From: Carnobacterium divergens DSM 20623
GTDB lineage: Bacteria > Bacillota > Bacilli > Lactobacillales > Carnobacteriaceae
Direction of reading: 5' to 3'
DNA: 64,000 bases
Assembly: GCF_000744255.1 (NCBI RefSeq)
Contig: NZ_JQLO01000001.1
Location: forward strand, 1,178,001-1,242,000
The translations under genes and the position numbers were made by a program. Shown here piece by piece: positions 1 to 64,000 of this stretch (the stretch's first letter is position 1; the number at the start of each line of letters is the position of its first letter). The notes under the pieces were generated by a model. The model ran no database searches and had not been told where the DNA came from. It saw only the letters and a list, made by a program, of their open reading frames with translations.

Positions 1-398
1 ATACGTGCTAAACTTTGTGCTAAAAAGGTTTTACCTGAACCTGTTGGTCCAATTAGTGAGATATTGCTTTTTTGCAGTTCAACATCGCTATCTTCTGTAT
101 TCAATTGGTTGACACGTTTATAATGATTGTACACCGCCACAGATAAAGCTTTCTTAGCTTGATCTTGACCAATAACATAATCATTTAAAATCGCTCTAAT
201 TTCTTGTGGTTTAGGTACATCTAAAAATTCGCCTAAACTTGTTTCATTGAATTCTTCATCAATGATTTCTTTGCATAATTCAATACACTCATTACATATA
301 AATACTCCTGGACCAGCAACAATTTTCTTGACTTGATCTTGTGATTTCCCACAAAAAGAACAATTGACTGGGCCTTTTGTTTCTTCATCGTTAAACAT
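1..398 (-). CDS. clpX: ClpX, ATP-binding subunit of ClpXP protease (N-terminal part only)
   Basis: Unfoldase subunit that recognises substrates and feeds them to the ClpP peptidase in the cytosol. About 132 residues are visible before the window edge. The N-terminal zinc-binding domain is intact, with Cys13/Cys16 and Cys35/Cys38, followed by the AAA+ start with Walker A GPTGSGKT at about residues 117-124. The ATG at 398 has an AGGTGG ribosome site 8 nt upstream. A different reading frame opens just upstream but is only a shadow of this gene. Gene order is tig, rpoD, clpX. The tig-clpX neighbourhood is common in Firmicutes, but rpoD between them is not. Confidence 0.96.
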
Positions 399-479
399 CG
401 CTTCATCCACCTCAATTCTCATTTACATCTATTTAATAGTAACAGACTTTTTTGCTATTAATCCAATGAGATTCTTTAA

Positions 480-515
480 ATATCCTCTATCTTAGCACAA
501 ATCTTTAAAAATGAG
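480..515 (-). promoter_or_regulatory. Possible clpX promoter (extended -10); rest of 399-690 without a gene
   Basis: On the minus strand an extended -10 (TGC then TAAGAT at 489-494) lies about 90 nt before clpX, with no convincing -35. The rest of the 399-747 gap holds the rpoD terminator, AT-rich sequence and a short inverted repeat at 593-607. I see no gene and no CtsR-like heptad repeat here. Confidence 0.35.
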
Positions 516-690
516 AACTATTTTTGTTTGGTTTTTTAACTTTAGTCAGAATTCATCAATTTTTAATAACTTATCTAATTAAACTACTTTTGTTTGAAAC
601 TATCAAACTTACTTTAACCTTAATTTTACATTATTATCAGTGAGTTTGCTATGCTTTTTTCGTTTATTTTTACTAGTTTGGATGGTAATT

Positions 691-740
691 AAGAAAAAAA
701 TGACTTTCTGGAAAGCGAACTATTCCAAAAGGTCATTCTT
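691..740 (-). terminator. rpoD rho-independent terminator
   Basis: On the minus strand an imperfect stem (AATGACCTTTTGGAA pairing with TTCCAGAAAGTCATT) is followed by a T-rich run (plus-strand A run 691-700). It lies just downstream of the rpoD stop. Confidence 0.75.
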
Positions 741-747
741 CTTATTT

Positions 748-1866
748 TTATAAATAATCTTTTAATTGTTTTGAACGACTTGGGTGACGTAATTTACGAA
801 GTGCTTTTGATTCGATTTGGCGAATACGTTCTCTCGTCACACCAAATACTTTACCAACTTCTTCTAGTGTACGAATGCGGCCATCTTCTAAACCAAAACG
901 AAGACGTAACACATTTTCCTCACGATCTGTCAATGTATCAAGTGCTTCTTCAATTTGAGTTTTTAATAATTCATAGGAAGCTTGCTCTTCTGGACTTGCA
1001 GCCCCTTGATCTTCAATAAAATCACCTAATTGAGAATCATCTTCTTCACCGATTGGCGTATCTAAAGAAACAGGTTCTTGAGAAATTTTCAAAATTTCAT
1101 GCACTTTTTCAACAGTTAAATCCATTTCAGCCCCAAGTTCTTCTGGCGTTGCTTCACGACCTAAGTCTTGTAATAACTGTCTTTGAATACGAATCAATTT
1201 GTTGATTGTTTCAATCATATGAACAGGAATACGAATCGTTCTAGCTTGGTCAGCGATTGCGCGGGTAATGGCTTGACGAATCCACCAAGTTGCATAGGTT
1301 GAAAATTTAAAGCCTTTTGTATAATCAAATTTTTCAACAGCTTTCATTAAACCGATATTACCTTCTTGAATTAAGTCAAGAAATTGCATTCCACGTCCTA
1401 CATAACGTTTTGCAATACTTACAACTAAACGTAAGTTTGCTTCCGCTAAAGCTTGTTTTGCTTCAGGATCGCCATCTTGGATTCGTTTTGCTAATGAAAC
1501 TTCTTCATCTGCTGTCAGTAGTTTTACGCGTCCAATTTCTTTTAAATACATACGAACGGGATCATCAACATTGACACCAATCGGTGCAGCTAATTCTTCT
1601 TCTTTTTCTTTATCTTTTTTGCGTTTCTTTTCAGTTGCAAGGATTTGACGATCTGTTGGGCCGCCATCGTCTCCAACAACACTTACACCAGCATCCTCTA
1701 CTTTTTGAATCAAATTATCGATTTCTTCAGCATCTAAAGTAAATGGGATTGCCACTTCATTTGTTAAAATATCAATGTGCACCATTGCTTTTAGTTTGTT
1801 TTCTTTAATAATCTTTTGTGTTGCCGTTTCGATTAATTTTTTTGTCTCTTTATCTGTTTTAGCCAA
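748..1866 (-). CDS. rpoD: RNA polymerase primary sigma factor (RpoD/SigA)
   Basis: Housekeeping sigma-70 factor that directs RNA polymerase to -10/-35 promoters. The 372-residue length is normal for Gram-positive SigA. Region 1.2 lies near residues 100-130. Region 2 with its aromatic promoter-melting segment ([10 protein letters not shown]) is near 185-205. Region 4.2, with the helix-turn-helix [10 protein letters not shown], is near 340-355. The start is TTG at 1866, preceded by an AAGGGGGC ribosome site with good spacing; no in-frame ATG fits as well. In most Firmicutes rpoD follows dnaG. Here it stands alone between tig and clpX with its own promoter and terminator. Confidence 0.97.
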
Positions 1867-1948
1867 CGAAAAGCCCCCTTCGATTATTCATTCATTTTAT
1901 AGTTACTTATTGCACCTTAAAACGAATTTCAAATGACTACATCTATAT

Positions 1949-1976
1949 AGTATACGTCATTCTCTCAGCAACGCAA
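1949..1976 (-). promoter_or_regulatory. rpoD promoter
   Basis: Minus-strand -35 TTGCGT (1971-1976) and -10 TATACT (1949-1954) are separated by 16 bp. They sit about 80 nt upstream of the TTG start. Confidence 0.6.
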
Positions 1977-2015
1977 CAATTTTAACTAGAAAATTATAAA
2001 TAATTTAAAATTCAC

Positions 2016-2054
2016 CTAAAAAAGCCCTGCTACTAACAAGTAGTAGCAAGGGCA
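2016..2054 (-). terminator. tig terminator
   Basis: GC-rich stem GCCCTTGCTACTA / TAGTAGCAGGGC with a short loop, followed on the minus strand by a T run. It lies 14 nt after the tig stop. Confidence 0.85.
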
Positions 2055-2067
2055 ACGAACAGTCAGC

Positions 2068-3348
2068 TTATTTTTCTACTGCTGTTTCAGTAATAGTGTC
2101 AATTGCTTTTTTCATTGAGATATCATGTTTTAACATGTCAACACTTAGAGCAGCACGGACAGCTTTTTCTTCCATGTTGTATTGTTCAGCTAATTCTTTG
2201 ATTTCTTTTTCAACTTCTTCTTCAGTTGGTTCGAAACCTTCAGCTGCAACAATCGCTTCAAGAACAAGGTTTGTACGAGTTCTAATATCAGCATCTGCTT
2301 CCATTTGTTTGTGTAAATCTTCTTCTGTTGTACCTGTTAATTGGTAGTACATTTCTGGAGATACACCTTGACGTTGCATATCATTTAAGAATTGGTCCAT
2401 TTGACGGTGAACTTCATCATGCACCATTACATGTGGTAATTCAACGATTTCAGCATTGTCAACTGCTTGACGGATAGCTGCTTCTTGAACGGCTTCTTCA
2501 GCTGCGTTTAATTTAGCATCTGTTAATTCTTTTTTGATTTTTTCTTTTAATTCAGCTAATGTTTCAACTTCTTCGTCGATGTCTTTAGCAAATTCATCAT
2601 CTAATTCTGGTAATTCTTTTGCTTTAACTTCATGAACTTTAACATTGAAGACTGCTTCAGCGCCTTTAAGGTCTTCTGAATGATATTCTTCAGGGAAAGT
2701 TACTTTAACTTCAACTTCGTCGCCAGCTTTTGCGCCAATTAATTGTTCTTCAAAGCCTGGGATGAATGAGTTTGAACCTAATTCTAGAGAAGTATTTTCT
2801 CCTTTTCCACCGTCAAACGCAACACCGTCTTTAAAGCCTTCAAAGTCAATGACAACTGTGTCGCCGTTTACTGCAGCTTCTTCTTTTAAAACAAGTTCAG
2901 CTTGTGCTGCTTGTTTTTGTTTGATGTTTTCTTCAACGTCAGCATCTGTCACTTCACGGTCTTGTTTTTCAACTGTTAAGTTTTTGTATTCGCCTAATTT
3001 AACTTCAGGTTTTACAGTAACATCAGCAGTGATTACCCATGCTTGACCTTTTTCCATGCTTAATACATCGATTTTTGGTTGGTCAACAGGATCAATACCT
3101 GATTCTTCTAAAGCGGCAGCATAAGCTTCTGGTAATACAACGTTCAATGCATCTTCATAAAGAGCTTCTTCGCCGTACATTTTGTTAAATACTTGACGTG
3201 ATACTTTCCCTTTACGGAAACCTGGAACATCAAGATTTTTTTTCACTTTGTTGAAGGCTTTCTCGATTCCTTCTTTAATTTTTTCTTCTGTAATTTCAAA
3301 TGTTAAGACACCATTGTTAGCGCCTTTTTTTTCCCATTTTGCAGTCAT
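2068..3348 (-). CDS. tig: Trigger factor (ribosome-associated chaperone, PPIase)
   Basis: Cytosolic chaperone that docks at the ribosome exit tunnel and catalyses prolyl isomerisation of nascent chains. At 426 aa it is full length. The ribosome-binding signature GFRKGK is at residues 43-48. The FKBP-like domain lies at about 160-245 ([11 protein letters not shown]), followed by the alpha-helical C-terminal arms. The ATG at 3348 is preceded by GGAGGG. It has its own promoter and terminator, so it is probably a single-gene unit. Confidence 0.97.
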
Positions 3349-3407
3349 GTATATTCCCTCCGAAACACTATAGTTTTCATATTTTTTTAGCTATTGCATA
3401 CTCATTA

Positions 3408-3436
3408 ATAGTACACTATCAGCAAAACTTTGTAAA
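3408..3436 (-). promoter_or_regulatory. tig promoter
   Basis: Minus-strand -35 TTTACA (3431-3436) and -10 TACTAT (3408-3413) are spaced by 17 bp and lie upstream of the tig ribosome site. Confidence 0.55.
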
Positions 3437-3552
3437 TACATTGATAGCAATCCATCAAAATAAATTTCCAATTGTAAGTTATTTTATCAAATATAGGGAT
3501 CTGAAATAAATTCAATTGCTTTCCTATTATAAATCCATTAGCTTTTTACTTT

Positions 3553-4524
3553 TTAAAATAGTTCTGATAATTGCTGATTTAATCGATTCATCCATTCAAC
3601 CATTTTTTTTTGTTCGACTGATTCTTCTATTATAATAGTCTTTTCCATATCATATTTTTGTTGATAGAGTTTCACCCAAATTGAAGGGATTGTAATGACT
3701 TCTTCTATAAATGGATACAATAAAATAACGTGCAAATTAACTTCTTCATTTATTAGTTGAAAAAGCGATGGATTGTGAATCGCTACTTGTTCTTCTATTA
3801 TTTTCTTGACTGTTTCGACTGTTTGATTTTCTTCTAAAGGTTTTAAATGAGTTGGGATAATCTGACGCTCTTCATCGAACCAAGTGATTTTAATTATTTC
3901 CGAACACTCTTTAGCGATTAACCCTTCAATTAAAGTGGCTTTAATAAGTCCATTCACAAAGGGATTTGACAACATTATTTTAGCAGCTTGTATATAGATA
4001 TCTTTTGGAACCAACTTTAACTCCTGCATCAGGGCTGCTTGTTCTGAATATGCTTTGTCTCCAATCGAAAAAGATTGTTTTAAAATAAGTTTATGTTTTT
4101 TTTCTTCTTGTAAACGTTTATTTTCTCCTTCTTCTAGACAGTTCTTTGCCAGTGTTTCCCAAACCTCAAGATTTTTAGGTTTTCCGATTTTATGTTGCTC
4201 TTTTGTAATGATATTAGTAGCTTCTTCAAAATAGTGGGCTTTGATTAAAATGGAGGTATAAAAGGCATACAGTTTCTCTTCAGTTTGATAAAAGGTTAAT
4301 TTTTCTTCTGCTATTTCTTTTGCTTCTTGATAAGAACCAATTTGATAAAGGGCTGTTGTATAAAAAGTATTAATTTTATCTTCTTTTTTTAGCTGATAGG
4401 CTTTAGCAAAGTATGGGATCGCTTCTTCCATATTGCCAATTTTAAAATAGCTCATCGCTTTTTTTAAATACAAATCATAATTCTTTGGGAAATCAATTTT
4501 TTCTCCCATCTTATTCACAACCAT
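3553..4524 (-). CDS. Tetratricopeptide-repeat protein of unknown function
   Basis: A 323-residue soluble protein whose first 120 residues read as successive TPR helix pairs (for example AMSYFKIGNMEEAIPYFAKA, then ALYQIGSYQEAKEIAEE). No signal peptide or membrane segment is seen. TPR arrays mediate protein-protein contacts, but I cannot name a partner. The start is uncertain: neither ATG 4524 nor ATG 4509 has a good ribosome site. No terminator is evident behind it. It stands alone, divergent from feoAB. Confidence 0.75.
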   Translation of the reverse strand: MVVNKMGEKIDFPKNYDLYLKKAMSYFKIGNMEEAIPYFAKAYQLKKEDKINTFYTTALYQIGSYQEAKEIAEEKLTFYQTEEKLYAFYTSILIKAHYFEEATNIITKEQHKIGKPKNLEVWETLAKNCLEEGENKRLQEEKKHKLILKQSFSIGDKAYSEQAALMQELKLVPKDIYIQAAKIMLSNPFVNGLIKATLIEGLIAKECSEIIKITWFDEERQIIPTHLKPLEENQTVETVKKIIEEQVAIHNPSLFQLINEEVNLHVILLYPFIEEVITIPSIWVKLYQQKYDMEKTIIIEESVEQKKMVEWMNRLNQQLSELF

Positions 4525-4606
4525 TCTTATTAAAATTCAACTTGTTCTATCTTACCTTAACATACGCATTTTTTAAAGGAATACTTGTTTTTTTGTTTCA
4601 CAGTTA

Positions 4607-4663
4607 TTTACAAATTTTGAATTTGTGATATGATGAGCTAAATGGTAATGAGAATCACTATCA
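4607..4663 (+). promoter_or_regulatory. feoAB promoter with Fur box
   Basis: A -35 TTTACA (4607-4612) and -10 TATGAT (4629-4634) are spaced by 16 bp. Just downstream, 4649-4663 reads TGAGAATCACTATCA. This matches the Fur consensus TGATAATNATTATCA at 12 of 14 defined positions. A Fur-family repressor bound here would block feo transcription when iron is plentiful. Confidence 0.8.
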
Positions 4664-4713
4664 ATTAATTAGTGTATTTTCCACTTAAAATTTAGATAAA
4701 TGAGGTTTTAACT

Positions 4714-4944
4714 ATGAATGTTCATTCAATTCAATTAAACCAACCGATTCCAATTTATGATTTATCAAAATTAGATGCCTTAACGAAACGACGCCTAAAA
4801 GAAGTTGGAATTTATGAAGGTTCAGTGATTTTCGTTAAACGACGCTATCCATTTCATGGCCCTTGTACGATTGAAAGTGAGGGTCAACATGTTGGCATTC
4901 GCAGACGCACCTTAGAACTGCTCTTAGGAGATGGCAAACAATGA
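4714..4944 (+). CDS. feoA: FeoA, ferrous iron transport accessory protein
   Basis: Small cytosolic SH3-like protein (76 aa) needed with FeoB for Fe(II) uptake. The fold signature LTKRRLKEVGIYEGS fits the FeoA family. It overlaps feoB by 4 nt (ATGA at 4941-4944), so the two are translationally coupled. It sits behind a Fur box. It lacks the N-terminal HTH seen in fused variants. Confidence 0.92.
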   Translation: MNVHSIQLNQPIPIYDLSKLDALTKRRLKEVGIYEGSVIFVKRRYPFHGPCTIESEGQHVGIRRRTLELLLGDGKQ

Positions 4945-6926
4945 AAATTGCCCTTTTCGGAAATCCAAATACTGGTAAAACCACAGTTTTTAATCATTTA
5001 ACTGACTCCTACGCTTATGTGGGCAACTGGAGCGGGGTTACGGTTGAAAAAAAAATTGGGAAAATCAATCATTCTTTCGTATCGATTATTGACTTGCCTG
5101 GTGTTTATTCTTTAAATCCTTTAACGAAAGACGAAGCAGTTGCTACTCATTTTTTATTACATGAATCTTTTGATCAAACGCTGAATATTTTAAATGCAGC
5201 ACAGTTAAAACGCAACCTCTTGCTCACTATCGAACTTTTAGAATATGGAAAACCAACGGTACTTGTTTTAAACATGATGGATATTGTTAAAAAACAAGAT
5301 ATGGAATTAAATCCAACCGTTTTAGCTAATGAACTACATGCTACTATTTTTCAAACCGATGCTCGAACAAATAAAGGGATGGCTGAATTAAAATCATTTC
5401 TTATTGGTGAACCTTCATCTACTACTTCTCCATCATTTTATTTAGATTATGGAGAACCCGTTGAAGCAATCATTCGTAAAGGTCAAGATTTATTAACTAC
5501 TATTTATCAACATGAAGTGATTTTTGCACGATGGCTGATGATTCAATTCCTAGCTGGCAATAATATGATTGAAAAATTTATTGCTACGAATCACTACGAA
5601 GGTTTATTGTCTTTGAAAAAAGATCCTCAGGCGTTGGAAGATGCTGTCTACGCTGTTCGTTTAAAATTCATAGAAGAATTACTAAAAAAAGCAACTTTAA
5701 AAGAGGCAAATCAAAAAACAACTGCGTTGACTAAAAAAATCGATCACCTAACTACCCATCCAATTTGGGGAATGCCGTTATTTTTAATGATTTTTTATTT
5801 CATGTTTAAGTTAACCTTTGATTGGATTGGTGGTCCGCTTTCTGACTTATTCGATGCTTTTTTAAGTGGCCCATTTTCTTCAAATGTTAGTCTTTTTCTA
5901 ACATGGATTGGAGCAAATGAGTTAATCCATTCTTTAATAATTGATGGATTAATTGCAGGGGTTGGTGGTGTTTTAGTCTTTATGCCTCAAATATTTGTTT
6001 TATTTGCTTGCATTTCCTTTTTAGAAGATTCTGGTTATATGGCTAGAGCTGCTTTAGTAATGGATCGTTTGATGGAATCTGTGGGACTAAATGGAAAAGC
6101 TTTTATCCCTTTATTGATTGGTTTTGGCTGTAATGTTCCTGGAATTATGGCCGCTCGAACAATTGAACAACCTAAAGAACGTTTAATCACAACTTTGATT
6201 TCTCCTTTTATGAGCTGTTCGGCTCGATTGCCGATTTATAGTTTATTTATTGCAGCATTTTTTGAAAAAAATCAGGCTTTAATTGTTTTATCGCTCTATG
6301 TATTAGGTATACTAGTTGCAATTATTTTAGCAAAATTCTATTCCCTAATTTTTAAGACCACTGATTCGTCAATTTTCATTGTCGATTTACCAGAATACAA
6401 TTTGCCAAAGTTATCAATTCTATGGCGTGGGACTTGGGATAAAGGAAAAGGCTTTGTAAAAAAAGCCGGAACCGTTATTTTTGGTGGAACTGTTTTAATT
6501 TGGTCCCTTAGTTACTTTAACTTCAGTGGAGTAGCTTCTTCTATCGAAACTAGCTTTATGGCAGCTATAGGCTCCTTTTTAGCTCCCTTCTTTGCTCCAC
6601 TCGGTTTTTACAGTTGGCAAGCTGTCAGCGCAATTATTACCGGTATTTTAGCAAAAGAAGTAGTTGGCTCGACAATGTTGATTCTCTTTCATGTTGGTGG
6701 CGAAACTGCTTTAATCGGTCAACTTTCAAGTGTTTTTACACCTCTTCAAGCCTATAGCTTTTTGGTTTTTGTCTTACTTTACATCCCTTGTTTTGCTGTA
6801 TTAGGGGCTATTAGGGCTGAAACAGGTTCTTGGTTTTGGTCATTTTACTCTGCACTATCAAGCTTTATAATTGCCTATGGTGTTTCTTTTATGATTTACC
6901 AAACAGGAATGCTCTTCCGTTTTTAA
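4941..6926 (+). CDS. feoB: FeoB, ferrous iron transporter with GTPase domain
   Basis: Inner-membrane Fe(II) permease (661 aa). The N-terminal G domain has G1 GNPNTGKTT at residues 7-15, the DLPG G3 motif and NMMD as G4. A linker to about residue 275 is followed by the polytopic Gate/Core membrane region containing MARAALVMDR and GFGCNVPG. The length is near the short end of the family, and no FeoC-like tail is fused. The ATG overlaps the feoA stop. Confidence 0.96.
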   Translation: MKIALFGNPNTGKTTVFNHLTDSYAYVGNWSGVTVEKKIGKINHSFVSIIDLPGVYSLNPLTKDEAVATHFLLHESFDQTLNILNAAQLKRNLLLTIELLEYGKPTVLVLNMMDIVKKQDMELNPTVLANELHATIFQTDARTNKGMAELKSFLIGEPSSTTSPSFYLDYGEPVEAIIRKGQDLLTTIYQHEVIFARWLMIQFLAGNNMIEKFIATNHYEGLLSLKKDPQALEDAVYAVRLKFIEELLKKATLKEANQKTTALTKKIDHLTTHPIWGMPLFLMIFYFMFKLTFDWIGGPLSDLFDAFLSGPFSSNVSLFLTWIGANELIHSLIIDGLIAGVGGVLVFMPQIFVLFACISFLEDSGYMARAALVMDRLMESVGLNGKAFIPLLIGFGCNVPGIMAARTIEQPKERLITTLISPFMSCSARLPIYSLFIAAFFEKNQALIVLSLYVLGILVAIILAKFYSLIFKTTDSSIFIVDLPEYNLPKLSILWRGTWDKGKGFVKKAGTVIFGGTVLIWSLSYFNFSGVASSIETSFMAAIGSFLAPFFAPLGFYSWQAVSAIITGILAKEVVGSTMLILFHVGGETALIGQLSSVFTPLQAYSFLVFVLLYIPCFAVLGAIRAETGSWFWSFYSALSSFIIAYGVSFMIYQTGMLFRF

Positions 6927-6943
6927 ATAAAGGAGTGAACCTC

Positions 6944-7117
6944 ATGACTATTTATTCATTTTTATTAAATTGGACGATTGGTATTCTTATTTTTGGTTGG
7001 GCTATCTATCAACTTACTAAACTCTTTAAGAATTCTAAAAAGGGAAAATGTGGTGGCTGTGATTCTATCTGTGAAGCAAAAGCATTAATGGAAGCCGCTA
7101 AAAAAAGAAATGGTTAA
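6944..7117 (+). CDS. FeoB-associated Cys-rich membrane protein
   Basis: A 57-residue protein with one N-terminal transmembrane helix (about residues 5-26) and a cytosolic tail holding a CGGC-x3-C cluster (C36, C39, C43). Short proteins of this shape often follow feoB in Firmicutes and are thought to aid FeoB. I chose the ATG at 6944 because AGGAG lies 8 nt upstream. A longer frame starting inside feoB is spurious. It is the last gene of the feo operon; only weak hairpins follow, with no convincing terminator. Confidence 0.82.
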   Translation: MTIYSFLLNWTIGILIFGWAIYQLTKLFKNSKKGKCGGCDSICEAKALMEAAKKRNG

Positions 7118-7243
7118 TTTATTCCATTTTTTGGGTTTTTTTTAACAAAATAGATTTTTTTTATCTACTATCATTCCGCTATCTTTGATGGTAAAATTAA
7201 TTAGCTACGTCTTATTTTATTAAGTTGCTTTAGGGGGATAAGG

Positions 7244-7531
7244 ATGAATCAAGGAAATGTGAATGAATTAACTGAAGCTGAAGAAAAAGAACTACAAAGT
7301 ATCTCAAATTTAATTTTTGTAGAAACCATTGCTTGTGGATTTTATGAGTTGAAAAAAATTGAGATTACCTTACCTCATGATATTCCAAGAGGACGAATTT
7401 ATACAAGAGAAAAAATTGGAGAATTGCTTTTAAGTAAAAATAGATTCTCGATCTTAATTGAAACCAATGATGGAAAATACTTATACCAATCTTCTACGGT
7501 TGTAATTCCAGAAGTTACACCTCATCACTAA
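7244..7531 (+). CDS. Small protein of unknown function (95 aa)
   Basis: I do not recognise this acidic soluble protein. It has a strong ribosome site (GGGGGATAAGG) before the ATG, has no membrane helix, and ends directly in a strong terminator. The predicted pattern is an N-terminal helix followed by strands. It lies between the feo operon and the end of the fab operon and is probably expressed on its own. Confidence 0.7.
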   Translation: MNQGNVNELTEAEEKELQSISNLIFVETIACGFYELKKIEITLPHDIPRGRIYTREKIGELLLSKNRFSILIETNDGKYLYQSSTVVIPEVTPHH

Positions 7532-7566
7532 AAAAGTTGTCGCAATGAATTGCGACAACTTTTTTT
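7530..7566. terminator. Bidirectional terminator between the 95-aa gene and accA
   Basis: Perfect stem AAAAAGTTGTCGCAAT / ATTGCGACAACTTTTT with runs of A on the left and T on the right. It therefore works for the plus-strand gene and the converging fab operon alike. Confidence 0.92.
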
Positions 7567-8344
7567 AGTATTTTCTAAAGCGTTTGTAGCGATCTTCAAC
7601 TAATTCTTCTGGCGTAAGTTTCCCTAATTGTTGGAGAGCAAGTATTAATTCATTTTTCAGATTTTGCATAATGGTTTCTTGAGCTAATAGAACTTTTTGA
7701 TCTGTTTCTTCAATCATTTTATCAATCACATCAAGTCCTAATAAATCACGAGCTGTTAGTTTCATCAGTTCTGCTGCTTCCTTAGAACGTGAGGCATCTT
7801 TCCACAAAATGGATGAAAAACCTTCTGGAGATAAAATGGAATACATGGTATGTTCCATCATCCAAACCTGATTTCCCATTGCAAGTGCTAATGCGCCACC
7901 ACTACCACCTTCACCAATAATAATGGCAATAATAGGGACCTTTAATTGGCTCATTTCCATCAAGTTTCGTGCGATGGCTTCACCTTGACCGCGCTCTTCT
8001 GCTTCAACGCCGCAATAAGCACCAGCTGTATTAATAAAGGTTACCACCGGGCGACCAAATTTTTCAGCTTGTTTCATTAAGCGTAATGCTTTTCGGTAAC
8101 CTTCTGGATGAGGGGAACCAAAATTACGCATCATATTTTCTTCTAAATTATGCCCTTTTTGAATTCCAATAACTGTAATTGGTTGATTTTGCAAGGTAGC
8201 AATTCCACCAACAACTGCTTTATCGTCTCGATAAGAACGATCACCATGGAATTCAATAAAGTCATTAAACAAGAAATTCATGTATTCTAACGCTGTTAAA
8301 CGCGTTGTTTTTCTAGCTAAGGCTACGATTTCGCTTGCAGTCAT
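7565..8344 (-). CDS. accA: Acetyl-CoA carboxylase carboxyltransferase alpha subunit
   Basis: With AccD it transfers CO2 from carboxybiotin to acetyl-CoA, making malonyl-CoA. At 259 aa it is the short Lactobacillales type. Crotonase-fold segments [10 protein letters not shown] and the oxyanion region [16 protein letters not shown] are visible. The start is the ATG at 8344, which shares one base with the accD stop (TGATG). A TTG one codon earlier is less likely. It is the last gene of the fab operon. Confidence 0.96.
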
Positions 8345-9222
8345 CAATTGTTTCCACCTGCCTTCGCGGGTTTTGGGGCATGAAGAGTTAAAATCAATCC
8401 TAGCGTCGTCTTTAATTCAGGACGTGGCACAATTTTATCAATAAAGCCATGTTCTAATAATGACTCTGCTCGTTGGAAATCTTCTGGCAACTCTTCGTTA
8501 ATGGTTTGTTCAATGACTCTTCTTCCAGCAAATCCAATCAATGCTTGTGGCTCAGCTAAGATAATATCTCCTTGCATGGCAAAACTTGCTGAAACTCCTC
8601 CTGTTGTAGGATCTGTTAGTACTGCGACGTACAACAAGCCTGCTTCACTATGTTTTGCAACTGCTGCACTAATTTTCGCCATTTGCATTAAGGAGAGAAT
8701 CCCTTCTTGCATTCTAGCACCGCCTGAAGCAGTGAAAATAACTACTGGCAATTGAAGTTCTGTTGCTTTTTCAAAAGCACGAGTGATTTTTTCGCCAACA
8801 ACTGTTCCCATACTGCCCATAATAAACCGAGCGTCCATTACAGCCAATACACATGCTTGCTTGTTGATAGTAGCTCTTCCAGTGACAACAGCTTCATCTA
8901 AACCTGTTTCTTCCTGTAAACGTTCAATTTTTTCTGAATAGGCTGGAAATTCCATTGGATTGGTATTCGCTAATCCTTTGTCCCACTCTTCAAAACTATT
9001 TTCGTCCACAATCAATCCAATGCGCTCAAAAGCATCAATTCTAAAATTATAACCGCAATTTGGGCAAATTTGTTCTTTCCCTAAATCTTTGTTATAAATG
9101 GCTTTTTTACAGCTTGGACATTGTGCCCACATTCCATCTGGCACCATCGGTTCATCCAACTGAGTTTGTTTTTGAGGTTTGATATCGATTGGAATAAAAG
9201 GTCTTTTTTTAAACAGTTTCAT
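8344..9222 (-). CDS. accD: Acetyl-CoA carboxylase carboxyltransferase beta subunit
   Basis: Partner of AccA in the carboxyltransferase reaction (292 aa). The N-terminal zinc ribbon has Cys35/Cys38 and Cys53/Cys56. The crotonase domain follows, with [11 protein letters not shown] and PTTGGVSAS. It is translationally coupled to accA by a one-base stop/start overlap. Confidence 0.96.
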
Positions 9223-9254
9223 TTTTTCACCTCTTTAGATTCCAGTACATAGAA

Positions 9255-10625
9255 TTAATTCGTTTGTTGCTGCTCCCACTCATCAAGAAAAATATCTTGT
9301 AGGAAACTTGTATCATACGCGCCTTCAACGAATCGTTGATCCGCTAGTAAATCTTCTTGGAAATATTGATTCGTAATAATGCCATCAATCACTAATTCGC
9401 CTAATGCACGTTTCATTTTCGCAATTGCTTCTGCTCGATTTTCACCTTTTGTAATAATTTTAGCAATCATTGCATCGTAATAAGGTGGAATTTCGTAACC
9501 AGCAAAAACAGCACTGTCTACACGTAAACCTAGTCCACCACTTGGTAAAAATAAATAATCAATTTTCCCTGGAGATGGTGCAAAATGAAAGGCTGGATTT
9601 TCAGCATTGATTCGGCATTCAATCGTGTGTCCAGTTATTGTGACTTCCTCTTGTTGAATTTCTAGAGGTAAACCACTGGCAATTTTTAATTGTTCTTTAA
9701 CAATATCAATTCCGGTTGCCATTTCAGTAACAGGATGCTCTACTTGAATTCGTGTATTCATTTCCATAAAATAGAATTTTCCATCTTGATCCAGTAGAAA
9801 TTCAATAGTCCCAGCATTTTGGTAATTCACGTATTTTGCAGCTCTTACAGCTGTTTCTCCAAGTAATTGTCGCTGTTCTTCACTGATTGCAACAGATGGA
9901 GATTCTTCGATTACTTTTTGATTGTTACGCTGCAAAGAACAATCACGTTCACCAAGATGAATCACATGACCAAAATGATCGCCAAGAATTTGAACCTCGA
10001 TGTGTCTGGCATGTTCGATAATTTTTTCAAGATACATTCGATCATCACCAAATGCGGCTTTCGCTTCACTGCTTGCACTGTTAAATGCAGGTGAAAGCTC
10101 ATCAGCATTTGCCACTTTTCGAATCCCTTTTCCGCCTCCGCCAGCTGCAGCCTTTAACATAACTGGATAACCTAACTTTTCAGCCAATTCTTCAGCATCT
10201 TTGGCATCTGTGATAAAACCATCACTACCTGGAATTACTGGAACATTCGCTGCTTGCATTAAGGTTCTTGCATTGGCTTTATTTCCCATTTGATCAATGG
10301 TCTCGGCTTTTGGACCGATAAAGGTAATGTTGCATTCTTGACACATAGTAGCGAAAATACTATTTTCTGACAAAAAGCCAAACCCAGGATGAATTGCCTG
10401 GGCTTTTGTAACAACAGCAGCACTTAATATACTTTGCATATTTAAATAAGAGTCTGTTGCTTTAGCGGGACCGATACAAATGGCTTCATCCGCTAGTTGC
10501 ATATGAAGGGCATCTTTATCTGCTTCTGAGTAAACCGCAACGGTTGCAATACCTAATTCTCGGCAGGCGCGAATGATACGTACCGCAATCTCGCCACGAT
10601 TTGCTACTAAAATTTTATTAAACAT
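9255..10625 (-). CDS. accC: Biotin carboxylase subunit of acetyl-CoA carboxylase
   Basis: ATP-grasp enzyme that carboxylates biotin on AccB (456 aa). The N-terminal nucleotide-fold NKILVANRGEIA, the glycine-rich loop KAAAGGGGKG and the MNTRIQVEHPVTE active-site segment are all present. I take the ATG at 10625; an upstream in-frame TTG would overlap the fabZ end and lacks a ribosome site. Only 4 nt separate it from the fabZ stop. Confidence 0.97.
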   Translation of the reverse strand: MFNKILVANRGEIAVRIIRACRELGIATVAVYSEADKDALHMQLADEAICIGPAKATDSYLNMQSILSAAVVTKAQAIHPGFGFLSENSIFATMCQECNITFIGPKAETIDQMGNKANARTLMQAANVPVIPGSDGFITDAKDAEELAEKLGYPVMLKAAAGGGGKGIRKVANADELSPAFNSASSEAKAAFGDDRMYLEKIIEHARHIEVQILGDHFGHVIHLGERDCSLQRNNQKVIEESPSVAISEEQRQLLGETAVRAAKYVNYQNAGTIEFLLDQDGKFYFMEMNTRIQVEHPVTEMATGIDIVKEQLKIASGLPLEIQQEEVTITGHTIECRINAENPAFHFAPSPGKIDYLFLPSGGLGLRVDSAVFAGYEIPPYYDAMIAKIITKGENRAEAIAKMKRALGELVIDGIITNQYFQEDLLADQRFVEGAYDTSFLQDIFLDEWEQQQTN

Positions 10626-10629
10626 AGGC

Positions 10630-11061
10630 TTATCTACCAATGATAAAGGTTAATTCAGCTTCACAAACTTTTTTACCGTCTACATATGCGACTGCTTTTC
10701 CAATACCTGCGTATTCTTTTAATTTAATGATGTCTACATGTAATTTTAAAACGTCACCAGGAACCACTTTTTTACGGAATTTTACTTTGTTCATTCCACC
10801 TAAGTAGGCTGTTTCTCCCTTAAAACGATCTAGTTTCAATAATGGAATTGAACCTGCTTGTGCTAATGCTTCTAAAATTAAAACACCTGGCATTGTTGGG
10901 TTTCCAGGGAAGTGTCCTTGGAAAAATTCTTCGTTGATTGTAACGTTTTTAGTTGCAACAACGTGCTCTCCTGGGATTAACTCATCCACATAGTCGATAA
11001 AATAAATTGGGTAACGGTTTGGGATTAACTCCATAATTTCAGTTGCGTTTAAAATGCTCAT
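10630..11061 (-). CDS. fabZ: 3-hydroxyacyl-ACP dehydratase FabZ
   Basis: Hot-dog-fold dehydratase of the fatty-acid elongation cycle (143 aa). The active site HFPGNPTMPG carries His50, and Glu64 lies in LILEALAQAG. In enterococci a closely related paralogue (FabN) isomerises trans-2 to cis-3 decenoyl-ACP. The position between accB and accC matches the plain FabZ, but sequence inspection alone cannot exclude some isomerase activity. Confidence 0.94.
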   Translation of the reverse strand: MSILNATEIMELIPNRYPIYFIDYVDELIPGEHVVATKNVTINEEFFQGHFPGNPTMPGVLILEALAQAGSIPLLKLDRFKGETAYLGGMNKVKFRKKVVPGDVLKLHVDIIKLKEYAGIGKAVAYVDGKKVCEAELTFIIGR

Positions 11062-11083
11062 TTAATTGCCTCCTAAGATTTTC

Positions 11084-11560
11084 TTATACGATTCTAAATA
11101 AGGGTTGGTTGTATTCAACGACTTGTTCGTTTTCAATTAGAACTTCTGCAATGGTACCTGCAGTATCGCTAGTAATTTCATTCATTAGTTTCATTGCTTC
11201 TACAATACATAAGGTTTCTCCAACAGCTACCGTATCCCCAACTTTTTTAAAGGCTGGTTGATCAGGTGAAGGTGTCAAATAAACAACGCCAACAATTGGT
11301 GAAGGAATCAGTGTTCCACCTAGTTCTACTGCTTCTGGTTTGGATTCAATCGTTGTTGTATTAGACTGTGTCGCTTCTTTAGCTATTTCATTAATTTTTG
11401 CTTCTACAACAGGACTCGCTGTTAATGATTCAACATGGTTTGGTTTTGGCGTATCGTTTTTACTCATATGCAAAACGGTATTATCAATTTGCAAATCAAA
11501 TTCCGTTAAATCTGATTCGTTGACAAGAGCCAATAGTTCTTTTACTTCAGAAATATTCAT
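11084..11560 (-). CDS. accB: Biotin carboxyl carrier protein of acetyl-CoA carboxylase
   Basis: Carries biotin between AccC and AccAD (158 aa). The C-terminal biotinyl domain (about 80-158) contains EAMKLMNE with the biotinylated Lys124. A low-complexity Thr/Glu/Pro linker (about 35-78) joins it to a short N-terminal segment. It follows fabF directly. Confidence 0.96.
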   Translation of the reverse strand: MNISEVKELLALVNESDLTEFDLQIDNTVLHMSKNDTPKPNHVESLTASPVVEAKINEIAKEATQSNTTTIESKPEAVELGGTLIPSPIVGVVYLTPSPDQPAFKKVGDTVAVGETLCIVEAMKLMNEITSDTAGTIAEVLIENEQVVEYNQPLFRIV

Positions 11561-12802
11561 TTAAGCTTCCTCCCACTTTTTAAAGCAGACAACAGCGTTA
11601 TGTCCGCCAAAACCTAGCGAGTTGCTTAACGCATATTTAGCTGACTCCACCTTGCGTCCTACATTTGGAATGTAGTCTAAGTCGCAGGCTTCATCCGCTT
11701 CTTTAAAGCCAATTGTTGGCGGTAAAAAGTCATTTTCCAATGCTTTCACACAGGCGATTCCTTCAACAGCTCCTGCTGCGCCTAATAAATGTCCAATCAT
11801 ACTTTTCGTACTTGAAATTGGAACGTTGTGGGCTTCTTCACCCATTGCGTATTTGATGGCTGTTGTTTCAGCGCTGTCATTTGCTGGTGTACTTGTTCCA
11901 TGAGCATTGATGTAATCCACGTCTTTTGGTTCAATTCCAGCTTCTTTCATCGCTTGAATCATTGCTTTACCAGCTCCGCTTCCATCAACAGATGGGCTTG
12001 TCATATGACCAGCGTCACATGTTGATCCATAGCCGACGACTTCGCCATAAATTTTTGCTCCACGATCTAACGCATGTTGTAATTCTTCTAATACAAGAAC
12101 GCCCGCGCCTTCTCCCATTACAAAACCGTTACGCTCTTTATCGAATGGAATCGAACCGCGTTCAGGATCTGTTGATTTACTTAAAGCTGTTAAAGCGCCA
12201 AATCCAGCAATTCCAATTTCACAAATCGTCGCTTCTGTTCCGCCGGCTAAAATCACATCAGAGTATCCGTGTTTAATTGAACGAAAAGCTTCGCCAATTG
12301 AATTGGTTCCTGATGCACAAGCTGTTACGATTGATGTACATAGACCTTTTGCCCCGACGCGTATTGCAATATTTCCTGCTGCCATATTTCCAATCACCAT
12401 TGGGACAAAGAACGGAGCAACTCGTTGTGGACCACGATCGTGCATTTTGATCACTTGTTCTTGAATGGTATTCATCCCACCAATTCCTGAGCTAACGATA
12501 ACGCCAAAACGATCGACATCTATTTTTTCTGTATCTAAGCCACTATTTTCCATTGCTTGGACTGCTGCTGCTATTCCGTATTGTGAAAATAGATCTGTAC
12601 GTTTAGTTTCTTTTTTTGGCATATAAACCGTCGCATCAAAATCTTTTAATTCTGCTGCTAACGTTACGCCAGTTTCTGAAGCATCAAATCTCGTAATTTC
12701 GGTAACACCGTTTTTTCCAGCTTTTAAACTTTCCCAAAATGCATCCACTGAATTTCCAATAGGGGTGACTGCACCCATTCCTGTAATCACTACACGATTC
12801 AT
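11561..12802 (-). CDS. fabF: 3-oxoacyl-ACP synthase II (KAS II)
   Basis: Condensing enzyme for chain elongation (413 aa). The thiolase-fold triad is visible as Cys162 (TACASGTNS), His301 (NAHGTSTPAND) and His338 (MIGHLLGAAG). It is full length and tightly packed between fabG and accB. Enterococci have a second enzyme (FabO) paired with FabN elsewhere; whether this genome does cannot be seen here. Confidence 0.96.
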   Translation of the reverse strand: MNRVVITGMGAVTPIGNSVDAFWESLKAGKNGVTEITRFDASETGVTLAAELKDFDATVYMPKKETKRTDLFSQYGIAAAVQAMENSGLDTEKIDVDRFGVIVSSGIGGMNTIQEQVIKMHDRGPQRVAPFFVPMVIGNMAAGNIAIRVGAKGLCTSIVTACASGTNSIGEAFRSIKHGYSDVILAGGTEATICEIGIAGFGALTALSKSTDPERGSIPFDKERNGFVMGEGAGVLVLEELQHALDRGAKIYGEVVGYGSTCDAGHMTSPSVDGSGAGKAMIQAMKEAGIEPKDVDYINAHGTSTPANDSAETTAIKYAMGEEAHNVPISSTKSMIGHLLGAAGAVEGIACVKALENDFLPPTIGFKEADEACDLDYIPNVGRKVESAKYALSNSLGFGGHNAVVCFKKWEEA

Positions 12803-12821
12803 CTTCTTTATGCCCCTTTCA

Positions 12822-13559
12822 TTAACCGTTCATCACCATGCCACCATCGATATTGATGACTTGTCCTGTGATATATTTATTTTCACTTAGGAAAACGGCT
12901 GCTTTTGCAACATCTTCAACAGTTCCAAAACGATTTAATGGAATTTGTTGTTTTGATAATTCTTTTACTTTATCGGATAGTTCATCTGTCATATCCGTTT
13001 CAATAAAACCTGGAGCAATCGCATTGACTGTAATTCCTCTAGCCGCTAATTCTCTGGCAGCTGATTTTGTTAAACCAATAACACCAGCTTTACTTGCTGC
13101 ATAATTGGCTTGACCTGCGTTTCCAATTTGACCAATGACACTTGATAGGTTAATAATTGTTCCGCTTCGTTGTTTTAGCATCACGCTTGAAGCATGACGA
13201 ATTGTATTAAACGTTCCTTTTAAATTGACGTTTAAAATTGAATCAAAATCATCTTCTGACATCCGCATTAATAATTTATCATTTGTAATTCCTGCATTAT
13301 TGACCAGAATATCTACACTGCCAAAAACTTCCTTCGTTTCATCAATCAATTGTTTAGCACAATCAAAATCACTAACGTCTCCGATGAAGCAATGACATCT
13401 CACGCCTTCTGCTTCAATTTCTTGAACTACTGTGTCAGCAATTGGTTTGCGTCCATTTAATACAATATTGCAGTCTTTTTTTGCAAATTCAAGTGCAATT
13501 GCTTTTCCAATTCCTCTTGAACTTCCTGTTACAATCACTGCTTTGTCTTTTAAAGTCAT
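12822..13559 (-). CDS. fabG: 3-oxoacyl-ACP reductase FabG
   Basis: NADPH-dependent short-chain dehydrogenase for the first reduction of the elongation cycle (245 aa). It has the cofactor loop TGSSRGIG at 11-18, NNAG at 87-90, and catalytic Ser140, Tyr153 and Lys157 (YAASK). It overlaps fabD by 4 nt (ATGA). Confidence 0.96.
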   Translation of the reverse strand: MTLKDKAVIVTGSSRGIGKAIALEFAKKDCNIVLNGRKPIADTVVQEIEAEGVRCHCFIGDVSDFDCAKQLIDETKEVFGSVDILVNNAGITNDKLLMRMSEDDFDSILNVNLKGTFNTIRHASSVMLKQRSGTIINLSSVIGQIGNAGQANYAASKAGVIGLTKSAARELAARGITVNAIAPGFIETDMTDELSDKVKELSKQQIPLNRFGTVEDVAKAAVFLSENKYITGQVINIDGGMVMNG

Positions 13560-14494
13560 GTACTCATTCCTTTCAATGTTTCAATCGTTTTGTCTAGCGT
13601 TTTTTGATTTTCAACATTTAAAATTGTTACATTTCGATTAATTTTTTTAATAAAGCTGCTTAAGGCTTTTCCAGGTCCAACTTCGATAAAAGTGTCCACG
13701 CCCATGTCAATCATTGTATTAACGCTATCTTCCCATAAAACTGGCGACATCACTTGTCTTGTCAGGAGTGGTTTTACATCTGCTTTATCAGTAATTATTT
13801 TTGCTGTCGTATTGCTGATAACCGGTAAGTTTAATTCATGAAATTCAATTGCTTCCAGTTCATTTGCTAATTCCATCGCTGCTGGTTTTAATAGAGCTGT
13901 ATGAAATGGTCCACTTACTTGCAGAGGGATGATTCGTTTCGCTCCTTTTTCTTCTAGCAATAGAGTCGCTTTAGCAACAGCTTCTTTTAATCCTGCAATG
14001 ACGATTTGGCCAGGCATATTGTAATTCGCTGGAGAGACGACACCGATATCACTGGCTGCTATACATGCTTCTTCTATGGTGTTTCGATCTAATCCCATTA
14101 CAGCACTCATAGCTCCATCTCCTGCTGGAACGGCTTCAGTCATAAATTGTCCACGCTTTTTCACTAATTGAACAGCTGTTGTAAAATCTAAAACACCTGC
14201 TTTTACTAAAGCGCTGTACTCTCCTAAGCTCAAACCAGCCACTACTTCAGGTACTACGCCATGCTCTTTAAGAAGGGCATCAATTGCCATGCTCACTGTT
14301 AAAATTGCAGGTTGTGTATAAGTTGTTTGATTTAATTGTTCATTTTCATCAAAACACAGAGAAGTCATATCCATTTTTAGCGCATCACTTGCATGCTGAA
14401 AAACATCTCTTACAACTTGATTATTTTCATAGAGTTCTTGGCCCATCCCTTGATACTGTGCTCCTTGACCACTATATACAAAAGCGATTTTCAT
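13556..14494 (-). CDS. fabD: Malonyl-CoA:ACP transacylase
   Basis: Transfers malonyl from CoA to ACP (312 aa). The nucleophile Ser89 is in GLSLGEYSAL, with the GQGAQ motif near residues 9-13 and the catalytic His in the GPFHTALL segment. AAGGAG precedes the ATG. An unusual 116-nt gap with a terminator-like hairpin separates it from fabK upstream, while other junctions in the operon are much shorter. Confidence 0.96.
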   Translation of the reverse strand: MKIAFVYSGQGAQYQGMGQELYENNQVVRDVFQHASDALKMDMTSLCFDENEQLNQTTYTQPAILTVSMAIDALLKEHGVVPEVVAGLSLGEYSALVKAGVLDFTTAVQLVKKRGQFMTEAVPAGDGAMSAVMGLDRNTIEEACIAASDIGVVSPANYNMPGQIVIAGLKEAVAKATLLLEEKGAKRIIPLQVSGPFHTALLKPAAMELANELEAIEFHELNLPVISNTTAKIITDKADVKPLLTRQVMSPVLWEDSVNTMIDMGVDTFIEVGPGKALSSFIKKINRNVTILNVENQKTLDKTIETLKGMST

Positions 14495-14550
14495 GTTGTT
14501 TGACTCCTTTTATCTAGTGCCGTTATTTTTTCTTAAAAGTTGTCCCTATT

Positions 14551-14577
14551 AGTAAAACAAGCCTTTAAATAAAGGCT
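14551..14577 (-). terminator. Terminator-like hairpin inside the fab operon (fabK-fabD gap)
   Basis: The minus strand carries AGCCTTTATTTAAAGGCT (14560-14577) followed by TTGTTTTACT. The left half is repeated at the end of fabK (14610-14623). It may act as a partial terminator or an RNA processing/stability element. Confidence 0.5.
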
Positions 14578-14610
14578 CATTTTAAGAATAATTGATTCAC
14601 TAAAATGAAT

Positions 14611-15567
14611 TTAAATAAAGGCTTTTTTTTGTTGTTCGATCACTGTTTGAGATTCAGACATTAGTTCTTGAATGATTTCTTCACAGCTCTGTTCAGTTTT
14701 TACAAGTCCAGCAATTTGACCTGACATCATTGACCCCGCATCCATATCTCCATCGATAACAGCACGTCTTAAGGCACCTTTACCAATCGCTTCTAAACGC
14801 TCAAAATCGGGTTGATCTTTACTGGTCTCTTCTTTTTCAGCTTTATCATATAGACGCGTTAGTTTATTACGGATTGTACGGACAGGATGTCCAGTAATTT
14901 GACCCGTAACCGTGGTGTCGATATCTCTAGCTTTTAAAACGGCATTTTTAAAGTTTTGGTGGATCGTGCATTCATGGGCAACGAGGAATCTTGTTCCAAG
15001 CTGAACAGCTGAGGCTCCTAACATAAAGGCTGCTGCCATTCCACGACCATCTCCGATTCCACCTGCTGCAATCACAGGAATTGAAACAGCATCCACTACT
15101 TGAGGAACCATGACCATCGTTGTTAATTTTCCAATATGTCCACCGGCTTCCATTCCCTCAACAATAATTGCATCCGCACCGTCTTTTTCCATTCGTCTAG
15201 CTAATGCTACCGAAGCAACGACAGGAATAACAATAATGCCATGTTCACGGAACTTTTTCATGTATTTCCCTGGACTTCCAGCGCCTGTGGTAACCACTTT
15301 AACGCCTTCCTCACAGACAGCATTCACCACTGCCTCCACATGTGGAGAAAGCAACATAATATTTACTCCAAAAGGTTGATCTGTTTTTTCTTTCGCCTGC
15401 CTGATCTGTTCACGAACAACTTCTTCAGGTGCATGTCCTGAGGCAATAATCCCCAATCCACCAGCGTTAGAAACAGCACTTGCAAGTTCTGCATTTGCTA
15501 CCCACGCCATTGCTCCTTGAATGATTGGATACTTGATTCCAAGTTTTTCGCATAATTCTGATTGCAT
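14611..15567 (-). CDS. fabK: Enoyl-ACP reductase II (FMN-dependent FabK)
   Basis: Flavoprotein enoyl reductase typical of streptococci and enterococci, used instead of or beside FabI (318 aa). TIM-barrel 2-nitropropane dioxygenase fold: GIKYPIIQGAMAWVA at the N terminus, EGMEAGGHIG in the FMN site, and PVIAAGGIGDGRGMAAA. FabK enzymes are known to be insensitive to triclosan. Starts at an ATG 28 nt after the acpP stop. Confidence 0.96.
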   Translation of the reverse strand: MQSELCEKLGIKYPIIQGAMAWVANAELASAVSNAGGLGIIASGHAPEEVVREQIRQAKEKTDQPFGVNIMLLSPHVEAVVNAVCEEGVKVVTTGAGSPGKYMKKFREHGIIVIPVVASVALARRMEKDGADAIIVEGMEAGGHIGKLTTMVMVPQVVDAVSIPVIAAGGIGDGRGMAAAFMLGASAVQLGTRFLVAHECTIHQNFKNAVLKARDIDTTVTGQITGHPVRTIRNKLTRLYDKAEKEETSKDQPDFERLEAIGKGALRRAVIDGDMDAGSMMSGQIAGLVKTEQSCEEIIQELMSESQTVIEQQKKAFI

Positions 15568-15595
15568 GCAGGTTTCCTACTTTCTATTCTCTAGT

Positions 15596-15826
15596 TTATT
15601 TATTTTTTAATTCAGCTTCTACAAAGTTAACGATATCTTGAACTGTGTTTAAGCCTTCTTCTGATTCGATTTTGATGTCAAATTCGTCTTCGATGTCGTT
15701 GATGATTTGGAATAAGTCTAAACTATCTGCTTCTAAATCTTCACGGAAGTTTGTTGTTAATTGTACCTCTTCTTCTTCTTTACCTAATTGGTCTACAATA
15801 ATTGCTTGAATTTTTTCGAATGTCAT
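15596..15826 (-). CDS. acpP: Acyl carrier protein
   Basis: Acidic 76-residue carrier of growing acyl chains. The phosphopantetheine attachment site is Ser35 in EADSLD. A strong GGAGG site precedes the ATG. It lies between fabH and fabK, as in other FabT-type clusters. Confidence 0.96.
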
Positions 15827-15880
15827 AATAATTTCCTCCAGTATGTTTGGTTTAATTTTTTGTACTTATTTTTTATTTAT

Positions 15881-16864
15881 TTATAACTCGATTAAGATCG
15901 AAGCCCATGTCAAGCCTCCGCCAAAACCGGTCAATACAATTTTTTGTCCACTGCCTAATTTCAATTCTCCTGCTGAAACAACTTCATCTAATAGAATTGG
16001 AATACTGGCAGCAGAGGTGTTTCCGTAGCGTTGCATATTCGTTTTGAATTTGCTCATCGGAAGTTTTAGTTTTTTTGCAATTGCTTCAACGATTCGATAG
16101 TTTGCTTGATGAAGTAAATAATAATCCACTTCCGCAAGCTGAGTCTCTCCAATTTCAGCAAGTTGACGAATACTAGCCGGCACATTTCGGATTGAAAAAT
16201 CAAAAATTGCTCGCCCATCCATTTTTAAATAATCACTTTGCTGTATCTCGTCTGTTGTTTTTGAAAAAGGATCTTGCGTCGTTAAATGCCTTGCTGTTAA
16301 TGAAAGTCCGCGACTACCATCAGCATGAATATCTTCAGCGAGAAATGATTTTTTTTCATTTACTCCTTTTAATAACACGCCTCCTGCGCCATCTCCAAAA
16401 AGAACCGCTGTACTTCTATCTTCCCAATCAATTACTTTCGACATCACTTCTCCGCCTAGAACAAGTGCATAACGAAAATTTCCACTTTGCACCATTTTCT
16501 CAGCAATTGAAAGCGCGTAGACAAAACCTGAACACGCTGCATTGATATCAAAGGCCATTACTTGCCTAGCACCAATATATTCTTGAACTAAACAAGCTGT
16601 TGAGGGGGTCTGATAATCTGGGGTCATGGTTGCCACAATAATTAAATCGACTTCTAAAGCGGATACGTTTGCTTTATCAAGCATTTTGATTGCTGCTTTT
16701 CCACAAAGTACTGAGGTATTTTCAGTTTCGCTTAAGTGCCTCGCTTCAATTCCTGTTCTGGATTTTATCCATTCATCATTGGTATCCATTAGCGTTTCTA
16801 ATTGTTGATTAGGAACTCTAGTTGATGGGAGGTAACTTCCAGTGCTAATTATTTTTGCTTCCAT
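15881..16864 (-). CDS. fabH: 3-oxoacyl-ACP synthase III (KAS III)
   Basis: Starts fatty-acid synthesis by condensing acetyl-CoA with malonyl-ACP (327 aa). Catalytic Cys111 lies in NAACSGF, the His in LLHQANYRIVEAI and the Asn in YGNTSAAS. It starts 5 nt after the fabT stop, so fabT and fabH are co-transcribed. Confidence 0.96.
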   Translation of the reverse strand: MEAKIISTGSYLPSTRVPNQQLETLMDTNDEWIKSRTGIEARHLSETENTSVLCGKAAIKMLDKANVSALEVDLIIVATMTPDYQTPSTACLVQEYIGARQVMAFDINAACSGFVYALSIAEKMVQSGNFRYALVLGGEVMSKVIDWEDRSTAVLFGDGAGGVLLKGVNEKKSFLAEDIHADGSRGLSLTARHLTTQDPFSKTTDEIQQSDYLKMDGRAIFDFSIRNVPASIRQLAEIGETQLAEVDYYLLHQANYRIVEAIAKKLKLPMSKFKTNMQRYGNTSAASIPILLDEVVSAGELKLGSGQKIVLTGFGGGLTWASILIEL

Positions 16865-16869
16865 TCATT

Positions 16870-17331
16870 TCAGCCCTGTTCTTTCAATTTATTTTGGGTT
16901 TTATCTAAGAAACCATGTAAATTCCCTAAACCTTTGATTAGAATTTCAATCTCTTCTTGGTTCATTCCTTCTACGGTTTCTTTTACCATCTCTTTATGGA
17001 ATTTGTCATGAAGACGATACAATAATCGTCCTCTCTTAGTAAGTCCAAGCTTTACTACTCGTCGATCATTTTCACTTCTAATTCGCTCAACATAGCCTTT
17101 TTTCACTAAATTGTTGACCGCAACAGTTAAAGTTCCAACAGTGATCGATAATTTTCTAGCGACTTCAGAAGTTGTTCGTTTACGATACATACCAATAGCT
17201 TCAACGGTATGCATTTCCTTGATTGATACATCTTGGAAACTGCTATTTTGCAATGCTGTCTCTTCAATAATCAATATTTCGTTAAACACTTCAACTAAGT
17301 AATCATTAATCAGTTCAAATGAGTCTGCCAC
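16870..17331 (-). CDS. fabT: FabT, MarR-family repressor of fatty-acid synthesis
   Basis: MarR-type winged helix regulator (153 aa). In streptococci and enterococci FabT represses fab genes when bound to long-chain acyl-ACP. The DNA-binding region TVGTLTVAVNNLVKKGYVERIRSENDRR spans roughly residues 63-93. The start is GTG at 17331 with GGAGGAG 5 nt upstream; the ATG two bases upstream is out of frame. It is the first gene of the cluster and carries FabT boxes on its own promoter. The fabM isomerase gene found next to fabT in pneumococci is absent. Confidence 0.93.
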   Translation of the reverse strand: MADSFELINDYLVEVFNEILIIEETALQNSSFQDVSIKEMHTVEAIGMYRKRTTSEVARKLSITVGTLTVAVNNLVKKGYVERIRSENDRRVVKLGLTKRGRLLYRLHDKFHKEMVKETVEGMNQEEIEILIKGLGNLHGFLDKTQNKLKEQG

Positions 17332-17379
17332 ATCAACTCCTCCATTTCTTATATTTCGTCATTCATTGTAATCAATTGC

Positions 17380-17436
17380 TTTGATGTTCAAATTGTTTGA
17401 CTATCAAACTATATTATTTTTTACTAAAAGTGTCAA
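17380..17436 (-). promoter_or_regulatory. fab operon promoter with two FabT boxes
   Basis: Minus-strand -35 TTGACA (17431-17436) and -10 TATAGT (17408-17413) are spaced exactly 17 bp. Palindrome TTTGA-CTA-TCAAA (17396-17408) touches the -10, and a second, TTTGA-TGT-TCAAA (17380-17392), starts 16 bp away. Both match the FabT form TTTGA-N3-TCAAA, so autorepression of the whole operon is expected. Confidence 0.85.
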
Positions 17437-17509
17437 GTTTATTTTAAAAAAATTTTTTATACAAACAAAAAAAGACCTTTATATAGGCATTTCAAGTACT
17501 TAATTTTAT

Positions 17510-17522
17510 TTTGAATATCAAA
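17510..17522. promoter_or_regulatory. Third FabT-type box upstream of fabT
   Basis: TTTGA-ATA-TCAAA, a perfect 5+5 inverted repeat, lies 75 bp upstream of the fab -35. I see no good promoter over it. The 17332-17637 gap otherwise holds the fab promoter and the terminator of the DUF2187 gene. Confidence 0.6.
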
Positions 17523-17562
17523 CTATTTATCCTAGAATTTGTCTTTTTATATACGAAAATAC

Positions 17563-17595
17563 AAAAAAAACGAACCTTATTTTCGATAAGTTTCG
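17563..17595 (-). terminator. Terminator of the DUF2187 gene
   Basis: Minus-strand stem CGAAACTTAT / ATAAGGTTCG with a CGAA loop, followed by eight T. Confidence 0.8.
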
Positions 17596-17637
17596 CTTCA
17601 ATAGGTTGTTTATTTTATTAAATGTTTAAACTGCTAG

Positions 17638-17985
17638 TTATGAAGTAGCCTCTGCATTTGTAATTTCAATTATGTCTTTAAAGTTCACAATCGTTTTTGT
17701 TTCACAAATATCTTTCATTGTTGGAGACGATTGTTCCCAAAAAATTTCAACGACAGCACTGTTGGTTAATAGTTTTTTAATAACGCCAGCCATCTTTTCA
17801 TCTCTAAAAGTAAATTTAATCTCATCACCTAGATCTGGTCTAAATGATTCTTTAACTGCATCAATAATTGCATTTGCTTCTTCATAGGGTACGCCCAAAA
17901 GCGTTGCAATTCTTGACTTACTTGCACCTTTACGAAGCTCGGTTTCAACAACTGATTGAATTTCGTTAGTGATTTTATTTCCCAT
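17638..17985 (-). CDS. DUF2187 (YkvS-like) protein with N-terminal HTH-like segment
   Basis: A 115-residue soluble protein. The C-terminal half (about residues 50-110: LGDEIKFTFRDEKMAGVIKK ... KTIVNFKDIIEI) resembles the small beta-rich DUF2187/YkvS domain of Firmicutes. The N-terminal half (KGASKSRIATLLGVPYEEAN) reads like a helix-turn-helix or coiled DNA-binding unit, which the usual short YkvS proteins do not have. Function is unknown. GAGGG precedes the ATG. It is monocistronic, with a terminator behind. Confidence 0.72.
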   Translation of the reverse strand: MGNKITNEIQSVVETELRKGASKSRIATLLGVPYEEANAIIDAVKESFRPDLGDEIKFTFRDEKMAGVIKKLLTNSAVVEIFWEQSSPTMKDICETKTIVNFKDIIEITNAEATS

Positions 17986-18048
17986 GTAAATCCCTCATTT
18001 CTTTATTTCGTGATTACATAAACAAAATATCATAACACTTAATATCTC

Positions 18049-18060
18049 ATTATACCACAT
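18049..18060 (-). promoter_or_regulatory. Promoter of the DUF2187 gene (extended -10)
   Basis: Minus-strand TGGTATAAT (TATAAT at 18049-18054), with no clear -35, about 65 nt before the ATG. Confidence 0.5.
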
Positions 18061-18238
18061 TTTCACTTCTATTTGTTAGAATTTGTTCATTATTTATTAA
18101 TTTATCTCGATACCGAATCTTTTTTACCTTCTTTTCTAGAAAACAAAAGACAATTATAGTCTACATTTCTTTAAAAGTTTGTTAAACTAGATTCACCTAG
18201 GTTATAGGAAAAATTTTACGATTAAAGGACGTATGATC

Positions 18239-18910
18239 ATGAAAACAATTTTAATTGCCGATGATGATTCAAATATTAATAAAATGGTTCAGCGTTTTCT
18301 TGAATCATTGTCTTATCGGGTAGTGACTGCAACAGATGGAGCTGAGGCTATTGATGCTATCGAAACCCATTCGATTGATTTAGCGATTTTAGATATTATG
18401 ATGCCTCTAAAGAACGGATATGAAGTTTGTCAGGAAATTCGACAACAGTACAGCATTCCGATTATTTTATTGACTGCAAAAGGAGAAATTGTAGATAAAG
18501 AAAAAGGGTTCCAAGCAGGGACTGATGATTACATGACCAAACCTTTTGAATTAAAAGAACTTGAATTTAGAATGAATGCACTGTTTAGACGGTATCAAAT
18601 TCCGAACAACCCGTTAATTACCATTGGAAAACTAACGATTGATCAAAAGAATTATCTTGTGACCCTAGGAAGTAAAGAGCTTTTTCTTCCATTAAAGGAA
18701 TTTGAATTGCTAACGAAACTTGCCAGCTATCCTAAAAAAATTTTTACTCGTGATGAATTGATTGAATCTATTTGGGGTATGGATTACGAAGGAAATGACA
18801 GAACTGTAGACGTTCATATCAAACGATTACGAGAGCATCTGACCAAGGATTCTGGTGTTGCGATTACTACTATTCGCGGGCTTGGCTATCGATTGGAGGA
18901 GCAGGTATGA
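18239..18910 (+). CDS. hssR: HssR-like heme response regulator
   Basis: OmpR-family response regulator (223 aa from this start). The receiver has phospho-acceptor Asp52 (LDIMMP) and GTDDYMTKPFE. The winged-helix effector has RTVDVHIKRLREHL. Several stretches (TKPFE-KEL-FR, GMDYEGNDRTVDVHIKRL) closely match staphylococcal HssR, which activates hrtAB when heme accumulates. ATG 18239 sits 9 nt after AGGA; the ATG two codons earlier is too close to it. It overlaps the kinase gene by 4 nt. Confidence 0.85.
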   Translation: MKTILIADDDSNINKMVQRFLESLSYRVVTATDGAEAIDAIETHSIDLAILDIMMPLKNGYEVCQEIRQQYSIPIILLTAKGEIVDKEKGFQAGTDDYMTKPFELKELEFRMNALFRRYQIPNNPLITIGKLTIDQKNYLVTLGSKELFLPLKEFELLTKLASYPKKIFTRDELIESIWGMDYEGNDRTVDVHIKRLREHLTKDSGVAITTIRGLGYRLEEQV

Positions 18911-20283
18911 AGACCCTCTATCAACGGATCGTAGCCATTACCTTTTTAGTGATGATTGTAAGTATTGGCGTGGCTTTTTTGATTTCAAATGTGTATTATC
19001 AATACCACCTAAAGCCTATCAACGATCAAAAATTAACTTATGTAGCAAAGGATATTCAACAATTTTATAACGAAAATCCGACCTTAAATCAAGAAAGCTA
19101 CTTCAACCACATTAGTCAGCTTGGCTATGAAATTTATCAAGTCAAACCTGATGGCACCGATATCGAATACGGTGATTCGTTCAGAAAGAAAACGTTAGAA
19201 AAAGAAGTCATTCAGTCTGTTTTAGACGGAACCATTTATCATGGGATTGCGAATTTTCCAAAGAGCATTTTTATTACAGGTTTTTTTGACAATGATTTAC
19301 GAAATACTATTGGATTTCCGATAGAAAACAGCGAACAAACCAGCGCTGTTTTTATTCGATCAGACCCTACCAAGCAATTTGGTGAGTTGCGAATTTTCTT
19401 AGTGATGTTGCTTGTATTTAGTGTTTTAATTGGCTTTATTCTTATTTTTTTAAGTAGCTATTTTATTGTTTCTCCTATTAAAAGGTTAACAACTGTTACA
19501 AAAGAAATTACAGACGGCCAATCCGTTGAAATCCATCCCACTAAAAGAAAAGATGAAATTGGTCAATTAACCAATTCCTTTGCAACAATGACAACAGAAT
19601 TGAATAAAGCCGAAAAGGCGCGACAAGAGTTCGTTGCCAATGTCTCCCATGAAATTCAGACTCCTTTGACTTCTATTCAAGGTTTTACTTCGATTTTAAA
19701 AGATGAGAAACTATCTTTAGAACAACGAGAAAATTATTTAACAATAATCGAAACGGAAACTTCACGACTTTCTAGCTTGACGAAACAACTTTTGACACTA
19801 GCTTATTTAGACAATGAAAATCAATTAATACAAAAGCAGTCAGTTGCCATTCATCAACAAATCAAACATTATTTAAAACTCATGCAATGGAAGTGGCAAG
19901 AAAAGGATCTTTACATCGTAACAGAATTGCCCCCTACCTTCGTATTAGGAAATGAGAATTTTTTATATCAAATCTGGCAAAATTTAATAACAAATGCCAT
20001 TCGTTATGCTCCACAAGGCGGCGAAATCACTATTACACTTTCAGATGAAGCTGATCAAACACTTCTAACTATCTACAATAATGGACCAGGAATTGATCCA
20101 GAAAAGTTACCTTATTTATTTGACCGTTTTTACCGCGTAGATGAAAATCGCAGCAATGCTGATGGTGGTAGTGGTCTGGGGTTAGCTATTACAAAAAAAA
20201 TCATTCAGTTGCATGGTGGTACCATTTCAGTTTCTAGTTCCGAAAAAACTGGAACAACCTTTACGATTACTTTTCCAAAATAA
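18907..20283 (+). CDS. hssS: HssS-like heme sensor histidine kinase
   Basis: Membrane sensor kinase (458 aa). TM1 is about residues 8-28, the extracellular sensor about 30-160 and TM2 about 162-188. HAMP, the DHp domain with His248 (NVSHEIQTPL) and the HATPase domain (NLITNAIRYAP, GSGLGLAI) follow. The extracellular segment shares GFFDN and NTIG motifs with staphylococcal HssS, which senses heme at the membrane. It is coupled to hssR by ATGA. The target hrtBA lies about 1.6 kb downstream, beyond an inserted opposite-strand gene. Confidence 0.85.
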   Translation: MKTLYQRIVAITFLVMIVSIGVAFLISNVYYQYHLKPINDQKLTYVAKDIQQFYNENPTLNQESYFNHISQLGYEIYQVKPDGTDIEYGDSFRKKTLEKEVIQSVLDGTIYHGIANFPKSIFITGFFDNDLRNTIGFPIENSEQTSAVFIRSDPTKQFGELRIFLVMLLVFSVLIGFILIFLSSYFIVSPIKRLTTVTKEITDGQSVEIHPTKRKDEIGQLTNSFATMTTELNKAEKARQEFVANVSHEIQTPLTSIQGFTSILKDEKLSLEQRENYLTIIETETSRLSSLTKQLLTLAYLDNENQLIQKQSVAIHQQIKHYLKLMQWKWQEKDLYIVTELPPTFVLGNENFLYQIWQNLITNAIRYAPQGGEITITLSDEADQTLLTIYNNGPGIDPEKLPYLFDRFYRVDENRSNADGGSGLGLAITKKIIQLHGGTISVSSSEKTGTTFTITFPK

Positions 20284-20325
20284 TAATAGGAGGTAGAATC
20301 AGAATAGATTCTACCTCCTATTATT
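20282..20325. terminator. 19-bp perfect inverted repeat, likely bidirectional terminator
   Basis: Arms 20282-20300 and 20307-20325 are perfectly complementary around a 6-nt loop, and each carries an AGGAGG/CCTCCT core. It lies between convergent hssS and the wall hydrolase. Only an interrupted T tract follows on the right (TTATTATTATT), so termination strength is uncertain. Confidence 0.65.
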
Positions 20326-20372
20326 ATTATCTAATATTTCTAATTCTAAAGAAAAATTAACTTATTGTTTTA

Positions 20373-21650
20373 TTACTTTGCTATAAGCTTAATCTTTATT
20401 GCTTGAATAGCTAGTTTCTGTCCAGTTGTTCCTGCTACAGCTCCATTTTCCACCCATGCCATCCAACCCTTTTCTGCTACATGAACTTGATATGAAATAT
20501 TGTATTGTTTCTCTAATCCATTTTTTAAAGAAATTTTTACCGCTTGTAATGATAATTGTTTTCCAACTGTTCCTCCAACGTTTTCAATCCAACCTTTTTC
20601 AGCTACATGGGCATCAATTTTAACATTTTCTTTTTTACCATCCACATATACTTCGATACACTGCCCTTCAATACTTAAGCCCGTTGTACCCGCCATTTGA
20701 TTATTTGTAACATATCCTAACCATCCTTCTTTAGCTAAATGCATCCGATAAGCTAGACCTTTTGCTACAGGTTTAGATGTTCCTTGAACAATTGGCTTAC
20801 GAACTAACTTCATTTTAATTGCTTGAAGACTTTTTTTCTGACCTGTTGTCCCTGCTGTTTGCCCATCTTTCACCCAGCTTAACCATCCATTTTCAGCAAC
20901 ATGGGCTTGATATTCTAAGTTATAATAATTTACCGCATCTCCTGTTAATCTAGCTTGAATGGCTTCTACTGCCTTAGATTGTCCCGTCGTTCCTGCTACC
21001 TGACCACTCTTAACCCAAGGCATCCAACCGATGGTTGAAACATGAGCCCGATATTCTACTGATCCATTACTAAGTCTCCCAATAATTCTAATGGCTTCTA
21101 CTGGCAATTTGTACCCTGTTGATCCTGAAAGCGCACCATCTTTTACATTGTTCATCCATCCCACTTTACTCACGTGTGTTTCATAATTAATTCCTTTTGA
21201 AATAGCTTGAGCTGGATTTTTTGGCGGTAATTTTGGCGCTTCTGGTACATTTGGTAAATCTTTAAAGTGAATGTATCCATCAACAGCACCTGCATTGATC
21301 CATCTGTTATTATAATTTCCTGAATAGGCTGGGTTATTATACTCTTCAATTAAAACCAATCCATTTTTCACATCCGCTACCCACGCAACGTGAAAACCAG
21401 CATTCCACCATGCAACTGAACCAATTGTTGGATTTTTATCTACTTGATATCCTAAATTTTGTGCATTTTGTCCCCATACATTTGCATTCCAATTACTAGG
21501 TGGTCTAGTAATATTAAATTTATTTACTACACTCAAACGATTTGCAACAAATGATGTACACTCCCTTGTATACATCCCCCAAGAATCTACTGCTGCATCC
21601 AGGGGTAAATTTTTCCACTTCACCGGGTAATCATCACCAATTAATACCAT
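20373..21650 (-). CDS. CHAP-domain peptidoglycan hydrolase with six ChW repeats, no signal peptide
   Basis: A 425-residue lysin-like protein. An N-terminal CHAP cysteine amidase/endopeptidase domain (about 5-130) has Cys31 in RECTSF and His87 in GFHVAWVA. A Pro-rich linker (about 134-150) leads to six ChW-type repeats (about 154-193, 199-236, 246-283, 299-335, 344-376, 385-424), each built on GW...G...GTTGQ...AI. ChW repeats bind cell wall or secreted partners. There is no Sec signal, so release would need lysis, a holin or another route. Neighbours are hssRS and hrtBA, not phage genes. A Carnobacterium-type bacteriocin/lysin role is possible but unproven. Confidence 0.88.
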   Translation of the reverse strand: MVLIGDDYPVKWKNLPLDAAVDSWGMYTRECTSFVANRLSVVNKFNITRPPSNWNANVWGQNAQNLGYQVDKNPTIGSVAWWNAGFHVAWVADVKNGLVLIEEYNNPAYSGNYNNRWINAGAVDGYIHFKDLPNVPEAPKLPPKNPAQAISKGINYETHVSKVGWMNNVKDGALSGSTGYKLPVEAIRIIGRLSNGSVEYRAHVSTIGWMPWVKSGQVAGTTGQSKAVEAIQARLTGDAVNYYNLEYQAHVAENGWLSWVKDGQTAGTTGQKKSLQAIKMKLVRKPIVQGTSKPVAKGLAYRMHLAKEGWLGYVTNNQMAGTTGLSIEGQCIEVYVDGKKENVKIDAHVAEKGWIENVGGTVGKQLSLQAVKISLKNGLEKQYNISYQVHVAEKGWMAWVENGAVAGTTGQKLAIQAIKIKLIAK

Positions 21651-21843
21651 AAAAAAACCTTCTCTCTTCTTTTTTCCTAATAATTATTAATGAGATCTCA
21701 ATTTAAAATAATTTTTTATTAGGTACAATTATTGTATTACATAAAAATAACATCTATCTTTTTATATCCAATCAAAATCCAGTCACGATTCTTTCAAAAA
21801 TCTTTACCAAAGAAAGTGTTAGTTGTTTCTTTTGTAATTTCCC

Positions 21844-21876
21844 GTTCATCTCCAGTTCATATAGCTAGGCTATGAT
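21844..21876 (+). promoter_or_regulatory. hrtBA promoter with HssR-type direct repeat
   Basis: GTTCAT at 21844-21849 is repeated at 21855-21860 (11-bp period, one helical turn). The -10 TATGAT is at 21871-21876, and the second repeat reaches into the -35 region. Staphylococcal HssR binds tandem GTTCAT-type repeats ahead of hrtAB, so this is the expected operator. Confidence 0.78.
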
Positions 21877-21906
21877 AGAACTATCAACAAGAAGGAGTGA
21901 GGAAAA

Positions 21907-22995
21907 ATGTTTTTAGCATGGCGTGAAATAAAACATACAAAATTAAGATATAGCTTAATCGCTTTGATTATGATCATGATTATCTGGTTAGTACTATTCG
22001 TAACAGGTTTAGCTAATGGATTAGCAAGTGACAACGCTTCAGCGATTAAGGAAAGTGCAGCTTCTTATTTTTTAATTGAAAAAGATTCAGATAATCGTTT
22101 CGCACGTTCGACTGTTACTGAAAAACAAGTGAGTGACGTTGAAAAAGATCTTGGAAAAAAAGCTACTGGACTTCGTGTTCAAATGAGTACCGTTAGTACG
22201 AAAAAAGATACAAATAAGACGGACGTCTCTTATTTTTCATTTGATTCAACTAGTTTCTTAAAGCCTGAATTAACAGACGGTCATTTGGGAAAAAGTGGAA
22301 GTAACGAAGTCGTTGCAGATCAAAAATTGAAAAATCAAGGCTACTCTCTTGGATCTACGATTAAAGACGCGGCAACAAATCAGACCTTTAAAATTACAGG
22401 ATTTACTAAAAAACAAACTTACAGTCATACTGGTGTAGTTTTCCTAACTCCTGTTCAATGGAAAGAAGTTCAAGTACCTCAAAAAGCAGCTGACAACACG
22501 TATAATGCAATTGCATTAGATATCACTGAGGATAAAGCAACGACTTTAAATTATTCGGATTTAGTCACAGCCAGTAAAAACGACATCGTAACGAATATTC
22601 CTGGTTATTCAGAGGAACAAGGTTCGTTAACCATGATGATCACTTTCTTATATATCATTGCAGCCTTTGTCCTAACTGTTTTCTTCTATGTTATTACAAT
22701 TCAAAAAGTTGATCAATTTGGAATGTTGAAAGCCATTGGTGCTAAAACAAGTTACTTGGCTAAAAGTTTGCTCTCACAAATTGCTACGCTTTCCGTTATA
22801 AGCCTTTTAATTGGAAATCTTTTAACTTATGGTGTTGCCGCATTACTACCTGAAAGTATGCCTTTTAATTTAACACCTATTACAGCACTGGCTTCTTCAT
22901 TACTATTTTTAGCAGTCGCATTAATTGGCTCGTTATTGTCACTGTACCGCGTTGCTAAAGTAGATGCCATTGAAGCGATTGGAGGGAATAACTAA
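21907..22995 (+). CDS. hrtB: HrtB-like heme efflux ABC transporter permease
   Basis: FtsX/MacB-type permease (362 aa). TM1 is about residues 14-37, with a large extracytoplasmic domain (about 40-235). Three C-terminal helices lie at about 240-262, 290-312 and 325-350. The start MFLAWREIKHTKLRYSL matches HrtB proteins, which extract heme from the membrane. GAAGGAG precedes the ATG. The stop overlaps the hrtA start by one base. Confidence 0.85.
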   Translation: MFLAWREIKHTKLRYSLIALIMIMIIWLVLFVTGLANGLASDNASAIKESAASYFLIEKDSDNRFARSTVTEKQVSDVEKDLGKKATGLRVQMSTVSTKKDTNKTDVSYFSFDSTSFLKPELTDGHLGKSGSNEVVADQKLKNQGYSLGSTIKDAATNQTFKITGFTKKQTYSHTGVVFLTPVQWKEVQVPQKAADNTYNAIALDITEDKATTLNYSDLVTASKNDIVTNIPGYSEEQGSLTMMITFLYIIAAFVLTVFFYVITIQKVDQFGMLKAIGAKTSYLAKSLLSQIATLSVISLLIGNLLTYGVAALLPESMPFNLTPITALASSLLFLAVALIGSLLSLYRVAKVDAIEAIGGNN

Positions 22996-23669
22996 TGACA
23001 GATAAATTAGTCTTAAATCAAATTTCAAAATATTATCAAGATGGTTTAGAACAAATTGAAGTGTTAAAAAACCTTTCGTTAACGGTAAAAGAAGGAGAAT
23101 TTGTCGCGATTGTCGGTCCTAGTGGCGCTGGTAAAAGTACGTTCCTTTCTATTGCTGGAGCATTACTATCTCCTAGTGAAGGAGAAGTAAGAATCGGCAA
23201 TGTTTCCTTGAATAGTTTAAACCAAAAACAATGGACCAACTTACGTCTTAATTCAATCGGCTTTATTTTTCAAGGTGGCAATTTGATTCCATATTTAACC
23301 GTTTTGGATCAATTATTATTGCTTCCAAAATTAAGTGGATCAAAGGATGAACATAAACAACGTGCACTCGATTTATTAACCGATTTAGGTCTAAAACATC
23401 GCCTAAATCAATATCCAGATAAACTATCTGGTGGCGAAAAACAACGTGTAGCAATTGCTCGCGCTTTAATGAATGATCCAGATATTATTTTAGCAGATGA
23501 ACCAACTGCAAGTTTAGACTCTCAAAGAGGCTATCAAGTAGTGGAAATGATTGCTAAAGAGGTTCATAAAAATAATAAAGCCGCTGTGATGGTGACCCAT
23601 GATGAACGTGTTTTAGAATTAGTCGATCGCGTTCTGCGCATTGAAGATGGACAACTGTATCCTGTTTAA
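22995..23669 (+). CDS. hrtA: HrtA-like heme efflux ABC transporter ATPase
   Basis: ATPase of the HrtBA exporter (224 aa). It has Walker [10 protein letters not shown] at 41-49, the signature [15 protein letters not shown] and Walker [13 protein letters not shown], with H-loop MVTHD. Co-transcribed with hrtB (TAATG junction). By homology it protects against heme toxicity; lactic acid bacteria generally scavenge rather than make heme. Confidence 0.87.
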
Positions 23670-23676
23670 ACGAAGT

Positions 23677-23713
23677 AAAAAAAGCAAGCTCTATAAAAGA
23701 GCTTGCTTTTTTT
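23677..23713. terminator. Bidirectional terminator after hrtA
   Basis: Stem AAAAAAGCAAGCTCT / AGAGCTTGCTTTTTT lies between the convergent hrtA and aldo/keto reductase genes. Confidence 0.9.
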
Positions 23714-23717
23714 CATG

Positions 23718-24581
23718 TTATTCACTCAGTGACATTTTTGTCGTTTCTACTAACCAAGCATCATCGGTTGGATCTGCTCCACCACGTTGATTTTTATCAA
23801 TCGATGCCATTTTTACAAGATCCTCCTTTGATAAATGAAAATCAAAAATTTCACGATTTTCTTGGATGCGCGTTTCATGAATTGATTTAGGAATTGCAAT
23901 CACTTGGCGATCCAAATGCCAACGTAAAATAATTTGGGCAGGTGTTTTTTGATATTTTTCAGCCAATTCTTGAATAACGTTATCTTCTAAAACATTTCCT
24001 TTCCCTTGACCTAAAGGTCCCCATGCTTCATGTTGAATTCCTTGTTTCACTAAATAATCATGTAGCTCCGTTTGTTGAAAATAGGGATTTGTTTCCACTT
24101 GATTGATCATCGGCTTAATTTTTGCCTCTTGCATTAATTGTTCTAAATGATTGATTTCAAAATTTGAAACGCCAATGGCACGAATTTTTCCTTCTTCATA
24201 CAAAGCTTCTAATGCACGCCATTTTTCAAGGTAACCTTCACTAGGCCAATGGATTAAATATAAATCTAAATAATCGGTTTTTAATTTTTTTAAGGTTGTT
24301 TCAAAAGCTGCTATCGTGTCCTCATAAGTGATGGCGTCATTCCAAACTTTTGACGTAAGAAATAATTCACTGCGAGGAATCCCGCTTGTTTGTAGTGCCT
24401 CTCCTACTAGTGCTTCATTATGATAGATTGCTGCTGTGTCAATATGACGATAACCGTGTTTGATAGCTGCTAAAACAGACTGTGTTAATTCTTGTTCATC
24501 TTCTACAAGAAAAACCCCTAGACCTAATTGTGGGACTTCGATTGTATTTTCTAATTTAAATGAGGGTATTTTTGTATTCAT
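23718..24581 (-). CDS. Aldo/keto reductase (2,5-diketogluconate reductase type)
   Basis: NADPH-dependent oxidoreductase of the AKR5 type (287 aa). The tetrad is visible as Asp and Tyr in HIDTAAIYHNE, Lys in TSKVW and His in IHWPSEG. The cofactor tail AIPKSIHETRIQEN is present. It follows the SDR gene by 21 nt in an operon divergent from an HxlR regulator, suggesting a role against carbonyl or electrophile stress. The substrate is unknown. Confidence 0.88.
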   Translation of the reverse strand: MNTKIPSFKLENTIEVPQLGLGVFLVEDEQELTQSVLAAIKHGYRHIDTAAIYHNEALVGEALQTSGIPRSELFLTSKVWNDAITYEDTIAAFETTLKKLKTDYLDLYLIHWPSEGYLEKWRALEALYEEGKIRAIGVSNFEINHLEQLMQEAKIKPMINQVETNPYFQQTELHDYLVKQGIQHEAWGPLGQGKGNVLEDNVIQELAEKYQKTPAQIILRWHLDRQVIAIPKSIHETRIQENREIFDFHLSKEDLVKMASIDKNQRGGADPTDDAWLVETTKMSLSE

Positions 24582-24602
24582 TCTTATTGCTCCTTTTCTT
24601 TT

Positions 24603-25397
24603 TTAAACTATAGTGGGAACCATTCCGCCGTCAATTCTTAGTGCTTCGCCAGAAAAACTACTTGCTAACGGACTGGCAATAAAGGCAATAAACCGACCAA
24701 TTTCTGAAGGTTCAATTAAACGTTGAATTTGAGACATTGGACGATGTTCCCTCATAAATGCTTGTTGCTGTTCTTCACGAGATAGTGAACTGCCTTTGTA
24801 CATCTCTTCAATCATTTTTTCAACCCCTTCAGTTAAAGTTGGGCCTGGCATAACGGTATTGATAGTAACCTGACTTCCAATTGTTAATTTTGATAAACTT
24901 TTAGCCAGTGACAAATTCATGGTTTTCGTCATACTGTATTGCGGCATCTCACCAGATGGCATAATCGCCTCTTCACTAGCGATAAAAATAATGCGACCAA
25001 AATTTTGCTCAAGCATTTTAGGTAAATAAAATTTAGCTAATTCATTTCCAGCTAGAACATTGGTTTTAAAAAAAGTTGTCCAGTCGTTTTCTTCAATCTC
25101 AAAATAGTTCATTGGTTGAAAAATACCTAAATTGTTCACTAATACATCGATCTTTGGAAAATTTTCTTTTAACTGTTGAATCCCAAAGTCGGTTGATAAA
25201 TCATAAGGTGCTTCATAAAATGAGACTGTAGGAAATTCATCTTTTAATGAAGCTACCAATGTGTTAATCCCTTCCTTATCTCGACCATTAATAATCACAT
25301 CGCTGCCTTCTCTAGCAACTTCCTTAACAATTCCAAGGCCAATTCCCTTTGTTGATCCTGTTACTAATACAAGTTTTCCTCTTAGTTGTATTTCCAT
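24603..25397 (-). CDS. Short-chain dehydrogenase/reductase
   Basis: Classical SDR (264 aa): TGSTKGIG cofactor loop near residue 13, NNLG, and YSMTK catalytic Tyr/Lys. ATG 25397 has GGGAGG 8 nt upstream, whereas ATG 25403 is only 2 nt from it. First gene of a two-gene operon with the AKR. The substrate cannot be told from sequence. Confidence 0.87.
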   Translation of the reverse strand: MEIQLRGKLVLVTGSTKGIGLGIVKEVAREGSDVIINGRDKEGINTLVASLKDEFPTVSFYEAPYDLSTDFGIQQLKENFPKIDVLVNNLGIFQPMNYFEIEENDWTTFFKTNVLAGNELAKFYLPKMLEQNFGRIIFIASEEAIMPSGEMPQYSMTKTMNLSLAKSLSKLTIGSQVTINTVMPGPTLTEGVEKMIEEMYKGSSLSREEQQQAFMREHRPMSQIQRLIEPSEIGRFIAFIASPLASSFSGEALRIDGGMVPTIV

Positions 25398-25429
25398 ATT
25401 CATTGCCTCCCTGATCGGTTTATATGCTT

Positions 25430-25457
25430 ATTATAGAGTAGGTATTCTTTTTTACAA
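25430..25457 (-). promoter_or_regulatory. SDR-AKR promoter
   Basis: Minus-strand -35 TTGTAA (25452-25457) and -10 TATAAT (25430-25435), 16 bp apart. Confidence 0.7.
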
Positions 25458-25478
25458 GTACGCACTTTTTTGTGTTAT

Positions 25479-25496
25479 AGGTACTTTTTTGTACCT
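25479..25496. promoter_or_regulatory. Putative HxlR operator
   Basis: Perfect inverted repeat AGGTAC-N6-GTACCT lies between the divergent SDR and hxlR genes. A related AAGTAC half site is at about 25456-25461. A GTAC-rich palindrome between an HxlR gene and its divergent oxidoreductase target is typical of this family. Confidence 0.65.
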
Positions 25497-25548
25497 TACT
25501 CCCCTTAATATGCTATAATGAAAAATCAATACAGCAGTGGAGGTTTAT

Positions 25549-25926
25549 ATGAAAACAACGTATACTTATAATATTGGTGTTGAAGCAACGATGGAAGTAA
25601 TTGGAGGAAAATGGAAACCAATTATTCTCTGTAACCTACGTCATCAAAAAATGCGTACAAATGAATTAAAAAAAGCCATTCCAGGAATCACTCAAAAAAT
25701 GCTGACGCAACAATTGCGTGAGTTAGAAAGGGATCAAATAGTAAATCGCATCGTCTACTCACAAGTTCCACCTAAAGTCGAATATGAATTAAGTGCATAT
25801 GGCCTTACTCTTAGCACTATTCTGGATCAGCTTTGTTCATGGGGAGAAATCAGAGTCCAAAAACTTGCCGAAGAAGGCAATGATGTCACACTATTATCAA
25901 AATCTGATTGTCCTGAAATTGACTAA
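25549..25926 (+). CDS. HxlR-family transcriptional regulator
   Basis: Winged-helix regulator (125 aa) with the family core EVIGGKWKPIILCNLRHQKMRTNELKK split over about residues 12-40, then IPGITQKMLTQQLRELE. Cys28 is in the core and two more Cys lie near the C terminus; redox-sensing HxlR proteins (YodB, HypR) often use a Cys. The ATG at 25549 follows GGAGG; an in-frame GTG upstream overlaps that site. A -10 TATAAT lies about 30 nt upstream. It probably controls the divergent SDR-AKR pair. Confidence 0.88.
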   Translation: MKTTYTYNIGVEATMEVIGGKWKPIILCNLRHQKMRTNELKKAIPGITQKMLTQQLRELERDQIVNRIVYSQVPPKVEYELSAYGLTLSTILDQLCSWGEIRVQKLAEEGNDVTLLSKSDCPEID

Positions 25927-25935
25927 AAATAGCAG

Positions 25936-25974
25936 AAAACCAGTTGTCCCCCAATAAGCAGGACAATTGGTTTT
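25936..25974. terminator. Bidirectional terminator, hxlR / MutS2-like gene
   Basis: Stem AAAACCAGTTGTCC / GGACAATTGGTTTT with a T run lies between convergent genes. Confidence 0.88.
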
Positions 25975-27876
25975 TTATTGCTGTTTCTTGATTTCTTTAT
26001 GAATTCTTTTTAACGCTTTTTTTGACCCACGTTGAATGTCATGCTCTTCTTTTCGTTCCTTATAACTGACAAAGAGGCTTGCTAAATCGTAGTCCATTGG
26101 GTACAATTCTGTCGCTGGAATTTCTAATTTTAAACGCTTTGAAAGAACTTCTAGCAGCTCACCTTCAATATAAACAGTCGCTTTTTCTTGTTTTTCATCA
26201 TAAGAATAGATAAGCCCAGCTTTTTGTTTTTCGGTTAGTAAAACACGGTCTCCTTTTTTGAAGTCCACGGTTTCCTTTGTAATGATTGTATCTTCTTCCT
26301 TGCTCTTTTTATTTATTGAAAATGATTTTTTTTCGACGTTATATGCTTTTGACGTTTGATATAAATGTGCTTGCTCAATAACACTTAACTTCAATTTCAT
26401 TTTTTTAGCAATCCACAAGGCGTTACTCTCACCAGATTCCCCAATAATTAACTGATACAAAGGCGTAATCGTATCTTGATTAAAAGCCATAGCTGCATTC
26501 ATAAAATCAGGATGCTCTTCTGAATAACGTTTAATTTCGCCGTAATGGGTCGTCGCGACAACAATACAGCCTCTTTGGTAAAACTCTTCTAAAATAGCGA
26601 TTGCCAATGCTGCTCCTTCATTTGGTTCTGTCCCACTACCAATTTCATCAAATAAAAGCAAGCTATTTGGTTTTGCTAATTCCATCATTTCAGCAATACT
26701 TTTAATATGGGCTGAAAAGGTACTCAGCGCATTTTCTAAGCTTTGACTGTCACCGATTTCCACAAATATTTGGTCAAATAGGGCAATTTCTGTGCCCGCT
26801 TTTGCATCTATCTGTAACCCATATGCTGTCGCAAGTGAAAGTAGCCCGACTGTTTTTAAAACCACTGTTTTCCCGCCAGCGTTCGGACCGGTAATAACTA
26901 ATCCTCGGTACTCTTTTCCTACTTTAAAATTAAGCGGGATAGCTGCTTCACCCAACAGCGGATGCTTGGCATCGATTAAATGGATATACCCTTCTGTGTT
27001 GAGCTTTGGCGTGATGCCATTTATTTCACGACTGTATTTCGCTCGAGCAAAAATCAAGTCATATTCTGCAATGAGTTCTAAATTAATGTTGATTGATTGC
27101 AGATTTTCTAAAATTAAGCCTGATAAAGTTGCTAAAATTTGATACGTTTCAGTTGCTTCTGCCATTTTTAATTCAAAAATTTCATCATTCAACTTGCTCA
27201 CACTGGTAGGTTCTATGAAAACCGTCGTACCTTTGCTACTCGTTTCTATGATTGTTCCAGTTACCTGATTTTTATAAGATGCTTTAATTGGAATTGTAAA
27301 CCGTTCATTTTTTTTGCTAACAAAAAATTCTTGAATATACGGCTGATTCGTTTTATTTTTTAAAAATTTGTTCAATCGTTCGTCAATTTTGCTTTCTCTT
27401 TCAGCAATTAAACGGCGAATTTTTTTCAATTCTTTACTTGCTTCTGAATCTATCTGACCATTTTTGATTGAAAAATAAATATCTTCTTCAATCAATAAAA
27501 AAGTTTCCATTGATTGGCTGTAAGTTGCTAGTAAAGGTGCCAATGAGTCATTTTTCTCCATAAATTGCTTGATTAGACGACAGCTTCTTAAAAAATCAGC
27601 GCATTCTATCAATTCTCCAGCATCTAATACAAGGCCTTTTTCTAATTGCGTAACTAGGTGATCAATCATTCCTAAGCCCATAAACGGCATGTGTAACTTT
27701 GCATCTAGTAGTGTTCTTCCTTCTGCTGTTTCGTTTAAACGACGCTTGACGACTGTTAAATTAGCCGTTGGCTCCAACGTATCTAATCTTTTTTTACCAA
27801 GTGAGCTGACGGTATAGCTTTTTACTTTTTCTAATAGTGTGGTTAATTGGATTTTTTCATTTGTTTGTTGATTCAT
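25975..27876 (-). CDS. MutS2-like ATPase lacking the Smr nuclease domain
   Basis: A 633-residue MutS-family ATPase. The N-terminal core and lever region is about 1-300. The ATPase has Walker A GPNAGGKT (330-337), STFSAH (385-390), Walker B LLLFDE (406-411) and ATTHY (441-445), matching MutS2 rather than MutS1. After the ATPase, only about 40 residues lead to a KOW-like beta domain (about 539-590: FKKGDRVLLTEKQKAGLIYS). Canonical MutS2 (about 785 aa) has a long coiled coil before KOW and a C-terminal Smr endonuclease; both the long coiled coil and Smr are missing here. The chain ends in a Lys-rich tail, so it looks like a designed variant rather than a truncation. It is preceded by a structured leader with a terminator. 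B. subtilis MutS2 acts on collided ribosomes, so a ribosome-splitting role is plausible; a DNA role is not excluded. Confidence 0.85.
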   Translation of the reverse strand: MNQQTNEKIQLTTLLEKVKSYTVSSLGKKRLDTLEPTANLTVVKRRLNETAEGRTLLDAKLHMPFMGLGMIDHLVTQLEKGLVLDAGELIECADFLRSCRLIKQFMEKNDSLAPLLATYSQSMETFLLIEEDIYFSIKNGQIDSEASKELKKIRRLIAERESKIDERLNKFLKNKTNQPYIQEFFVSKKNERFTIPIKASYKNQVTGTIIETSSKGTTVFIEPTSVSKLNDEIFELKMAEATETYQILATLSGLILENLQSININLELIAEYDLIFARAKYSREINGITPKLNTEGYIHLIDAKHPLLGEAAIPLNFKVGKEYRGLVITGPNAGGKTVVLKTVGLLSLATAYGLQIDAKAGTEIALFDQIFVEIGDSQSLENALSTFSAHIKSIAEMMELAKPNSLLLFDEIGSGTEPNEGAALAIAILEEFYQRGCIVVATTHYGEIKRYSEEHPDFMNAAMAFNQDTITPLYQLIIGESGESNALWIAKKMKLKLSVIEQAHLYQTSKAYNVEKKSFSINKKSKEEDTIITKETVDFKKGDRVLLTEKQKAGLIYSYDEKQEKATVYIEGELLEVLSKRLKLEIPATELYPMDYDLASLFVSYKERKEEHDIQRGSKKALKRIHKEIKKQQ

Positions 27877-27968
27877 TTTTTATACTCCTTGTAAGTTTTT
27901 TACAAAGATAACTGACTTTTTTATTTCTTCTGAATGAAACAAAAATCTTTTTAATAGATAGTAGGTAC

Positions 27969-27997
27969 AAAAAAAGCTACAGGAAACCCGTAGCTTT
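27969..27997 (-). terminator. Terminator inside the MutS2-like leader
   Basis: Minus-strand AAAGCTACGGG-TTT-CCTGTAGCTTT, an 11-bp stem with one G-T pair, followed by a T7 run. It lies about 93 nt before the coding start, between the leader promoter and the gene, so it must be bypassed for expression. Confidence 0.85.
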
Positions 27998-28141
27998 AAA
28001 AAATTACAATGAGCATCACTAGGATAAAGTGATGTTAGATTGAGTTTTTTATGAAAAGTCAGGTATCTTTTTAGGTAAACTAAATAAACGATTCCCCTAT
28101 AGGAATTTTAATTGTTTAATTAGTTTATTTAATTGGCCTAG

Positions 28142-28162
28142 TTAGATACAGACTCCACTCAC
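28142..28162 (-). CDS. Candidate leader peptide of the MutS2-like gene (6 codons)
   Basis: Minus-strand GTG AGT GGA GTC TGT ATC TAA, encoding M-S-G-V-C-I. A good ribosome site AAGAGGTG lies at 28169-28176 with 8-nt spacing. It lies directly ahead of the long stem. An alternative 22-codon ORF starts at ATG 28193 and ends at 28125 in another frame, but lacks a ribosome site. Translation is unproven. Confidence 0.5.
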   Translation of the reverse strand: MSGVCI

Positions 28163-28217
28163 AAAAAGCACCTCTTATTTTTTTATTGTTCATTCAGAAT
28201 ACTTACTAATTGATTTT

Positions 28218-28246
28218 ATTTTACTTGTTAGTTAGTTAAAAGTCAA
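28218..28246 (-). promoter_or_regulatory. Promoter of the MutS2-like leader
   Basis: Minus-strand -35 TTGACT (28241-28246) and -10 TAAAAT (28218-28223), exactly 17 bp apart. It would start transcription near 28211. Confidence 0.75.
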
Positions 28247-28281
28247 TAAAATCATAGAATACTATTTTTTTCGTTTTGCCC

Positions 28282-28310
28282 TTGTATTTTTTAGCGATTC
28301 AACGTATGAT
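28282..28310 (+). promoter_or_regulatory. lysP riboswitch promoter
   Basis: -35 TTGTAT (28282-28287) and -10 TATGAT (28305-28310) with 17-bp spacing, about 35 nt before the lysine riboswitch. It is back to back with the MutS2-like leader promoter. Confidence 0.7.
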
Positions 28311-28344
28311 TATTCATGAAGTTAAATTAAAACTTATAAAAAAT

Positions 28345-28520
28345 AGAGGTGCAACAATTATCAGTAATTAGTTGGAGGTTTGACAAAACCTGTGAAGACT
28401 AGTGAAAGGAATTTTTGCCGAAACAAAAAACTGTCATCTTTTTGTTGGGTCTTAGGTTGAATAAGCCGAGAACTGTCGCTTATCTTTAAGCGTTGCGCTA
28501 TCTTACTGCATGGAAGCCTC
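28345..28520 (+). promoter_or_regulatory. Lysine riboswitch (L box) aptamer
   Basis: Hallmark conserved blocks in order: AGAGGTGCAAC, TCAGTAATTAGTTGGAGG, GTGAAAGG, TTTGCCGAA, GGGTCTTAGG, GCCGAGAACTGTC and an ACTGCATGGAAGC end. These match the L-box consensus that binds lysine and ends transcription at high lysine. A terminator and an amino-acid permease follow directly. Confidence 0.93.
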
Positions 28521-28557
28521 AGTCTTCCTACCACTGGATGGTAGGGGGACTTTTTTT
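28521..28557 (+). terminator. Lysine riboswitch expression-platform terminator
   Basis: Stem AGTCTTCCTACCA / TGGTAGGGGGACT followed by seven T, ending 27 nt before the permease ATG. Confidence 0.93.
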
Positions 28558-28583
28558 ATGGTTTAAAAAGGAGAATTTTAGTC

Positions 28584-30059
28584 ATGATTGACGCAAGAAA
28601 AGAAGAAACAAAAAGCGCTGGGGCGAGTTCAGAGAATACAATGAATCGCGCTTTAAAAACACGCCATCTTTCAATGATTGCGATTGGAGGAAGTATTGGA
28701 ACTGGTTTATTCGTTGCCAGTGGATCTGCTATTTCAACTGCCGGTCCTGGTGGGGCTTTGCTAGCTTACGCCGCAATTGGATTAATGGTATTTTTCTTAA
28801 TGACCTCATTAGGTGAAATGGCCACTTTCTTACCCGTTTCTGGTTCGTTCAGTACGTATGCAACTCGTTTTGTTGATCCTGCGATGGGATTTGCGATGGG
28901 ATGGAATTATTGGTTTAATTGGGCAATTACGCTAGCCGTTGATATCAGTACCTCTGCCTTAATTATGAATTTTTGGTTTCCTGATGTACCAGGTTGGATT
29001 TTTAGTTCAGTTTTTATGGTTATTTTATTTTTACTAAACGCTTTATCTGTCAAATCTTTTGGCGAAGCAGAATATTGGTTTTCAATTATTAAAGTCATCA
29101 CTGTTTTGGTGTTTCTAGTGGTTGGTATTTTAACTATTGTTGGCATTATCGGCGGTCACCATGATGGATTAACGAATTTTACAATTGGGGACGCACCTTT
29201 TGTTGGCGGGATTCCTTCAATTTTAGCTGTCTTCGTAGTGGCTGGTTTTTCTTTTCAAGGAACGGAATTGATTGGAATTACTGCTGGGGAATCTGAAACT
29301 CCGGAAGAAAGTATTCCAAAAGCTATTAAACAAGTCTTCTGGCGTATATTATTATTCTACATTTTAGCCATTTTTGTTATCTCTGCTATTATTCCTTATA
29401 CAAGTCCTAATTTGTTAGGTAGCGGAGCTGGAGATGTCGCCATTAGTCCTTTCACACTTGTCTTTAAACGTGCTGGCTTAGCTGCTGCTGCTGGTGTGAT
29501 GAACGCAGTCATTTTAACATCTGTGTTATCAGCTGGAAATTCTGGTATGTATGCTGGAACAAGAATGCTTTGGGCAATGGCTAAAAATGGTCAAGCACCT
29601 AAGATTTTTGGATTGATTAATGATCGCGGAATTCCTATTTTCGCTTTGATGTTAACTACTTTTGTTGGTACACTTGCTTTTGCTTCAAGTATTTTCGGAA
29701 CACATATTTATTTATTCCTTGTTGCTGCTAGTGGTTTAACTGGGTTTATCGCTTGGATTGGAATTGCTTTAACTCATTATCGCTTCCGTCGTGCCTTCAT
29801 TAAACAAGGTCATGATTTAAGCGAACTTAAATACAAAGCAAAATGGTTCCCATTTGGTCCCCTACTCGCTTTATTCTTATGTATTTTAGTTATTGTTGGA
29901 CAAGATATTCAAGCCTTTAAAGATTTTAATTGGCAAGCAATCGGAATTACCTATATGAGTGTTCCACTGTTTATTATTTTGTTTAGTTACTACAAAATTA
30001 AATTTAAAACGAAGCTTATCCCCCTTGAAGAAGTTGATTTATCTCGACATAAAGAATAA
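28584..30059 (+). CDS. lysP: Lysine permease (LysP-type APC amino-acid transporter)
   Basis: Amino acid-polyamine-organocation transporter (491 aa) with about 12 membrane helices. The N-terminal signature RHLSMIAIGGSIGTGLFVASG and the FQGTELIGITAGE motif of the LysP/GABA-permease group are present. Lysine specificity is inferred mainly from the riboswitch upstream. AAAAGGAG precedes the ATG. Monocistronic, with a terminator after it. Confidence 0.92.
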   Translation: MIDARKEETKSAGASSENTMNRALKTRHLSMIAIGGSIGTGLFVASGSAISTAGPGGALLAYAAIGLMVFFLMTSLGEMATFLPVSGSFSTYATRFVDPAMGFAMGWNYWFNWAITLAVDISTSALIMNFWFPDVPGWIFSSVFMVILFLLNALSVKSFGEAEYWFSIIKVITVLVFLVVGILTIVGIIGGHHDGLTNFTIGDAPFVGGIPSILAVFVVAGFSFQGTELIGITAGESETPEESIPKAIKQVFWRILLFYILAIFVISAIIPYTSPNLLGSGAGDVAISPFTLVFKRAGLAAAAGVMNAVILTSVLSAGNSGMYAGTRMLWAMAKNGQAPKIFGLINDRGIPIFALMLTTFVGTLAFASSIFGTHIYLFLVAASGLTGFIAWIGIALTHYRFRRAFIKQGHDLSELKYKAKWFPFGPLLALFLCILVIVGQDIQAFKDFNWQAIGITYMSVPLFIILFSYYKIKFKTKLIPLEEVDLSRHKE

Positions 30060-30061
30060 CC

Positions 30062-30094
30062 AAAAGCCATTAGACTATTCTAATGGCTTTTTCA
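30062..30094 (+). terminator. lysP terminator
   Basis: Stem AAAAGCCATTAGA / TCTAATGGCTTTT plus a T run, just after the lysP stop. Confidence 0.88.
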
Positions 30095-30179
30095 TTACTA
30101 AAAACTATCATTTTCCCAAGAAAAGTGTACACTATAAATGAGAAAATAAATAGCAACACGCTTTTTAGGAGGAATTTTT

Positions 30180-31295
30180 TTGGAAGAACGCAAAGTTAGT
30201 TGGTTAGAATTATTTTATGATTTGGTTTTTGTTGTAGCTATTTCTTCAACCAACCATTTATTAACAACTGTTAATAACCAGCCACAAGATTTTTTTACGA
30301 TTATTGGTGAATACCTATTAATGATTATCCCCATGTGGTGGGCTTGGGCAGGTCAAACAATGTTTTTCAATCGTTACGGTCTTAGTTTGAAAAAGCCTCA
30401 CTATTACATGTTTATGCAAATGTTTTTTGTGATGCTAATGACTGCAAGCTTTAATTTAAACTTTAATGAAACCTATCTCACCTTTTTAATTGGATTTATC
30501 GGCATTCGTTTTATGACGATTTTACAGTATCATTCGGTGAAGCGTTGCATTGACAATAAAGCCGATCAAAAAGTCATTTTATTATTAACGAATTTCTTTA
30601 CACTTTCACTTATTTTATCCAGTACTTCTTTATTTTTCAATGGATTTACTCGTTATTTCGTCTTGTTCCTAGGAATCTTTTTAGACATCGCTATCCCATT
30701 GATAAATCACAAAAAATTAACAGCTGCTCCTGTTGATGTCGGTCATTTAGCTGAACGGTTAGGCTTATTTACATTAATTTGCTTTGGAGAAACGGTGGTT
30801 GCTTTGATTGCTATTTTAAATGGACAAACAACGATTGTCTCCACACTATTTTATGTAGGCATTGCTTTTATCGTCATTGTCTTGCTTTGGAAATCTTATT
30901 ATGATCGGTTAGACTTGGTGATTGATAAAGAGCAGACAACGAATGGACAATTATTACTCTATAGCAATTTGTTTATGCTAATTGCCATCACTCTTTTTGC
31001 AGCAGCACTACACTTAGGTGCTCATCAGGTATTGCCATTGCAATTAATCGATCTTTTACTCGCATTTTCTTTTTTCTTATTCTATAGCGCGAAACATTTT
31101 ATTTTTATTTATCATCCTAAAAAGAAATTTTCAAGAGCAACTTTCAGAAAAATTATTGGATTAGGTCTTTCAATCTTTCTATTAACTGGATTCCTTTTGT
31201 ATTTAGTCGTGCCTCCTATTTGGATGCTTCTCTTAATTGGGATTGCTTCTTTGATAGACAATTTAATCCAATATGAAGAAGAAACTTCCGTTTAG
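30180..31295 (+). CDS. LtrA-family (low temperature requirement A) membrane protein
   Basis: Polytopic membrane protein (371 aa). The diagnostic N terminus VSWLELFYDLVFVVAIS and the internal AERLGLFTLICFGETVVAL belong to the LtrA family, first linked to growth in the cold in Listeria. The biochemical role is unknown. The start is TTG at 30180 with AGGAGG 7 nt upstream. A small palindrome AGTGTACACT (30124-30133) abuts a possible -10 (TATAAA). Confidence 0.88.
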   Translation: MEERKVSWLELFYDLVFVVAISSTNHLLTTVNNQPQDFFTIIGEYLLMIIPMWWAWAGQTMFFNRYGLSLKKPHYYMFMQMFFVMLMTASFNLNFNETYLTFLIGFIGIRFMTILQYHSVKRCIDNKADQKVILLLTNFFTLSLILSSTSLFFNGFTRYFVLFLGIFLDIAIPLINHKKLTAAPVDVGHLAERLGLFTLICFGETVVALIAILNGQTTIVSTLFYVGIAFIVIVLLWKSYYDRLDLVIDKEQTTNGQLLLYSNLFMLIAITLFAAALHLGAHQVLPLQLIDLLLAFSFFLFYSAKHFIFIYHPKKKFSRATFRKIIGLGLSIFLLTGFLLYLVVPPIWMLLLIGIASLIDNLIQYEEETSV

Positions 31296-31309
31296 TTTTT
31301 TCTTCATCA

Positions 31310-31343
31310 AAAAAACCACAGGATTCTCATCATGTGGTTTTTT
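31310..31343. terminator. Terminator after the LtrA-family gene
   Basis: Stem AAAAACCACA / TGTGGTTTTT with T run. It could also serve the minus-strand tRNA. Confidence 0.82.
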
Positions 31344-31368
31344 AATATTTATGCAGTTTTTTCATTTA

Positions 31369-31442
31369 CGTCTCAAGAGAGATTCGAACTCCCGACCGTC
31401 CGCTTAGAAGGCGGATGCTCTATCCAGCTGAGCTATTGAGAC
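31369..31442 (-). tRNA. tRNA-Arg (anticodon TCT)
   Basis: 74-nt cloverleaf on the minus strand: acceptor GTCTCAA/TTGAGAC, D arm GCTC..GAGC, anticodon stem TCCGC/GCGGA with loop CTTCTAA (anticodon TCT), T arm GGGAG-TTCGAAT-CTCTC and discriminator G. The CCA end is not encoded. It reads AGA codons. Confidence 0.97.
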
Positions 31443-31531
31443 AAGTCAATATTCTTTCAACGACAAGATTTATTATATGCAATATTGTATAAAAAGTCAA
31501 TAGAAAATCCATTAAAAGTTAATTTTTATTT

Positions 31532-31567
31532 AAAAAAAAAGAAATCCTACTCAAAGGATTCCTTTTT
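31532..31567 (-). terminator. glnA terminator
   Basis: Minus-strand stem GGAATCCT / AGGATTTC with a long T run, 13 nt after the glnA stop. Confidence 0.8.
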
Positions 31568-31579
31568 TATGCATTTATT

Positions 31580-32914
31580 TTAGTATAACTCTAAATATTG
31601 TTCTCTTTCCCATTCTGAAACTTGTTGACGGAACGCCGCCCACTCTAAACGTTTGGCTTCAACAAAATTATTGTAGATATGAGAACCTAAACCAGCTTTC
31701 ACAACTTCATCTTGTCGCAAGTATTTAATCGCATTGTGGAGCGTTGATGGAAGATCATTAATGCCACGTTCGTGACGTTCTTCTTCGGTCATCACATAAA
31801 TATTCCGATCAACGGGAGCTGGTGCTACCATTTCATTTCTAATTCCATCTAATCCAGATTTTAATAAAACAGCCATAGCTAAATATGGATTTGCTGTTGG
31901 GTCAACACTGCGTAGCTCGATTCTTGTTGATAAGCCACGAGATTCTGGAACACGAATTAACGGTGAACGATTACGTCCACTCCATGCCACATAAACTGGC
32001 GCTTCATAGCCAGGTACTAAACGTTTGTATGAATTCACTGTCGGGTTACAAATAGCAGTGTAGGCTCTTGCATGACTTAAAACACCTGCTAAGAACTGAC
32101 GAGCTGTTTCACTTAATTGCATATCGCCTTCTTCATCATAAAAGGCATTGCCGTCTTCTGTAAATAAAGACATATTGAAATGCATCCCTGATCCATTTAC
32201 ACCAAATAACGGTTTTGGCATAAAGGTTGCGTGAAGTCCATGTTGACGAGCTACTGTTTTGACAACAAGTTTAAAGGTTTGGATATAATCACATGCTTCA
32301 ATTGCATTTGCATATTTCCAATCGATTTCATGTTGACCTGGCGCTACTTCATGGTGGCTAGCTTCAATTTCAAAGCCCATTCCTTCTAATTGTAAGACAA
32401 TTTCACGACGACAATTTTCACCTAAGTCTGTTGGTGCAAAGTCGAAATAGCCTCCTTTATCATTTAACTCAAGAGTTGGTTCACCTTTTTCATCTAGTTT
32501 GAATAAGAAAAATTCAGGCTCTGGTCCTAAGTTGAAAGAGGTAAAGCCAAATTCTTCCATTTCTTTTAATACTCGTTTTAAATTGCTACGAGGATCGCCA
32601 GCAAATGGAGTCCCATCAGGATTGTAGATATCACAGATTAAACGCGCAATTTTGCCTTTTCCAGTTCCCCAAGGAAAAATCAACCAAGAAGTTAAATCTG
32701 GGCGTAAATACATATCACTTTCTTCAATTCGTACAAAACCTTCAATTGAAGATCCGTCAAACATCATTTTGTTGTCTAATACTTTTTCCAGCTGACTGAT
32801 TGGAACTTCAACATTTTTAATAATTCCCATAATATCTGTAAACATTAAACGTAAAAAACGTACATCTTCCTCTTTCGCAATCTTGGTGATTTGTTCTCTT
32901 GTAAATTCTGGCAT
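31580..32914 (-). CDS. glnA: Glutamine synthetase, type I
   Basis: Makes glutamine from glutamate, ammonia and ATP (444 aa, the short GSI-alpha class of Firmicutes). It has the latch/active-site motifs [22 protein letters not shown] and [10 protein letters not shown]. It lacks the adenylylation loop of longer forms. GSI-alpha enzymes are feedback inhibited and bind GlnR. It is transcribed with glnR from a GlnR-box promoter; GGGGGG precedes the ATG. Confidence 0.97.
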
Positions 32915-33002
32915 TCTATCTATTCCCCCCGTTATTAGGTTATTTATAGGTGGTCTCTTTTTTTATCATCCTAAAAAAAGCAAACATGGTTAACAAACAT
33001 TT

Positions 33003-33395
33003 TTAAATCATACGACTAGGATTCATAGATTGATCTGGACCATTGCCACTAAAACCACTTACTGATAAAAATTCTGCATGTAAAATTCGTCGCACATCAT
33101 CATCCGTCATTACTTTAGTATGCTCCATCATTTTTTTCTCTTTTTCTACTTCTTTTAATTCATAAATCCGCTTGATACCTGCCATATTGATTCCATCAGA
33201 TAAATAATCTTTAATTTCTAAGAGAACATCAATGTCATTAAGAGAATACATTCTTCTGTTCCCATCATTTCGTTCAGGGTGAATCAAATCTTGTTCTTCA
33301 TAGTAACGAATTTGTCTAGCTGTTAAATCCGTCAGTTTCATAACTGTACCAATCGGAAAAACAGACATTGACCTGCGAAGCTCTTTCTCTTTCAT
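33003..33395 (-). CDS. glnR: GlnR, MerR-family nitrogen regulator
   Basis: Repressor of glnRA and other nitrogen genes under nitrogen excess (130 aa). The MerR winged HTH has MKLTDLTARQIRYYEEQDLI and GNRRMYS. The C-terminal tail (SGNGPDQSMNPSRMI) resembles the autoinhibitory GlnR tail that senses feedback-inhibited GlnA. AAAGGAGG precedes the ATG. Confidence 0.95.
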   Translation of the reverse strand: MKEKELRRSMSVFPIGTVMKLTDLTARQIRYYEEQDLIHPERNDGNRRMYSLNDIDVLLEIKDYLSDGINMAGIKRIYELKEVEKEKKMMEHTKVMTDDDVRRILHAEFLSVSGFSGNGPDQSMNPSRMI

Positions 33396-33422
33396 TTTAG
33401 TCCTCCTTTCAATTACTTTATT

Positions 33423-33485
33423 AGAATATCAAGGTTTAAATCATTTGTCAACAAAAAACTAATCGATATGTCAGATTTCCTTACA
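33423..33485 (-). promoter_or_regulatory. glnRA promoter and GlnR box
   Basis: Minus-strand -35 TTGACA (33446-33451) and -10 TATTCT (33423-33428), 17 bp apart. Just upstream, 33469-33485 reads TGTAA-N7-TGACA on the minus strand, an exact match to the GlnR consensus TGTNAN7TNACA. Confidence 0.9.
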
Positions 33486-33560
33486 TTGGATATCGAACAA
33501 TTCCGTTTAATCTACATAGTTCGTTTGTTTAATATCTATTCAAAATAGGTATACCAATAA

Positions 33561-33588
33561 AAAGAACGTGCATAAATGCACGTTCTTT
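33561..33588 (-). terminator. ynbB operon terminator
   Basis: Perfect stem AAAGAACGTGCA / TGCACGTTCTTT with loop TAAA and a T run on the minus strand. It separates ynbB from glnRA. Confidence 0.88.
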
Positions 33589-33597
33589 CTAGGTTTA

Positions 33598-34848
33598 TTA
33601 ATAAAATAATTCTACTACAGCTGAACTCACTGCAAGTTTTACATGTTCATAAGTTAATCCACCTTGCACATAAAGCGTGTATGGCGCTCTAATTGGGCCA
33701 TCTGCTGTCAATTCAAGGCTAGCTCCTTGGATAAAGGTACCCGCTGCCATAATCACATCATCTTCATATCCAGGCATATAGGCGCCAATTGGCAACACAT
33801 GAGCATTTACAGGTGAGAATTTTTGAATGGTTTGAGCAAATTTAACCATCTTATCTTGATCGTTTAAAGAAATCATTTGAATCAAATCGGTCCGTTCTGC
33901 ATCCCACTTTGGAGTGCTTTCAACCCCACATGTGTCCAATAGCGCTGCTGTGTAAATAGCACCTTTAACCGCTTCTCCTACAACATGAGGCGCAAGGAAG
34001 AACCCTTGATACATCTCTTGCAAACTATACAATGATGCTCCTGCTTCTCGACCAATCCCAGGACTCGTTAAACGATAGCCACAAGCTTCAATTAAGTGTT
34101 GTTTCCCAACAATGTATCCGCCAGTTTTAGCAATTCCACCGCCAGGATTTTTGATGAGTGAACCTGCAATCAAATCTGCCCCAACTTCAAGTGGTTCTTG
34201 TTCTTCAACAAATTCTCCATAGCAATTATCGACAAAAACAATGGCATTAGGCGCAATTTTCCTAACAGCTTCAATCATTTCCTTGATTTGAGCAATGGTA
34301 AAGGAGGAACGCATGGCATATCCTCGTGAGCGTTGAATTGCAATCATTTTCGTTTTTGGCGTGATTTTTTTTGCAACGGTTTCTAAATCAACTGCTCCAC
34401 TTTCCAACAAATCCACATGATCGTAACCAATTTGATATTCTTTTAATGAACCGATTCCGTTACCTGTTGCTCCAACGATTTCAAGCAAGGTATCGTAAGG
34501 AGCTCCGGTAATATAAAGCAACTCATCTCCTGGTCGTAAAACACCAAACAACGCTGTTGAAATCGCATGTGTTCCAGAAATAATCTGCGGACGAACCAAG
34601 CCCGCTTCTCCCTTAAAAACGTCTGCGTATACTTGTTCAAGAGTGTCTCGTCCAAAATCATCATACCCGTAACCAGTAGAGGGCGTAAAATGTTGGTCGC
34701 TTACTTGATTGTTTCGAAAACTTTGTAATACTTTATTTTGGTTAAAAAGTGCAATTTCATGAACTCGCTGATGATAAGGTTGAATTTTTAATTCAACTTC
34801 TTTGATGGTTTCTATTAATTTAGTTGGATAATTTTGGTGCCACATCAT
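33598..34848 (-). CDS. ynbB: YnbB-like PLP-dependent methionine gamma-lyase family protein
   Basis: Cys/Met-metabolism PLP enzyme family protein (416 aa) of the YnbB/aluminium-resistance group. Features include GYGYDDFGRDTLE, QIISGTHAIS and the PLP-lysine region GSLIKNPGGGIAKTGGYI. The true substrate is not established. It sits between hflX and glnR exactly as in Bacillus. The start overlaps the hflX stop (ATGATG); either ATG is possible. Confidence 0.9.
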   Translation of the reverse strand: MMWHQNYPTKLIETIKEVELKIQPYHQRVHEIALFNQNKVLQSFRNNQVSDQHFTPSTGYGYDDFGRDTLEQVYADVFKGEAGLVRPQIISGTHAISTALFGVLRPGDELLYITGAPYDTLLEIVGATGNGIGSLKEYQIGYDHVDLLESGAVDLETVAKKITPKTKMIAIQRSRGYAMRSSFTIAQIKEMIEAVRKIAPNAIVFVDNCYGEFVEEQEPLEVGADLIAGSLIKNPGGGIAKTGGYIVGKQHLIEACGYRLTSPGIGREAGASLYSLQEMYQGFFLAPHVVGEAVKGAIYTAALLDTCGVESTPKWDAERTDLIQMISLNDQDKMVKFAQTIQKFSPVNAHVLPIGAYMPGYEDDVIMAAGTFIQGASLELTADGPIRAPYTLYVQGGLTYEHVKLAVSSAVVELFY

Positions 34849-36092
34849 TGGATTTCATTTCCTCCAGTCCATTTTGACGCTTTTTTTGCATATCCTTTTA
34901 CAAGGTATACATTTAATTCTTCTTGAAATTCTGCGGATTCTAATAATGTTTCTTTTTTTAGTTGAACTAATTTATTGCCTTCATCAGCTGCTACTTCAAA
35001 TTCATAAGGAAGCATAACTTCTTTCATTTGCTTCATGATTTGATTGCGTAATTTAAGCAAATCTTCTGGATCTTTAGCCGATATCAAGCTATTTGGAAAT
35101 AAATTAGGTGAAAAATTTCCGTTGAGTAAATCTTTTTTATTGTATACTGTAAAAATTGGAATTTGATCCATGTTTAATTCTTTTAACAGATTGATTACAG
35201 TGACTTCATGCCCTGCTACATTTTCAGCCGCTGCATCGACAACGTGTAGCAACAAATCTACGCCTCTCGTCTCTTCTAACGTCGAATGAAAAGCGTCAAT
35301 TAACTGCGTTGGCAAATCTTGAATAAAACCAACGGTATCCGTTAAGGTCACATTCATGCCACTTGGCAGTACCATTTTGCGAGTCAATGGATCTAACGTG
35401 GCGAATAATTGATTTTCTTCATAGGTTTTCGCATCTGTCAATCGATTTAACAATGTAGATTTCCCAGCATTTGTATAACCAATCAAGCCAATTTGGAACG
35501 TGGTTCCATCGTTTCTTTTTTCTCGACTTCTTTGACGATGCGCTTCGGTTTCTTTTAGCGTTTTTTTAATATCATTGATTTGGCTTCGAATATGACGTCG
35601 GTCTGTTTCAAGTTTCGTTTCACCTGGTCCTCTGGTTCCAATTCCGCCACCTAGTTTAGATAAGTTTTTTCCTTGTCCAGCTAGACGTGGCAATAGGTAT
35701 TGTAATTGTGCTAAGGCTACTTGTAATTTCCCTTCTTTACTTTGTGCACGCATCGCAAAAATGTCTAGAATCAATTGAATTCGATCGATTACTTTTACAT
35801 CTATTTCGACTTGAATATTTCTTGTTTGACTTGGTGTTAAAGCATGATTAAAAATAACAACGTCTGCTTCAGTCTCTTCTACCAAATGAACCAATTCTTG
35901 AATCTTTCCTTTACCTAGATAGGTTTTACTGTCCATACGGTCTCTTTTTTGAGTTAACTCTGCCACTACCTGACCGTGAGCAGTTTCTGTTAATTGACCT
36001 AATTCTTCTAGTGAATAACGGAAATTTGTATCTAATTCATTTGTTTGAACACCTACAATAACCACGCGCTCATAATCTAATTTTTCTTCCAT
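34845..36092 (-). CDS. hflX: HflX, ribosome-associated GTPase
   Basis: GTPase that splits stalled or stressed ribosomes (415 aa). The N-terminal HflX subdomain with the Gly-rich LGGGIGTRGPGET is followed by the G domain: G1 GYTNAGKST, G3 DTVGF, G4 NKKD. ATG 36092 has AGGTGG 4 nt upstream; the longer frame begins at a GTG overlapping the miaA stop. This is the housekeeping copy in the miaA-hflX-ynbB block; no hfq lies between. Confidence 0.95.
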   Translation of the reverse strand: MEEKLDYERVVIVGVQTNELDTNFRYSLEELGQLTETAHGQVVAELTQKRDRMDSKTYLGKGKIQELVHLVEETEADVVIFNHALTPSQTRNIQVEIDVKVIDRIQLILDIFAMRAQSKEGKLQVALAQLQYLLPRLAGQGKNLSKLGGGIGTRGPGETKLETDRRHIRSQINDIKKTLKETEAHRQRSREKRNDGTTFQIGLIGYTNAGKSTLLNRLTDAKTYEENQLFATLDPLTRKMVLPSGMNVTLTDTVGFIQDLPTQLIDAFHSTLEETRGVDLLLHVVDAAAENVAGHEVTVINLLKELNMDQIPIFTVYNKKDLLNGNFSPNLFPNSLISAKDPEDLLKLRNQIMKQMKEVMLPYEFEVAADEGNKLVQLKKETLLESAEFQEELNVYLVKGYAKKASKWTGGNEIQ

Positions 36093-36119
36093 TGTGCCAC
36101 CTACATTTCTTTTAAACAC

Positions 36120-37061
36120 TTATTTTTGTAAAAATGTTGTTACTTCTTCAAACAATTGCTCTTCCGTTTCGGGATGTTGGACTAAATCATACCAGCGAAT
36201 AAATTCCATTCGATTACGGAACCATGTCAACTGCCTTTTTGCATATCTTCTGGAATTTTGTTTGATTTGATTCGTGGCAGCCTCTAAAGAAAGTTCCCCG
36301 TCCAAATAGGGAAATAATTCTTTATAGCCAATCCCTAAAGTAGCTTGTCCGTTACTCGCTACTTGTTCCTTTAGCCATTGAGCTTCTTTTAACAAACCTG
36401 CTCTTATCATTAAATCAACGCGTTGATTGATTCTTTGGTAAAGGATGTCACGATCTGTCGTCAAGCCAATAACCAATGCGTCATAGTAAGCTTCTCTTTT
36501 AGGTTGTTCTTGTTGCTTTGAAAAAGGGATTCCGGTTAGATGAAAAACTTCCAACGCTCGAATTACACGTTTTAAATTATTTTCGTGAATCGCTTTTGCA
36601 GCAGTCGGATCAATTTCATTTAATTGGCTCCATACAGCGTGATTTCCGAGTTTTGACGCTTGCTCTTCCATCTCTTGACGAAATAATGGATCCGCTTCTT
36701 TTTCCTGATTTCCTCCGAGATGCAAATCGTAAAGTAACGCCTCAATGTAAAGCCCCGTTCCACCTACAACTAGTGGAATTTTTCCTTTTTCTGTAATCCC
36801 AGCGATTGTTTCCCGCGCCATTTTTTGAAAATCTGACACAGAGTAGCTTTCATCTATGGTTACAATATCAATCAAATGATGAGGAACACCTTCTGCTTCT
36901 TTTTCTGATACTTTAGCTGTTCCAATGTCTAAACCTCGGTAAATTTGCATAGAGTCACCACTAATAATTTCACCATTGAATTTCTTTGCCATTTTAATGC
37001 TTAAATCAGTTTTGCCAACTGCTGTTGGACCAACAAGCATAATAATTTTTGTTTTTTTCAC
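36120..37061 (-). CDS. miaA: tRNA dimethylallyltransferase MiaA
   Basis: Adds the isopentenyl group to A37 of tRNAs that read UNN codons (313 aa). It has P-loop GPTAVGKTDLS, the SGDSMQIYRGLDIGTAK motif and TWFRNR near the C terminus. I take the GTG at 37061, which has GGAG upstream and follows the glpQ stop by 11 nt. A longer frame with about 30 extra residues overlaps glpQ and is unlikely. Confidence 0.95.
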   Translation of the reverse strand: MKKTKIIMLVGPTAVGKTDLSIKMAKKFNGEIISGDSMQIYRGLDIGTAKVSEKEAEGVPHHLIDIVTIDESYSVSDFQKMARETIAGITEKGKIPLVVGGTGLYIEALLYDLHLGGNQEKEADPLFRQEMEEQASKLGNHAVWSQLNEIDPTAAKAIHENNLKRVIRALEVFHLTGIPFSKQQEQPKREAYYDALVIGLTTDRDILYQRINQRVDLMIRAGLLKEAQWLKEQVASNGQATLGIGYKELFPYLDGELSLEAATNQIKQNSRRYAKRQLTWFRNRMEFIRWYDLVQHPETEEQLFEEVTTFLQK

Positions 37062-37072
37062 GAGTATCTCCT

Positions 37073-37804
37073 TTATTGCCAACCGTTTCGAATGGCAAGA
37101 GCTTCTTTTGGAAAATCTGTCATAATTGCAGAAATTTTCTTTTGAAAACAATACTGCATGTAACGATGACTATTCACTGTCCAAACTCTGATGGGCATCT
37201 TTTCAACATTAAAAACTTGTTTTTGTTTTACCCAATCAAATTTTGCATGCCACGCAGATATTTCATATTTTTTATTCAGTACCCTCACGTTGTTACCGTT
37301 TTGAGCATAGAGCACCGCTACTTCACTTAGCGGATTTAGCTCTTTGATTTTTACTAGAGAAGAATAATTAAAACTAGAATAAACTAATTTAAAATGAATT
37401 TTTTTATGTTGAAATAATTGGTTTACCTTTTCTTCTAACCCATCATAAGGATGATGATCGGTTTTTAATTCAATATTTAAGATTCCATGAAATTCTAATT
37501 CTTCAAGTAAATCTACTACTTCTAATAAGGTCGGGATTTTTTCATCTTTATATATTGGCGAGAACCAGCTTCCAGCGTCTAGTGCTTTTAATTCAGCCAG
37601 TGACAACTTGCAAACTTCACCAATTCCATTCGTTGTTCGATCCACCGTTTCATCATGGATGACTATCATTTCGCCATCTTTACTTAAATGGATATCTAAC
37701 TCAATTCCATCACTTCCAACAAGGATTGCTTCACGAAATGCAGCTAGTGTATTTTCTGGGTGTGTTCCTTTACTGCCTCGGTGGGCAAACACTTCAGTTT
37801 TCAA
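37073..37804 (-). CDS. Glycerophosphodiester phosphodiesterase
   Basis: GDPD TIM-barrel enzyme (243 aa), cytosolic (no signal peptide). Catalytic and metal motifs are AHRGSKGTHPENT, IELDIHLSKDG and VIHDETVDRTT. It hydrolyses glycerophosphodiesters from lipid or LTA turnover. It starts at TTG 37804 with GGAGGAG 7 nt upstream; the nearby ATG is out of frame. First gene of the unit leading into miaA-hflX-ynbB. Confidence 0.92.
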   Translation of the reverse strand: MKTEVFAHRGSKGTHPENTLAAFREAILVGSDGIELDIHLSKDGEMIVIHDETVDRTTNGIGEVCKLSLAELKALDAGSWFSPIYKDEKIPTLLEVVDLLEELEFHGILNIELKTDHHPYDGLEEKVNQLFQHKKIHFKLVYSSFNYSSLVKIKELNPLSEVAVLYAQNGNNVRVLNKKYEISAWHAKFDWVKQKQVFNVEKMPIRVWTVNSHRYMQYCFQKKISAIMTDFPKEALAIRNGWQ

Positions 37805-37957
37805 CTAACATCTCCTCCATTCATGCACTCTATTGTACCATGAATTCCCTATTTTCAATACTTAATCCCTCGATTTCTAGAATTGTTTTCAGTCTGCCAT
37901 TTCTTTTGTTAAAGAAATATTGTAAAATAAGAATAAGAACTAAAGGAGGACACTTCG

Positions 37958-38188
37958 ATGTATTTAACAGTTGCTGAAACAGCTGACTATCTAAATGTCT
38001 CGACTGCTGATATTCACCGCTTGATTCGAGAAAAACAAATTCGTACTGTCAGCGATGGCGAAAATATTTTAATCTACAAAGAACAGTTCAACCTTTTTAT
38101 TAAAGAGTTAGAAAAATACAAAAAAGAATTGCAAGATTACTTAAATGAACCTATTCCAGAAGATATTGATATCAAAGATGAGGATTAA
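37958..38188 (+). CDS. Excisionase-type HTH DNA-binding protein (76 aa)
   Basis: Small MerR/Xis-like winged-helix protein: YLTVAETADYLNVSTADIHRLIREKQIRTV, split here as YLTVAETADYLNVS at residues 2-15 and the recognition segment after it. A charged coiled tail follows. AAAGGAGG precedes the ATG. No recombinase or phage gene is nearby, so it is more likely a stand-alone regulator than an excisionase. Confidence 0.82.
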   Translation: MYLTVAETADYLNVSTADIHRLIREKQIRTVSDGENILIYKEQFNLFIKELEKYKKELQDYLNEPIPEDIDIKDED

Positions 38189-38189
38189 C

Positions 38190-38231
38190 AAAAAGACAGT
38201 CGACTACTGAATTTAGCCGACTGTCTTTTTT
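38190..38231. terminator. Bidirectional terminator, HTH gene / niaX
   Basis: Stem AAAAAGACAGTCG / CGACTGTCTTTTT between convergent genes. Confidence 0.88.
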
Positions 38232-38790
38232 AGTTGATACTATTAGATGACATTCGTTTACGTGCAACTAATCCTCGCCAAATAATATAAGATAATTGAA
38301 AATCAATCATACTGTGTATCACAGAACCAATTCCTACCAAGCCTATAATCGACTGTAAAAAGCCTTGAGAATAATAAGCCCCTTGCATTCCTCCAGCAAA
38401 ATAGAAAAACATCACCACCACAACTTCACATGCTGCATGCAAAAGACCAATTAAAAAAGAAAAAAGAATTGTATTTTTGGTTGACGATAAAATTTTTGGT
38501 CGCTTCTCTAAAATCCAAGCGCCAATTCCTGCAAAAATCACATGAGTTGCTGCACGCAACACAACAATAATTGGAAAACCGCCAATAAAAAAACCAAAAG
38601 TAGTCCCAACTGCAACCGAAATCGCTACAACTGGTGAAATAAACATTCCGATAAAAATAGCTACATGACTTCCTAATGTAAAGGAGGCTGGTTCTAACAC
38701 AAGCTTAATTGGTGAAAATAAAGGAATTAAAATTCCTACCGCTATTAATAATGCCGAAATTGTTAAACGTTGTACTTTGTTAACCTTCAA
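38230..38790 (-). CDS. niaX: Niacin ECF transporter S component (NiaX-like)
   Basis: Substrate-binding membrane subunit of an energy-coupling-factor vitamin transporter (186 aa, about six helices). It has no ATPase of its own and would use a shared ECF module encoded elsewhere. Niacin specificity is inferred from its place next to niaR and from a NiaR-type operator at its promoter. The start is TTG 38790 with GAGGAG 8 nt upstream; the ATG in between hits a stop at once. Confidence 0.85.
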   Translation of the reverse strand: MKVNKVQRLTISALLIAVGILIPLFSPIKLVLEPASFTLGSHVAIFIGMFISPVVAISVAVGTTFGFFIGGFPIIVVLRAATHVIFAGIGAWILEKRPKILSSTKNTILFSFLIGLLHAACEVVVVMFFYFAGGMQGAYYSQGFLQSIIGLVGIGSVIHSMIDFQLSYIIWRGLVARKRMSSNSIN

Positions 38791-38830
38791 GAGAACATCT
38801 CCTCATATAATCATTTTCACAAATATGTCA

Positions 38831-38875
38831 TGACACCTGTAAATACAATTATACCTCTTCTCTTAAACTTGTCAA
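38831..38875 (-). promoter_or_regulatory. niaX promoter and NiaR operator
   Basis: Minus-strand -35 TTGACA (38870-38875) and -10 TATAAT (38848-38853), 16 bp apart. Just downstream, TGACACCTGT (38831-38840) forms an imperfect inverted repeat like the TGACA-N-TGTCA NiaR sites. The promoter lies between niaR and niaX, so niaX can be induced separately. Confidence 0.7.
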
Positions 38876-38883
38876 GACAGCCT

Positions 38884-39405
38884 TTAATTTTGATAACAGA
38901 ATCCAGCTTCTGTTAAGGATTTTTTTATTTGCTTAAAGGTATTTTTATCTTTACAAGCGATTGTATGCAGATGAACCCCCTCTGTCAAAGAAGACAACAA
39001 TTCAACATGAGACTCCGTCACTTTTTCCATAAATTCATCTACATCATAACGAGAAGTTAAATTTAACCTTCCCACTAACTCGCCATAAATCGGGTGTTCA
39101 ATAATCACATCAACAATTTCTCCACCATGATCTACAATTAAATAAAGTTCTTTCTTGGTATTTTCTGGAGCATGGTGGCAAGCAATCTTCCCACTAAAAC
39201 GTGTATCATTACTTGTATTTTCATTTAATAAATAGCCTTTAGGCGTCGCATTGATTTCATAACCAGCTGCTCTTAAAAGAGCTACATCCCCCACAATAAT
39301 TTGTCTACTTACTTTTAATTGATTTGCAATTGTCGTCGCGCTAATGGGGATATGTGTGTTTGTTAGTATTTGAATAATCGTTTTTCTACGATCTGTTGCC
39401 TTCAT
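38884..39405 (-). CDS. niaR: NiaR, niacin-responsive transcriptional repressor
   Basis: HTH_11 domain at residues 1-60 (TTIANQLKVSRQIIVGDVALL) followed by a 3H domain with conserved histidines (ACHHAPEN, DHGGEIVDVIIEHPIYG, EGVHLHTIACKD). This is the NiaR/YrxA architecture that represses NAD synthesis and niacin uptake genes when niacin is present. ATG 39405 has AAAGGAG 7 nt upstream; the longer frame at 39426 includes that site. 173 aa. Confidence 0.93.
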   Translation of the reverse strand: MKATDRRKTIIQILTNTHIPISATTIANQLKVSRQIIVGDVALLRAAGYEINATPKGYLLNENTSNDTRFSGKIACHHAPENTKKELYLIVDHGGEIVDVIIEHPIYGELVGRLNLTSRYDVDEFMEKVTESHVELLSSLTEGVHLHTIACKDKNTFKQIKKSLTEAGFCYQN

Positions 39406-39436
39406 AGCCGCTCTCCTTTCCATCATTTCAATGATA

Positions 39437-39473
39437 CTAAAAAGCCAGTTGCCTCTTTCAAAACAACTGACTG
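39437..39473 (-). terminator. Aspartokinase terminator
   Basis: Minus-strand AGTCAGTTG / CAACTGGCT stem followed by a T run. Confidence 0.75.
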
Positions 39474-39482
39474 ATTATTGCA

Positions 39483-40673
39483 TTATAAAAAAACATCATG
39501 TAAAGCACAAACCGCATGCTTCAATTCACTACCAGCTACTAAAATCCAAATGGTTGTATAGCTATCTGCAGATTGTAAAATATCAATATTTTCCATCGAT
39601 AAGGTAGTAACGATTCGTGAAGTTACACCTGGCACACCCGTAATTCCAGCACCTACAACTGCTACTTTTGCACAATCTTCAAGCGTAACAACCTCAATTT
39701 GTTGCTCTTTAAAAATCGCTTTTGCTAAAGCCGCTTCGTGACTTGCCAATGTGAAGACCACTTGGGTTGGAAAAATATTAATAAAATCAACACTGATACC
39801 TGCAGCAGCCATTAGCCCAAAAATTTCTTTTTGTTCAACATGCTCGGTTGAAATGGTAAATTGCACTAAATTAGACACATGTGCAATTCCCGTAACTAAC
39901 CGATAATGACCAACTTGGTTGGCTGAATGAGTTACTAGCGTTCCCACATCGGTTACTTCTTGATAAGTCGAACGAATTCTTAATGGAATTCCAGCTTGCA
40001 TTGCTAGTTCAACTGCTCGAGGATGAATAACTTTTGCACCTTCATGAGCCATATTGCTGACTTCTTGATAGCTTACAACATCTAAAAATTTAGCTTGCTC
40101 CACTAATCTTGGGTCTGCTGTCATCATTCCAGAAACATCGGTAAAGATATCAATTCGTTCAGCAGCAAAAGCTTTTCCTAAAATAGCCGCCGTTGTATCA
40201 CTTCCACCACGACCAATCGTAGTCAAATGACCATTCTCGCTGATTCCTTGAAAACCCGTCACAACGACAACATCCTGCACTTCAAACAGTTCCAAAATAG
40301 GTGCTGTATTGACGCGTTGAACTTTTGCATTGCTAAATTCGTCATTGGTTACAATCCCAGCATCTTGTCCTGTTAAGCCAGCTGCTAATACGCTGTTTTT
40401 CTTTAACAAATTTGTAAATACTGCCATCGAGATTGTTTCTCCTACTGAAAGTAAGGTATCTTTCTCTCTTAAATCAAGAAATGACTCATCTGCATCAACT
40501 AGACTAAGTAAAGAATCCGTTGCATAAGGATCACCCAGACGCCCAATCGCTGAAACAACCACGATAACCTTATAGCCATCTTCTACTGCTTGGACAATAT
40601 GTTTTTTTGCAGCTAGGCGGCTTTCTTCGTCTTTAACAGATGTACCACCAAATTTTTGTACTAAAATTTTCAT
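39483..40673 (-). CDS. Aspartate kinase
   Basis: First step of the aspartate family pathway (lysine, threonine, methionine, diaminopimelate). 396 aa: kinase domain with KFGGTSVKD and FTDVSGMMTADPR, then two ACT domains from about residue 260 for feedback control. It could be the lysine- or threonine-sensitive isozyme; sequence alone does not decide. ATG 40673 follows AAGGGA; an in-frame TTG two codons earlier is less likely. The hom-thrCB operon lies 6 kb away. Confidence 0.93.
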   Translation of the reverse strand: MKILVQKFGGTSVKDEESRLAAKKHIVQAVEDGYKVIVVVSAIGRLGDPYATDSLLSLVDADESFLDLREKDTLLSVGETISMAVFTNLLKKNSVLAAGLTGQDAGIVTNDEFSNAKVQRVNTAPILELFEVQDVVVVTGFQGISENGHLTTIGRGGSDTTAAILGKAFAAERIDIFTDVSGMMTADPRLVEQAKFLDVVSYQEVSNMAHEGAKVIHPRAVELAMQAGIPLRIRSTYQEVTDVGTLVTHSANQVGHYRLVTGIAHVSNLVQFTISTEHVEQKEIFGLMAAAGISVDFINIFPTQVVFTLASHEAALAKAIFKEQQIEVVTLEDCAKVAVVGAGITGVPGVTSRIVTTLSMENIDILQSADSYTTIWILVAGSELKHAVCALHDVFL

Positions 40674-40721
40674 GAACAACCGTCCCTTTTTTAAAACTAA
40701 ATTTTTAATTCATTGCTCTAC

Positions 40722-40758
40722 GATAAAAGAAGAGCCTTGGCTAAACCAAAGCATCTTC
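40722..40758 (-). terminator. asnB terminator
   Basis: Minus-strand stem GAAGATGCTTTGG / CCAAGGCTCTTC followed by TTTTATC. Confidence 0.78.
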
Positions 40759-40779
40759 CATTTTTACACAACACGCTAC

Positions 40780-42657
40780 TTACTTAGGAGTCATTAGAAA
40801 TTGTTGATTGGTTTCAATGTAAACTTTATACCAAACCATAAAGGTCAACACTGTCCAAATTTTTCTTGAATTGTCTGCTTTTCCAGCACAATGATCTTCT
40901 AGTAATTGAAGTACGTATTGTTTATTAATCAAATGATCTGTAGCAGATTCACGAATGATGCCTTTTGCCCATTCATTCATCTCATCTTTTAACCAATGAC
41001 GTATTGGAACTGGGAAACCTAGTTTTTTACGGTATAAAACATTATCCGGCACAAAGCTTTCAGCTGCTTTACGTAAAATATATTTTGTTGTTCCATTTGC
41101 AATTCGGATATCAGAAGGGAGCGTACGCGCTACTTTAAAGACTTCTTTATCTAAGAAAGGCGTTCTAAGTTCTAATGAATGCGCCATTGTTGTACGGTCA
41201 GCATTCAGTAATAAATCACCATTTAACCACGTATGAATATCAATAAATTGCATGCGATCAATTGGATCATAGCCTTTTGAGGCATCATAAAACGGACGAG
41301 TAACATCTTGATAAGGATGTCCAGCTAAATAATTTTTCAATAATTTTTGCTTTTCAGCCTCTTCAAAAATTTTCGCATTCCCAACGTAACGCTCTTCCAT
41401 CGGTGTTGTTCCGCGTTCTAAGAAGCTCTTACCACGCATTCCTTCTGGCATCATTTTAGCTAAATGATTCAACCCTTTTTTTAGACCATTTGGTAAATTC
41501 GTTAACGTTTTAAGTGAGTTTGGTTCATTGTAAATGGTATACCCACCAAACATTTCATCTGCACCTTCGCCAGATAAAGCTACCTTCACATGACGTCTAG
41601 CAACTTCTGATAAGAAGAATTGTGGAACAGCTGCAGGATCTGCCAAAGGATCATCCATATGCCAAACAAAACGCGGGAATTCATCCATAAATTCTTGTGG
41701 GGTAATAATAGAACTAATATTTTCAACATTCAAGCGATCTGCGGTTTCTTTAGCTACGTCAATTTCACTGTAACCTTCACGTTCAAATCCAACTGAAATC
41801 GTTTTGATTTTTGGATTAAACTCACGAGCAATCGCAACAATAATTGAAGAATCTACTCCACCGGAAAGAAAAGAACCAACTGTAACATCACTTCTCATAT
41901 GTTTTTCAACAGAGTCATACAAAGCATCTTTAATTTCTTTAGCAAAGGTCTCTTCTGATTTTTGAACAGGAGCAAACGTTGCTTCCCAATATCTCGTAAT
42001 TTCCATTGGTCCATCTAATTTTTTAGTGAAATAATGACCTGGTGCTAAACGGTGAATGCCTTTTGTCATGGTATCTGGATCTGGAACAAATTGGAACGTT
42101 AAATAATTTTGCAAGGAAACTTCATCTAATTCTTTCTTTTTAAGGATTTGGTAGATTGATTTCTTTTCAGAGGCAAAATAAATAACACCATCCTCTTCTG
42201 CATAGTGAAACGGTTTGATTCCAAAATGATCACGTGCTCCGTATACCGATTTTTCTTGTTTATCCCAAATTACAAAGCCAAACATTCCGCGTAAACGTTC
42301 CGCTGTTTTTTCTTTATATTTTGCATAAGTCGCAATGATTACTTCAGTATCACTGTCTGTTTCAAATGTATAACCATCTTTAAGCAATTCGTCACGTAAT
42401 TCAATATAATTATAAACCTCACCGTTAAAAATAATCCAGTAACGTTCATTTTCATATGAAAGAGGCTGATGACCTTTTTCAACATCAATAATACTTAGTC
42501 TTCTAAAACCAAAACTAATATGATCGTCAAAAAAGAACCCTTCATCATCTGGTCCACGATGAACAATCAATTTATTCATCTCTCTGATTGTTTTTTCATA
42601 ATCTACTAGGTCATGGTTTTGGTTATCGCCATGAATACACCCTACAAATCCACACAT
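40780..42657 (-). CDS. asnB: Asparagine synthase (glutamine-hydrolysing)
   Basis: Makes asparagine from aspartate using glutamine (625 aa). Cys2 of MCGFVGC is the glutaminase nucleophile. The synthetase domain has the PP-loop SGGVDSS near residue 265 and SGEGADEMFGGY. The family also contains wall-peptide amidotransferases (AsnB of Bacillus, LtsA), so a role in amidating peptidoglycan meso-DAP is possible. Confidence 0.93.
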   Translation of the reverse strand: MCGFVGCIHGDNQNHDLVDYEKTIREMNKLIVHRGPDDEGFFFDDHISFGFRRLSIIDVEKGHQPLSYENERYWIIFNGEVYNYIELRDELLKDGYTFETDSDTEVIIATYAKYKEKTAERLRGMFGFVIWDKQEKSVYGARDHFGIKPFHYAEEDGVIYFASEKKSIYQILKKKELDEVSLQNYLTFQFVPDPDTMTKGIHRLAPGHYFTKKLDGPMEITRYWEATFAPVQKSEETFAKEIKDALYDSVEKHMRSDVTVGSFLSGGVDSSIIVAIAREFNPKIKTISVGFEREGYSEIDVAKETADRLNVENISSIITPQEFMDEFPRFVWHMDDPLADPAAVPQFFLSEVARRHVKVALSGEGADEMFGGYTIYNEPNSLKTLTNLPNGLKKGLNHLAKMMPEGMRGKSFLERGTTPMEERYVGNAKIFEEAEKQKLLKNYLAGHPYQDVTRPFYDASKGYDPIDRMQFIDIHTWLNGDLLLNADRTTMAHSLELRTPFLDKEVFKVARTLPSDIRIANGTTKYILRKAAESFVPDNVLYRKKLGFPVPIRHWLKDEMNEWAKGIIRESATDHLINKQYVLQLLEDHCAGKADNSRKIWTVLTFMVWYKVYIETNQQFLMTPK

Positions 42658-42715
42658 GTTTGGTTCCCCTTTTCCTTGTTTCTAAACAGCACTATTATTG
42701 CTGCACACTTGTCTT

Positions 42716-42744
42716 ATTATAACTAACTAAGCCCAATGGTTCAA
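42716..42744 (-). promoter_or_regulatory. asnB promoter
   Basis: Minus-strand -35 TTGAAC (42739-42744) and -10 TATAAT (42716-42721), 17 bp apart. Confidence 0.75.
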
Positions 42745-42800
42745 CCAATTCGAGTGGATTCTTTATATTAAACTTTCCTTAAGTTAAACTTATCAAATCA

Positions 42801-43376
42801 TCATCTGAACTTAGGATCTCTGTTTTCTTTCTTTCGATAAATAGACATCCCTGTTTCAGTATCTTTGACAAAAATACCTTTGCTTTTTTTAAGTAGTACA
42901 TACAGGTAATAAAAATCACCTACGCAACCTGCAGTATGCATACTAAATAGAAGGCTAGCAATTATTGGATGGGTCTTTCCCAACATGAAATAAAGGCTGT
43001 TTAGAACAATAAACGGAGCTCCCGCAATTACGCTATATTGAAATCGTGTATAAAATGAATTGAAAGATGCCGCGTAGAACATTCCAGCTTTAAATCCATA
43101 AGTGACTTTCTTTCCACCAAAGCATTTAAAAAAGAAGCCGTGAATTCCTTCATGAATCACCAATGATAAGACAAACAAACCACACACTAAAAAGAAATCC
43201 AAAATGAATTTCAGCGTATTTGTTTCAACGTAAAGTAAATGGTTTCTTTTTAATATAAATCCAAGAATTACCATAGAGCTAAGGGCTAGTCCGGCACTCC
43301 AAGCAGTCAATTTTGATAACAATGAGGTATTTTCAATTAAATTGATTTTTTCTTCTAAGATAAAGTCTTTTTTCAT
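42801..43376 (-). CDS. DUF3267 membrane protein, putative zinc metalloprotease
   Basis: A 191-residue membrane protein with about four helices and an HEGIH (HExxH-type) zinc motif near residue 79 in SLVIHEGIHGFFF, plus an Asp in GDFYYL near residue 158. This is the DUF3267 pattern, thought to be membrane-embedded zincin-like proteases. The substrate is unknown. It stands alone between asnB and cutC. Confidence 0.82.
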   Translation of the reverse strand: MKKDFILEEKINLIENTSLLSKLTAWSAGLALSSMVILGFILKRNHLLYVETNTLKFILDFFLVCGLFVLSLVIHEGIHGFFFKCFGGKKVTYGFKAGMFYAASFNSFYTRFQYSVIAGAPFIVLNSLYFMLGKTHPIIASLLFSMHTAGCVGDFYYLYVLLKKSKGIFVKDTETGMSIYRKKENRDPKFR

Positions 43377-43515
43377 TGCTCAGTAGACACTCCTCTGCTT
43401 CATTTCTTTTTATTGTACCACAATCAAATGAGACACCTGTTTTCTTTTTATTACTGAAGTTAAGAAAAAAATTTATGGTATACTAAGTTTATCTAAAAAT
43501 ATTGGAGTGATTTTT

Positions 43516-44157
43516 TTGCTTTTAAAAGAAGTGTGTATCGAAAATTTTACAGCTATCCCTGAAGCCATTAAACGTGGTGCAAATCGATTTGAATTATGTG
43601 ACAACTTAGCTGTTGGTGGAACCACCGTCAGCACCGGTGTAATGGAGGAAAGCATTCATTACTGTCAAGAGAAACACATTCCCGTTATGGCAATCATACG
43701 ACCTCGTGGTGGTAATTTTGTTTTTAATGATACAGAATTAAAAATAATGGCAACTGATTTGATTGAAGCAAAAAAATTAGGCATTGATGGTGTTGTGCTT
43801 GGTTGTTTAACTGAAGATGGTTGGATTGATGAAGAAGCGATGGAGTTATTATTAGATGAAGCAACAGGATTACAAGTCACTTTCCACATGGCATTTGATG
43901 CAATTCCGAAAAAACAACAATTTGAAGCAATTGATTGGCTAGTTGAAGCTGGCGTAGAACGTATTTTAACTCACGGAGGTTCAGCAGATCAAACAATTGA
44001 TGCTTGTCTTCCGCATTTAAAGGATCTCGTTGATTATGCAAATGGACGCATCATTATTTTACCAGGTGGCGGTGTACATCAAGATAATTGCGAAATGATC
44101 GCAAGTAAACTAGGTGTAAATGAAGTTCACGGAACAAAAATTTTAGGATCTCTATAA
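43516..44157 (+). CDS. cutC: CutC family protein
   Basis: TIM-barrel protein of the CutC family (213 aa), with KEVCIENFT at the N terminus, RGANRFELCDNL, and a C-terminal EVHGTKI. It was named for copper homeostasis, though a direct copper role is debated. The start is TTG 43516 with GGAG 8 nt upstream; the in-frame GTG at 43507 overlaps that site. A -10 TATACT lies about 40 nt upstream. Confidence 0.92.
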   Translation: MLLKEVCIENFTAIPEAIKRGANRFELCDNLAVGGTTVSTGVMEESIHYCQEKHIPVMAIIRPRGGNFVFNDTELKIMATDLIEAKKLGIDGVVLGCLTEDGWIDEEAMELLLDEATGLQVTFHMAFDAIPKKQQFEAIDWLVEAGVERILTHGGSADQTIDACLPHLKDLVDYANGRIIILPGGGVHQDNCEMIASKLGVNEVHGTKILGSL

Positions 44158-44162
44158 ACAAA

Positions 44163-44209
44163 AAAACTGTTTCATCAAGAGTAAAATTACTCACAGATGA
44201 AACAGTTTT
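44163..44209. terminator. Bidirectional terminator, cutC / ltaS
   Basis: Stem AAAACTGTTTCATC / GATGAAACAGTTTT with an inner GAGTAA/TTACTC hairpin, between convergent genes. Confidence 0.9.
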
Positions 44210-44211
44210 CT

Positions 44212-46281
44212 TTATTTCAATTCAGGTGCGTTAGTTTGGTAACTATCCACCGTTGAATTGCCATTATTTTTATCAATCAATCGGTTTTTTTGAGCTTCAT
44301 TAGCCAATTGTTTGATTCCTTTATTGTATTTGTAGTTGTACTGGGTTTTATCAACTGGTTTAAAGCCATCAGGTGTATAGAATCGCAATAAATCACCTGT
44401 GATTACTTTATCCGATAACGCTAATTGGGTATCTACATAGTCCTTTTCTTTTTTCAACTCAGCTGTCTGAACAGGTGTTAAATTCGTCAACAATTCTCCT
44501 GTTGCCGTATCATAAACATCCCCAGATAATTTGGTGAACTGTTTTGAAACAAAATTCCCATTTCTAAACGCAACTACTTGTTTATTTTCATCTGACAATA
44601 AATCAGATCCAAACTGAATATAGTCCTTTGTATCTACTCCCAATAAATGTAACAATGTTGGCAATACATCAATCTCGCCACCATAGGTATGATTCACCCC
44701 ACCTGCTAAGCCCGGTGCATGAATCATAAAGGGTACTTTTTGGAACATCGCATCATCAAAATCCGTATACTCTTCTGTTCCTAACAATTGAGAAACAGCT
44801 TTTCCATGATTACTTGAAATTCCATAATGATCGCCGTACATTAAAATCACACTATTATCATACAAACCTGTCGTTTTTAAATACGTTAAAAATTCATTGA
44901 TTGCTTCATCTAAATAACGTGCTGTTTGAACATAGCCATCCACTGTTGAATCTCCTGTCGTTGTCTTAGGAATCGTGGCATTAGCTTCATCCAATGGGTA
45001 TGGATAGTGATTTGTCACGGTTATCATTTTTGCATAAAATGGTTGAGGCAATTGTTCGAGATATTGCGCAGAATCTTTTAAGAAGATTTTATCCTTTAAG
45101 CCATATCCAACATTAAAGTTCTCGCCTTTTGAATCATAGGTAGAATCAAAGAAATAATTATAACCCCATGATTTATAAGCGTTATCACGGTTCCAAAAAC
45201 TCGCTACATCGCCATGAAAAGCGGCTGTTGTATAGCCTTTTTGATTTAAAATTGCCGGCGCTGCTTGGAACGTGTTTTCAGTTCCATTAGTTACCATCGC
45301 TGAACCTTGAGACAATCCGTATAATGAATTCTCCAACATCATTTCAGCATCACTTGTTTTCCCTTGACCAACTTGATGGAAGAAATTATCAAAGCTTACG
45401 GTATTGCTGTCATGATAAAATTGATTTAATGTCGGCGTTACTTCTTCACCATTTGATTGATAGTCAATCAGAAATTGTTGGAAACTTTCTAAATGGATCA
45501 CAAAAACATTCTTTCCTTCAGCTTTACCAAAATAATTCACATTCGCAGGAACTTGATTTTTTTTCATATAAGCTAACACTTCGTCCATATCACTGCTATC
45601 AGCATTTGCTTTTGTTGAATTAGCTTGTGCAGTTTTGACGCCATCATAGACAGTAAATGCAGTTAACCCTAAATATTTAATAATATAGTTACGGTCAAAT
45701 GTACGGCTTAGTAATTGTGGACGATCCATCTCAGCTAAACTTAAATTCCCTGCAAAAATTGCAACAGCTAGTGCTGTAACCGTAAATGCAATTCGTTTTT
45801 TTAAGACACGAGTATCCATTTTGACAATTTTGAAAGCTAATAGTGTAATCAAAACAATAATGTCAAGATACACGAAAAAATCTGAGACATGAATCAAGCT
45901 TTTTAAACTTGTATCCATATTACTAGAAACAGCAGATGCTCCTTTAATAATATTAATCGTCATAAAATCAGAAAATTCTCGGTAATACACAATATTAGCA
46001 AACAGCCAAGTAGACATTAGAAAATCAATAACCAATAAAATAATGTACGACTTTTTTCCTTTTGAAAAAAGAGAAATGCCAAATAATAGCAGTGTGAAAC
46101 TAATGGGATTAATAAACAGTAAAAATTGTTGGACACTGCCACTAACACCTAGTGAAAATTTGGTTTGATAGGCTACATAGGTTTTTAACCAAAATAAAAT
46201 AACTGCAAATAAGAAAAATCCCATTCTTGTACTTAATAGAGATCTTGTTTTACTCATAAATTGTTTGTTTTCTTTCATCAT
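44212..46281 (-). CDS. ltaS: Lipoteichoic acid synthase (LtaS family)
   Basis: Membrane enzyme that polymerises glycerol phosphate from phosphatidylglycerol onto a glycolipid anchor (689 aa). Five N-terminal helices (about 20-180) are followed by an extracellular sulfatase-fold domain. The catalytic Thr is at about residue 309 in QGKTSDAE, with metal ligands in HLESFQ and MYGDHYG. I reject an upstream start at 46374: a good promoter lies inside that extension, and AAAGGAG sits before ATG 46281. The glycolipid-anchor genes lie 8 kb away. Confidence 0.93.
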   Translation of the reverse strand: MMKENKQFMSKTRSLLSTRMGFFLFAVILFWLKTYVAYQTKFSLGVSGSVQQFLLFINPISFTLLLFGISLFSKGKKSYIILLVIDFLMSTWLFANIVYYREFSDFMTINIIKGASAVSSNMDTSLKSLIHVSDFFVYLDIIVLITLLAFKIVKMDTRVLKKRIAFTVTALAVAIFAGNLSLAEMDRPQLLSRTFDRNYIIKYLGLTAFTVYDGVKTAQANSTKANADSSDMDEVLAYMKKNQVPANVNYFGKAEGKNVFVIHLESFQQFLIDYQSNGEEVTPTLNQFYHDSNTVSFDNFFHQVGQGKTSDAEMMLENSLYGLSQGSAMVTNGTENTFQAAPAILNQKGYTTAAFHGDVASFWNRDNAYKSWGYNYFFDSTYDSKGENFNVGYGLKDKIFLKDSAQYLEQLPQPFYAKMITVTNHYPYPLDEANATIPKTTTGDSTVDGYVQTARYLDEAINEFLTYLKTTGLYDNSVILMYGDHYGISSNHGKAVSQLLGTEEYTDFDDAMFQKVPFMIHAPGLAGGVNHTYGGEIDVLPTLLHLLGVDTKDYIQFGSDLLSDENKQVVAFRNGNFVSKQFTKLSGDVYDTATGELLTNLTPVQTAELKKEKDYVDTQLALSDKVITGDLLRFYTPDGFKPVDKTQYNYKYNKGIKQLANEAQKNRLIDKNNGNSTVDSYQTNAPELK

Positions 46282-46327
46282 TCGTTCTCCTTTATAACGT
46301 TTTTTGAAAAACATTATGTTTACTTCA

Positions 46328-46356
46328 ACTATAGAGATTACTCTCTTTTGTGCCAA
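46328..46356 (-). promoter_or_regulatory. ltaS promoter
   Basis: Minus-strand -35 TTGGCA (46351-46356) and -10 TATAGT (46328-46333), 17 bp apart. Its position supports the shorter ltaS start. Confidence 0.75.
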
Positions 46357-46414
46357 CTTACAATTAAAATTCACTAAAAATCGCTGATTTACGAAAACTT
46401 TAACTTTTTAAATC

Positions 46415-46455
46415 AAAATAACCCTTCAATCAACATTCGATTGAAGGGTTATTTT
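46415..46455 (-). terminator. hom-thrC-thrB terminator
   Basis: Perfect stem AAAATAACCCTTCAATC / GATTGAAGGGTTATTTT overlapping the thrB stop. Confidence 0.88.
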
Positions 46456-47323
46456 AATGGATTACTTCCACACCATTTCGTTCAATTTCCAACTCTTTGA
46501 TCATGGCTTGTGGATAGTTACGTTCTAGTTTTGATTGTAATTTCTTTAATTTAGCTAATGGTACAAGCGTTAAAACAGTTGGACCTGCCCCACTTAAAAA
46601 AGTTCCATAAGCGCCAAATTGATTCGCAGTTTCTCGAATATCTGATAAATGAGGGATTAAGTTCTTTCGATAATATTCATGAAATAAATCTTGTTCCATC
46701 ATTTTTCCAGCTAATGACAAATCATTTGCTAAAATAGCAGAAATCATAACATTTGCAATACTACTGGCAGTAACAGCTGTGGAATAAGTTAATGTTTGAG
46801 GCAACACATCACGACTTTCCGAAGTTAACAATTCACCATTAGGAATACACACTAAAATACCCGTTTCTGGAAAGGAATGTTTAACGGCATAGACTTCTTG
46901 CTCAATCTTAGTCGCTACAACGAAATCACCGAGAATTGCTGGTGCTACATTGTCTGGATGACCTTCCATTAAAGTAGCATACGTTACTTTTTCTTGTTGG
47001 CTTAACATTAAGTTTCCAAGTTGATTGGCTAGTTCAATTCCAGCGACAATCGCCGCAGAACTACTTCCTAATCCTCTAGTTGAAGGAACTTCTGAAGTCA
47101 TCCATAATTTTCGAGGCTCTAAGTCAGGACAGAGTTTGCAAGCAGTTGTGACAATGACATTAGTTTGATCCACTGGAATGCCTTCTCCTAATGAATGAAT
47201 CACTTCCCATTTATCTTGAACTTCACCTACTGTAAGGGTTAGATAAAGGTTTAATGCAAGTCCACAAGAATCAAATCCCGGTCCTAAATTAGCCGTTGTT
47301 CCTGGAACTCTAATTTGCATCAT
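46454..47323 (-). CDS. thrB: Homoserine kinase
   Basis: GHMP-family kinase making O-phosphohomoserine for threonine (289 aa). It has the ATP loop [13 protein letters not shown], the N-terminal [13 protein letters not shown] and the C-terminal [11 protein letters not shown]. The ATG overlaps the thrC stop by 4 nt; a second ATG follows directly. Last gene of the operon. Confidence 0.95.
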
Positions 47324-48378
47324 AACCGGTTCATTCCTTCACGTAAATGCACCCGCATTTCTTCAAGGTCGTCCATCCTAGCAATTGGAATTTCAGTGAC
47401 GTTCATTGCCGTATCAGGATCTTTCAATCCATTTCCAGTAAAGACACAAACAACCGTCTCGCCTGTTTTAATCTCTCCACTTGCACGATGTTTGATTACG
47501 CCTGCAAGGGATGCAGCTGAACCTGGTTCAATAAAGACACCGTCCATCGCAGCTACTTTTTTATAAGCTTCAATAATTTCAGCATCTGTTACAGAATCGA
47601 TTGCTCCTTTTGACTCGTCGCGAGCTGCTTCTGCTAATGACCAACTTGCAGGATTTCCAATGCGAATCGCAGTCGCAATCGTTTCAGGATTTTCAATTGG
47701 GGCGCCTTGAACGATAGCTGCTGCGCCTTCTGCTTCAAAACCATGCATCCGAGGTAATCCTGTTTGATGCAACTCATTCCACTCTTTAAACCCTTTCCAG
47801 TATGCTGAAATATTCCCAGCATTGCCGACTGGAATTGCCAGAACATCAGGTGCTTTTGTTAAATCTTCACAAATTTCAAAAGCCGCTGTTTTTTGCCCTT
47901 CTAAACGATAAGGATTTACAGAATTTACCAGTGTAACAGCTTCCGTCTCTGCTAATTTACGAACAGCCTTTAAAGCTTCATCAAAGTTGCCTTGAATTGA
48001 AATAATATCCGCTCCATACATTACCGCTTGAGCCAATTTCCCTAGTGCAATTTTCCCATCTGGAATCACAATGTAAGCTTTCAAGCCTGCTCTTGTTGCG
48101 TAAGCTGCTGCTGCTGCACTTGTATTTCCAGTTGATGCACAGATAATTGCTTTTGCGCCTTCTTCTTTCGCTTTAGCTACTGCCATTACCATGCCCCGGT
48201 CTTTAAATGAACCCGTTGGATTTAGACCTTCATATTTTCCATATAAAGTAATCCCTAATTCTTTTGACAAATTGTGTAACGGAATTAAGGGAGTATTGCC
48301 TTCTGCTAAAGAAATCATAGGTGTTTTTTCAGTAACAGGTAAGTTTTCTTGATAACGATCTAATAGTCCTTTATACAT
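47320..48378 (-). CDS. thrC: Threonine synthase
   Basis: PLP enzyme converting phosphohomoserine to threonine (352 aa, the short class). The PLP lysine lies in [11 protein letters not shown], and [15 protein letters not shown] is the phosphate cup. Four nt separate it from hom; GGAGGG inside the hom tail serves as the ribosome site. Confidence 0.95.
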
Positions 48379-48382
48379 TTAG

Positions 48383-49669
48383 TTATCCCTCCATCACTTT
48401 GAGATGAATCAATAAATTCATATCGTCGGCTTTTTTTAATTTAGCTAAAATTTCTTTTTCTTGTTTACGGTTCATTAAATGTGTGATGATTACTACTTTT
48501 GCCATCCCACCTTCAATGGGCTCTTGGATAATTTTATCAAATCCTACATCAGACGCTGCAAAGATTTTCGTTAACTCTAAAAATAAACCTGTGCGATCGT
48601 TCATTTCAATCGACAAATAATATTTAGATAAAATTTCTTCGTCTGTCATTAATTTCGTTTCGTGTTGGTAAGAATTAAAAACATTTCCAGTAGTACCTAA
48701 TCGAATGTTTTTTGCAACTGTAATTAAATCACTTACCACACTCGTTGCGGTTGGTAACTCACCTGCACCTGGTCCATAAAACATGGTTTCCCCAACGGCA
48801 GCTCCCACTACAAAAACAGCGTTATTTTCATTTTGAACACTTGCTAAGGGATGAGCTTCTGGCACTAATATTGGGCCAACGCTAACAGATACCCCTCCAT
48901 TATTTTCTTCTGCAGTACCAATTAATTTAATGCGGTATCCCAATTTTTTAGCAGTTTCAATATCTATCGACTTTAAATTGCGGATTCCTTTCGTTTCAAT
49001 CTGGTCTAGTTCCACATTCATTCCAAATGCAAGTCTTGTTAAGATGACCATTTTTCTAGCTGCATCTATGCCATCCACATCATTAGTGGGGTCGCTTTCA
49101 GCAAAACCTAATTCTTGAGCTTCTTTTAAAGCCTCTTCATAAGATTGATGCTCATTTGTCATTTTTGTTAACATAAAATTAGTCGTACCGTTCACAATCC
49201 CCATCACTTGCTGAATATTATCTGACGCTAAACTATCCACAATAGTTCTAAGAATCGGAATTCCTCCAGCTACACTGGCTTCATAGTACAAATCACACTG
49301 ATTTTCTTTTGCTAAAGCAACTAATTCATTTCCATGTAAAGCAATCAGGTCTTTATTGGCTGTTACAACATGTTTACCTGCCTTTAAAGCCTTAGTAATA
49401 TACATTTTTGCACTGTCAATGCTTCCCATCACTTCTAAGATAACATCAATTTCAGGATCAGCTAAAACTTCATCTTCATTCGTCGTTAACTGGATCCCCT
49501 CAGAAATTTTTCCACGATTTTTTTCAATATCTCGAACTAAAACTTTTTTTACAGAAATCTCCTCGCCAGTTACTTGACGAATTTTAGCATTATGGTCTTT
49601 TAAAATTCGAATAACACCACTTCCAACAGTCCCAAATCCTAAAATCCCAACTTGAATTTGCTTGTTCAT
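48383..49669 (-). CDS. hom: Homoserine dehydrogenase
   Basis: NAD(P)-dependent enzyme of the threonine/methionine branch (428 aa). It has GFGTVGSGV at the N terminus, the catalytic region GIVNGTTNFML and a C-terminal ACT domain (about 350-428) for threonine feedback. GGAGGAGG precedes the ATG. First gene of hom-thrC-thrB. I found no T-box or threonine-rich leader upstream. Confidence 0.95.
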   Translation of the reverse strand: MNKQIQVGILGFGTVGSGVIRILKDHNAKIRQVTGEEISVKKVLVRDIEKNRGKISEGIQLTTNEDEVLADPEIDVILEVMGSIDSAKMYITKALKAGKHVVTANKDLIALHGNELVALAKENQCDLYYEASVAGGIPILRTIVDSLASDNIQQVMGIVNGTTNFMLTKMTNEHQSYEEALKEAQELGFAESDPTNDVDGIDAARKMVILTRLAFGMNVELDQIETKGIRNLKSIDIETAKKLGYRIKLIGTAEENNGGVSVSVGPILVPEAHPLASVQNENNAVFVVGAAVGETMFYGPGAGELPTATSVVSDLITVAKNIRLGTTGNVFNSYQHETKLMTDEEILSKYYLSIEMNDRTGLFLELTKIFAASDVGFDKIIQEPIEGGMAKVVIITHLMNRKQEKEILAKLKKADDMNLLIHLKVMEG

Positions 49670-49828
49670 TTTTTAACCTCCTCCTTCGTTTTTATAAATC
49701 AGCCACATTGTTTTATCATCGTTTTTTAATTTTATCTTATTTTACTAGTATACAAAATTTTCAATATGAACTCTACCCTTTATTCAAAAAAACATTTATT
49801 TGACACTATTATAATTTTAATGTAAAAA

Positions 49829-49857
49829 AAAAGACTAACGTAAGCGTTAGCCTTCTC
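49829..49857 (-). terminator. Terminator of the YkuJ-like gene
   Basis: Minus-strand GGCTAACG-CTTA-CGTTAGTC followed by nine T. Confidence 0.85.
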
Positions 49858-49862
49858 ATTGT

Positions 49863-50096
49863 TTAGTCTTGGAGTAATTCATAAATTTCAATTGCAATTA
49901 AGTCAATATCATCAAACTGATAAACAGAATGATCGCCAACGTCTTCCATTTCATATGTGCCAGCTTTTGAATCATAACTTACTAGACAGCGCTCGTGACC
50001 TTCTTTTTCAAATCGACGAACTTGAACTTCACTATCTGTACTTTCTTGCATTGCTTCTAATCGACGAATAATCGCCACTAACTGTGAAGATTTCAT
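49863..50096 (-). CDS. ykuJ: YkuJ/DUF1797-like small protein
   Basis: A 77-residue acidic soluble protein (KSSQLVAIIRRLEAMQES ... YQFDDIDLIAIEIYELLQD) resembling Bacillus YkuJ. Function is unknown. AAGGGG precedes the ATG, with a likely extended -10 (TGT then TAGAAT, 50131-50136). It has its own terminator. Confidence 0.82.
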   Translation of the reverse strand: MKSSQLVAIIRRLEAMQESTDSEVQVRRFEKEGHERCLVSYDSKAGTYEMEDVGDHSVYQFDDIDLIAIEIYELLQD

Positions 50097-50139
50097 TGTT
50101 TCGTGCCCCTTTCAATCTTAGCTCAGTTTTATTCTAACA

Positions 50140-50427
50140 GATTTTTTACTAAAACGCATTAATCTAACTCTTTTCTCATTAAAAATATAGTTTTCCTAAA
50201 AATAAAGAAATTAAAAAAAGCAAAAGCTTAGTAACAATCAATTACTTATTATAATCTTTGATAAGTATTGAAACAAGTTATTTTTTTAATTTCTTGATTT
50301 TTTTTCATTTCTCAAACAAAATCATTCAGTAAATAAGTTTAATAACTCACTAATTGTTAAAATAATTTCTATTTTTTTACTTTTTTATGGTAAAATGACT
50401 TAATTAATAAAAAAGGAGCGATAACTA
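50140..50427. other. Gene-free AT-rich intergenic region
   Basis: The 50097-50430 gap holds the ykuJ promoter at its left end and the aminotransferase ribosome site (AGGAGC) and a TAAAAT -10-like hexamer (about 50391-50396) at its right. Weak repeats such as ACTTAT...ATAAGT near 50245-50270 are present. I see no riboswitch, tRNA or convincing small ORF. Confidence 0.5.
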
Positions 50428-50430
50428 TTG

Positions 50431-51609
50431 ATGAATCCATTAACTAAAAACTTCAATCAGCAAACGTACCAAATTGAGGTTTCTGATATTCGAAAATTCG
50501 ATGAACGTGTCTCTCAAATCGAAGATATGTTAAAATTAACATTAGGAGAACCTGATTTTAATACTCCTGAACACGTTAAACAGGCTGGCATCCAAGCTAT
50601 CGAAGATAACGACTCACACTATACAGGTATGGCTGGTGATTTAAGTCTAAGGATTGCTGCAGCCAATTTTATGAAAACAAAATACAAAGTTCATTATACG
50701 CCAAGTTCAGAAGTTTTAGTAACTGTAGGAGCTACTGAAGCTCTCTCAGCTAGCTTATTAGCTATTTTAAACCCTGGTGATAAAATCTTAGTACCCACTC
50801 CTATTTATCCAGGTTATGAACCTTTGATTACTTTAGCTCGTGCCACACCTGTTTACATTGATACAACTTCTAATGATTTTGTATTAACTCCTGAAATGAT
50901 TGAAACCGCAATGAAAGAACATGGTACAGCCGTTAAGGCTATTATCTTAAACTATCCAAGTAATCCAACAGGTGTCACATATAATCGCAAAGAAGTAGCT
51001 GCAATCGCTTCTGCTGTTCGAGCTCATAATATTTTTGTTATTAGTGATGAAATTTATAGTGAATTAACTTATGGAGAAAAGCATGTTTCTATCGCTGAAT
51101 ATGCTCGTGATCAGACTATTTTAATCAATGGGTTATCAAAATCACATGCCATGACTGGCTGGCGTATTGGCTTTATTTTTGCACCGATAGAACTAGTAGA
51201 ACAATTGATGAAAGTCCATCAATATTTAGTTACAAGTGCTACTACGATGGCACAAAAAGCAGCAACTGCAGCTTTGACAGCTGGAATTGATGATGCGTTG
51301 CCAATGAAGGTCGAATATTTAAAGCGTCGTGATTTTCTTTACGAAAAAATGAAGGCTATGGGTTTTGAAATTGCACGACCTAATGGAGCTTTCTACATTT
51401 TTGCTAAAATTCCAACGGGATTCATTCAAAATAGCATGGATTTTTGTGTGGATTTGGCAGAAAAAAATAAACTAGCCATTATCCCAGGTTCTGCTTTTGG
51501 TAGCGCTGGTGAAGGGTACGTTCGTCTTAGCTACGCAGCGAGTATGGAAAAATTAGAAATCGCCATGGAACGTTTAGAAGATTATATTTTTACTCAAAGA
51601 GAAGCATAA
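50431..51609 (+). CDS. araT: Class I aminotransferase (AraT/PatA group)
   Basis: PLP aminotransferase (392 aa). Substrate and cofactor motifs include LTLGEPDFNTPEHVK, NYPSNPTGVTY and the PLP lysine in INGLSKSHAMTGWR. It resembles lactococcal AraT, which transaminates aromatic amino acids and leucine. The related Bacillus PatA acts in the lysine/DAP pathway, so specificity is not certain. ATG 50431 is preferred over the TTG one codon earlier. Monocistronic. Confidence 0.85.
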   Translation: MNPLTKNFNQQTYQIEVSDIRKFDERVSQIEDMLKLTLGEPDFNTPEHVKQAGIQAIEDNDSHYTGMAGDLSLRIAAANFMKTKYKVHYTPSSEVLVTVGATEALSASLLAILNPGDKILVPTPIYPGYEPLITLARATPVYIDTTSNDFVLTPEMIETAMKEHGTAVKAIILNYPSNPTGVTYNRKEVAAIASAVRAHNIFVISDEIYSELTYGEKHVSIAEYARDQTILINGLSKSHAMTGWRIGFIFAPIELVEQLMKVHQYLVTSATTMAQKAATAALTAGIDDALPMKVEYLKRRDFLYEKMKAMGFEIARPNGAFYIFAKIPTGFIQNSMDFCVDLAEKNKLAIIPGSAFGSAGEGYVRLSYAASMEKLEIAMERLEDYIFTQREA

Positions 51610-51640
51610 AAAAGCAGCCGATTTAACATCGGCTGCTTTT
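51610..51640. terminator. Bidirectional terminator after araT
   Basis: Stem AAAGCAGCCGAT / ATCGGCTGCTTT, with A and T runs on each side. Confidence 0.9.
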
Positions 51641-51643
51641 AGT

Positions 51644-52534
51644 TTAATCATTTTCAGGAATTGCTTTTCCTTCAGGCCACCATAGTTTAATCAAGGCTTG
51701 AGTACCATCATCTCCGTCACCTTGCTCTTCTAATTTTTCATATAGCTTTTCAGCCAGTGACGTACCTGGCAATTGAATCTCCATCTTTTTAGCTTCATCT
51801 AACGCAATTTTCAAATCTTTAACAAAATGCTTCACAAAAAAACCCGCTGTAAAATCTTCTTTTAAAATTCGTGGCGCATAATTTGTCAATGACCAATTTT
51901 GAGCGCTTCCCCCACCAACAGTGTCTAAGACACTTTCCAAGTTTAAACCAGCCGCATTTGCATAAATTAAAAGTTCAGTCATTCCAGTCATTGTTCCTGC
52001 AATCATAATCTGGTTAGCCATCTTCGTATGCTGACCACTTCCTGCAAGCCCTTGTAATTTTACTTTTCCTGAAAAAACCTCAAAAATAGGTTCAACTTGT
52101 CGATAAGCTTCTTCATTTCCACCTACCATAATCGTTAAAGTTCCATTTTTGGCACCTAAATCGCCACCAGAAACAGGGGCATCTAACACTTGAATATTTA
52201 ATTTTTGACCTTTATTAAATAATTTTTTCGCTAATGTTGGCGTACTAGTAGTCATATCTACTAAAATTTTATCTGGTGTGGCTTCTTGTAGAATACCATT
52301 TTTGCCAAGATAAACTTCTTCCACATCTTTTGGATATCCGACAATTGTAAATACAACATCACTTTCCTTTGTAACAGATGCAGGAGTCTCATGCCAAGTT
52401 GCACCTTTTGCAATTAACTCATCCGTCTTGCTCTTTGTTCGATTATAGACAGCAACTGGATAGCCTGCTTTCAATAGATGTTTAACGATGGAAGCTCCCA
52501 TTACTCCTGTACCAATAAATCCAATTTTTTTCAT
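51644..52534 (-). CDS. 3-hydroxyisobutyrate dehydrogenase-family oxidoreductase
   Basis: NAD(P)-binding beta-hydroxyacid dehydrogenase (296 aa). It has the Rossmann loop GFIGTGVMGASIV, the substrate loop DAPVSGGDLGA and the catalytic Lys region GQHTKMANQIM. ATG 52534 has GGAAGG upstream; a longer frame starts on top of the previous stop. The substrate is unknown. It sits at the end of the glycolipid operon, perhaps only by proximity. Confidence 0.9.
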   Translation of the reverse strand: MKKIGFIGTGVMGASIVKHLLKAGYPVAVYNRTKSKTDELIAKGATWHETPASVTKESDVVFTIVGYPKDVEEVYLGKNGILQEATPDKILVDMTTSTPTLAKKLFNKGQKLNIQVLDAPVSGGDLGAKNGTLTIMVGGNEEAYRQVEPIFEVFSGKVKLQGLAGSGQHTKMANQIMIAGTMTGMTELLIYANAAGLNLESVLDTVGGGSAQNWSLTNYAPRILKEDFTAGFFVKHFVKDLKIALDEAKKMEIQLPGTSLAEKLYEKLEEQGDGDDGTQALIKLWWPEGKAIPEND

Positions 52535-52551
52535 TTTTATCCTTCCTTCCA

Positions 52552-53577
52552 TTACGCATTATCTTTTACGTTCTTAGAATCACCCGTAACTCCTAAAGCC
52601 ACTGCCCCTAATAAAATACCCAAATAATAAGTAATCAGTCTCCATAATAATAACGCAATCGCTAATTTTTCCGGTGATAAAATAAAGCTACCAAAAAGAA
52701 GCGTAAAACTGTATTCAGCTCCTCCAGAACCACCAGGAATCGGAAATAGCGATACAATCATGACAATAAACGCATGCATACAAATAATGGTAATAATATC
52801 CATATCTTTAATTCCTAAACTTAATAAGATGAAATATGGAACAATAAAATAACCTGCTAATTGAACCGCTGTTAACAGTGCCGTTTTCAACAACAACAGT
52901 GTTTGCCCTCTTATATAAAGACTTTCATGATAAAAAGAATCTACTTTTAATACGATGTCTTCTTCAAGTATACGCGCTTTTTCCTTATTCATAAAGATAG
53001 AAACAATTATCATTAACCAATGAACAATTTTTTTGGTTAGATTGACTTTAAAGGTAATCAAAAGTAAAACAGCAATCACAAGAATATGTGTGACTAGTCC
53101 TAAAATAACAAAGAATGCTAATCTAGAAATTTCTGTTACTAAAACATGATACCGCAACAACACACATAATCCAAAGTAAACCACAATCATTCCTTGATAA
53201 ACGACAAACTTCATTAATAAGACCGAGCTTCCAATTCCAATGTCTACTCCCGTTTGCTTTAACGCTACCAACTGAGCCGGTTGTCCCCCGCTAGCAAATG
53301 GTGTAATCGAATTGAATAAATGTTGAATCAGTGGAATTCGATAAGATTTTTTAAAAGAATAACTAAAATTCTCCCTTTCCAACAATCCTTGAACAATCTT
53401 GGCTTCTACTGCCCATTGAAACAGCATACAAGCAATTGCAACAATAATCCAACTCCATTGAATTTGACGAAACTCTACCATTATCTCATGTAACGTTAAA
53501 GATCTGAATTCCCAGAAAAAAACACTTGCTCCAATAAGCAGAATGATGGCTAATGCCCATTTATTTCTTCTTTCCAT
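52552..53577 (-). CDS. LPG synthetase-type (UPF0104/flippase-like) membrane protein
   Basis: Polytopic membrane protein (341 aa, about 7-8 helices) of the lysylphosphatidylglycerol synthase transmembrane/UPF0104 family. It has the conserved PFASGGQPAQ and FPIPGGSGGAEY motifs but no LysX-type transferase domain. It overlaps the glycosyltransferase gene by 28 nt. Its place with two glycolipid synthases suggests moving the glycolipid across the membrane, which is inference. Confidence 0.85.
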   Translation of the reverse strand: MERRNKWALAIILLIGASVFFWEFRSLTLHEIMVEFRQIQWSWIIVAIACMLFQWAVEAKIVQGLLERENFSYSFKKSYRIPLIQHLFNSITPFASGGQPAQLVALKQTGVDIGIGSSVLLMKFVVYQGMIVVYFGLCVLLRYHVLVTEISRLAFFVILGLVTHILVIAVLLLITFKVNLTKKIVHWLMIIVSIFMNKEKARILEEDIVLKVDSFYHESLYIRGQTLLLLKTALLTAVQLAGYFIVPYFILLSLGIKDMDIITIICMHAFIVMIVSLFPIPGGSGGAEYSFTLLFGSFILSPEKLAIALLLWRLITYYLGILLGAVALGVTGDSKNVKDNA

Positions 53578-54602
53578 AAAGAGTCTCCTTCTTGTTGTTG
53601 GTAAAAATCACACCAAATTTTCGTTAATCGCTCTTCTGAATAAGCAAGATTCCCTTGAATTGCAGCATCTTTTAATGACTCATATTCTTTTTTATTTTGT
53701 TGCAACTCACGTAAAATTTTATTCATTTCAGCACGGTCCGCAGCTGGCTTGTAATAACCATCAATCACCGGACGATATAACGGTAAATCTCTTAATAAGA
53801 CTGGCGTTTCAGAAGAAAATGCTTCTAAAATACACATTGGAAACAATTCATTATACGAAGGCAATAAAAAAATATCCGCTAAATTATAGTAATCTAACAT
53901 TTCTGTACGGTCAATAATTCCGACAAACTTTAGATTGCTAGGAGGTTGCTCCATTAATTTTTTGTATTTTTCATACCCATCCGTCATTTTCCCAAATGAG
54001 AAGCCACCTGCCCAAATAAACTGAACATCTGGTAACTCTTCCGCCAACTTGGCAAAGTCAAACACACCTTTTCGTTCTTGAACTTGTCCTGCACCAAAAA
54101 CAATAAATTTTTCTTCTTCAATTTGATGGGTTTTTTTTAACGTTCTAATTTGCTCTTTTGTATACGGATAAAAATCCTTTTTTGCAACAAAATTAGGGAT
54201 ATAAGTAATTTTTTCTTTAGAAATGCCTAATTTTTCTAACTCTGGAATAAAACTTGGATTTACCACTACTAAATGATCCATCCGACGATAAAAAGCAATG
54301 ACATACCAATACAATATTTTCTCGATAAATTTAGGTAAATGAAGGCTTCCTTTTAAAGTATCTGGTACAAAATGAACGTAACCAATTCTTCTACCGAATC
54401 TCTTTCTAAAAAAAGTAGTAATAAAATAGTGTGGATCAATTGTATGATAATGGCTAATTGTTGTAGGTTTAAAACGGTTAATTTTAATATCTAAACGATC
54501 ACTTGCTCTTGTTTTTAATAATTGCATTAACTCTAGATAGGCACTTCCAACTCCTTGCCCTTTCACTTTATCCGCAGAAGAAAACATTGTTATTTTTATC
54601 AT
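53550..54602 (-). CDS. GT4 glycosyltransferase, second step of the glycolipid anchor (CpoA/BgsA-like)
   Basis: Cytosolic GT-B enzyme (350 aa). It has an N-terminal acceptor domain (SSADKVKGQGVGSAYLE) and a C-terminal nucleotide-sugar site with the E-x7-E segment ELFPMCILEAFS. It lies directly after the monoglucosyl-diacylglycerol synthase, as in pneumococcal cpoA and enterococcal bgs pairs. It probably adds the second sugar; galactose or glucose cannot be told from sequence. Confidence 0.85.
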   Translation of the reverse strand: MIKITMFSSADKVKGQGVGSAYLELMQLLKTRASDRLDIKINRFKPTTISHYHTIDPHYFITTFFRKRFGRRIGYVHFVPDTLKGSLHLPKFIEKILYWYVIAFYRRMDHLVVVNPSFIPELEKLGISKEKITYIPNFVAKKDFYPYTKEQIRTLKKTHQIEEEKFIVFGAGQVQERKGVFDFAKLAEELPDVQFIWAGGFSFGKMTDGYEKYKKLMEQPPSNLKFVGIIDRTEMLDYYNLADIFLLPSYNELFPMCILEAFSSETPVLLRDLPLYRPVIDGYYKPAADRAEMNKILRELQQNKKEYESLKDAAIQGNLAYSEERLTKIWCDFYQQQEGDSLWKEEINGH

Positions 54603-54626
54603 TTATCTCACCATCATTTTCCAATA

Positions 54627-55796
54627 TTATTTAGCTAGTTTAATTTGATTCTTTTTTTCACATTGATACAACTCATCAGATTCACTATAAAAATCTGCCA
54701 CTCGCTTGCCAAATGCTGTAGCTGAAATATCATACAACAATTCATCTCGTTCAGCTTGTTCAGTTGTAAATGTCGTATTTAACGTATTAATAATGGCGTC
54801 TGCCAAATCTTCATCTTTTTGAAAAACAACACCAAATTGGCCAGAACGAACCAAACTTCTCGTATATTCATTGTCTTTTACCACAATCTCAGTTCCTGAT
54901 GCGATAGCTTCGATATACGTTAGACCTTGCGATTCTGATTCTGACGCACTTACAAATAAATTCGCCATTTGATAATACGCTCCGACTTCATCACTTTGTT
55001 TTTCTCCTAAAAATAGGACAGATTTATCAATAGTTAATTTAGCCGAAAGTTCTTCCAATGTTTGGCGGTAAGGTCCGTCTCCAACAATTACTAATTTTAC
55101 ATTTGGTTTTTCTAAAAGAACTGCTGGCATTGCCTTGATAATTGCTTCCGTATTTTTTTCTTTTGAAAGGCGGCTCAAGGATAGAATAATCGTTTCATCT
55201 TCTTCTAATCCCAGTTCTTGACGTATATTAACTGGATGTGTGGAATCAAATTTTTCTAAACTTACTCCTGTTGGAATAATTTCGATGTTACGCAAGACAC
55301 CGTAGTGACGTAATTGGTCTAACACCCGCTTACTTGGTGCAATTACTCCTACTGTTCGATTGCAAAAATAACGAGACACCACTTTCACATGCGTTGGCCT
55401 TACCACTTTTCCATTTGCAATATAATGTAAATAATCCTCATACATCGTGTGGTACGTATGCACATGTGGTATATCTAAGCTGTGAGCGATATACTTACCC
55501 GTCAATCCCAAACTAAATTCCGTGTGGGTATGAATAATATCTAATTCTAATGCTTTCGCTTTTCTTAGAGCTAAATAAGCACCTCTAATTGCAATCCGTC
55601 GATCTTTAAATGAAAAGAATGGAATACTTGATAGACGAATAATATTTTCTTCATTATCTGGAGCACTAGGATCTGTTGTGGTGAAGATAGTGACCTGATG
55701 GCCTAATTTTTCTAGTTCTTCTTTTAACGTTCTAATTGATGTTGCGACTCCACTAACTTGTGGAAAATAAGTATCCGTAAAGATTCCAATATTCAT
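54627..55796 (-). CDS. 1,2-diacylglycerol 3-glucosyltransferase (alMGS/BgsB-like)
   Basis: GT4 enzyme (389 aa) making monoglucosyl-diacylglycerol, the first glycolipid of the LTA anchor. It has the N-terminal GIFTDTYFPQVSGVATS, the HTYHTMYEDYLHY membrane/acceptor region, the donor-site SLSRLSKEKN and E-x7-E in ESESQGLTYIEA. ATG 55796 has GGAGG 8 nt upstream. First gene of a four-gene operon. Confidence 0.9.
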   Translation of the reverse strand: MNIGIFTDTYFPQVSGVATSIRTLKEELEKLGHQVTIFTTTDPSAPDNEENIIRLSSIPFFSFKDRRIAIRGAYLALRKAKALELDIIHTHTEFSLGLTGKYIAHSLDIPHVHTYHTMYEDYLHYIANGKVVRPTHVKVVSRYFCNRTVGVIAPSKRVLDQLRHYGVLRNIEIIPTGVSLEKFDSTHPVNIRQELGLEEDETIILSLSRLSKEKNTEAIIKAMPAVLLEKPNVKLVIVGDGPYRQTLEELSAKLTIDKSVLFLGEKQSDEVGAYYQMANLFVSASESESQGLTYIEAIASGTEIVVKDNEYTRSLVRSGQFGVVFQKDEDLADAIINTLNTTFTTEQAERDELLYDISATAFGKRVADFYSESDELYQCEKKNQIKLAK

Positions 55797-55873
55797 CACA
55801 ATTCCCTCCTTTAGAGTTATTTATGAATTGAAACATTAACTCTTTAACATTGAATTTAATTGTATAATTTATT

Positions 55874-55891
55874 GCGAGTTATTTAACTCGC
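55874..55891. repeat. Perfect inverted repeat in the glycolipid operon leader
   Basis: GCGAGTT-ATTT-AACTCGC, 7-bp arms with a 4-nt loop. It could be an RNA hairpin or an operator; no T run follows, so it is not a terminator. Confidence 0.6.
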
Positions 55892-55962
55892 CTAAGTGTT
55901 GATTTTTTATAACTAGTGGCTACCTTATTTTTTTCGTACGTCAAAATCACATGATAAGTAAA

Positions 55963-55994
55963 ATTATACACTTAATTGAAAGATATTGAAAGAT
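55963..55994 (-). promoter_or_regulatory. Glycolipid operon promoter with 10-bp tandem direct repeat
   Basis: Minus-strand -10 TATAAT (55963-55968). The region at -35 is a perfect tandem repeat, ATTGAAAGAT twice on the plus strand (55975-55994). The -35 hexamer TTTCAA at 17-bp spacing falls exactly on one repeat unit. A one-turn direct repeat over a weak -35 is typical of OmpR-family activator sites. Confidence 0.5.
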
Positions 55995-56012
55995 TTTAAC
56001 GTTTTTTCAAAT

Positions 56013-56056
56013 TAAAAAAAGCTTTCTAACGAAGGAAAATCCTTCGTTAAAAAGCT
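56013..56056 (-). terminator. ptsHI terminator
   Basis: Minus-strand stem AAGCTTTTTAACGAAGG / CCTTCGTTAGAAAGCTT with T run. Confidence 0.88.
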
Positions 56057-56065
56057 TCGTTAAAT

Positions 56066-57787
56066 TTATTTAGTATATGACTCAACCAATGCAACAACTT
56101 CTTCAGCAGTATCACAATCATTGATTGCTTTATCAGCTAATTCAGCCATTTTAGTTGTATCTAGACGTTTCATCAAGCTACGAGTTTTCAAGATACTTGA
56201 AGCACTCATAGAGAATTCATCTAAACCAAGACCCATTAATAATGGTACAGCTGTTTGATCTCCAGCCATTTCGCCACACATACCCGTCCATTTTCCTTCT
56301 TTGTGAGAAGCATCAATTACGTTTTTAATTAAGCGTAAAATTGATGGGTTATAAGGTTGGTACAAGTACGAAACGCGCTCGTTCATACGGTCTGCTGCCA
56401 TTGTGTATTGAATCAAGTCATTTGTTCCAATACTGAAAAAGTCAACTTCTTTAGCAAATTTATCAGCAATAACTGCAGCAGCTGGGATTTCAATCATGAT
56501 ACCTACTTGAATGTCATCTGCAACTGAAACACCTTCAGAAACTAATTTTGCTTTTTCTTCCATCAACATTGCTTTTGCTTGACGGAACTCGCCAAGTGTT
56601 GCAATCATTGGGAACATAATGCGTAATTTACCAAATACAGAAGCACGTAATAATGCACGTAACTGTGTACGGAACATATCAGGTTGTGCTAAACAAATAC
56701 GAATCGCACGATATCCTAAGAAAGGATTCATTTCGTGTGGCAATGTTAAGTAAGGAAGTTCTTTATCCCCACCAATATCCATTGTACGAACTACGACAGC
56801 TTTGCCTTCCATACCTTCAAGAACGGCTTTATAAGCAATGAATTGATCTTCTTCTGATGGGAAATCAGGTGAATCCATATAAAGGAATTCAGTTCTGTAT
56901 AATCCAACAGCTTCTCCACCGTTATCTTTAACACCAACTAAATCTTTTGGTGTTCCAATATTAGCAGCTAATTCAATGTGTTTGCCATCTAAAGTAACGG
57001 TTGCTTCATTTTTTAATTTGTTCCATTCAGCTTTTTGATCTGCGAATGCTTTTGCTTTTGATTCATACGTTTTAACATCGCTATCTGCTGGGTGTACAAG
57101 TACATCCCCTTCAAGTCCGTCAATCACGATCATATCGCCATCTTTAACTTTAGCTGTAATTTCTTTTGTTCCAACGATTGCTGGAATCTCAAGAGAACGA
57201 GCCATAATTGCAGAGTGAGACGTACGTCCACCGATATCCGTTACAAAAGCTTTTACAAATTTACGATCAAGCTGTGCTGTATCACTTGGAGTTAAATCAT
57301 GTGCTACAACGATAACTTCTTCGTTAATCATTGATGGACTTGGTAATTTAACACCTAATAAATGACTTAGAACACGTTTTGTTACATCTTTGATATCTGC
57401 TGCACGTTCTTGCATGTAAGGATTATCTTCCATACCTTCAAACATACCGATAAACATATCCGTAACTTCTTTTAATCCGCTTTCAGCATTCACTTTATTA
57501 TCTTTGATATTGCTTTCAATACTCCCGATTAATTCTGGATCAGACAGAACCATTAAGTGAGCATCAAAAACTTGAGCTTCTTCTTCTCCTAAGCTTTCAA
57601 CAGCTTTTTGACGAATCATTTCAAGTTCTTCTTTTGCTTTATCTAATGCTTTTGCAAGACGTTCAACTTCTGAGTCAGAATCCTCAACTGTAATTTTGTT
57701 GAATGATAAATCGGGTTCAATTAGCATATATGCTTTAGCAATAGCAACGCCATCACTTGCAGCAATCCCTTTTAACATTTCAACCAT
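56066..57787 (-). CDS. ptsI: PTS enzyme I (phosphoenolpyruvate-protein phosphotransferase)
   Basis: First enzyme of the sugar phosphotransferase system, moving phosphate from PEP to HPr (573 aa). The phospho-His191 lies in [13 protein letters not shown]. The PEP-binding barrel has [11 protein letters not shown] and a C-terminal GMCGEMAGD. The ATG shares one base with the ptsH stop (TAATG). Confidence 0.97.
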
Positions 57788-58053
57788 TATTCAGCTAAGC
57801 CTTCTTTCTTCATTGTGTCTGCAATTGCATTAATTGCGTCTGCTTCATCAGCGCCCTCAGCAGTGATTACAACGTCAGCACCTTGACCAACACCAAGAGA
57901 CATAACGCCCATGATTGATTTAAGATTAACTGATTTACCTTTGTATTCTAAGTTGATATCTGAGTTAAATTTACTTGCTGATTGCACCAAAAGTGTAGCT
58001 GGGCGTGCATGGATCCCTGTATCTGCTACCACATGAAATTCGCGTTTTTCCAT
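57787..58053 (-). CDS. ptsH: PTS phosphocarrier protein HPr
   Basis: Small carrier (88 aa) with His15 (TGIHARPAT), phosphorylated by enzyme I, and Ser46 ([12 protein letters not shown]), phosphorylated by HPr kinase for CcpA-mediated catabolite repression. GGAG precedes the ATG. Operon ptsH-ptsI, the usual order. Confidence 0.97.
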
Positions 58054-58142
58054 TATAAGAAGTCTCCTTTAAAAAAAATTATTTTATTTAGAGTTAGCCC
58101 TGTTTGAATAAACAACACAGAAAATAACCCTTTCATCTTTAA

Positions 58143-58171
58143 AGATTACCATTTTTTTTGATAATCTACAA
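58143..58171 (-). promoter_or_regulatory. ptsHI promoter
   Basis: Minus-strand -35 TTGTAG (58166-58171) and -10 TAATCT (58143-58148), 17 bp apart, with TGG before the -10. Confidence 0.6.
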
Positions 58172-58208
58172 CCATTTTCTTCGTTTCTTTAGTTACTTTA
58201 TTCTTTTT

Positions 58209-58391
58209 TTAAGAAACATAACGGTAGACCACTTCTCCCAAAAGTTTAGCTTCCCCAATAATCCGATCTTTTTCAGGATGTTTAAGCCAACAATTTCGGA
58301 AGGTAATGAAGTCTTCTTTCTTAATTAGTAGCTCTGAAATTTCTTTGTTTACCAACTGTTCTAACTGCTGATTCATCTCTTCATTTGTCAA
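58209..58391 (-). CDS. Small protein of unknown function (60 aa)
   Basis: A charged, mostly helical soluble protein that I do not recognise. It starts at TTG 58391 after TAGGTG, 26 nt behind the membrane protein gene, suggesting co-transcription with it. An in-frame ATG five codons later is an alternative. No terminator is evident before the ptsH promoter. Confidence 0.55.
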   Translation of the reverse strand: MTNEEMNQQLEQLVNKEISELLIKKEDFITFRNCWLKHPEKDRIIGEAKLLGEVVYRYVS

Positions 58392-58417
58392 ATGAACACC
58401 TACTTTCTGCTTTTTTA

Positions 58418-59215
58418 TTAATCCTTTTTCTGTTTCTTTTTCGACAAATAATAGACAAGTGTAAAAATCCCATTAAATACTATAAAGATAAAGGAAGCCA
58501 GATACATCTTAGCAAATAGTCCTAACCCTAATGCATATAAGGAAAAAACTAAATCGAGTAATAATAACTGACGCCTTGATTTCCACTCAAGACGCCTATG
58601 CCAATTATCCGATAATACCACAAATATTAAAATAAACGTATGCAATAACAAAATAACAATTGCCCAGGTAATGTAAACGGTGTAAGAAACAACACCGTAA
58701 ATAAAGTCTCCTCCTTGCAACCATTCATATCTTTTAATATTTAAAATCATCGGAGCTAAGAGTAATTCCAAACTTAGAGACGCCATTGTCGCTCCAACTA
58801 CATAACAAATCCCTCGACGAAACCGGTGATGAATTGATTTTGTAAGTTGTTTCCATAAAACATGAGACATTGCAATCATCATGACCCAGATAAAGCCTAT
58901 TCCCAATGGGATTAATTGATGAAAATAATCATTCATTTCAATTGTTTGCTGACTTAAAAAGCTCGTATTATCTGTAACCATGCTAATCCACTCAATACTA
59001 AAAGTCACGCCAATAATGACACAAACAATCATTAATCCTACCCAAACTGGATATTCACTAATTAAATAAAGCACAACGTATCCAAAACCCAGACTTAAAA
59101 AAACAATAAAAAAGACTAACAATGTACGAACATCAGCTTGAATGAAAACAAACGGACCACTGATTCCACAAATTACAAATCCGAAAAACAAAAGCGTTCT
59201 GATTAATTCTTTCAA
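58418..59215 (-). CDS. Membrane protein, carotenoid-biosynthesis (DUF422)-like
   Basis: A 265-residue membrane protein with about seven helices. The segment SLELLLAPMILNIKRYEWLQ followed by GGDFIYGVVSYTVYITWAI loosely recalls the D-P...W.W..G.Y.GVP..NF.GW core of CruF/DUF422 carotenoid hydratases. Key residues are only partly kept, so the family call is tentative. No other carotenoid gene is in the window. It lies divergent from clpE. Confidence 0.55.
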   Translation of the reverse strand: MKELIRTLLFFGFVICGISGPFVFIQADVRTLLVFFIVFLSLGFGYVVLYLISEYPVWVGLMIVCVIIGVTFSIEWISMVTDNTSFLSQQTIEMNDYFHQLIPLGIGFIWVMMIAMSHVLWKQLTKSIHHRFRRGICYVVGATMASLSLELLLAPMILNIKRYEWLQGGDFIYGVVSYTVYITWAIVILLLHTFILIFVVLSDNWHRRLEWKSRRQLLLLDLVFSLYALGLGLFAKMYLASFIFIVFNGIFTLVYYLSKKKQKKD

Positions 59216-59287
59216 GCACTCACCCCTTTAAAAACTCGCTCTTCTATATTTTAGTAGATTTTTGCTCAAAAGTAAAAGACAAATTAC

Positions 59288-59344
59288 TTGAAAGTCAGTA
59301 AAGGTCAGTGTATACTATCATCTAGAAGGTCAACATTGGTCAAC
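59288..59344 (+). promoter_or_regulatory. clpE promoter with two CtsR heptad-repeat sites
   Basis: -35 TTGAAA (59288-59293) and -10 TATACT (59311-59316), 17 bp apart. CtsR-type tandem heptads AGTCAGT-AAA-GGTCAGT (59293-59309) fill the spacer. A second, better copy GGTCAAC-ATT-GGTCAAC (59328-59344) lies downstream. Double coverage predicts tight repression, released by heat or protein stress. Confidence 0.88.
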
Positions 59345-59403
59345 TATTTAATTTGCCCTTCTAAAGCTAAAAATCAACTATGAACTGAAAGGTTGTGACA
59401 CTT

Positions 59404-61635
59404 ATGTTATGTCAAAATTGTAACCAAACTGAATCAACAATTCACCTATATACAAATATGAATGGACAACGTGGACAAATTGACTTATGTCAAAATTGCT
59501 ATCAACTATTAAAAGATGCAAAGGAGCGTGGTGAACTTAAAATGAACCGACAAACACCAGATCCATTTGGAATGGGTGGGCTAGATGAATTTTTCAAAGC
59601 CTTCCAAAACCAAGCACTTTCAAATCAATCTGCCACTCCTCCTACTCAAAGCGGCGGTCGTGGAGGAAGTAACATACCTCCTCAAGGCAAACAAAATGGA
59701 TTACTAGGAGAATACGGGACAAACTTAACTGATTTAGCTCGTAAAGGCGAAATTGACCCTGTAATTGGACGTGACATCGAAATTGAACGCGTCATTGAAA
59801 TTTTAAATCGTCGGACTAAAAATAATCCTGTCTTGATTGGTGAACCAGGTGTAGGTAAGACTGCTGTAGTTGAAGGATTGGCGCAAAAAATCGTTAACGG
59901 CGAAGTCCCTCAAAAATTAACCAATAAAGAAGTCATTCGCTTAGATGTAGCTAGTCTCGTTCAAGGAACAGGAATTCGAGGACAATTTGAAGAAAGAATG
60001 CAACAATTGATGGATGAATTAAAGAAAAACCCACAAATCATTCTATTTATTGATGAAGTTCACGAAATAGTAGGTGCTGGTAGCGCTGAAGGTAGTATGG
60101 ATGCCGGCAATATGTTAAAACCTGCTTTAGCACGTGGTGAACTACAAATGGTAGGAGCTACTACCTTAAAAGAGTATCGTACGATTGAAAAAGATGCAGC
60201 CCTAGAAAGAAGAATGCAACCAGTCCGTGTGAATGAACCAACAGTTGATGAAGCCATCACAATTTTAAAAGGGATTCAAAAAAAATACGAAGACTATCAT
60301 CAAGTTCATTACACAGATGACGCAATAAAAAATGCCGTTACACTTTCTCACCGTTATATTCAGGATCGCTTCTTACCCGATAAAGCCATTGATTTATTAG
60401 ATGAGTCAGGTTCTAAAAAGAATTTGACGATTCAAACGGTTGATCCTCAAATTATTGAAGATAAAATTGCTGATGCTGCTCGTCAAAAACAAGTCGCTTT
60501 GCAAGCCGAAGATTATGAAAAAGCAGCTTTCTACCGAGATCAAGCAGCTAAATTCTCTGCCATGCGAGATCAACAACAACCAGAATCAGATAAACCCATT
60601 GTTACTGAAAAAGACATGGAGCAAATCATTGAAATGAAAACAAATATTCCAGTTGGCGATATCAAAGAAAAAGAACAAACTCAATTGCGCAACTTAGCGA
60701 TTGACTTAAAATCTCACGTTATTGGACAAGATGAAGCAATTGATAAAGTTTCAAAAGCGATTCGCCGCAGCAGAATCGGTTTAAATAAAAAAGACCGGCC
60801 AATTGGCTCTTTCCTATTTGTTGGACCAACAGGTGTTGGGAAAACAGAATTAGCCAAACAACTGTCATCTGAGTTATTTGGTACAAAAGATTCACTGATT
60901 CGCTTTGATATGAGTGAATATATGGAAAAACACAGTGTCGCAAAACTGATTGGTTCTCCTCCTGGTTATGTTGGTTATGATGAAGCGGGTCAATTAACTG
61001 AAAAAGTGCGTAGAAACCCCTATAGCATTATTTTGTTAGATGAGATTGAAAAAGCACATCCAGATGTCTTGCACATGTTTCTACAAATTCTGGATGATGG
61101 ACGTCTAACGGATGCTCAAGGACGCACCATAAGTTTTAAAGACACGATTATTATCATGACAAGTAATGCAGGTACAGGTGTAGTTGAAGCAAGTGTAGGA
61201 TTTGGAGCCACATCAAGTGGAAACCAACATTCTGTCTTAAATCATTTAACCGATTTCTTTAAACCAGAATTTATCAATCGTTTTGATGCGATTGTTGAAT
61301 TCAATCAGTTAGATAAAACGCATCTTATTCAAATTGTAGATTTAATGTTACAAGACGTTAATACTATGCTTAACGATCAAGGAATTTCAATTGATGCTGA
61401 TGAAGCTGTAAAAGATAAGTTAACCACTCTTGGCTACGACCCAAAAATGGGTGCAAGACCCCTACGCCGTGTTATCCAAGAACAAATTGAAGATAAGATT
61501 GCCGATTTTTATTTAGATCATCCGACAATCAAAGAGCTTTCTGCTCATTTAAACGATCAATCTGAAATTGTTGTTGCTCAAAAGGAAAAACTTCCTGCAA
61601 CATCCACAGAAAAAATCATTAGAATAGAAGACTAG
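59404..61635 (+). CDS. clpE: ClpE, AAA+ protease ATPase with N-terminal zinc finger
   Basis: Heat-inducible Hsp100 unfoldase working with ClpP (743 aa). The zinc finger has Cys3/Cys6 and Cys29/Cys32. AAA-1 has GEPGVGKTA; a UVR-like segment [14 protein letters not shown] lies between the ATPase domains; AAA-2 has GPTGVGKTE and [12 protein letters not shown] take ATG 59404 by family start (MLCQNC); an in-frame GTG at 59395 is closer to AAAGG and cannot be excluded. Confidence 0.95.
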
Positions 61636-61636
61636 A

Positions 61637-61672
61637 AAAAAGACACGCCATTTAATGATGAGCGTGTCTTTT
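61637..61672. terminator. Bidirectional terminator, clpE / potassium transporter
   Basis: Stem AAAAGACACGC / GCGTGTCTTTT between convergent genes. Confidence 0.88.
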
Positions 61673-61677
61673 CTATT

Positions 61678-63048
61678 TTATCCAATAATGATCTTCTCTG
61701 TTGGATACAAATAATTTAAATCTTCTTTCTCTTTTGGAACAAGCAACATCAGCATGTATAACATCCCTACTCGACCAATAAACATTAACAAAATAATTAC
61801 TAATTGACCAAATATACTTAAACTAGATGTGATTCCCATAGATAAACCCGTTGTTCCAAAAGCAGAAGATACCTCAACAATAATTGAAATCAAACTATGC
61901 TTTTCCGTAACACTTAAAACCAATACACTAAAAAAACAAAGCGCAATCGATAAATTTAAAACAACGATTGACTTTTTCACATCATCGTTATGAATTCTAC
62001 GACCAAAAATATTAATATTTTCACGACTTCTAATAAACGAAAACAAATAAAGCACCACAATTGCTAATGTAGTTGTCCTTACTCCTCCGCCAACAGAACT
62101 TGGACTCGCACCGATAAACATCAAAACAGAAAACAATAACAACGTCCCATCGCTAAAGTTGCTAATTGGTGTCGTTACTAATCCAGCGTTCCTTGTACTC
62201 ACAGAATAAAACATCGAGTAAAATGCACTTTCTGTAAAATTCATTCCTTTAAAGAACGCACTCGATTCCAACAACCAAATCAAAACGGTTCCTAAAATAA
62301 ATAAAACGAGAAATGAATAAACTGATAATTTAGTAAACAACGAAAAACGAAAAGGCAAATCATGAGGTTTTTTGCGGTATTTAAAAAAAGCCTTAATCTC
62401 AATCAAAACAGGAAATCCAATTCCACCAACAACAATTAAAAACATCACAATGAATTGCACAAAGTAATCAGTTGAAAAATCCATTAAAGAATTCCCAGTA
62501 ATATCAGCTCCTGAATTAGTAACAGCCGAAACAGCCGTATAAAAACCATAAAAAAGAGCATCTTTGATTGAGTCGTAGTACTCCAGAAAATGTAGGCTAA
62601 GAATAATTCCTCCGACGAGCTGAAAACCGATGATAATAACCAACGCATTGCGAATCAACCGCACAATTCCACTTAAATTGGGTTGGTTCATATCTGTCAT
62701 AATCAACTGACGCTGTTTCAATGAAATTCTTTTTTTAGATAAAATAAAAAAAGACGTAGAAACCATCATAATCCCTAAACTTCCAAGCTGAAATAAAACA
62801 CCTAACAAAGCAATACCACCGCGGTTATACGTTTCACCTAAATCAATAGTACTCAATCCGGTTACACTAATCGTACTTACTGCAGTAAATAAAATATCAA
62901 TTAATGAAAGGTGAACACCTGGCTTTTGAAAAATTGGCAAGCTTAATAAAATAGCCGCAACTAAAACAGCCATAAAATAAAATGACACAATAATTTGAAT
63001 AGATGAAAAACGGCTAAATAAATAAGGAACTATTTTTTTACGTTGCAA
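61678..63048 (-). CDS. ktrB: TrkH/KtrB-family potassium uptake membrane subunit
   Basis: Potassium-translocating subunit with four pore-loop repeats (456 aa): SVTGLSTIDLG, TNSGADITG, RNAGLVTTPI and GTTGLSMGITS carry the selectivity glycines, as in KtrB. A regulatory KtrA (RCK) partner is not adjacent. I prefer TTG 63048 (after GGAGGGTGG) to a TTG 36 nt upstream. Expressed alone. Confidence 0.9.
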   Translation of the reverse strand: MQRKKIVPYLFSRFSSIQIIVSFYFMAVLVAAILLSLPIFQKPGVHLSLIDILFTAVSTISVTGLSTIDLGETYNRGGIALLGVLFQLGSLGIMMVSTSFFILSKKRISLKQRQLIMTDMNQPNLSGIVRLIRNALVIIIGFQLVGGIILSLHFLEYYDSIKDALFYGFYTAVSAVTNSGADITGNSLMDFSTDYFVQFIVMFLIVVGGIGFPVLIEIKAFFKYRKKPHDLPFRFSLFTKLSVYSFLVLFILGTVLIWLLESSAFFKGMNFTESAFYSMFYSVSTRNAGLVTTPISNFSDGTLLLFSVLMFIGASPSSVGGGVRTTTLAIVVLYLFSFIRSRENINIFGRRIHNDDVKKSIVVLNLSIALCFFSVLVLSVTEKHSLISIIVEVSSAFGTTGLSMGITSSLSIFGQLVIILLMFIGRVGMLYMLMLLVPKEKEDLNYLYPTEKIIIG

Positions 63049-63132
63049 CTTCTTACCACCCTCCTTGCAATCCTTAGCGTACAAATTTGTAACTCACACT
63101 TAAGAAAATAAATCACTTAATTCCTATCATAT

Positions 63133-63152
63133 CATATTTTAATTAAAATATG
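63133..63152. repeat. 20-bp perfect AT-rich palindrome upstream of ktrB
   Basis: CATATTTTAATTAAAATATG is its own reverse complement. It overlaps the likely ktrB promoter (TATGAT just downstream on the minus strand) and may be an operator, though AT palindromes also arise by chance. Confidence 0.5.
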
Positions 63153-63184
63153 AGAATCCTAGTAAAACTACCAAGCGATTATCT

Positions 63185-63213
63185 TTGAAATCATTGTTAA
63201 AAAGTTATATAAT
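63185..63213 (+). promoter_or_regulatory. Promoter of the DUF1827 gene
   Basis: -35 TTGAAA (63185-63190) and -10 TATAAT (63208-63213), 17 bp apart. Confidence 0.75.
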
Positions 63214-63253
63214 AATTGAAAGTAAGCGATTTTATAAAATGAGGTGACGAGAG

Positions 63254-63532
63254 ATGAAATTAATTGATGTGACAAATAACCACTCTTCATTAGTAGCTGA
63301 ACAATTAGGAAATACCGATGCAACTTTTATCAAAGTATATTCATTAGGACCAACCACGGTTATTTTTTCTGGAGCAGACACACATAAAGACGTTGTGTTA
63401 ACCAATAAAGAACGCCAAATAAAAAATAATGAAATTAGCTATGCAATTTCAGAAATACTTAATTCGACACCCGAGCAAGTTGATATTTTACAATCTCCTA
63501 ATTTAGTGGAGGTTTCACTTGCAACAGCTTAA
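63254..63532 (+). CDS. DUF1827 family protein
   Basis: A 92-residue soluble protein with MKLIDVTNNHSSLVAEQLGN and IKVYSLGPTTVIFSGADTH, typical of the DUF1827 family of enterococci and streptococci. Function unknown. GAGGTGACGAG precedes the ATG. Strong promoter and terminator; single gene. Confidence 0.85.
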   Translation: MKLIDVTNNHSSLVAEQLGNTDATFIKVYSLGPTTVIFSGADTHKDVVLTNKERQIKNNEISYAISEILNSTPEQVDILQSPNLVEVSLATA

Positions 63533-63576
63533 AAACGGTTATCTTCTAATAAAATTAGAAGATAACCGTTTTTTTA
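63532..63576 (+). terminator. Terminator of the DUF1827 gene
   Basis: Perfect 19-bp stem (63532-63550 / 63554-63572) with AAA loop and T run. Confidence 0.92.
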
Positions 63577-63689
63577 GGACATAGAATAAAAAGTTTTTTT
63601 ATAATCAGATTGAGTATCCTTATTTTAAGTAATCCATTAGATAATAGCATGCACTATATAGTATAATTACCTAAAAAGGAGAAGTGATG

Positions 63690-63965
63690 ATGAATACATT
63701 TAACTTAGGGTACGGATGGACACTTAACACCCCAAAATCTCTTACAGTACTAACAAATGAATTTGGCCAAGTTGGCATTATTTATTCTGAAAAAAATTTT
63801 GGTGATACCCAGACTCTTCTACTTCCGCTTTCTGAAGATATGCTCTCTATGAATTCAATTCCACACCACATTGAAAAGGTTGATGTTTCACTAAAAAAAG
63901 TGATTACCATATCATTAGCTCATTATATAATAGAATGGGAAAAAGATAATAAAGTTCCTAAATAA
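63690..63965 (+). CDS. Small protein of unknown function (91 aa)
   Basis: I do not recognise this soluble protein (NTFNLGYGWTLNTPKSL ...). AGGAG lies 8 nt before ATG 63690; ATG 63687 is also possible. A TATAAT hexamer sits at about 63662-63667, next to a palindrome ACTATATAGT (63653-63662). Nothing further is seen to the window end. Confidence 0.65.
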   Translation: MNTFNLGYGWTLNTPKSLTVLTNEFGQVGIIYSEKNFGDTQTLLLPLSEDMLSMNSIPHHIEKVDVSLKKVITISLAHYIIEWEKDNKVPK

Positions 63966-64000
63966 ACTAAATCATTCTCAACTTTCAAAAAAAAGTTTGT

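Follow-up and report, generated by a model that had tools for sequence, protein, structure and literature searches.

What route could take a wall-cutting enzyme without a leader to its target, and could retention of the enzyme inside the cell replace an immunity protein? Both questions are raised by a gene at positions 20373-21650 of the window, that is, of the whole 64,000-nucleotide stretch of Carnobacterium divergens DSM 20623 DNA that was analysed. The gene encodes a CHAP hydrolase followed by wall-binding repeats. It lies on the minus strand between a two-component pair (18233-20283) and a permease/ATPase pair (21907-23669), both on the plus strand.

The protein has an intact CHAP active site and ChW repeats

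The gene and the elements at its 5′ end are the following.

20373..21650, minus strand: gene for a wall hydrolase of 425 aa (CHAP-ChW, leaderless), ATG start (ORF call and Pfam)
21252..21650, minus strand: CHAP region, residues 1-133, Pfam core 22-105 (Pfam and alignments)
21558-21560 and 21390-21392, minus strand: codons of Cys31 and His87, respectively
20376..21203, minus strand: ChW repeat region, six repeats counted by eye, five significant in Pfam
21658..21667, minus strand: Shine-Dalgarno-like AGAGAGAAGG, purine-rich, 7 nt 5′ of the ATG (by eye)
21670..21700, minus strand: 5′ motif TGAGATCTCAYTN6TATTAGGAAAAAA, common to the leaderless gene of genome G338

The product of 20373-21650 belongs to the CHAP family PF05257, a fold with a Cys and a His, which Pfam matches at residues 22-105 with an E-value of 6.7e-12. 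The ChW family (PF07538, E 2.3e-67) is matched over five stretches, each of them significant; a further repeat, fifth in order and divergent, brings the total by eye to six, and Pfam scores six ChW repeats in the full-length homologue from Enterococcus ureasiticus. An earlier note, made from the DNA letters, had described a CHAP domain with six ChW repeats and intact catalytic residues, and both points hold. Cys31, His87, Glu102 and Glu103 are invariant in 8/8 aligned homologues. Three solved CHAP proteins could be aligned as well: His87 lies opposite a His each time, and Cys31 lies opposite a Cys of 5T1Q in the sole one of these alignments that spans it. To judge by these residues, the site does not look dead. 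A model of the CHAP domain by itself (AF2; pTM 0.71, pLDDT 73.7) matched six chains from three entries in Foldseek at E ≤ 0.001 (2LRJ, 5T1Q and 9EUM), and its best PDB matches were CHAP-containing entries with modest TM-scores to the query of 0.52-0.58. The full-length AlphaFold model was weaker in the CHAP part (mean pLDDT 68.1, with residues 1-51 below 50).

The gene starts without a Sec leader

The reading frame is closed 14 codons above the residues IGDDYP, and reading of the three upstream frames found no hydrophobic leader behind any start codon, which rules out a leader that was missed or frameshifted. The absence of a signal peptide, as first noticed, is therefore real. The window protein begins MVLIGDDYP, as against ...NADAAVIGDDYP in the leader-bearing E. 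ureasiticus protein (454 aa). In each of the leaderless genes described below, a stop codon closes the frame 10-33 codons above the start of CHAP, and a purine-rich, Shine-Dalgarno-like stretch can be recognized by eye.

When up to three mismatches were tolerated, the 5′ motif was found in 2/395 genomes of the order, the window's own and G338, as one exact copy each. The wider upstream stretches of these two genes align with a score of 88, reached by 0/300 shuffles. No upstream similarity was detected between the window gene and the three genes of the LevR-type site (see below) that were compared with it, L104, L103 and L034, for which the score was reached by 12, 58 and 128 of 200 shuffles. 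A palindrome common to the window and G338 genes, TGAGATCTCA at 21691-21700 in the 5′ region, is a possible operator. A scan for -35/-10 elements returned six promoter-like sites against a shuffle mean of 7.9, no excess over chance. The regions 5′ of the window gene and of the G338 gene, searched with the SOS-type and competence consensus strings, contained neither an SOS-type box at the thresholds used nor a TACGAATA-like competence cin-box within one mismatch.

The gene is probably a lone insertion beside putative heme-stress genes

The locus is laid out as follows.

18233..18910, plus strand: response regulator, putative hssR (Pfam)
18907..20283, plus strand: sensor kinase, putative hssS (Pfam)
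20279..20328, no strand assigned: perfect hairpin of 22 bp where the kinase and CHAP genes converge
20285..21825, no strand assigned: inserted segment of 1.54 kb, absent from sister genome G002 (genome comparison)
21844..21860, plus strand: direct repeat resembling an HssR box, 5′ of the permease gene and outside the insert (motif search)
21907..22995, plus strand: FtsX/MacB-type permease, putative hrtB (Pfam)
22995..23669, plus strand: ABC ATPase, putative hrtA (Pfam)

The sister genome is 96.2% identical to the window up to position 20284 and 97.6% identical from 21826 on; in it the two blocks are separated by 31 bp, which belong to a terminator-like hairpin. In a more distant congener (G001) the permease gene likewise stands close after the kinase gene, and 0/17 other genomes of the family gave a CHAP match at 1e-15. 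Gain of a lone gene is the simplest account. Clear of the CHAP gene, the insert has a single other open reading frame of at least 30 aa, one of 47 codons across the insert edge, and there is no room for an integrase or a transposase. The hairpin at 20279-20328 has a folding energy of about -31 kcal/mol on either strand and probably acts as a two-way terminator; it was not listed by the terminator scan. No known RNA element was found within 20200-22000 at gathering score.

Several statements of the earlier note can be judged at this locus. Its suggestion of a cargo gene at an insertion site agrees with the empty site in G002 and with comparable insertions at two other loci in Enterococcus, and the comparison of relatives does not reveal a conserved, syntenic gene. 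That no phage or holin genes lie nearby was likewise found for the ten flanking open reading frames in Pfam. Metabolic, transport, regulator, MutS or LtrA families account for nine of them and one has no match; phage and holin families are absent from the results. The naming of the flanks as hssRS and hrtBA fared less evenly. The position on the opposite strand and the types of the two pairs stand, and the repeat at 21844-21860, found once in the window with 0.03 expected using what we take to be the HssR box motif, supports the heme-stress label; the Hss/Hrt identity itself is unproven, because neither pair bears such a name among the NCBIfam matches listed.

The CHAP gene is tied to heme by its position and by the neighbouring HssR-like box, and by nothing else. 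A leaderless lysin that adjoins a putative heme-stress locus and is divergent from a permease gene with such a box could be a suicide or abortive enzyme, turned from within on the wall of its maker once the membrane gives way, for example under heme stress or infection. However, the same repeat precedes the permease gene in the insert-free G002 (the G001 copy has a single mismatch), no defence family was matched in PADLOC at E 0.1, and no holin occurs among the scanned neighbours. Moreover, leaderless relatives are found at other loci, so the position beside the putative heme-stress genes may be due to chance. We regard a suicide lysin as rather improbable.

Loss of the leader looks old and maintained

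With the CHAP domain as query, matches were obtained in 50/395 genomes of the order at 1e-15 and in 19/398 genomes of the class at 1e-20 (the window's own genome included in both), as well as in 7/105 genomes of the family of G039 at 1e-20, each species being represented by one genome. A search of contigs gave three named loci, including E. plantarum (L034) and E. ureasiticus (L035). The region upstream of CHAP was read at 49 loci, a subset of all matches in which a few genomes are represented twice. A hydrophobic leader-like stretch, defined as a highest 12-residue mean hydropathy of at least 1.9 (a hydropathy criterion rather than a trained predictor), was present at 42 of them; one locus was broken and six were leaderless, namely the window gene and those of five Enterococcus genomes (G338, G241, G346, G039 and G342). 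One of these genomes, G342, carries a leader-bearing (L107) and a leaderless (L109) CHAP protein together.

In a tree of 39 CHAP domains, rooted at the midpoint for drawing only, a clade with support 97/89 unites the leaderless CHAPs of the window, G338, G346, G241 and G039, with leader-bearing proteins around it. The sixth, L109, has a long branch outside this clade, and its leader may have been lost separately. The tree requires two changes in leader state, and a single change suffices in 9% of 200 bootstrap trees; one or two losses would fit. Within the five-gene clade dN/dS was 0.045-0.091 in 7/10 pairs, a sign of strong purifying selection, dS being saturated in the remaining three; the ratios involving the window protein are rough because dS is high (1.6-2.6) in its three usable pairs. 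Given a supported clade and low dN/dS, the loss of the leader seems old and maintained, as far as a small sample of six leaderless genes can indicate.

Decay is found among the relatives: in G251 the leader-bearing L110 and L108 look damaged, one of them split over two frames and the other short, with CTP replacing CTS at the active-site stretch. That the window gene is itself a decaying gene which has lost its leader is nevertheless highly improbable, since the dN/dS values speak against a pseudogene and five relatives have the same design.

Leaderless genes occupy three sites and differ in their wall-binding modules

The six leaderless genes occupy three intergenic sites, and the five for which both flanks are visible are lone genes; the G039 gene ends at a contig end, leaving one flank in view. 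At the G338 site the leaderless gene lies within 2.0 kb, as against 46 bp in G423. The third site, in Enterococcus, is located between two genes that were identified by eye, one for a LevR-type regulator and one of the ABC-F type; 22 genomes could be compared there. A leaderless CHAP gene is present in four of them (G039, G241, G342 and G346), the two genes stand side by side in 16, G362 has other genes there, and G378 is not syntenic. The G241 insert measures ~1.65 kb compared with a spacer of 55-65 bp in 7/7 CHAP-less congeners compared (of 16 such), and across these seven the limits of the insert agree within about 5 bp; the replaced spacer has no evident shared hairpin. Between the CHAP and ABC-F genes there is no open reading frame of at least 40 aa in G342 and G346, and none of at least 100 aa in G241, where 114 bp remain. 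The leaderless gene of G342 is also alone between the LevR and ABC-F genes. No immunity gene lies beside the leaderless gene at any of the five loci visible on both flanks.

These neighbourhoods bear on the main rival explanation, that the protein is an ordinary bacteriolysin or autolysin exported by living cells along some route independent of a cleavable leader. A missing Sec leader need not exclude live export, because BacL1 of the Bac41 system, which may be leaderless, is described as secreted in PMC9951850; there the primer sequence after the cloning site is ATGAATTACAGTCAAAAAGCAATCG, giving a start MNYSQKAI that is not leader-like, if it is also the native start. Against such a route, no transporter gene is present inside the three delimited inserts, and the leaderless genes lie in three different neighbourhoods. 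We consider live export unlikely.

The wall-binding module is ChW in the window protein, DUF5776 in G338, G241 and G039, and GW in G346. The window CHAP is 80-86% identical to four of the leaderless enterococcal proteins, all of them without ChW, and 51% identical to the fifth, while the proteins of G342 and G346, encoded at the same site, are 82.6% identical in the GW part and 51.5% in CHAP. Between the window protein and the leader-bearing E. ureasiticus protein, identity is 68% in the ChW region and 63% in CHAP. To judge by these identities, wall-binding parts (ChW, GW, DUF5776) have been swapped.

Searches for a phage source

Leaderless modular lysins are typical of phages, and the protein has weak matches to PHROG endolysins (E 1e-9 and 4e-6), as would be expected of a domesticated phage endolysin. 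However, the nine phage records matched are all below 60% identity; six are annotated as tail or tape-measure proteins, in two the match begins only at residue 137 or 197, and the remaining one bears a leader. Four relatives were found in viral contigs, the best of them leader-bearing, and a search of viral contigs with a DNA pattern of the five-gene clade's start gave no match. The clade lies, moreover, among leader-bearing proteins. Neither a phage or holin gene among the ten flanking open reading frames nor a leaderless phage relative in these searches was found. A phage origin was rejected on the phage-record, viral-contig and start-pattern searches, and a domesticated endolysin is accordingly very improbable.

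Two of the records deserve separate mention. L033 (OR846602.1), named Enterococcus phage Efs 1-1-1, reads like a bacterial chromosome, with a mannose-type PTS operon and a LevR-type regulator beside a leader-bearing CHAP gene (names by eye). In the viral contig L037 (1-876 and 2286-3416), a CHAP protein with a leader and choline-binding repeats is encoded not far from a gene that by eye resembles an integrase, perhaps at a prophage edge.

A lysin that may be held inside and freed by lysis

The preferred reading is that of an altruistic lysin or a lysis-released bacteriocin. In its full form, to which we give about an even chance on the sequence comparisons, the window protein would be a wall-targeted lysin that stays in the cytoplasm and is freed by lysis, in a lineage that lost its leader long ago. 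The protein would collect in the cytoplasm, harmless to its maker, until some cells lyse through autolysis, phage or stress. Once freed, the enzyme would cut the walls of cells recognized by its ChW repeats. A point against this reading is that the wall of the maker itself may be a target. A cytoplasmic, wall-cutting enzyme released in this manner would act as a posthumous, horizontally traded bacteriolysin. The combination of a leaderless enzyme with no neighbouring immunity gene is consistent with an enzyme that its living maker does not export.

Tentatively, this reading can be extended to the whole set. The leaderless genes could be roving one-gene weapons: CHAP cassettes of the CbpD/ScrM type that move between intergenic sites of enterococci and their relatives, swap wall-binding ends to retarget and act after the death of the cell. 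Such cassettes could do without an immunity gene because the living maker would never export the enzyme. Loss of an export signal would be a kept, selected trait within a family known for secreted enzymes. The six natural proteins, with three kinds of repeat, should also be useful for finding which walls are bound by ChW, GW and DUF5776. Among the matches listed from open-licence papers, searched by titles and the starts of abstracts, there was no published account of a leaderless lysin set.

Comparison with known systems

The window CHAP is of the same type as that of CbpD and ScrM. Its match to the ScrM model NF052572 begins at model position 40, with an E-value of 2.6e-42 and a score of 145 bits where the cut-off is 400. 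It is 53% identical to the CHAP of L090, which is the same gene as L009 and whose product, a protein with matches to choline-binding families, is taken to be CbpD-like. By sequence, the window CHAP would thus fall in the CbpD/ScrM group, below the ScrM equivalog cut-off. According to PMC13192262, streptococcal CbpD is secreted and kills non-competent relatives, competent cells being protected by ComM, whereas ScrM is autolytic and goes with ScrI; fratricide is presented there as demonstrated for CbpD and as not shown for ScrM. The window protein differs in lacking their Sec leader and in having ChW instead of SH3b or choline-binding repeats, and its gene has neither a neighbouring immunity gene nor an upstream cin-box within one mismatch.

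The endolysins of Gram-positive phages are also modular and leaderless, with a catalytic and a wall-binding domain. They are phage-borne, whereas the window gene lies outside any phage, with no holin among the neighbours scanned.

Class III bacteriolysins (BacL1/BacA of Bac41, enterolysin A) likewise join a wall hydrolase to repeated wall-binding domains, a likeness of design. In PMC9951850 the Bac41 operon comprises six ORFs, one partner protein included; Bac41 has also been linked to immunity factors. The window, in contrast, has a lone CHAP gene.

The full domain order of the window protein recurs in the E. ureasiticus protein L035. The latter has a Sec-type leader, unlike the window protein, and four of the five enterococcal leaderless proteins have a CHAP closer to the window CHAP than its own.
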